From the IMG/VR virus record IMGVR_UViG_3300009164_004472, positions 1 through 22,102 of that record: a stretch of DNA of 22,102 nt. One strand, given 5' to 3'. Below the pieces are notes generated by a model that did no database searches, was not told where the DNA came from, and saw only the letters and a list, made by a program, of their open reading frames with translations. Every line of letters starts with the position of its first letter. Positions within the stretch are counted from its first letter, which is position 1. Shown here one piece after another: positions 1 through 22,102 of the stretch. Source of the stretch: a virus. The position numbers were made by a program, and so were the translations under genes.

Positions 1-396
1 CCGATGGAATTGATTTCTGTGAAGGAATCAAAGGCTGGTTCGTTTGTACAAGTCGTGCCAGAGTACAAACGTTTAAAGAATCGTTATCAAATGATGTGGG
101 ATCAAAAGGATTGCATAGAGTATTTGAAAACTTCAGCAGTGTTAGCAGTATACATTGACCAAAGTTTAAGTACTAATACATTCTACAACCCTGCATACTT
201 TGCCGAAGGTAAAGTACCCGGAACATTGATTGCTAAGAATCTAATGCTTGCATATAAGTGGGGTATCAAAACTATCTATTATAGTTTGATTAACAAAGTA
301 GGCAGCAAGGCTGCATTACAAGAAGATAATATCATTCCTTTTGTAAAGCAAGATACTAGTGAGGATGAAGAATATTGTGAGAGTTGCGTACTGTGA
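1..396 (+). CDS. nrdA: Ribonucleoside-diphosphate reductase class Ia alpha subunit, C-terminal part
   Basis: The reading frame is open at base 1, so this is the last ~131 codons of a gene that starts upstream. Class Ia NrdA reduces ribonucleoside diphosphates to deoxy forms with the NrdB radical subunit. The residues IDQSLSTNTFYNP, EGKVP and AYKWGIKTIYY match the end of the NrdA barrel; the adjacent Tyr pair in TIYYS corresponds to the radical-transfer tyrosines (E. coli Y730/Y731). The tail ends in YCESCVL, a CxxC redox pair that is re-reduced by thioredoxin or glutaredoxin; E. coli has CxxxxC here. A glutaredoxin gene follows about 1.6 kb downstream. The main active-site cysteines are outside the window. 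Confidence 0.93.
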   Translation, partial: PMELISVKESKAGSFVQVVPEYKRLKNRYQMMWDQKDCIEYLKTSAVLAVYIDQSLSTNTFYNPAYFAEGKVPGTLIAKNLMLAYKWGIKTIYYSLINKVGSKAALQEDNIIPFVKQDTSEDEEYCESCVL

Positions 397-593
397 AAGA
401 ATTTCCTTTTGAGTTAACCAATGACGAAAAGCTAAACTTGCTATTCACATATTATAAGATTAAGCCCATACCAATAGATGATGAAGATAAGCCAATGATT
501 ATCATGGCATTAAGCAGAGATGATATCATTACCGTTAGTATAGATGACGAAGATGGATTAGTGATAGAATATAAAGAAGAATATAATGAGTAA
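393..593 (+). CDS. Small acidic protein between nrdA and nrdB, unknown function
   Basis: About 66 residues. The GTG at 393 overlaps the nrdA stop in a GTGA arrangement and is preferred over the TTG at 384. The 3' end overlaps nrdB by 8 bases, so the gene is translationally embedded in the nrd operon. The protein is acidic, with repeated short runs of D/E (IDDEDKP, IDDEDG) and beta-like hydrophobic stretches (MIIMAL, IITVSI). I recognise no family. The position suggests a role tied to the reductase, but this is only context. Confidence 0.7.
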   Translation: MKEFPFELTNDEKLNLLFTYYKIKPIPIDDEDKPMIIMALSRDDIITVSIDDEDGLVIEYKEEYNE

Positions 594-1698
594 AGAACAA
601 TATAATTTAAGCAAGCAAACCAACTATCTAAAACGTACCATGTTTTTAGATCCAGCGGGTCCTGTAACTGTACAACGATTTGAAGAAGTCAAGTACCCAA
701 GACTAGCTAAGTATGAAGAAACAGCACGTGGTTTCTTTTGGGTGCCAGAAGAAATATCTTTAACTAAAGATAAGATTGACCATAAGGATAGTAGCGATGC
801 AATTAAGCATATCTTTACTAGCAACTTACTAAGACAAACTGCATTAGACTCTATTCAAGGTCGTGCACCGAGTCAAGTATTTTCGCCCGTAATCAGTATT
901 CCAGAACTTGAAGCATTAGTTAGCAATTGGAGTTTCTTTGAAACTAATATTCATAGTAAATCATATTCACATATTATCCGTAATGTCTATGGCGTACCCA
1001 AAGAAGAATTCAATAAAATTCACGATACAAAAGAAATTGTAGAAATGTCTAGCAGTGTAGGCAAATACTATGATGAACTACACAGAATAAATTGCCACAA
1101 AGAACTAAGCAGTGAAATGACAGGTATGGTTCGTGAAGAAGAACATATCAAAGCAATTTTGTTAGCATTGAATGCTAGTTATGCATTAGAAGCATTACGT
1201 TTCATGGTTAGTTTTGCAACAAGTCTTGCTATGGTAGAGAACAAGATTTACATTGGTAACGGAAACATTATCAGTCTAATTCTACAAGACGAATTGTTGC
1301 ATACAGAATGGACAGCTTGGTTAATCAATAACGTAGTTAAAGATGACCCTAGATTTGTTATTGCTAAACAACAATGTGAACGTGAAGTATATGAGTTGTA
1401 TATGGATGTTATCCGTGAAGAAAAAGAATGGGCAGATTATCTATTCAGCAAAGGCGTTGTGATTGGATTGAATGCTGAGATTCTTAAAGACTTTGTAGAC
1501 TATACAGCTTTTAATCGGTTGAAAGATATCGGCATTAAATATAATGAGAATCACCCAAAGAATAGTCCTATTCCGTGGTTCAATAAGCATGTGAACATCA
1601 ACAAAAAGCAAAGTGCTTTACAAGAAACAGAATCAACTAACTATGTTATTGGCGTTATGTCAGATGTAGTTGAGTATGACGAATTACCAGTATTATAA
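586..1698 (+). CDS. nrdB: Ribonucleoside-diphosphate reductase class Ia beta subunit
   Basis: 370 residues, the usual length of NrdB, which houses the diiron-tyrosyl radical cofactor. Visible features: W52 in GFFWVPEE; D88 in LDSIQG (first iron ligand); E119 and H123 in FFETNIHSKSY with radical Tyr Y127; E202 in ALEALRF; E236 and H239 in QDELLH. Y353 in the tail (NYVIG) corresponds to the E. coli radical-relay Y356, and the protein ends in a hydrophobic peptide (YDELPVL) of the type that docks on NrdA. One oddity: the first E-to-H spacing is ExxxH, one residue longer than E. coli ExxH as I remember it. The ATG at 586 lies in the end of the preceding gene. Confidence 0.96.
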   Translation: MSKEQYNLSKQTNYLKRTMFLDPAGPVTVQRFEEVKYPRLAKYEETARGFFWVPEEISLTKDKIDHKDSSDAIKHIFTSNLLRQTALDSIQGRAPSQVFSPVISIPELEALVSNWSFFETNIHSKSYSHIIRNVYGVPKEEFNKIHDTKEIVEMSSSVGKYYDELHRINCHKELSSEMTGMVREEEHIKAILLALNASYALEALRFMVSFATSLAMVENKIYIGNGNIISLILQDELLHTEWTAWLINNVVKDDPRFVIAKQQCEREVYELYMDVIREEKEWADYLFSKGVVIGLNAEILKDFVDYTAFNRLKDIGIKYNENHPKNSPIPWFNKHVNINKKQSALQETESTNYVIGVMSDVVEYDELPVL

Positions 1699-1705
1699 AA
1701 ACATT

Positions 1706-1966
1706 ATGAATCAAATCAAATCAAATGCTGAGGTTGTTACCTCAGAAATAATAAAATTTTCAGAAACACGCGGTTACAAACAAGCAGTAGACAATGTAAA
1801 AAATGTCATGGCTAAGTTTGACCAGATTGAACAAAAACAAAGATGTTTAAGAGTTAGATTTTTAGATTGGCTAAGTGATAAACTATTGGCATGGTCTAAG
1901 AGTGTACATGAAATGTCTGTTAAGATTGATAGCCCGTGTGTTATTAAATTACCAGAAAAGAAATAA
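1706..1966 (+). CDS. Small basic helical protein, unknown function
   Basis: About 86 residues from ATG 1706, 8 bases after the nrdB stop; an in-frame ATG at 1676 inside nrdB is an alternative start, and neither has a clear Shine-Dalgarno. The sequence looks all-helical, with amphipathic segments (FDQIEQKQRCLRVRFLDWLSDKLLAWSK would be one long helix). No motif recognised. It lies between nrdB and glutaredoxin, so it is co-transcribed with the dNTP genes. Confidence 0.65.
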   Translation: MNQIKSNAEVVTSEIIKFSETRGYKQAVDNVKNVMAKFDQIEQKQRCLRVRFLDWLSDKLLAWSKSVHEMSVKIDSPCVIKLPEKK

Positions 1967-1976
1967 GGAAAAGAAT

Positions 1977-2207
1977 ATGAAAGCAATCGTTTGGTCTAAG
2001 TATCAATGTACATTTTGCGACCAAGCAAAAGCATTGTTAGAGAGTAAGGGTATCCCCTATGAAGAACGTAAAATTGGTGATGGATATACACGTGAAGAAT
2101 TATTAGAAGCAGTTCCAACTGCTCGTACAGTACCGCAGATTTTCTTAGATGATATCTATGTGGGTGGGTTTCCGGAACTCAAAACAAAATTAACAGAAAG
2201 CGTATAA
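1977..2207 (+). CDS. Glutaredoxin
   Basis: 76 residues, typical for a small phage glutaredoxin. ATG 1977 is preceded by AAGGA at about 8 bases. The active site CTFC follows strand 1 (KAIVWSKYQCTFC); the cis-proline TVPQIF and the glycine pair in YVGGFPEL form the glutathione-binding surface. Its likely job is to re-reduce the CxxC tail of the NrdA encoded upstream. The stop overlaps the next ATG (TAATG). Confidence 0.93.
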   Translation: MKAIVWSKYQCTFCDQAKALLESKGIPYEERKIGDGYTREELLEAVPTARTVPQIFLDDIYVGGFPELKTKLTESV

Positions 2208-2503
2208 TGGAAGTTGGAAAGATTTACACATTTAAATTGAATAGCGGTGAAGAATTAATCGCTAAAGTTGTTGAAAATCCAGGAGATGGGTTGATTACAA
2301 TCACAGAACCGGTAAGTATTGCACCCAGTCAAAAGGGTATGCAGATGATTCCTAGCATGTTTACCGGCGTTCCTGGTGGAAATGTTACGCTAAATACTAA
2401 TAGCGTTACTCTTTATAGTCATACTGAGGATAGTATCAAAGACAAGTATATTGAGGCAACAACAGGTATTCAGTTACCTGAGAAGAAGATTATTTTAGGA
2501 TAA
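2207..2503 (+). CDS. Sm-like (LSm/Hfq-fold) small protein, putative
   Basis: 98 residues starting in a TAATG overlap with glutaredoxin. The opening FKLNSGEELIAKVVENPGDGLITITEPVSIA has the pattern of an Sm1-type motif: a strand, an SGEE turn, a second strand, a polar loop and a third strand. T4-like phages of aquatic bacteria often carry such proteins. A Met/Pro-rich loop (MQMIPSMFTGVPGG) precedes the last strands. Sm folds usually bind RNA, but no RNA partner can be inferred here. It bridges the nucleotide genes and the PAAR/structural genes. Confidence 0.6.
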   Translation: MEVGKIYTFKLNSGEELIAKVVENPGDGLITITEPVSIAPSQKGMQMIPSMFTGVPGGNVTLNTNSVTLYSHTEDSIKDKYIEATTGIQLPEKKIILG

Positions 2504-2505
2504 TA

Positions 2506-2787
2506 ATGTCAGCATTGAGTCGTAAGGGTGATACAAATCAACCAGGTGGTGCAATAATGAGGGGAGCAGGCACTGTGTTTGCCAACGGTATAGCTGTTGG
2601 ATTACACGTTAGTCAGATTACCCCTCATGCACCATGGGGAACCCCACATCCTCCACACGATGCTGCCACAACAACAGATGGTTCTCCTACTGTATTTGCA
2701 GAGGGATCACCTGTACTCAGAGTAGGATCAGGCAACAGTTGTGGGCACAGTATCGTGCAAGGTAGCCCTGATGTATTTGTCCCATGA
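2506..2787 (+). CDS. PAAR-domain protein, baseplate spike tip
   Basis: 93 residues with the PAAR pattern: glycine-rich short strands repeated along the chain (GDTNQPGG, GSPTVFAEGSPVLRVG, GSPDVFVP) and candidate zinc ligands H34, H41, H48/H51, C79 and H81. PAAR proteins form a sharp cone on the central spike of contractile tails (T4 gp5.4 type) and help pierce the outer membrane, which implies a Gram-negative host. The gene runs into the next one through an ATGA overlap, suggesting coupled synthesis with that protein. Confidence 0.9.
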   Translation: MSALSRKGDTNQPGGAIMRGAGTVFANGIAVGLHVSQITPHAPWGTPHPPHDAATTTDGSPTVFAEGSPVLRVGSGNSCGHSIVQGSPDVFVP

Positions 2788-4829
2788 GTAACCAAGGTAA
2801 ACAAAGTCCATTAGCAGTCAATGTCACAAGTGCTTTGTTACAAAGTAGTGGATTGAAGATTAACGGAAATGTTACCGCTTATGCTGGATCTAGTATAGCT
2901 ATAGGTAATTACACTAAAGGTAGTATTGCTACTGAAACAGGGTTAGGTACAGTAAGTGATATACTTAGATTGGCATTCCCTAAAATAGGAACTACAGTTA
3001 CCCAAACAACATACGACAGTTTGCTAGCAATGGGTTCATCTATCCCTGCATTAGCAAATAGTAAACCAAGTACATATTCCCCTGCATATACAGCAGAAAC
3101 TACAAGTTATGGTTTCTTGCGTATGATACCACTTCAAGCAAACAATGAATTTAAATTCAACAACGGAACTTATAGTGATTTTTTGTCATCGTTTTCTATG
3201 GCCAATGGCTATAAGTCTATGTTGAATAAACAAATCAATACATTGGTAAACGGGAAAAGTTTCTTAGATGGTACATATAGTAATATGGATGATTTGATAT
3301 CATCAGATATTACAAATGTGAATTTAGCTACTGTGTATTGGGGTCAAGATTTAATCAATACCGGTAGATGTATTAACTTGGCTATGATAGATAAATTTGG
3401 TACACCTTCAGTGTTATTATTATCAATGCGTAACAGCAATGGTTTAACTAAGAGAGTCAATGAAGAATTAGTTAGTGCTGGTTTAGAAGTCAGTATCATT
3501 CTTCAACTATTAACTGGTACTTATACTCCTACAACAAGTGAAGAATCAAAAATATATACCGCATTTACTCAAATCGTAGATACAGATTTAAAAGATGTAT
3601 TGATACCATTGAATGTACAAACTAAAAACATACTATCATTGGCCGATTTACTAAATCCACGTAAGTTATTCCCTAACAGTTATATAAGTCTAACAGTACC
3701 AAAATACAATACTACCGGTAGTCCTACAAACAGCAAAATATTTCATTTATTGTATGCAAATAATGGATTAAATGAGCAACTGAAAAAAATGAATTATGGT
3801 ACACGGTTGATTGGAATGATACCTGATCAAATTGCAATACCAGCAGATGCATTCAGCGCATCCATGATGCAGATTAAAAATATCAAAAATATGAACATTG
3901 AGAAATTTTCTCAAGTTGTTACTCATTTAGAATTAGCTACTACCAGCTTAACACAAGTAAACGGTACAGGTGGGACTCCTGCTGACAGTGCGGCAATAAC
4001 AAGTGCATTAACTTCTATTGCTAAAGGTAACGGAACTAATGGAACGTATAGAACAGTAGATTTCTTTGGGGCAATGAGTGGATTGCCCTATGACTTTAAG
4101 AAAATCAGTGATTCAATTAAAGCATTACAATCTACTGCATTGGCAACAACATATAATAGTATGAAAACATTGTTATCATCAGCACCGGTGTCACCGGCAA
4201 CTACATATGATACAGCATTAACTACATTAATTGGTCAGGCTAATACTGAAATTACAAGAATTTATAATTCAAATGTAACAGGAGCCACAGCATTAAATAC
4301 TTTATGGTCAGCTATGGGAACACAGTTGAGTATTGAAGTTACGGCAAGAGCAACCGCTCTTACAACAGGTGCAACAACAGGATTGACTGAAATAATGTCA
4401 TTCGTTGATAGCATCTCAGGAATCGCAATAGATACAGACCCGTCCCAGTCAGCATTGGTTTTGGAAGCTATTTGTGATTTATCAACTAAAGGAGGAACAA
4501 ATATAATAGCGTTAATGCGAGAAATTCGCAACGCAAAAAGGCTGGGACTAACTGGAGGTGTACTAGATAATGACATACCTGACACACCCATAGCCCCAAT
4601 TGGAATAAGCACACCAGCGTCCGGTCCATTAAATGGATTAACAAAAATTACCGGAGCCTCAAACACGCCTGGTAGCTTCGGGGGTTCTCCCGAAACTAAA
4701 CTTATTCCCGCAAATCTTGATATATTCAATATATCTCCAGCAACTTTACCCGCAGTCATAACACCAAAACAAGCAGTTGACCAAGTCATAGCATGTAATT
4801 GTGATTGTTGGGATGAATTACTTGGATAA
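2784..4829 (+). CDS. Large putative virion structural protein (tail/baseplate region)
   Basis: 681 residues, low in Lys/Arg and Cys except at the end, rich in Ser/Thr/Ala/Asn with long alternating segments, as in phage structural proteins. The N-terminus (LKINGNVTAYAGSSIAIGNYT) looks beta-rich; the middle (to ~res 560) alternates helical stretches; the last ~70 residues are Pro/Gly/Thr-rich and end in a Cys cluster (CNCDCWDE) that could bind metal or form disulfides. It is coupled by ATGA to the PAAR gene, so a baseplate or spike-associated role is the best guess. I do not recognise the family. A 175-residue ORF antisense to its 3' part is a shadow. Confidence 0.7.
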   Translation: MSNQGKQSPLAVNVTSALLQSSGLKINGNVTAYAGSSIAIGNYTKGSIATETGLGTVSDILRLAFPKIGTTVTQTTYDSLLAMGSSIPALANSKPSTYSPAYTAETTSYGFLRMIPLQANNEFKFNNGTYSDFLSSFSMANGYKSMLNKQINTLVNGKSFLDGTYSNMDDLISSDITNVNLATVYWGQDLINTGRCINLAMIDKFGTPSVLLLSMRNSNGLTKRVNEELVSAGLEVSIILQLLTGTYTPTTSEESKIYTAFTQIVDTDLKDVLIPLNVQTKNILSLADLLNPRKLFPNSYISLTVPKYNTTGSPTNSKIFHLLYANNGLNEQLKKMNYGTRLIGMIPDQIAIPADAFSASMMQIKNIKNMNIEKFSQVVTHLELATTSLTQVNGTGGTPADSAAITSALTSIAKGNGTNGTYRTVDFFGAMSGLPYDFKKISDSIKALQSTALATTYNSMKTLLSSAPVSPATTYDTALTTLIGQANTEITRIYNSNVTGATALNTLWSAMGTQLSIEVTARATALTTGATTGLTEIMSFVDSISGIAIDTDPSQSALVLEAICDLSTKGGTNIIALMREIRNAKRLGLTGGVLDNDIPDTPIAPIGISTPASGPLNGLTKITGASNTPGSFGGSPETKLIPANLDIFNISPATLPAVITPKQAVDQVIACNCDCWDELLG

Positions 4830-4847
4830 TTAAATTCAAATCAAAAG

Positions 4848-4876
4848 TTGTCTTTAAAGTCAAATAGTGTTATAAT
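4848..4876 (+). promoter_or_regulatory. Sigma70-like promoter for the wall hydrolase operon
   Basis: TTGTCT (4848-4853), a 17-base spacer and a perfect TATAAT (4871-4876). It sits in the short gap after the structural gene and 26 bases before the hydrolase start. The predicted start of transcription, near 4883, leaves a leader holding the AGAAAGGA ribosome site. Confidence 0.75.
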
Positions 4877-4901
4877 ACACTAGATGGCAGAAAGGAAAAT
4901 T

Positions 4902-5471
4902 ATGAAATACCTACCAACCCTATGTAAAACCATACTTGGTAATTTTAAAATATTATTATTCTTCACTTTGGGAATACTCCCAATGGGCTATCTTAATATG
5001 AACATAGCAACAGCAAAAGAAATGCACGGCAGAAAACTACCTGCATACGCCATGGACATTAAACAAATAAAATGCATGGCAACAAACATCTTCTTTGAAG
5101 CAAGAGGAGAAAGTGAGATTGGCAAGGCAGCAGTCGCCCGTGTTGTACTGAACAGAGTAAAACACGGCTTTGCATCCAATCCTTGTGCGGTTGTATATCA
5201 AAAAACAACCAACAAAAATACTGATGTAACAGTGTGTCAATTCTCTTGGGTATGTGAGGGTAAGAAAAACCCTAACATAAAAGACCCGATGTATAAAGAA
5301 TCAGAGCAGATAGCATATGAAGTAATGGCATTAAACGAACATAAAAATGTCATACCTGCATCTACTCTATTTTTTCATAATACAAGTGTGACTCCGGATA
5401 TCAACTATAAAAGAAAGATACAAATCGGTAATCACATTTTCTATGAGCATAAAAAGAAAAAAAGACAATGA
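4902..5471 (+). CDS. SleB-type cell wall hydrolase (endolysin-like) with N-terminal signal/anchor
   Basis: 189 residues from ATG 4902, chosen over ATG 4884 because AGAAAGGA lies just before it. Residues ~12-38 form a hydrophobic segment (ILGNFKILLFFTLGILPMGYL) ending near ATA-KE, either a cleavable signal or a signal-arrest-release anchor. The rest matches the Hydrolase_2/SleB family: NIFFEARGES with probable catalytic E66, AAVARVVLNRV, the CAVVYQ segment, CQFSWVCEG (C112, W116, C118) and a late FFHN. The family cleaves peptidoglycan glycan strands. Secretion by the host would deliver it to the periplasm for lysis. The 3' end overlaps the next gene by ATGA. Confidence 0.88.
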   Translation: MKYLPTLCKTILGNFKILLFFTLGILPMGYLNMNIATAKEMHGRKLPAYAMDIKQIKCMATNIFFEARGESEIGKAAVARVVLNRVKHGFASNPCAVVYQKTTNKNTDVTVCQFSWVCEGKKNPNIKDPMYKESEQIAYEVMALNEHKNVIPASTLFFHNTSVTPDINYKRKIQIGNHIFYEHKKKKRQ

Positions 5472-6085
5472 AACTAGAGTGCGGTCCGTCCCACGATATC
5501 AGAACATTGGATATTGAACTTCCCACTGACTATAATCGAATTGGGGTTATGGTTAGTGGAGGAATAGACAGCACTATTCTTTATTATTTGATACTCTCAT
5601 TAGCTAAAAATACAGACTATTATACAAGAGCCTTTTGTGTTAAACGCAAAGAAGGTTCTGTATACCACGCCAAACCTAGTGTAGAAGAAGTAGGTAGACT
5701 ATTTAACAGAACTAATGACTTCCCTACGTTTGTGGGCGACAATACATTACCCGAACTACAACAAGTGGAGTCTGGAATAAGAGATGCATATAAATTTGCA
5801 AGAATAGAAGTAATGTATGTAGGGGTTATTGCTAACCGTGATGAACACCTTATTGGATATGATAAGACAGTTGTTACTGAATATGACCATATTAAATTTC
5901 CCTTTCAATATTTAGAAAAGTCTCATGTGGTCGATTTGTACTATAGATTAGGATTAGAATACCTATTAACATATACTCATAGTTGTGACCATAACGAACA
6001 CAGGCATTGCTGGAACTGTAACGGTTGTAATGAACGCATTTGGGCATTTGAGCAATTAAATCAAAAGGATCCTAAACGAACATAA
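5468..6085 (+). CDS. PP-loop ATP pyrophosphatase, QueC-like
   Basis: 205 residues. SGGIDS at 30-35 is the PP-loop that binds ATP and adenylates a substrate. Near the C-terminus C173, C181, C184 and C187 (HSC...HCWNCNGC) reproduce the four-cysteine zinc site of QueC, which makes the nitrile of 7-cyano-7-deazaguanine. If it is a QueC, it would feed queuosine or a 7-deazaguanine DNA modification of the kind several phages use. The partner genes (folE, queD, queE, a transglycosylase) are not in this window, so related PP-loop functions remain possible. It is translationally coupled to the wall hydrolase (ATGA). Confidence 0.75.
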   Translation: MKLECGPSHDIRTLDIELPTDYNRIGVMVSGGIDSTILYYLILSLAKNTDYYTRAFCVKRKEGSVYHAKPSVEEVGRLFNRTNDFPTFVGDNTLPELQQVESGIRDAYKFARIEVMYVGVIANRDEHLIGYDKTVVTEYDHIKFPFQYLEKSHVVDLYYRLGLEYLLTYTHSCDHNEHRHCWNCNGCNERIWAFEQLNQKDPKRT

Positions 6086-6088
6086 ATA
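6081..6088 (+). promoter_or_regulatory. T4-late-like promoter motif (CATAAATA)
   Basis: CATAAATA differs from the T4 late consensus TATAAATA at one base. It is followed at a suitable distance by AAGGA and ATG 6109. It would drive the block beginning with the 6109 gene. No -35 element is needed by late sigma factors, so the evidence is a single short motif. Confidence 0.45.
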
Positions 6089-6108
6089 TGTTATATTAAG
6101 GAAATAAC

Positions 6109-6519
6109 ATGATTAAATTCGTTTTAGGCAAGGCAACATTTACTCCACAACATTCATTGTCATACTTTGTTAACAGTGAAAAACTTTTAGGTATTAGTGA
6201 AACCATCGATCCACTAGTGTTTGAATACATTCAATCTTATATGACATTGTTAGAACGTATAGGTGTGCAAATTCCTACTGCTGAGTTAGTTGCTGATGAC
6301 CCTAATGATGTAGACGCATTTGTTATTCTTCCCTTCACCAATGAAAGTGATTGGAATGATTTTTTAGTGTCACGTGAAATGGCAAAATTTATGAATGCAT
6401 TAAACAATCTATATCCTCACATTGGTTGGGCATTTAATGGGTTTAAAATTATCAATACGTTCGATCAACCATTAATCAAAACTAGATATGAACTTGAAAA
6501 AATATGGAATAGTAACTGA
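6109..6519 (+). CDS. Conserved-looking phage protein, unknown function
   Basis: 136 residues with AAGGA 9 bases before the ATG. It looks like a soluble alpha/beta protein; the segment DVDAFVILPFTNESDWNDFL is followed by a helical stretch and a C-terminal beta/helix unit. No catalytic motif recognised. Its stop overlaps the desaturase start (TGATG), so it opens the desaturase operon. Confidence 0.75.
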   Translation: MIKFVLGKATFTPQHSLSYFVNSEKLLGISETIDPLVFEYIQSYMTLLERIGVQIPTAELVADDPNDVDAFVILPFTNESDWNDFLVSREMAKFMNALNNLYPHIGWAFNGFKIINTFDQPLIKTRYELEKIWNSN

Positions 6520-7292
6520 TGAAATTCAGAAATGATTTTTGGATAGTATTTCTTCCATTTCATATTCTGGGTTTTATTGGGTTGTTTTATTTTAATTATT
6601 GGTTTTTTATATTCTGGTTTTTTATTTGTGTGATAGGCAACGGCGTTGCAGGACATCGTTACTTTGCACATAATCAATTTGAAACATATACCCCTATAAG
6701 AATTTTATTGGGTACTTTAACATCGCTGGCTGGTATAGGACCCGCAATGCAATGGCGCATTCAACATCTCGCACATCATGCACGTGCAGACAAATACAGT
6801 GATCCTCATAGCCCTATACATAAATCTAAGTTTGAAGTATTCTATGGTTATTTAATCGTTGACCATAAATTTAATTTTATAACTGATAGATTCATGCGTA
6901 GGTTGTTAGTTGAAAGTATGCGTGATAAATTTTACAAATTCTTCAATGACCATCATTATAGAATCATATATGCATTCTGTGTTATTCTTATATTGATAGA
7001 TGTTAATTTGCTATTGATGTATTGCCTAGCATATTGTATTGACTTCTTTAGAATGGGTGCAATAAATTACTGGTGTCACACTAGCGGGTATAGAAATCAT
7101 ACTACTAATGATTTTAGTACAAACAATTTTTGGTTAGGCTATTTGGGTATGGGATTTGGTTGGCACAATAACCATCACGCACATCCAGGTAAGCTTATTC
7201 TCACTGAACGTTGGTGGGAAATAGATATTGAAGGCTATATTGGATGGCTACTTTCAAAGGATAAATTTAATGATAATAGTATTAAAACCTGA
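6519..7292 (+). CDS. Membrane fatty-acid desaturase (delta-9 acyl desaturase family)
   Basis: 257 residues with the three histidine boxes that bind the diiron centre of membrane desaturases: GHRYFAH (H46, H51), QHLAHH (H83, H86, H87) and HNNHH (H216, H219, H220). Hydrophobic stretches at ~8-40, ~60-75, ~145-175 and ~195-212 give the usual four-helix membrane arrangement with the boxes facing the cytoplasm. The family puts a cis double bond into acyl chains of CoA, ACP or lipid. The length is slightly short of bacterial relatives. A desaturase in a phage would change host membrane fluidity or make a modified acyl chain; the acyltransferase-like genes that follow favour the second idea. It overlaps the next gene by 23 bases. 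Confidence 0.92.
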   Translation: MKFRNDFWIVFLPFHILGFIGLFYFNYWFFIFWFFICVIGNGVAGHRYFAHNQFETYTPIRILLGTLTSLAGIGPAMQWRIQHLAHHARADKYSDPHSPIHKSKFEVFYGYLIVDHKFNFITDRFMRRLLVESMRDKFYKFFNDHHYRIIYAFCVILILIDVNLLLMYCLAYCIDFFRMGAINYWCHTSGYRNHTTNDFSTNNFWLGYLGMGFGWHNNHHAHPGKLILTERWWEIDIEGYIGWLLSKDKFNDNSIKT

Positions 7293-7848
7293 ACATCTAG
7301 AATTGTTCATAGAATTAAAACGTGAAGTTCCGGGTTCATGGAAACTTGGTCAAGTATATGACGAGATAGTAAATCCTAAAGATTTTTATCTACACACGTT
7401 AATGCATGAGCAATATTATACTGTAGGTAATATTGAAAATGATAAACTAATTAGTATTGCCTCAATGATAGAATTTTCTAATACCCCGGCATGGTGTTTA
7501 ATGTATTTGGGTGCTATAAATACAGGATTCAAAACTCTAACTGAAACCAAGACACATGAACTAATATCAGAATTGTTTGATGAATCATTGCGTAGAAAAT
7601 TACCGTCAGGTATTTGTATGGTTCGTGCTAATTTTCCTACGTATAATTATAGTATGTTTAGAAAATGGCGTAAACTTATACCTCAACTAGAATATTATAA
7701 TTGCTACACTGAAGCAATTATACCGGCAAATACTACTCCTAAATATAGTTACCAAGACTGGTTGATGAGTTACAAGAAATGGCCAGTTGCCCTTAAAATT
7801 GATAGTGCAATTTTAAAACAAGAATACAGAGAACAATTTTTATTATGA
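7270..7848 (+). CDS. Acyltransferase-like protein (possible GNAT fold)
   Basis: 192 residues from ATG 7270, which has AAAGGA (7256-7261) at a good distance; ATG 7228 is in frame but lies deep in the desaturase and lacks a ribosome site. The N-terminus (IIVLKPEHLELFIELKREVP) and the strand-rich middle (ISIASMIEFSNTPAWCLMYLGAI) resemble phage GNAT-type proteins, but the acetyl-CoA loop is not clear. A long-range resemblance to the 11280 protein is possible (similar size; VRANFPTYNYSMFRKW versus ISRQTNNWQRFGARSF). Assigned by weak pattern only. Confidence 0.6.
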   Translation: MIIVLKPEHLELFIELKREVPGSWKLGQVYDEIVNPKDFYLHTLMHEQYYTVGNIENDKLISIASMIEFSNTPAWCLMYLGAINTGFKTLTETKTHELISELFDESLRRKLPSGICMVRANFPTYNYSMFRKWRKLIPQLEYYNCYTEAIIPANTTPKYSYQDWLMSYKKWPVALKIDSAILKQEYREQFLL

Positions 7849-8294
7849 AATTATTAGATACGTTACATGATATCAACGGTGTAGAAATTCAAATATATTC
7901 AGGTGTAGTGGGTTATTCACCTGCATTTAGTTCATTACTACGTGCCTATGCTGATTTAGTAGACAGTAAATTAGCACCAGTGCATTTTGATTTTGATAAC
8001 GAAGATTTCATGTTATGGGTACAATATACTGATGGTACAATATTGGGTGGTATGTGCTTTAACGTTCATAAAGATTGGAATCTAATAAATCTTAAAATGG
8101 GTTGGACTGAAAAAGAATATAGGAGTATGGGAATTAATACTCTGTGTCATAAATGGCTTGCAGAAGAAACAAAGAATAGAAATTTAAAAGGAATTACAAG
8201 CGTAGTACATATTAATAATGAAACAAGATTACGGTCTGCCGCCAAAGTAGACTTGCACCCTATGTTTTATATTATGTACAAGAAAGTCATTTAA
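7845..8294 (+). CDS. GNAT-family N-acetyltransferase, putative
   Basis: 149 residues, ATGA overlap with the preceding gene. The block KEYRSMGINTLCHKWLAEETKNR corresponds to GNAT motif A (the acyl-CoA pyrophosphate loop RxxG followed by a helix), and ITSVVHINNETRLRSAAKVDLHPMF to motif B with its typical Asn and the terminal strand. It would transfer an acyl group from CoA to an amine. It ends the + strand operon of desaturase and acyltransferases and meets the minus-strand ATP-grasp gene with a one-base gap. Confidence 0.75.
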   Translation: MKLLDTLHDINGVEIQIYSGVVGYSPAFSSLLRAYADLVDSKLAPVHFDFDNEDFMLWVQYTDGTILGGMCFNVHKDWNLINLKMGWTEKEYRSMGINTLCHKWLAEETKNRNLKGITSVVHINNETRLRSAAKVDLHPMFYIMYKKVI

Positions 8295-8295
8295 T

Positions 8296-9477
8296 TTATT
8301 TATAAGTTATAACAATTGAATTGTTAATTCTATCCCAAGTTTTTTCTGCCTCAATTAAACTATCCCCGATTATAATACAAAAATATGAGTTTGATGCAAC
8401 ATCAAAATCATTCTTAATTTCACTAATTGTATCTGAAATTTTAGGAAGACGTAGTTCTTTTATATTTTCGTCATTGATATATTCTATGGAATTAACTATT
8501 CCTGGTTCAAAGCAAAAATGTCGATGAATAACACTTTTTTGTTTTTTTACAGTAAAATCTACCCTATTTAAGACTTTATTGGCTATGTTATAACAATAAT
8601 CTGCATTACCCATATAATGCATTAAAAGATAAATTGAAAAAGAAACTCTAGGACTAAAATCAATAAAATAATATTGTTCATCTTTATCGACTATTAAATC
8701 TAGCATAAAGGGTGTATCATCTAATTCTATATGGTTTATAAATTTTTCAACATCTCTTTTAACTGAATGCTCTATAAAATCTGCCGACGATGGGAAAGTG
8801 TATCCTATTTCAGCACAATATGGAGGTTTTGATGTTTCAATATTCAATATTAAATCAATAGAAACTTTTCCATTAACTACGTTCCCTATAACTTCTACTG
8901 TGGTCCCTAAAATATATTCTTGTAAAATATAGGGCTGGTACTTTTTATTGTCTGAGTTGGATAAAAAATTTGATAATTCTTCAGAATCATAGCAAATTTT
9001 AATCCCCTCACCGGCTGAACCGAATGACGGTTTGCATATCATTGGAAACTCTACGTGGTCTATGTCTTGATATATTTTTGGTACAGAAATATTAAGTTTT
9101 TTTAAAATTTCTCCATATACACTTTTTCCCAGTATGCTTTTTAAAGGTTTTGATTTAAGCCCTTTTAATTTATAATATTCATTTGCATAAGCTAACGCAG
9201 GTAAGTCAGAATCCATCCAGCATGGAAAAATATAATCATATTTTGTTTCATGTAAAACTTTTTTATAAAGAGTTAGAATATTTTCTTTGTCCTCTTCTGT
9301 TTGTTCATTCCAATAAGGACCATTGTATGTAAATTTGTTTTTACCGTTGCTCACAAATTCTGATTTATCAAAATATCTACATACATCAACTATATCATAT
9401 GTAATGTTATTATTTTTGAAAGAGTCAATATGATATTTCCAAAGAAAATTCCAAAATATTAATATGTTTTGCCTCAT
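8296..9477 (-). CDS. ATP-grasp ligase
   Basis: 393 residues. ATP-grasp signature: PMICKPSFGSAGEGIKI (K149 and the glycine loop 153-158 over the ATP phosphates), ILQEYILGTTVEV (186-195, adenine/ribose side) and FMLDLIVDKDEQYYFIDFSPRVS (metal-binding acidic residues, D273 and the PR pair). The family joins a carboxylate to an amine or thiol through an acyl-phosphate. The N-terminal ~120 residues form the substrate domain (IFPCWMDSDLPALAY resembles carbamoyl-phosphate-synthase-like ligases). Last of three minus-strand genes joined by ATGA overlaps. Its DNA is visibly more A/T-rich than its operon partners, which may mean separate acquisition. Confidence 0.88.
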   Translation of the reverse strand: MRQNILIFWNFLWKYHIDSFKNNNITYDIVDVCRYFDKSEFVSNGKNKFTYNGPYWNEQTEEDKENILTLYKKVLHETKYDYIFPCWMDSDLPALAYANEYYKLKGLKSKPLKSILGKSVYGEILKKLNISVPKIYQDIDHVEFPMICKPSFGSAGEGIKICYDSEELSNFLSNSDNKKYQPYILQEYILGTTVEVIGNVVNGKVSIDLILNIETSKPPYCAEIGYTFPSSADFIEHSVKRDVEKFINHIELDDTPFMLDLIVDKDEQYYFIDFSPRVSFSIYLLMHYMGNADYCYNIANKVLNRVDFTVKKQKSVIHRHFCFEPGIVNSIEYINDENIKELRLPKISDTISEIKNDFDVASNSYFCIIIGDSLIEAEKTWDRINNSIVITYK

Positions 9478-10409
9478 AAATTACCTTTGGGATAATATCC
9501 CGGGTTTACCCCGATCGATACTATTCCGTTACTTAGTTTCTTAACAGCATCATGGTACTGGTGATCCGAAGTACCCCAATACATGGGTTGCCAGCTTGTG
9601 ATTGTCTGACAATCCTCATGTCTAAAAATCTCACTACGAAATATCATTTCGTAACCGGTTCGCTTAGTACGTTGCACTAAATTAAAATTATTCCCATTGT
9701 TGAACACATGCACTTTACTACTGTTAGTGCCTAACTTACCAGGGAATCCGTGATTAGCAAGTTTCTCAATAGTTGGATCAACTAAGAATGATAACATCAA
9801 TTCAGGTGTATAGCTAAGAAAGAACGGTGTACCATACAAGTTATAATCTTTCCAGTATCTGAATTGTGTGTGTATCAATTCTTCCTCATCTAAGTACCAC
9901 TTGTTGTCTTTGTCATGTAGCTTTAAATGAGGTGGATCGTTACCAGTCATTACAGTACCATTTAATTGACTAGCTAACCACATACTTGCCGGTAATCCAA
10001 TTGCAGAACAGTTGATATGTTTTGCAATATCCATCATTTTACCTGACTTAACAAAATTATCAAAATCTAAATCAAACACAATGGGCTCAATGTTCTTATT
10101 TTTACAAAACTCATATGCATACTTTGATTCGTGAGTATTGTAACTGATACCATCATCCGTATTGAGATTCATAATGACGGGTTGAATGTTCATACCCATG
10201 TGTAAGAATACACTGAGTACAAACTCACTGTCTAACCCACCACTGTATGTAACATAGAGTTGACCTTGCTTTTGTGCCCATATCATTTCAGCAGCTATAC
10301 ACGCCTCTTCAAAATATGTTTTAACGGGTCTTGTTGCCGGGTCAATCTCCACTTGCCAGGTGTCACCTGCACCTGAACTACGCATATAATTGTTGTGTAA
10401 AAAGTTCAT
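9474..10409 (-). CDS. PP-loop ATPase (asparagine-synthase-like / amidotransferase type)
   Basis: 311 residues from ATG at 10409, preferred over TTG at 10427 because of the ATGA overlap with the Rieske gene. SGGLDS at residues 56-61 (VTYSGGLDSEFVLSVFL) is the PP-loop of enzymes that adenylate a carboxylate or carbonyl. A later TGNDPPHLKL and a Trp/Tyr-rich region probably form the substrate site. There is no glutaminase domain. It resembles the PP-loop proteins common in T4-like phages of aquatic bacteria, but the substrate is unknown. In the operon it would activate an intermediate shared with the Rieske and ATP-grasp enzymes. Confidence 0.85.
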   Translation of the reverse strand: MNFLHNNYMRSSGAGDTWQVEIDPATRPVKTYFEEACIAAEMIWAQKQGQLYVTYSGGLDSEFVLSVFLHMGMNIQPVIMNLNTDDGISYNTHESKYAYEFCKNKNIEPIVFDLDFDNFVKSGKMMDIAKHINCSAIGLPASMWLASQLNGTVMTGNDPPHLKLHDKDNKWYLDEEELIHTQFRYWKDYNLYGTPFFLSYTPELMLSFLVDPTIEKLANHGFPGKLGTNSSKVHVFNNGNNFNLVQRTKRTGYEMIFRSEIFRHEDCQTITSWQPMYWGTSDHQYHDAVKKLSNGIVSIGVNPGYYPKGNL

Positions 10410-11224
10410 TTTCTTTGTTGTAACCAATATCTATAATGTTTCTTTGCTTCTTCCAAGTATGCTGTATTAGGAAACTTAGTCATTTGTAATGCTTGATTTT
10501 TATCTTGGCTCCAAGCTGTTTCCCACATCACACTGTTACCCTCAAATGATTTGTAACTTGTGTCTTTGTTGTAGTATTTCCATACTGCTATCTTGTTGTC
10601 CTCAAGACATTCGGTAATAAACACTGAACCTGCTTGCCACTCAATCATTGTATATGGATATACTGCAATCCAACTAGCAATTAACTTACCTTCATTGCTA
10701 GACACTTTTTGAATGCTACCCCAATCAAAGTAATCCCATGCTACATTGGCAGGCCCCTCAATACCTAATAAATTGTACACACCTTCATGCACGTGAGGTA
10801 TATGATCCACATCTAAAAAGATATCCATTGTAATTCTTGGGTCAGCATTGACGATATCAATTCTATGTTGTGCTAATATTAGATTTTTAAATGATATTTC
10901 TGGTAATGTTGAGAAATCAAGTTGTTGGTCAAACAACAACCCATCATTGTCAATGATAGTATCCTCAAGTTGTAATGTAGAATTATTCTGTTGTGCAGCC
11001 GAACCACTATCTAAACATTTACCCTGATGATCCCATGACCATCCATGATATTGACAACGTAATTCTGTTTGCTTTTTGCAGATGATTCTACTAGATTGAT
11101 GCGGGCAAACATTGTTACCAATCTTATACTGCCCATTATCTTTGAGTATGAATTTTTTGTTGTCGGTCTGTTCTAATGGTTTTGCTTCACCAGAATCTAT
11201 ATCATTTCTGTGTGCTATAAACAT
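10406..11224 (-). CDS. Rieske non-heme iron oxygenase
   Basis: 272 residues. The Rieske [2Fe-2S] motif is C40-x-H42 (NVCPHQSSR) and C57-x2-H60 (LRCQYHGWSWD). The mononuclear iron site follows as DVDHIPHVHEG (H141, H146), the classic DxxHxxxxH of oxygenase alpha subunits. The protein is shorter than most alpha subunits (usually 330-450). It would hydroxylate, demethylate or desaturate a substrate with electrons from a host reductase. First gene of the minus-strand operon; divergent from the 11280 gene across a 55-base gap that must hold its promoter. Confidence 0.92.
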   Translation of the reverse strand: MFIAHRNDIDSGEAKPLEQTDNKKFILKDNGQYKIGNNVCPHQSSRIICKKQTELRCQYHGWSWDHQGKCLDSGSAAQQNNSTLQLEDTIIDNDGLLFDQQLDFSTLPEISFKNLILAQHRIDIVNADPRITMDIFLDVDHIPHVHEGVYNLLGIEGPANVAWDYFDWGSIQKVSSNEGKLIASWIAVYPYTMIEWQAGSVFITECLEDNKIAVWKYYNKDTSYKSFEGNSVMWETAWSQDKNQALQMTKFPNTAYLEEAKKHYRYWLQQRK

Positions 11225-11279
11225 AATTTAATCCCGTGTTTGATGTATTTACTAAATATCTGTACCTAGATAATTATTT

Positions 11280-11831
11280 ATGTACACAAAATTTTGGATA
11301 CCCGGAACTGACTCTGAATTAGATGATTTGTTTGAAATCCTAAGACAGAAGCATTACAATGATGAAAGCCATCGCTTACATAATAACTACTCACGGGAAG
11401 CATTTGTTGAGGTTTCGTTTCTAAGCATTACTTTTGAGAATAGAGAACCAATTATGGTATCTAGTATTCTTCATAGAGATTGTTGGCCCGACCGAGCATA
11501 TCGTATATGCAATCGTACTTGGAAAGTCAAAGAACATAGACTAGAACAAGCATCAGTATTAGGTCCTAGTCCTGCATTTGCTGAAATGGTTACAAGTCAT
11601 GTGGATTACATGAGGCAGAATATAGACCATTCATTATTGTTTATAAGTAGACAAACTAATAATTGGCAACGCTTTGGTGCAAGAAGTTTTGAAAAATATA
11701 ATTTAGATTTTAAGTACGATGAGTATAAGTACCTAACTTGTAACAATGAGAATGACGATGATTGTTGGCAGTATATTATGTATGTCGGAAATGATAGTAT
11801 ATTACCAGAATGGAAACGTAAGCTTACTTAG
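11280..11831 (+). CDS. Unknown protein, possible acyltransferase-like fold
   Basis: 183 residues, divergent from the Rieske gene. No catalytic motif is certain. The order of segments (strand-rich first half, then LLFISRQTNNWQRFGARSFEKY and an acidic, aromatic C-terminus) recalls the 7270 protein, so the two may be distant paralogues. There is no clear Shine-Dalgarno; the leader is AT-only. The 3' end overlaps the convergent methyltransferase-like gene by 8 bases. Confidence 0.7.
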   Translation: MYTKFWIPGTDSELDDLFEILRQKHYNDESHRLHNNYSREAFVEVSFLSITFENREPIMVSSILHRDCWPDRAYRICNRTWKVKEHRLEQASVLGPSPAFAEMVTSHVDYMRQNIDHSLLFISRQTNNWQRFGARSFEKYNLDFKYDEYKYLTCNNENDDDCWQYIMYVGNDSILPEWKRKLT

Positions 11832-12390
11832 TTCCAATAATCATATAGCGAGTGAAATGCCAATCAGGATATACAAACTCTAATTCCCCGGTAAAATCAA
11901 CACTTGTCAAGTCATACTGACTGACAAACTCATCCAAACTATTGATATTTGATGTATGGTCATCATGGTTCATGTTGTTACCTTGAAAGATTACATGAGT
12001 TCCTTGGGGTATATTATCATACCAATTCATACTTTCAAAATGCTCGGTGCTGGTATTGATGATAAGGTCAGGATTCCCTCTAACATGTTCATTGCAGTCT
12101 AGTGTATATGCTTTGAATTTCCAGTCTTTCCAGACATAGTTTTCATTAATCATATCTGCAATAGGTTCACACATAGGATCAATGTCAAAGCTTTGAATCT
12201 GGTTTACAGCAAATTTACCCCTACTGAGTAGAAGAAATCCTAATACTCCATACCATCCACCGTAGATATACGTTAGATCAGAGGTCCAATCTAGTTTCTC
12301 TAGTTGTTCGCAGAGCCAAATTTTGCTACCCACTTGTCCACTGCTGAATGCGTCTTTATTGATTTCCATGAAGTATTTAATTTCGTGCAA
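11824..12390 (-). CDS. SAM-dependent methyltransferase-like protein (Rossmann fold)
   Basis: 188 residues if TTG at 12390 is used (GGAA lies upstream); ATG at 12369 is the next in-frame start and gives 181. The pattern fits a class I methyltransferase with a changed glycine motif: LTYIYGGWYGVLGFLLL (motif I), QIQSFDIDPMCEPIAD (acidic end of strand 2 that holds the ribose), then DLIINTSTEHFESM (motif IV region). The family is common in phages and their hosts, and the substrate is unknown. It stands alone on the minus strand between two + strand genes. Confidence 0.7.
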   Translation of the reverse strand: MHEIKYFMEINKDAFSSGQVGSKIWLCEQLEKLDWTSDLTYIYGGWYGVLGFLLLSRGKFAVNQIQSFDIDPMCEPIADMINENYVWKDWKFKAYTLDCNEHVRGNPDLIINTSTEHFESMNWYDNIPQGTHVIFQGNNMNHDDHTSNINSLDEFVSQYDLTSVDFTGELEFVYPDWHFTRYMIIGTK

Positions 12391-12404
12391 TTGTTCCGAA
12401 ATAT

Positions 12405-12433
12405 TTGCTTACTGAACAGAAATGATATATACT
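12405..12433 (+). promoter_or_regulatory. Probable promoter for rubrerythrin/rubredoxin
   Basis: TTGCTT (12405-12410), a 17-base spacer and TATACT (12428-12433), 21 bases before the rubrerythrin ATG. The -35 box is weak. Confidence 0.5.
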
Positions 12434-12454
12434 ATCTTTAATCAGGAGACACAC

Positions 12455-12934
12455 ATGCCATTTGACAAAGTATCAAATACATTAAAGAATTTAGAAAGCG
12501 CACTTGCCGGTGAGTCAATGGCTCATATCAAGTATCGTTATTTCGCTAAGATTGCCCGTGAAGAAGGTCATGAAGAAATTGCAAAGCATTTTGAACATAC
12601 CGCGGATCAGGAAATCTTACACGCTTGGGGACATTTAGAATTGCTAATGGGTAATCTAACTACAAAGAAATGTTTGGAAAAAGCTATTGAGGGTGAGACA
12701 TACGAGTTCACTACAATGTATCCAGGCTTTGAAGAAGATGCTAAGGCAGAAAATAACCAAATTGCATTGAATGAGTTTAGAACACAGATTGTTGAAAGTT
12801 CTGCACATGCAGAAGAATTCAAAACTTTATTGGCTAAAGCAGAAAAACGATTTGCGGCATTAAAGCGAGTTGAAGAACGTCATGCGTCAGCTTATCAAGA
12901 CAAACTAAATTCAATTACCTTTCCGGTAATCTAA
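12455..12934 (+). CDS. Rubrerythrin-family ferritin-like diiron protein (no rubredoxin domain)
   Basis: 159 residues from ATG 12455 with CAGGAGA upstream. Four-helix ferritin-like pattern: NLESALAGESMAHIKYRYF (E20), HTADQEILHAWGHL (E53, H56), the rubrerythrin-specific GETYEFTTMYPGFEEDA (E81, E84) and IVESSAHAEEF (E114, H118). Rubrerythrins reduce hydrogen peroxide. The C-terminal rubredoxin domain of classic rubrerythrin is missing, but a free rubredoxin is encoded 13 bases downstream, so the two probably work as an electron-transfer pair. In helix 4 the E-H spacing is ExxxH rather than the ExxH I expect. Confidence 0.92.
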   Translation: MPFDKVSNTLKNLESALAGESMAHIKYRYFAKIAREEGHEEIAKHFEHTADQEILHAWGHLELLMGNLTTKKCLEKAIEGETYEFTTMYPGFEEDAKAENNQIALNEFRTQIVESSAHAEEFKTLLAKAEKRFAALKRVEERHASAYQDKLNSITFPVI

Positions 12935-12947
12935 TAGGGAGAATATA

Positions 12948-13076
12948 ATGGAACACGTATGTATTGTTTGTGGACATGTTCACGATGAAGAATTAGAAGG
13001 TGTATGGGATGAATTGCCAGAATCACACACTTGCCCCGAATGCGGAGTGGGTAAAGAAGATTACGAAACAATTTGA
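12948..13076 (+). CDS. Stand-alone rubredoxin-like miniprotein
   Basis: 42 residues with GGGAG upstream of the ATG. Two CxxC knuckles (CIVC near the start, CPEC near residue 30) with G and aromatic residues around them make a one-iron Fe(Cys)4 or zinc site, as in the C-terminal domain of rubrerythrins. It follows rubrerythrin closely and is the likely electron donor. The stop codon overlaps the -35 box of the next promoter. Confidence 0.9.
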   Translation: MEHVCIVCGHVHDEELEGVWDELPESHTCPECGVGKEDYETI

Positions 13077-13101
13077 CAAAAAACACACAATAAAGTATAA
13101 T
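13073..13101 (+). promoter_or_regulatory. Consensus sigma70 promoter
   Basis: TTGACA (13073-13078), exactly 17 bases, TATAAT (13096-13101): a full match to the bacterial consensus at both boxes. It starts a short unit that ends at the terminator at 13301-13338. Such strong host-type promoters in a T4-like phage usually mark early transcription. Confidence 0.85.
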
Positions 13102-13129
13102 ATTTGAAACCAGGACTAAATAAAAGACT

Positions 13130-13273
13130 ATGATGAATAAAACTTGTAAAACGCTGAAACATATGGGACTATGGTCAAGAGTATCCTTAGCCTCAGTTAC
13201 ACCAGCGTATCCTACAAGCATTCGTGGCTCTTTTGATAGTAATAATGAACAAAGAACCCGGGGAACGGAATAA
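13130..13273 (+). CDS. Possible 47-residue peptide in a short transcript
   Basis: An open frame from two adjacent ATGs (13130, 13133) to TAA 13273, lying wholly between a consensus promoter and a terminator. The product is basic, with MNKTCKTLKHMGLWSRVS at its start. The ribosome site is weak (AGGA about 14 bases upstream). The transcript could equally be an untranslated small RNA. Confidence 0.3.
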   Translation: MMNKTCKTLKHMGLWSRVSLASVTPAYPTSIRGSFDSNNEQRTRGTE

Positions 13274-13300
13274 CAAGTTAATTCATAACAAGTTTATCTA

Positions 13301-13338
13301 ACCCCTGGGAAACTCAAAAGTCTCAGGGGTTTTTCTTT
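13301..13338 (+). terminator. Rho-independent terminator
   Basis: ACCCCTGGGA (13301-13310) pairs over 10 positions, one a G-T wobble, with TCTCAGGGGT (13321-13330) around a 10-base loop, followed by a T-rich run (TTTTTCTTT). It would end transcripts from the 13073 promoter after about 230 nt and insulate the downstream block. Confidence 0.85.
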
Positions 13339-13365
13339 ATGTAGCGTAAAAACAACAGAAAGGAT

Positions 13366-13394
13366 TTGACAAGAAATGGACAGTAAGATAGAAT
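13366..13394 (+). promoter_or_regulatory. Sigma70-like promoter upstream of structured RNA
   Basis: TTGACA (13366-13371), 17 bases, TAGAAT (13389-13394). It lies just after the terminator, where a fresh promoter is needed. Its predicted start near 13401 is inside the 13376 reading frame, so either that ORF uses a downstream GTG or the promoter mainly serves the RNA at 13526-13760. Confidence 0.6.
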
Positions 13395-13525
13395 ACAGGA
13401 ATAGTAACAAAACGGATGAAGGTGTGAAACAGTATCTAACCCAAGAAGAACTCAAGAAATTGATTACTGAAAAGTTAGAAAGACTGAAACATCAGTCCGA
13501 AGTTAGTAAGAAATTACTAGCTTAA
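13376..13525 (+). CDS. Small helical protein, putative
   Basis: 49 residues. ATG 13376 has AGAAAGGA 11 bases upstream; GTG 13424 is an alternative start that would be inside the transcript from the promoter overlapping this gene. The second half (YLTQEELKKLITEKLERLKH) looks like one charged amphipathic helix. No family recognised. Confidence 0.5.
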   Translation: MDSKIEYRNSNKTDEGVKQYLTQEELKKLITEKLERLKHQSEVSKKLLA

Positions 13526-13765
13526 AAGTGTAGATAGGCAACGAGGGCCGGACAGCATCACTATAAAAATGCAACAAACGGGCGGACAGTATACATGAAA
13601 TTCATGGCGAAAACGTGAAAAGTAAGACTACTGGGTAGGGTATCAACCCTATCATAGTATCGAAAGATGCTATTCTAAAACACATTTCCGACAGTAGGCG
13701 GAACTCAGGATATGTCCATTCGGGTGAATGTGTTTTAGAATAGCAGTAACTAATCTGTAATAGAT
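13526..13765 (+). ncRNA. Structured RNA region with an 18-bp perfect hairpin
   Basis: No convincing ORF. Helices seen: GGTAGGGT/ACCCTATC (13634-13641/13646-13653, loop ATCA, one wobble); a perfect 18-bp stem, 13669-13686 with 13727-13744, enclosing 40 bases that can form further small hairpins (TCCG/CGGA, CATT/AATG); and AATCT/AGATT just before the TATAAATA box. A GGACAG motif occurs twice (13550s and 13580s). This may be an independent small RNA or the leader of the HNH gene. Function unknown. Confidence 0.5.
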
Positions 13766-13770
13766 TTGTC

Positions 13771-13778
13771 TATAAATA
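13771..13778 (+). promoter_or_regulatory. T4-late-type promoter (TATAAATA) for the HNH gene
   Basis: An exact TATAAATA, followed by AAGGGAG (13784-13790) and ATG 13797. Spacing suits a late transcript with a short leader. Confidence 0.6.
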
Positions 13779-13796
13779 GTATCAAGGGAGTACAAC

Positions 13797-14357
13797 ATGG
13801 CTGTTTTAGCACTAGATATCTCGGGTGTTCCCCGACAATGGATATCATTCGATGACGCAATCACCTATCATGCAAAGAATTCTATTGCATGGGCACTAGG
13901 GGAAGTTGTGGCTAGATATCGCGGTGGTGTTCAAAAAGACGGTGAAATGAGTTACCTAGAAACTACCAGCATCATTGCTGTTAAGGGTCATGGTTTCAAT
14001 CCACACAAACATGCACATGTTGCACTAAGTAACCGTACATTATTCGGTCGTGACCGTTATGTATGTGCTTACTGTGGTGGACTTTTCCCTAACTATAACA
14101 ACCTAAGTCGTGACCACATTGTTCCAAAGAGCAAGGGTGGTGAAAACAGTTGGATGAATGTAGTTACCGCCTGTAAAGATTGTAACGCAAAGAAGGGTCA
14201 CAAACTATTAAAAGAATGTGGTCTTGAATTGTTGTATGTTCCTTATGTGCCAAATCACTATGAAAACATGATTTTACAAAATCGTACTATCATGGCGGAT
14301 CAAATGGATTACTTGCTTGCAGGTGTTCCAAAGCACAGTAGGATATTGCTGTCTTAA
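13797..14357 (+). CDS. HNH endonuclease
   Basis: 186 residues, strong ribosome site AAGGGAG. The zinc/HNH core is CAYCGG (Cys pair), LSRDHIVPKSKGG (catalytic His), NSWMNVVTACKDC (Asn and second Cys pair) and NAKKGHK (third position). The N-terminal VLALDISGVPRQWISFDDAITYHA and the C-terminal LLYVPYVPNHYENMIL match a free-standing HNH family widespread in proteobacteria and their phages. It probably acts as a homing-type or genome-processing nuclease. It stands alone at the entrance of the tRNA array, a common place for mobile endonucleases. Confidence 0.9.
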   Translation: MAVLALDISGVPRQWISFDDAITYHAKNSIAWALGEVVARYRGGVQKDGEMSYLETTSIIAVKGHGFNPHKHAHVALSNRTLFGRDRYVCAYCGGLFPNYNNLSRDHIVPKSKGGENSWMNVVTACKDCNAKKGHKLLKECGLELLYVPYVPNHYENMILQNRTIMADQMDYLLAGVPKHSRILLS

Positions 14358-14370
14358 TCTATATCATAGC

Positions 14371-14399
14371 TTGACATAAAACTCAAGCTGTGATATACT
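14371..14399 (+). promoter_or_regulatory. Sigma70 promoter at the head of the tRNA array
   Basis: TTGACA (14371-14376), 17 bases, TATACT (14394-14399). The first tRNA begins 11 bases after the -10 box, so the primary transcript has almost no leader. Confidence 0.8.
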
Positions 14400-14409
14400 A
14401 CGTTTTTAC

Positions 14410-14484
14410 CCGGCGTTAGTATAATGGATAATACAGCGGTCTTCTACACCGTGAATGTGAGTTCGATTCTTGCACGCCGGACCA
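14410..14484 (+). tRNA. tRNA-Arg (UCU)
   Basis: Acceptor CCGGCGT pairs fully with ACGCCGG; loop CTTCTAC gives anticodon UCU for AGA codons, which suits an AT-rich phage. CCA is encoded. Confidence 0.92.
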
Positions 14485-14491
14485 AAAAATT

Positions 14492-14576
14492 GGAGATGTA
14501 GGAAAATTGGTAACCCCAGTGGACTGTAAATCCGCCGCCCCTGGCACTGCTGGTTCGACTCCAGCCGTCTCCACCA
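14492..14576 (+). tRNA. tRNA-Tyr (GUA)
   Basis: Acceptor GGAGATG/CGTCTCC, anticodon loop CTGTAAA, long variable arm as expected for bacterial tRNA-Tyr, CCA encoded. Confidence 0.93.
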
Positions 14577-14582
14577 AAACGT

Positions 14583-14611
14583 TTGACATTTAGTGAAGTT
14601 GATAGTATAAT
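14583..14611 (+). promoter_or_regulatory. Consensus sigma70 promoter inside the tRNA array
   Basis: TTGACA (14583-14588), 17 bases, TATAAT (14606-14611). It lies between tRNA-Tyr and tRNA-Leu and boosts the next part of the array. Confidence 0.82.
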
Positions 14612-14630
14612 TTGTGTTAGTTAGTTAATT

Positions 14631-14713
14631 GCCCCGATGGTGGAATTGGTAGACACGCTGGTCTTAGAAGCCAGTGCGAGAGCATCTCGGTTCGAGTCCG
14701 AGTTGGGGCACCA
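14631..14713 (+). tRNA. tRNA-Leu (UAG)
   Basis: Acceptor GCCCCGA with TTGGGGC, loop CTTAGAA, long variable arm (class II), CCA encoded. The CCA forms the start of a long linker hairpin (14711-14788). Confidence 0.93.
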
Positions 14714-14788
14714 TATAAAAACATACTGTATTGGCAGAGTAGCGAGGTCTGTCTTAAAGGTAGCTCCTATCAGTGTGTTCTTATATGG
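14711..14788 (+). repeat. tRNA-linker hairpin, copy A
   Basis: Arm 14711-14728 starts in the CCA of tRNA-Leu and pairs with 14771-14788, whose last GG are the first bases of tRNA-Ala: 18 positions with one A-C mismatch and one wobble. The inside (14729-14770) has a smaller helix GGCAGA/TCTGTC. Copies B and C keep the foot (CCATATAAAAACA / TGTGTT..TATATGG) while inner stem pairs change in a compensated way. Confidence 0.75.
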
Positions 14789-14862
14789 GGGATTAGCTCA
14801 TTTGGGAGAGCGGCTGCTTTGCAAGCAGTAGGTGACCAGTTCGATCCTGGTATCCTCCACCA
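14787..14862 (+). tRNA. tRNA-Ala (UGC)
   Basis: Acceptor GGGGGAT/ATCCTCC with the G3-U70 wobble that marks alanine tRNAs, loop TTTGCAA, CCA encoded. Its first two bases belong to linker hairpin A. Confidence 0.93.
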
Positions 14863-15058
14863 AGTTTATGTCTAGTTGGAAATGAAAGTTAGTAGTGAAA
14901 CAATACCTTGAACAAGTATTGCGGAGTGAATACAAGTAGTTGTCCTGACTGTTCGACCCAAGAGGTGTCAAACCCGTAGATTAAGTTCCTACGCTCTCGC
15001 TCAAGGGATGTTGCTGTATCACAACAGCACTAGACTCCAAGTTTTGTAAGGACACTGA
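14863..15058 (+). other. Non-coding spacer with small hairpins
   Basis: No tRNA found. Hairpins include AATAC/GTATT near 14920, CGTAG/CTACG near 14975-14995 and GCTGT/ACAGC near 15012-15028. The end (TAAGGA) is the ribosome site of the next gene. Confidence 0.35.
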
Positions 15059-15250
15059 ATGGCTACAGAAAAATGTTGTCAAACCTGCAAATTCCATTCT
15101 ACTGGTAATGCATTGGACTTTGACGGAAACCCTATACCAAAAGGTAGTAGCGGTGAGTTCTGGACATGGCAAGATTGCGCCAAAGGTTGGGGTAAGCCTA
15201 CCCCAATCGGTGTTCTTAAAAATATGTGCGGGCTATATCAGCCCAAATAA
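15059..15250 (+). CDS. Cys-rich miniprotein, possible zinc ribbon
   Basis: 63 residues with TAAGGA before the ATG. Five cysteines: CCQTC at the start (C6, C7, C10), one in WQDCAKGW and one in KNMCGLYQ. The spread CxxC...C...C suggests a metal-binding fold; the middle is Gly/Ser/Trp-rich (GSSGEFWTW). Family not recognised. It is embedded in the tRNA array. Confidence 0.75.
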   Translation: MATEKCCQTCKFHSTGNALDFDGNPIPKGSSGEFWTWQDCAKGWGKPTPIGVLKNMCGLYQPK

Positions 15251-15311
15251 ACTTACAAATTCAACAAACAAAAGTACTACAATTCTGTAGTGAAAATACA
15301 ACACGAAAAGG

Positions 15312-15340
15312 TTTACATCAAATACGTTTGGTGCTATACT
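15312..15340 (+). promoter_or_regulatory. Promoter for the large structured RNA region
   Basis: TTTACA (15312-15317), 17 bases, TATACT (15335-15340), placed just before ~550 bases with no ORF but many helices. Confidence 0.7.
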
Positions 15341-15885
15341 ATGTTTAATGAGTTGAGAGATTGATTCAGGTTGTTTCAAACAGCGAGACACGCTAGCAAT
15401 AGCAAAAAGTCAAGCAGGAAACATTAAATGAGTTTGTGACTCAGCCTAAACTACTCTGAGACCGCCGAGAAACGGTGGTACCACAAGAGACCCATGTCAA
15501 CATGGGTCCTCGGAGTATAAAGCAGAGGGAGAAATCCCCGAGGCTGGCAGTTGAAAAATTACTGCCACAGTAATATTTAACCAACGCAGTCGATTGAGAC
15601 TAGTTGTAATGTTCGTTAAAATTTTAATTTTTCGTATAGCCCTATTAAGTTTAGGGTACTATATGTAAACACATTAGGGTTACCTAGTCCGTTAGGGGTG
15701 AACGAAGGTTGATACGAACCGGATACCCATGAAGCAGGAGGGTTCTAGAGTATGATGAGACACCATCGAGTCAAAGGGCAAGAACTATCAAACTCCAGGG
15801 AGGCGACGGAACAACTAGGCACGTAATGAGGTCTTGACGCAAGTTGGTGATGAGTATCAAGAACTCCCCTAATGTATTTTCATAT
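15341..15885 (+). ncRNA. Large structured non-coding RNA candidate (GOLLD/ROOL-like class?)
   Basis: About 545 bases without a plausible gene, starting at a promoter and ending at tRNA-Glu. Helices seen: CTCTGAG (15454-15460) with CTCGGAG (15509-15515) enclosing a perfect 7-bp hairpin ACCCATG/CATGGGT (15490-15507, loop TCAA); TGGCAGT/ACTGCCA (15545-15551/15561-15567); TATAG-CCCTA with TAGGG-CTATA (15635-15644/15652-15663); GGTT/AACC near 15708-15720. Large ornate RNAs of the GOLLD and ROOL families occur in phages next to tRNAs, which fits this setting. I cannot confirm either family from memory of their consensus. A bespoke tRNA-array RNA is the alternative. Confidence 0.5.
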
Positions 15886-15890
15886 AGTAT

Positions 15891-15965
15891 GCTCGGCTCG
15901 TCTATCGGTTAGGACACAAGCCTTTCACGTTTGTAAGACGGGTTCGATTCCCGTGCCGAGCTCCA
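15891..15965 (+). tRNA. tRNA-Glu (UUC), copy 1
   Basis: Acceptor GCTCGGC/GCCGAGC, loop CTTTCAC, terminal TCCA. A second, different tRNA-Glu (UUC) lies at 17551. Confidence 0.92.
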
Positions 15966-15970
15966 AACAT

Positions 15971-16049
15971 GCACCGCTAGCTCAGTCTGGCCTAAGGCGC
16001 CGCCCTGTCACGGCGGAGATCACGGGTTCGAATCCCGTGCGGTGCGCCA
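15971..16049 (+). tRNA. tRNA-Asp (GUC)
   Basis: Acceptor GCACCGC/GCGGTGC, loop CTGTCAC, terminal GCCA. Noticeably more GC-rich than the other tRNAs here, suggesting recent capture from a host. Confidence 0.93.
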
Positions 16050-16055
16050 AGTTAA

Positions 16056-16143
16056 GGATAGTTGCCCGAGTGGTTAAGGGAGCGGTTTGCTAAACCGTCG
16101 TTGCGAAAGTGGCGCATAGGTTCGAATCCTATACTATCCGCCA
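16056..16143 (+). tRNA. tRNA-Ser (GCU)
   Basis: Acceptor GGATAGT/ACTATCC, loop TGCTAAA, long variable arm, terminal GCCA. Confidence 0.92.
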
Positions 16144-16416
16144 AGTTTGAGAGTCATATCGCCTGGATACTTCCCTCGCAAGAGGCACTAGATCCTGCAA
16201 CTTGTCTCTCTCCCAAACGTTCCGCTTAGTTCGCGGATACTGTGACCCGCAGGATGAGAAGTACAATGACATGTACGGGTGGTAGTCTTTAAACCGAAAG
16301 GCCGCTAGCAATGCGATAACGGTCCCTGTCGGGAAGCGGGTGGAGGGTATGTGTGATGACTCCAAAGGTCTGATGTACTATAATTACCGCCGAGGGATGC
16401 AGAGCAATTAATTCAT
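16144..16416 (+). ncRNA. Structured non-coding spacer
   Basis: No tRNA or credible gene. Helices: TTTGAGAG (16146-16153) with CTCTC..AAA (16208-16217); ATCCTGC/GCAGGAT (16192-16198/16249-16255) enclosing CCGC/GCGG (16222-16225/16233-16236); GTACA/TGTAC near 16261-16277; CCC/GGG near 16324-16333. These look like a folded RNA. A possible promoter (ATGACT at 16356, 17 bases, TATAAT at 16379-16384) serves tRNA-Cys downstream. Confidence 0.4.
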
Positions 16417-16494
16417 GCAACGGTGGCAGAGCGGCCCAATGCACGGGATTGCAAATCCTGAAAACCGCGTGTTCAAATCACGCCCGTTGCTCCA
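16417..16494 (+). tRNA. tRNA-Cys (GCA)
   Basis: Acceptor GCAACGG/CCGTTGC, anticodon stem CGGGA/TCCTG with loop TTGCAAA, terminal TCCA. Confidence 0.88.
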
Positions 16495-16519
16495 AATTTT
16501 TAAACAAAGGATAATTAAC

Positions 16520-16786
16520 ATGAATATGTCTAAAACAGCAAAACTAATTCAAGCACTTGAGCGTGGTGAAAAACTCACCTTAGCACAAGTTGGTGCAAGG
16601 TTCAAACTAAAGGATCCTGCCGTTGCTATGAGTGACCTGCGTTTGCGTAACGGTTATCCTATCACAAGTGAATACTTTACCGACTCCAAAGGTCGAGTAA
16701 CACGTAAATGGTTTTTAGGTGCAGTACCTAGAAATGTGGCAGTATTAGGTTACCGCCAAGAATTAAAAATGAAAAGAGGTTATTGA
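16520..16786 (+). CDS. Small helix-turn-helix protein
   Basis: 88 residues from ATG 16520 with AAAGGA upstream. Residues ~5-40 (KLIQALERGEKLTLAQVGARFKLKDPAVAMSDLRLRNGYPI) read as a winged helix-turn-helix, followed by a two-strand wing (SKGRVTRKWFLG) and a C-terminal helix. The same architecture is common in small phage proteins. It could regulate the array or bind phage DNA; the target is unknown. Its start lies 25 bases after tRNA-Cys. The stop overlaps a TTGACA box (16783-16788; 18 bases; GATAGT at 16807-16812). Confidence 0.82.
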   Translation: MNMSKTAKLIQALERGEKLTLAQVGARFKLKDPAVAMSDLRLRNGYPITSEYFTDSKGRVTRKWFLGAVPRNVAVLGYRQELKMKRGY

Positions 16787-16812
16787 CATGAAACGTTCAA
16801 TGAAACGATAGT
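16783..16812 (+). promoter_or_regulatory. Possible promoter before the tRNA-Lys pair
   Basis: TTGACA (16783-16788), 18 bases, GATAGT (16807-16812). Like the 13073 promoter, the -35 box overlaps a stop codon. Downstream GTGTCATC can pair with GATGGCAC (about 16811-16844) before tRNA-Lys. Confidence 0.4.
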
Positions 16813-16875
16813 GTCATCACTAGATTCCATGTAGGTCTGGGGATGGCACGTAAAAGACAATCTAATACGTACTAT

Positions 16876-16950
16876 CCCTTCAAGATGTTACGGTAGCATA
16901 CCGGACTCTTAATCCGAGAAGTCACAGTTCGAATCTGTGTGGAGGGACCA
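16876..16950 (+). tRNA. tRNA-Lys (CUU)
   Basis: Acceptor CCCTTCA/TGGAGGG, loop CTCTTAA gives anticodon CUU for AAG, T arm CACAG/CTGTG, CCA encoded. The outermost anticodon stem pair is C-A. Confidence 0.87.
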
Positions 16951-16955
16951 ATCAT

Positions 16956-17031
16956 GGAAGCATAACTCAATGGCTAGAGTACCCGGCTTTTAACCGGATA
17001 GTTGTGGGTTCGAGTCCCACTGCTTCTACCA
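16956..17031 (+). tRNA. tRNA-Lys (UUU)
   Basis: Acceptor GGAAGCA/TGCTTCT, loop CTTTTAA, CCA encoded and forming the foot of linker hairpin B. Confidence 0.9.
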
Positions 17032-17110
17032 TATAAAAACATACTGGTCTACCGCCACCGAGAGGTAGTTAAAGACAATGACAAGCAACAGCCAGTGTGT
17101 TTCTATATGG
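17029..17110 (+). repeat. tRNA-linker hairpin, copy B
   Basis: Arm 17029-17047 starts in the CCA of tRNA-Lys and pairs with 17092-17110: 19 positions with one A-C mismatch and one wobble. An inner hairpin CTACC/GGTAG lies at 17049-17053/17064-17068. Here the next tRNA (Pro) starts 9 bases further on instead of overlapping. Confidence 0.75.
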
Positions 17111-17119
17111 TAAATTTAA

Positions 17120-17198
17120 CTGGGATTATTGTCAGTCAGGTCAGACGGCTCGCCTTGGAAGTGAGAGGTCGCAAGTTCGAATCTTGCATCCCAGACCA
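17120..17198 (+). tRNA. tRNA-Pro (UGG)
   Basis: Acceptor CTGGGAT/ATCCCAG, anticodon stem CTCGC/GTGAG, loop CTTGGAA, CCA encoded. Confidence 0.9.
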
Positions 17199-17266
17199 GT
17201 TTTAGGATGCGTCCAGCAAATAAAAAAATTAGACTTTTAATCTAAAAATAAGCATCCTGTTTTATT
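17199..17266 (+). repeat. AGGAT...ATCCT element 1 with tRNA-Lys-like anticodon stem-loop
   Basis: Starts directly after the tRNA-Pro CCA. Outer stem AGGATGC (17204-17210) with GCATCCT (17252-17258), an AGCAAA motif near the 5' strand, and inside a 5-bp hairpin TTAGA/TCTAA closing the 7-base loop CTTTTAA (17234-17240), identical to the loop of the tRNA-Lys (UUU) in this array. There is no D or T arm. GTTTTAT follows the stem, so a terminator is an alternative reading. Confidence 0.6.
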
Positions 17267-17270
17267 ATGA

Positions 17271-17344
17271 TGGCGTGTAGTGTAATGGTAACACCACAGA
17301 CTTTGACTCTGTTATTCTAGGTTCGAGCCCTAGCACGCCTGCCA
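17271..17344 (+). tRNA. tRNA-Gln (UUG)
   Basis: TGGCGTG with CACGCCT; the first pair is a T-T mismatch, in line with the weak 1-72 pair of glutamine tRNAs. Loop CTTTGAC, terminal GCCA. Confidence 0.87.
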
Positions 17345-17349
17345 AATTT

Positions 17350-17423
17350 GGGGTTCTCATATAATGGGATTATGCTAGCCTTGCAAGTTAGTCATTGGGG
17401 TTCGATTCCCCAGTTCTCCACCA
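17350..17423 (+). tRNA. tRNA-Ala (UGC), copy 2, imperfect acceptor
   Basis: Anticodon stem CTAGC/GTTAG with loop CTTGCAA, strong T arm, CCA encoded. The acceptor GGGGTTC/GTTCTCC keeps the alanine G3-U70 but has two T-T mismatches at positions 5 and 6. It may be decaying or adapted. Confidence 0.75.
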
Positions 17424-17428
17424 AGTTA

Positions 17429-17539
17429 AGGATACATACAGCAAAACTATCATAAACGATAGGTAGTTGGTTCGATCCCAACATTTCGCTTCATGCGAGA
17501 TTAGCTCAATTGGTAGAGCATTCGTCAAGAATGTATCCT
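17429..17539 (+). tRNA. Circularly permuted tRNA (CAU anticodon; Met or Ile2) inside an AGGAT...ATCCT stem
   Basis: Order along the DNA: outer stem strand AGGATACAT (17429-17437), AGCAAA, loop bases T33-CAU-AA (17450-17455), anticodon stem 3' strand ACGAT (17456-17460), variable loop AGGTA, T arm GTTGG-TTCGATC-CCAAC (17466-17482), acceptor 3' strand ATTTCGC (17483-17489), TTCAT, acceptor 5' strand GCGAGAT (17495-17501), D arm GCTC...GAGC (17504-17519), anticodon stem 5' strand TTCGT (17521-17525), C32, then outer stem strand ATGTATCCT (17531-17539). Every canonical part is present with right lengths: 7-bp acceptor (one wobble), 4-bp D stem, 5-bp T stem, 5-base variable loop; the 27-43 pair is T-T. 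Joining C32 to T33 gives loop CTCATAA. CCA is not encoded, unlike the clear neighbours. Confidence 0.8.
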
Positions 17540-17550
17540 GTTTTATTCAT

Positions 17551-17626
17551 ATCCTGCTAGTTTATCGGTTAAGAACAGTGGCCTTTCAAGTCGCAGAGAC
17601 GGGTTCGATTCCCGTGCAGGATGCCA
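17551..17626 (+). tRNA. tRNA-Glu (UUC), copy 2
   Basis: Acceptor ATCCTGC/GCAGGAT, anticodon stem GTGGC/GTCGC, loop CTTTCAA, terminal GCCA. Clearly different in sequence from the copy at 15891. Confidence 0.87.
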
Positions 17627-17696
17627 GTTTTAGGATAGCAACAGCAAACAAATCCAATTTCACTTTTAATGAAAAAAAGATGCTATCCTGTTTTAT
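17627..17696 (+). repeat. AGGAT...ATCCT element 3 with tRNA-Lys-like anticodon stem-loop
   Basis: Starts right after the tRNA-Glu CCA. Outer stem AGGATAGC (17632-17639) with GCTATCCT (17682-17689), AGCAAA, and hairpin TTTCA/TGAAA around the same CTTTTAA loop (17663-17669). Outer and inner stems differ from element 1 by compensated changes, while AGCAAA, the loop and the trailing GTTTTAT are kept. Confidence 0.6.
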
Positions 17697-17699
17697 AAT

Positions 17700-17776
17700 G
17701 CGACCTTAGCTCAGTTGGATAGAGCACTAGGCTACGAACTTAGGGGTCAGGAGTTCGAATCTCTTAGGTCGCACCA
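17700..17776 (+). tRNA. tRNA-Arg (ACG)
   Basis: Acceptor GCGACCT/AGGTCGC, loop CTACGAA (A34, usually edited to inosine by host TadA), CCA encoded. Confidence 0.92.
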
Positions 17777-17780
17777 ATTA

Positions 17781-17854
17781 GCTCTTATAGTAAAACGGAA
17801 TTACACGGCTTTGGTAAAGCCGAGTCCCAAGTTCAATTCTTGGTAAGAGCACCA
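17781..17854 (+). tRNA. tRNA-Thr (GGU)
   Basis: Acceptor GCTCTTA/TAAGAGC, anticodon stem CGGCT/AGCCG, loop TTGGTAA, CCA encoded. Confidence 0.9.
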
Positions 17855-17858
17855 AGAC

Positions 17859-17899
17859 TAAATACTTTGCCGATTGCAGGAGGGAAACCCCGAGTCGGA
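17859..17899 (+). repeat. tRNA leader element, copy 1
   Basis: TAAATAC then TTTGCCGATTGCAGGAG (17866-17882), CCGAT (17870-17874) pairing with GTCGG (17894-17898) around an inner GGG/CCC. It ends one base before the following tRNA-like gene. The second copy is at 18722-18763 with the same spacing; the inner hairpin differs in sequence. Confidence 0.65.
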
Positions 17900-17981
17900 G
17901 GGGGATTAGCTTAACTGGGAGAGCATCTGTTTCAAGTGATTGAAGTAGAAGGTGATGGTTCAATTCCGTTATCCTCCACCA
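17900..17981 (+). tRNA. tRNA-like gene with alanine-type acceptor and no normal anticodon loop
   Basis: GGGGGAT/ATCCTCC is identical to the acceptor of the tRNA-Ala at 14787, including G3-U70; D arm and T loop (TTCAATT) are present and CCA is encoded. The anticodon arm is abnormal: CTGTTTCAA pairs with TTGAAGTAG over 9 positions around GTGA, or TCTGT/GTAGA closes a 14-base loop. Neither gives a 7-base anticodon loop. Alanyl-tRNA synthetase does not read the anticodon, so it could be charged but not decode. The stop of the minus-strand SGNH gene falls inside this arm. Confidence 0.65.
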
Positions 17982-18693
17982 ATTTGTCAATATACGAAAT
18001 TAATTTTTCAGCAATCAATTGATTGCCCTTTTCAGTTATTGCATTCTTTACTAGGGTATGTTTGCAACTGTGAGTAAATTCATAATTATACAATTCAGTA
18101 TCAACTATACCACTAGTAAAGTTAAACCAAGTAGGTAATGTTTTAGGCAATGGGCAATGTATAACAGGAATCTTCTTATAGTTTACATACTGGTCAATTT
18201 GTGTTAAGGCACCGTAATGTCTATTACGACATAAATCAACTGTATGAAAATACTTTAAGTAATCATAATACTTAGATTTAAATTCTTTATTGGTAATATG
18301 ATTTTTTTGATTTAAAATACTATTACGTTTGATTTTCCATTCATATGGTGTGATAGGTCTATCTTCAATGACTGATGGATAAGTATTTAACTTTTCCCAA
18401 AGAGGATCATCCCAGTAATAATCTTTTTCATTTATTAGTATAAAATCTTTGTCTAATGAGGGTGCAAAAAAGAATTCAGGTAATCCGTAAAAAATTATTG
18501 CAACATCAATTTGTTTAATTTTCTTTAAAAAATATAATATGCGTTCTGTACTACAGTATGGATACGTGTAAGCATGGTCGTACTCAGGTACGTTATATTT
18601 TTCAAACAAAATATCAACAAATGTGTTAGGCATCGTTTTATTAAAAACAGGTTTTCTCCAAGTGATGCTGTGCCCAAATACGTATAAATTCAT
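17932..18693 (-). CDS. SGNH-hydrolase-like protein 1
   Basis: 253 residues. The start MNLYVFGHSITW matches the position of SGNH block I (GDS, here GHS), followed by VAIIFYGLPEFF (block II region with Gly) and VKNAITEKGNQLIAEKLISYI near the end, where block V usually lies. The catalytic Ser would be S10; the terminal Asp-His pair is not clear. The last ~14 residues are encoded by the antisense of the tRNA-like gene at 17900, so the original stop was probably replaced when gene and tRNA were brought together. No ribosome site; TAAATA lies 5 bases before the ATG. Very A/T-rich. Confidence 0.7.
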   Translation of the reverse strand: MNLYVFGHSITWRKPVFNKTMPNTFVDILFEKYNVPEYDHAYTYPYCSTERILYFLKKIKQIDVAIIFYGLPEFFFAPSLDKDFILINEKDYYWDDPLWEKLNTYPSVIEDRPITPYEWKIKRNSILNQKNHITNKEFKSKYYDYLKYFHTVDLCRNRHYGALTQIDQYVNYKKIPVIHCPLPKTLPTWFNFTSGIVDTELYNYEFTHSCKHTLVKNAITEKGNQLIAEKLISYIDKLVEDNGIEPSPSTSIT

Positions 18694-18721
18694 AGAACTA
18701 TTTACTGTTGTAATCGTGCGA

Positions 18722-18763
18722 TAAATAATTTGCCGATTGCAGGAGAGTACATCCCGGGTCGGA
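18722..18763 (+). repeat. tRNA leader element, copy 2
   Basis: TAAATAA then TTTGCCGATTGCAGGAG (18729-18745), CCGAT (18733-18737) with GTCGG (18758-18762) enclosing GGA/TCC. It ends one base before tRNA 18764. With copy 1 it forms direct repeats flanking the SGNH gene. Confidence 0.65.
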
Positions 18764-18839
18764 TGGGGTGTGGTATGAGTGGTTAGTCACTATCACGACA
18801 TGATAGACGATGTAGGTTCGATTCCTATCGCCCCAACCA
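18764..18839 (+). tRNA. tRNA-Val (GAC), unusual
   Basis: Acceptor TGGGGTG/CGCCCCA, T arm GTAGG/CCTAT, CCA encoded. Anticodon stem CTATC/GATAG closes loop ACGACAT, giving GAC, but position 33 is C instead of the near-universal U and the D stem is poor. The stem could extend to 6 bp with a 5-base loop. Decoding ability is doubtful. Confidence 0.6.
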
Positions 18840-18858
18840 AAATTCAACAAATACATAT

Positions 18859-18934
18859 GGTGTAGGTAGCTCAATGGTAGAGTCCAGGATTGTGATTCCT
18901 GTCGTTGCGAGTTCGAGTCTCGTCCTTCACCCCA
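18859..18934 (+). tRNA. tRNA-His (GUG)
   Basis: Extra 5' G opposite C73 as in histidine tRNAs; acceptor GTGTAGG/CCTTCAC with one T-T mismatch; loop TTGTGAT; CCA encoded. Confidence 0.9.
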
Positions 18935-18941
18935 ATACAAT

Positions 18942-19017
18942 GCCAAGATAGCTCATCAGGTAGAGCATTAGTTTGAAGCACTAGGTGTGGTTGGTTCGAG
19001 TCCAACTCTTGGTACCA
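18942..19017 (+). tRNA. tRNA-Phe (GAA)
   Basis: Acceptor GCCAAGA/TCTTGGT, anticodon stem TTAGT/ACTAG, loop TTGAAGC, CCA encoded. Confidence 0.9.
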
Positions 19018-19025
19018 AAGAATAT

Positions 19026-19100
19026 AGCCTATTAGCTCAGGGGTAGAGCAATGTCTTGATAAGGCATGGGTCGGTGGTTCGAAGCCACCATAGGCTACCA
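19026..19100 (+). tRNA. tRNA-Ile (GAU)
   Basis: Acceptor AGCCTAT/ATAGGCT, anticodon stem ATGTC/GGCAT, loop TTGATAA, CCA encoded. Confidence 0.92.
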
Positions 19101-19102
19101 AA

Positions 19103-19241
19103 TTTCGGGATAGACGTTATGATTGAGTCCCTTGTAATCTAGCACATGGAGGCATGTGTGACACACCAGTAGATTATAAAGGTCGATAAACTCTTGTATA
19201 CGAGACACGCTAGTTTACAGTACACAGACTAGTTCCTGAAA
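19103..19241 (+). ncRNA. Structured RNA spacer between tRNA-Ile and tRNA-Met
   Basis: TTTCGGGA (19103-19110) pairs with TCCTGAAA (19234-19241) around the whole spacer. Inside, TAATCTA/TAGATTA (19135-19141/19170-19176) encloses the perfect CACATG/CATGTG hairpin (19143-19148/19153-19158), and CTAGT/ACTAG lies near 19210-19232. The nested helices suggest an independent folded RNA domain; no ORF. Confidence 0.5.
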
Positions 19242-19250
19242 ATCTATAAC

Positions 19251-19325
19251 GGTAATGTAGGACAACGGTAGTCTACCACCCTCATAAGGTGTTTGTTGCA
19301 GGTTCGATTCCCGCCATTACCACCA
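19251..19325 (+). tRNA. tRNA-Met (CAU)
   Basis: Acceptor GGTAATG/CATTACC, loop CTCATAA, CCA encoded. Whether it is elongator Met or an Ile2 (lysidine) tRNA cannot be settled by eye. Confidence 0.88.
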
Positions 19326-19339
19326 ACAATAAATAAACG

Positions 19340-20056
19340 ATGTTATACACGTTCGGTGACAGTTTTATAAAAATGTTTAATACTCCTGATTGGGCGTATA
19401 CATCATTGATAGCAAAAGAATTTGATACACATGAACTGAGTTTTGGATTGATTTCTTCTAGTTTAGAATATACATTTCATCAGTTTGAAGAACAAAGAAA
19501 CAATTTTGTAGAAGGTGATATAGTTATTATTGCCCTTTCTCTGCTTGACAAGTCATTCTTTTTTCACGACAGGCCTGCACTATCTCATTTGTGGTCACTT
19601 GAAACAGAACACCATACTGTAGAAGAAAAAACTGCTATGGAAATGTATTATAAGCATTTACATAGTTCAACAAATATCAAAACTAACCTACTTAATTTTT
19701 TGCATAGCGTACAAGAAGTAACACAAAGAAAACAGTTAAAAACGGTTATATTAAAAACTTTGTTCTTTGATACTGACAACATTGTCAACAAAGAACGTTT
19801 TCCTGAATTGTTAATCGCAAATGATTGTTTTTGGGAACTAATGAAATTAGAAATATCACAGGATACATTGCTAAGTTATTTAGACTTGAATAAGTTTACA
19901 AAGGATGTAAGAACGTTTCACTTTATGGAACCTAATCATAAAGTAATTGCTGATAGTATTATTTCAGCTATAAAAAATAATACAGAAATAAACCTAAAAG
20001 ATGCTTTGATAAGAAACATTTTTAATTGGGATTTATATAATCAAAGCCGCCCTTAA
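19340..20056 (+). CDS. SGNH-hydrolase-like protein 2
   Basis: 238 residues. MLYTFGDSFIKMF gives SGNH block I (GDS, Ser 8); VEGDIVIIALSLLDKSFFF is the strand of block II; FMEPNHKVIADSII near residue 200 has the Asn-His of a block V-like end. It is a likely paralogue of the minus-strand protein at 17932. The last three codons lie in tRNA-Arg (20047), so gene and tRNA share bases. No ribosome site; AATAAATA lies 4 bases before the ATG, suggesting a leaderless late transcript. Substrate unknown; esterase or deacetylase activity on surface glycans is a family-based guess. Confidence 0.72.
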   Translation: MLYTFGDSFIKMFNTPDWAYTSLIAKEFDTHELSFGLISSSLEYTFHQFEEQRNNFVEGDIVIIALSLLDKSFFFHDRPALSHLWSLETEHHTVEEKTAMEMYYKHLHSSTNIKTNLLNFLHSVQEVTQRKQLKTVILKTLFFDTDNIVNKERFPELLIANDCFWELMKLEISQDTLLSYLDLNKFTKDVRTFHFMEPNHKVIADSIISAIKNNTEINLKDALIRNIFNWDLYNQSRP

Positions 20057-20123
20057 CTCAGTTGGATAGAGTACTTGGCTTCGAACCAAGAGGTCGTGGG
20101 TTCGAATCCTGCAGGGCGGGCCA
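20047..20123 (+). tRNA. tRNA-Arg (UCG)
   Basis: Acceptor CCGCCCT/AGGGCGG, perfect anticodon stem CTTGG/CCAAG, loop CTTCGAA. Its first ten bases are also the end of the SGNH gene, and its CCA is the foot of linker hairpin C. Confidence 0.9.
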
Positions 20124-20196
20124 TATAAAAACACATTCGCGGCTCCCGGGGCTAAGGGTACGTTGTACGACTACCCTAGAATGTGTTTCTATATGG
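20121..20196 (+). repeat. tRNA-linker hairpin, copy C
   Basis: Arm 20121-20138 starts in the CCA of tRNA-Arg and pairs with 20179-20196, whose GG opens tRNA-Ser: 18 positions with one A-C mismatch. Compared with copy B, a T-G pair becomes C-G and the innermost pairs are changed on both strands. Inner helix AGGGTA/TACCCT (20155-20160/20172-20177). Confidence 0.75.
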
Positions 20197-20282
20197 AAGT
20201 GTGTCTGAGTGGGTTAAGGTACCGCACTTGAAATGCGGCGTGTTGAAAGGCACCGTGGGTTCGAATCCTACCACTTCCGCCA
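20195..20282 (+). tRNA. tRNA-Ser (UGA)
   Basis: Acceptor GGAAGTG/CACTTCC, anticodon stem CCGCA/TGCGG, loop CTTGAAA, long variable arm, terminal GCCA. The convergent minus-strand gene stops one base after it. Confidence 0.92.
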
Positions 20283-20822
20283 TCAAGTCAAATCTGAAAA
20301 TACGTCATGTGATTCAGACATTGACAACCTAGGTAATCCTTTAGCAATTCTAAAGAATACCAAACTAACACAATATCTGTGTTCAAAATAGTTTGTACTG
20401 TTATGCGGTACACCAACTTGTACTATGCTAGGTCTACTTATTGTTTGTGAATGCATGTGCTTTACTTCCCTAGGATCATAGTAAATGTAATCTCTATTAC
20501 CCAATGTAGTCTCAATAGGTTTGTCAAGTGTAATTGGTTCATACCAATTCATTGTACTGTTTTTACCACCAAACACCCAATTCATTTTTGCAAAATCTCC
20601 GTGACCTACGTCAACGTGAATTGGTGCAACATAGTTAGGTACAGAAGAAAATATCTCTATATAGGGCAATAGTATTAGATTACGTTGTTTTAAGAATTTA
20701 ACTAGTTCAGGATTTACAAATTCTGTAACTGTAAACTTATTGTGATAGTCTTTGATAGATGTTAACTTTATATCGGGTTTAAGTACGGGAATTTCCAAAT
20801 CAATATCAAAATAGTATTTCAT
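20283..20822 (-). CDS. 2OG-Fe(II) oxygenase-like protein, putative
   Basis: 179 residues. The pattern [22 protein letters not shown] has an HxD pair (about H73, D75), followed by WYEP and later VGVPHNSTN (third His) and [11 protein letters not shown] with the Arg that would hold 2-oxoglutarate. This resembles short double-stranded beta-helix oxygenases common in phages of aquatic bacteria. Substrate unknown. TATAAATA on the minus strand (20834-20827) lies four bases before the ATG and no ribosome site is visible. Confidence 0.65.
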
Positions 20823-20826
20823 ACAT

Positions 20827-20834
20827 TATTTATA
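20827..20834 (-). promoter_or_regulatory. T4-late-type TATAAATA, minus strand
   Basis: Exact TATAAATA read on the minus strand, four bases upstream of ATG 20822. Transcription would begin at or very near the start codon. Confidence 0.5.
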
Positions 20835-20851
20835 ATTCTACTTTTTACTGG

Positions 20852-20859
20852 CATAAATA
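20852..20859 (+). promoter_or_regulatory. T4-late-like motif upstream of dnaK
   Basis: CATAAATA, one base from the late consensus, 65 bases before the dnaK ATG. A GCC-GAAA-GGC hairpin (about 20872-20883) and a TATAAT (20904-20909, no good -35) lie between it and the AAAGGAG ribosome site (20913-20919). Confidence 0.35.
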
Positions 20860-20924
20860 ATATATCAGTGTGCCGAAAGGGCCTGATAAGTATAAATCTT
20901 GCTTATAATATAAAGGAGAAAAAT

Positions 20925-22102
20925 ATGTCAAAGATTATCGGTATCGACCTAGGTACCACAAACTCATGTGTAGCCGTTATTGAAAACGGAATTCCCAAAG
21001 TAATTGAAAACAGCGAAGGTGCTAGAACTACACCCTCAATTGTTGCTTATGCCAACAATGAGATTCTTGTAGGTGCAAGTGCTAAACGTCAAGCAGTTAC
21101 AAACCCAAAAAATACTATCTATGCTAGCAAGCGATTGATTGGACGTAAGTTCAGTGAACACGCTGTACAGAAAGATATAGACTTAATGCCATACAAAATC
21201 ATTCAAGCAGATAATGGTGATGCATGGGTACAAGTCAATGAAGATAAATTAGCACCCCCACAAATCAGTGCAGAAGTATTACGCAAAATGAAAAAGACTG
21301 CGGAAGACTATTTAGGTCATGAAGTAACACAAGCAGTTATTACTGTTCCGGCTTACTTCAATGACAGTCAACGCCAAGCAACCAAAGATGCTGGCAAGAT
21401 TGCTGGTCTAGAAGTATTGCGTATTATCAATGAACCAACAGCAGCCGCATTGGCGTATGGTATTGATAAGGCAGATAAAAAAGATAGAAAAATTGCTGTC
21501 TATGACTTAGGTGGTGGTACGTTTGACGTTTCAATCATTGAGATTGCTAACGTTGATGGCGACAAGCAAATTGAAGTATTGTCAACAAATGGTGATACAT
21601 TCTTAGGTGGTGAAGACTTTGACCAACGCATCATGGATTATTTGATTGATGAATTCAAAAAGGATTCAGGAGTCGATTTAAGTAAAGATGTATTGGCACT
21701 ACAACGTCTAAAAGAAGCCGCAGAAAAGGCTAAAATTGAGTTGAGTAGTACAGCACAAACAGACGTTAACTTACCTTATGTAACAGCAGACGCAAGTGGT
21801 CCTAAACATATGAATGTTAAGTTGACACGTGCTAAGTTAGAAAGTTTAGTTGACGAATTAATTCAACGTAGTATCGAACCATGTAAAGTTGCAATGAAAG
21901 ACGCAGGCGTTACAGCTAGTGATATTGACGAGGTTATTCTTGTTGGTGGTATGACACGCATGCCTAAGGTACAAGAAGCAGTTGAAAAACTATTTGGTAA
22001 GACTCCGCGTAAGGATGTTAACCCTGATGAAGCAGTTGCCGCTGGTGCCGCAATTCAGGGCGATGTTTTAGGTGGTGGACGTACTGATGTATTGTTATTA
22101 GA
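20925..22102 (+). CDS. dnaK: Hsp70 chaperone DnaK, N-terminal 392 residues
   Basis: Runs off the window end; a full DnaK is ~640 residues, so the whole ATPase domain and the linker start are here. Signature segments: [14 protein letters not shown] (phosphate loop 1), [45 protein letters not shown] (phosphate 2) and [14 protein letters not shown] (adenosine). The final [11 protein letters not shown] is where the interdomain linker begins. The wording is very close to betaproteobacterial DnaK and has no obvious defects, so it was probably taken from a host fairly recently. Phage DnaK could aid capsid or replication protein folding or replace host DnaK. Strong ribosome site AAAGGAG. Confidence 0.97.

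Follow-up and report, generated by a model that had tools for sequence, protein, structure and literature searches.

A dense array of tRNA genes in a viral record holds, at positions 17429 to 17539, a unit in which a T arm stands ahead of a D arm, and the question it raises is whether this is a tRNA gene with its halves exchanged or an RNA of another kind. The window, by which we mean the whole 22.1-kb viral record analyzed here, contains 24 tRNAs called by ARAGORN; the unit itself, named E2 below, is called as a tRNA neither by that program nor by the Rfam tRNA model (RF00005). The original prediction took it for a circularly permuted tRNA gene with a CAU anticodon.

The layout behind that prediction agrees with the sequence letter for letter, with the T-arm half upstream of the D-arm half. 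E2 (17429..17539, + strand, as are its parts and the flanking elements and tRNAs described below), recognized by its folding z-score, alignment covariation, and model R2, is closed by a frame stem whose 5' strand, AGGATACAT (17429..17437), pairs with ATGTATCCT (17531..17539), followed by GTTTTATT. This stem is a perfect 9-bp helix, as proposed, and is supported by stem covariation over 232 elements. A CAGCAAA motif (17439..17445) lies 10 nt from the stem start, and a local hairpin, CTATC-ATAAAC-GATAG (17447..17462), occupies the place of an anticodon arm. Letters, predicted fold, and alignment together define the remainder: a T arm, GTTGG-TTCGATC-CCAAC (17466..17482); an acceptor stem, ATTTCGC/GCGAGAT (17483..17501), whose strands at 17483-17489 and 17495-17501 form the expected 7 bp, one of them G-U, joined by a TTCAT loop; and nucleotides 8-9 with the D arm GCTC/GAGC (17502..17519; strands at 17504-17507 and 17516-17519).

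As a single strand, E2 has a minimum free energy of -34.6 kcal/mol (z -5.5) that was equalled by none of 200 dinucleotide shuffles, and the predicted fold includes the T-arm, acceptor, D-arm, and frame helices as well as the local hairpin. When E2 is aligned with 24 relatives, 96.7% of the cells in its structure pair, against 87.0% after shuffling, and both-side changes are found in 5 of 7 acceptor, 4 of 5 T-arm, and 2 of 6 outer-stem pairs, with one of the alignment measures being reached by 32 of 500 shuffles. Covariation across these 25 permuted elements is seen in the acceptor, T, and frame helices; the D arm is invariant and so carries no information for or against itself. The conservation of E2 is far above chance.

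It is barely credible that E2 is a functionless relic of a recombined tandem tRNA pair. Tandem tRNA junctions do mimic its layout in models, and one such junction in the window reaches 25.4 bits with R2. E2 itself receives 124.4 bits, a match by construction since E2 is a training row of R2, but relatives outside the training rows score 109.7 bits (locus L171) and 74.2 bits (L164), and cultured isolates 56-69 bits. The frame and the permuted layout, moreover, are retained with compensatory changes in all 24 aligned relatives, covariation that contradicts a relic, and among the relatives fetched we met no ordinary tRNA of which E2 could be the broken remnant.

E2 is flanked by two smaller units in the same frame, E1 and E3, which the original prediction did not mention. 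The string AGGATNNNNNCAGCAAA occurs without mismatch at exactly three sites in the window (17204, 17429, and 17632), and E1, E2, and E3 are each closed downstream by ATCCTGTTTTAT. E1 (17204..17258) and E3 (17632..17689) are minimal elements with no T or D arm. Each has a 5-bp hairpin, TTAGA-CTTTTAA-TCTAA (17229-17245) in E1 and TTTCA-CTTTTAA-TGAAA (17658-17674) in E3, whose 7-nt loop, CTTTTAA, is that of a Lys(UUU) anticodon arm. The short-element model R1, in which both are training rows, gives them 70.1 and 61.5 bits; it gives 12.4 bits to E2 and 29.9 bits to the identical copy of E2 in locus L049. A tRNA ends 5 nt ahead of each of the three elements, and another begins 10-12 nt beyond it: the ARAGORN-called tRNA-Ala (17350..17423) ends 5 nt before E2, and tRNA-Glu (17551..17626, also ARAGORN) begins 11 nt downstream of E2, its own end lying 5 nt ahead of E3.

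The frame shared by these elements, a stem of the form AGGATNN/NNATCCT with CAGCAAA inside it, recurs widely. In IMG/VR the pattern AGGATNNNNNCAGCAAA...ATCCTGTTTTA is present in 51 viral stretches at the spacing of E2 (75-105 nt), in at least 119 at the spacing of E1 and E3 (20-50 nt), and in 5 at 50-75 nt. A rescan of the fetched loci that fixed CAGCAAA and its 10-nt offset and allowed any 6-bp stem returned 354 places and 232 distinct elements. The seventh pair, on which the scan placed no demand, is formed in 221 of the 232 (CG 112, GC 70, AT 23, TA 14, GT 2), and the letters of the stem change in pairs (AGGAT 209, AGGTT 7, GGGAT 4, AGAAT 2, AGGCT 2). When the offset could range over 8-12 nt, it was 10 nt in 332 of the 363 better candidates from the fetched loci. 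The pattern by which most loci had been fetched prescribes AGGAT, CAGCAAA, and the offset, so that the commonness of all three is in part ascertainment. The later counts leave out 8 of the 232 distinct elements that have other stem starts, and those of short elements leave out any holding GGTTC, which removes some whose own frame reads CGGTTC. E1, E2, and E3 all have the 7-bp stem, the CAGCAAA about 10 nt in, and the strand of the tRNAs by which we recognize the family, and all three are training rows of the models. A pattern search of genome contigs returned 20 stretches, of which those in Marinifilum, Neisseriaceae, and Hyphomicrobiales MAGs (L164, L171, and L167/L173) look real by eye and with R2; the remaining stretches looked chance-like by eye and were set aside. 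R1 finds 1-5 matches each in the window and in 15 viral records (122-383 kb) that were chosen for holding elements.

The elements behave as units of the tRNA array. The 330 places in 159 loci that enter this count, which like the anticodon counts and the classification of long elements leaves out genome-contig loci, have a tRNA in the locus in 329 cases, and all 329 are on the strand of the nearest tRNA. The upstream tRNA ends exactly 5 nt from the element in 180 of 319 cases and within 20 nt in 248, while the element ends 9-12 nt ahead of the next tRNA in 212 of 317. Since this spacing is that of the array units themselves, release by tRNA-processing enzymes is a natural inference. We regard it as almost certain that the framed phage RNA family is real. 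To the full explanation, in which E2 belongs to a large, apparently unnamed phage RNA family encoded as extra units of tRNA arrays and its members act on tRNA-attacking enzymes in the way proposed below, we give a little short of an even chance. We recognized no earlier report of such a family in the open-licence literature, which is no proof of absence. Nucleotide-similarity look-ups in named phages gave no match for a 1.2-kb region, for E3, or for an element of locus L013; for E2 they returned 14 records whose matches fall on tRNA genes or on junctions between tRNAs; in two of these records the matching place is unannotated or lies under a hypothetical protein.

In short elements like E1 and E3 the frame presents an anticodon-like hairpin. 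A Watson-Crick stem of 5 bp with a 7-nt loop is found in 100 of 137 distinct short elements (shuffles: mean 19.1, maximum 28), and in 62 this loop reads CUNNNAA (shuffles: 0.7, maximum 4). No excess over the null mean is seen for loops of 3-6, 8, 9, 11, and 12 nt; those of 10 nt, like those of 7 nt, do exceed the null (24; mean 13.6, maximum 20). With looser stems, CUNNNAA is present in 81 of 136 short elements, in 11 loop types. Position 34 of these 81 loops is U in 64, G in 14, C in 3, and never A, with A making up 47% of the inner bases; A34 is rare in real anticodons. Position 36 is U or A in 80 of the 81. The anticodons are UUU (40), UGA (12), GUA (8), UCU (5), UGU (5), GUU (4), CGA (3), and four others once each. 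In an alignment of 51 short elements every one of the five hairpin pairs shows both-side changes, which over the full structure amount to 121 cells, shuffles giving 31. Two of the five measures, the number of pairs with such changes and that of further pair types, are no higher than in shuffles. Here and in the alignment of E2 the elements are related, and shuffles that ignore kinship overstate significance. The hairpin is not universal, as 28 of the 137 have no 7-nt loop with U33 and a purine at 37 even when 4-bp stems are included, and one subgroup has a hairpin with a 4-nt loop, TTGTC-TAGC-GACAA. The stems are AU-rich and weak, and the minimum free energy structure of the inner part has no hairpin in 19 of 89. 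We also considered that the short elements are copies of the phage's own tRNA hairpins and rejected this for tRNAs of the same anticodon in the same locus, which are identical at no more than 13 of 17 positions. Very probably, then, the short elements imitate an anticodon arm, and the family as a whole imitates tRNA.

Long elements place other parts of a tRNA in the same frame. By a motif rule, 48 of 69 distinct long viral elements have a T arm before a D arm, 3 have the ordinary order, 17 have a T arm only, and 1 belongs to neither class; 3 more of ordinary order were recognized by eye among the 17. Most of the other elements with a T arm only seem to have a different fold. A further core in the same frame (for example in L007, L011, L023, and L033) combines a T arm with GC-rich stems and no recognized D arm. 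One RNA frame accommodates several tRNA topologies, the permuted one included.

Against this background the claim of a permuted tRNA gene divides into two parts. The permuted tRNA-like fold is real and conserved; its maturation to a decoding tRNA is unsupported. For E2 to be a genuine permuted tRNA gene, the frame would be cut off, the ends ligated, and the acceptor loop opened by RNase P and RNase Z. Several features agree with this. The 3' half lies upstream of the 5' half and the acceptor strands are paired, the D, T, and acceptor sizes are canonical, and a split anticodon stem, TCGT/ACGA, is possible in E2 with 4 of 5 pairs. Across 17 rows of the E2 branch that stem forms 65 of its 85 pairs, against 57.4 in shuffles, 1 of 2000 of which attains this number. 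In addition, 7 of the 25 aligned permuted elements retain an intact 7-nt anticodon-like loop (CTTCTAA, CTTATAA, CTTGAAA, or CTTAAAA), which is presented by a local hairpin in front of the T arm. In E2 and its 13 closest relatives, a hairpin with a loop of 4-6 nt takes the place of the 7-nt loop, and the hairpin at 17447-17462, which uses bases of the proposed anticodon stem, precludes that stem for as long as the hairpin is formed. Joining C32 to T33 does yield CTCATAA in E2 and in one relative (L004). The CAU anticodon is nevertheless not conserved: among the 13 closest relatives, ATAAAC is retained in L004 and L029 only, and the remaining 11 have AAAC, CAAAC, or ACAAAC in its place. In algal and archaeal permuted tRNA genes the 3' half also stands ahead of the 5' half. 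E2 differs from them in its acceptor loop of about 5 nt, which is short and has no CCA, in the unconserved anticodon of its branch after joining, and in a frame that it has in common with non-tRNA cores, and no bulge-helix-bulge was recognized in it. At least 137 of 224 distinct framed elements are short and have no T arm, so that most distinct members use the same frame without a T or D arm, and a few are of ordinary order. Among 49 viral records, RtcB was found in none and a T4-Rnl1-type ligase in 2; the cultured relative CBB, on the other hand, is said to possess two RNA ligases in an excerpt of PMC5259590. Taken together, a decoding tRNA made from E2 is quite improbable.

The order of T arm, acceptor, and D arm in E2 is also the order of the bacterial Y RNA YrlA (RF02553), an RNA that the original prediction left out of account and in which, with Ro60, the same permuted module with its closed acceptor sits on a stem. 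E2 and its kin could accordingly be phage Y RNAs, with the YrlA module and a frame stem that would bind Ro60 and either tether it to nucleases or gate its ring. The Rfam YrlA model aligns to E2 end to end (model positions 1-114) at 26.3 bits, far from its gathering score of 69. Since an ordinary junction of tandem tRNAs in the window comes close to E2 with the same model (25.2 bits), we discarded the YrlA score as lone evidence. The gathering threshold is itself a weak test of membership, given a YrlA score of only 27.1 at a locus linked to Ro60, to which a similarity look-up with an element of locus L015 led us. There, in Brevundimonas phage Kabachok (ON529852), three permuted tRNA-like units can be seen by eye in one intergenic stretch (L185 2790-3400), within a 6-kb region that has no ARAGORN tRNA. 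The units lie beside KABACHOK_03570, which is annotated as hypothetical and matches TROVE/Ro60. The locus has a partial Rfam YrlA match, and R2 matches two of the units (46.8 and 25.6 bits). Phages thus do have Ro60-linked loci with the permuted fold. The E2 family, however, has another frame, another genomic setting, and anticodon hairpins, and no TROVE was found with it: there was none in 49 and a further 48 viral records, mostly fragments, and none in 7 isolate records, six of them element-bearing, leaving a Ro60 of the host as a possible partner. Its stem and motif also differ from those of YrlA, and most distinct members have no tRNA module of the YrlA kind, showing an anticodon-like hairpin instead of a T or D arm. 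The family resembles the tRNA-like module of YrlA as an imitation, membership in YrlA is unsupported, and phage Y RNAs are an unlikely identity for it.

Cultured jumbo phages encode members of the framed family as well. R1 finds them in 6 of 7 isolate records (Cronobacter GAP32, Pectobacterium CBB, Serratia BF, Erwinia SNUABM_47, Xanthomonas XbC2, and Erwinia Kaldavass), their top scores being 26-32 bits. These elements are diverged and have other stem letters, mostly keep ACAGCAA or something near it, and were found by model, with script-placed starts 8-11 nt from the motif; members of the GAP32 type were detected by the covariance model only. No R1 match was obtained in T4, XacN1, Atu_ph07, SCTP-2, RaK2, X1, IME-SM1, Kabachok, or 121Q. 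Permuted members were found with R2, at the isolate scores given above, in 5 of 10 scanned loci from the R1-positive isolates. The one in GAP32 (L203 3825-3943, JN882285 310124-310242) has no annotated feature over it, and some 60 nt ahead of tRNA-Asn(GUU) the same phage has a short element whose loop is GUU (L203 4563-4626). ARAGORN misses these units in the window, and in the GAP32 region analyzed both ARAGORN and the annotation by the depositors miss them; an RNA family has in this way gone unseen between annotated tRNAs. Serratia BF, Pectobacterium CBB, Cronobacter GAP32, and the others make the family testable. As a separate observation in GAP32, L203 571-694 looks by eye like an ordinary-order Lys(UUU)-like tRNA with an insertion that holds CACAGCAA; neither the depositors nor ARAGORN call a tRNA there.

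What the family does is a more tentative matter. The frame, its covariation, the anticodon-like loops, the position in the array, and the occurrence in cultured jumbo phages are read from the sequences directly. We suggest that the frame, which consists of a stem of about 7 bp and (A)CAGCAA(A) about 10 nt inside it, presents exchangeable imitations of tRNA. Its core would be an anticodon stem-loop by itself (in E1, E3, and the majority of the distinct members gathered), a permuted fold (E2), an ordinary-order fold, or a T-arm fold. The elements would be released from the array transcript along with the neighboring tRNAs and protected by the closed frame. They may then serve as decoys or competitive substrates that occupy host enzymes attacking tRNA, such as anticodon nucleases and similar defences, with each core imitating the part of a tRNA that one attacker reads. 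The imitation of tRNA in many variants points to tRNA-attacking enzymes, as does the overlap with known targets: AriB of PARIS depletes tRNA Lys(UUU), Thr(UGU), Asn(GUU), and Thr(CGU), according to an excerpt of PMC12409363, and three of these four anticodons (UUU, UGU, and GUU) occur in the element set, with Thr(CGU) absent. The UGA, GUA, UCU, and CGA elements are outside the AriB targets described in that excerpt. A role as competitive inhibitor has been suggested for the tRNA-like domain of YrlA (in part of PMC7790460), and this together with the AriB overlap is why decoys are preferred. Since the E2 branch has no anticodon loop, the bait in E2 would have to be the elbow or acceptor part. 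Some other partner that binds ACAGCAA would fit equally well. Decoy action against tRNA-attacking defences is the reading to which we give most credence, ahead of sponges for modification enzymes or other readers, Y RNAs, and permuted tRNAs in that order, and we hold it with somewhat less than even confidence.

The sponge reading holds that the elements titrate tRNA-modifying enzymes or another reader of U36/A36-A37-A38, or regulate host translation, and are no nuclease decoys. U36 or A36 precedes A37 in nearly all of the CUNNNAA loops (80 of 81), and loops of these types bear t6A or i6A-type modification. The U36/A36 bias may merely reflect A/T-rich composition, and titration would leave the members without an anticodon loop unexplained; this role seems rather unlikely, if less so than that of a Y RNA. 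Returning to the decoys, we consider it possible, with slightly less assurance than for the decoy function as such, that large phages have a modular scaffold in which interchangeable pieces of tRNA (single anticodon hairpins, whole permuted folds, and T-arm folds) form a panel of bait, made in the very arrays whose tRNAs the bait would protect; the permuted fold that Y RNA also has would in that case be a tRNA imitation working without Ro60. If the units are decoys, phages would counter tRNA-attacking immunity with dedicated RNA imitations besides spare or resistant tRNAs, and the anticodons of an array would predict the defences that its hosts use.

Other phage RNAs and one eukaryotic RNA bear comparison. 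The phage tRNAs that evade tRNA-targeting defences are likewise made by phages in arrays and have overlapping identities (UUU, UGU, and GUU); they are whole working tRNAs, whereas the short elements cannot decode. The stable RNAs C and D of T4 are also small RNAs beside phage tRNA genes, and were rejected as members: no frame was seen by eye and T4 has no R1 match. GOLLD and ROOL are phage RNAs near tRNA islands, as described in part of PMC12286853, and are much larger and of other structure. A GOLLD RNA lies in one element-bearing locus (L087 407-872), and another, L111, holds a permuted tmRNA and a group I intron (160-391 and 5544-5735). The dictyostelid Class I RNA (RF01414) is closer in appearance. 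An excerpt of PMC7919456 describes an RNA of about 60 nt with a closing stem, an ACAGCAA motif inside the 5' strand, and a variable remainder, reported as unique to Dictyostelia, and the excerpt describes no anticodon hairpin. The short elements have the closing stem, the ACAGCAA-type motif (CCAGCAA in E1), and the length in common with it; the 3' CUGU end, however, is absent in most of the displayed GAP32-type members. With the Class I model E1 scores 26.8 bits, E3 20.5, and two places in L111 35.4 and 19.2, all below the gathering score of 41.5. The 35.4 bits, the best score seen, belong to a short element with CTTACAGCAA that was chosen by eye (L111 5335-5390). No above-threshold Class I match was among the 150 of 251 matches listed. 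The likeness may be convergence, and there is only a very slim chance that the dictyostelid RNA is of the same framed lineage as the phage elements.

The window holds further features beside the framed elements. Four noncoding stretches (14866-15058, 15290-15889, 16147-16415, and 19105-19250) look by eye like large structured RNAs; no Rfam matches up to E 1 are listed inside them, and the second contains a 23-bp inverted repeat (15657-15679/15867-15889). The tRNA at 17900-17981 has an odd anticodon loop, 'caag' (tRNA-??? in ARAGORN), and is possibly a tRNA of the frameshift type. From 20926 to 22102 runs the open 5' part of a gene that by eye is DnaK-like, in what is a phage record. Finally, a second intergenic stem family, CATATAAAAACA ... 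TGTGTTYYTATATGG, lies between tRNA genes at 14712-14788, 17030-17110, and 20122-20196, and its pattern is present in at least 119 viral stretches, in some of them on both strands.
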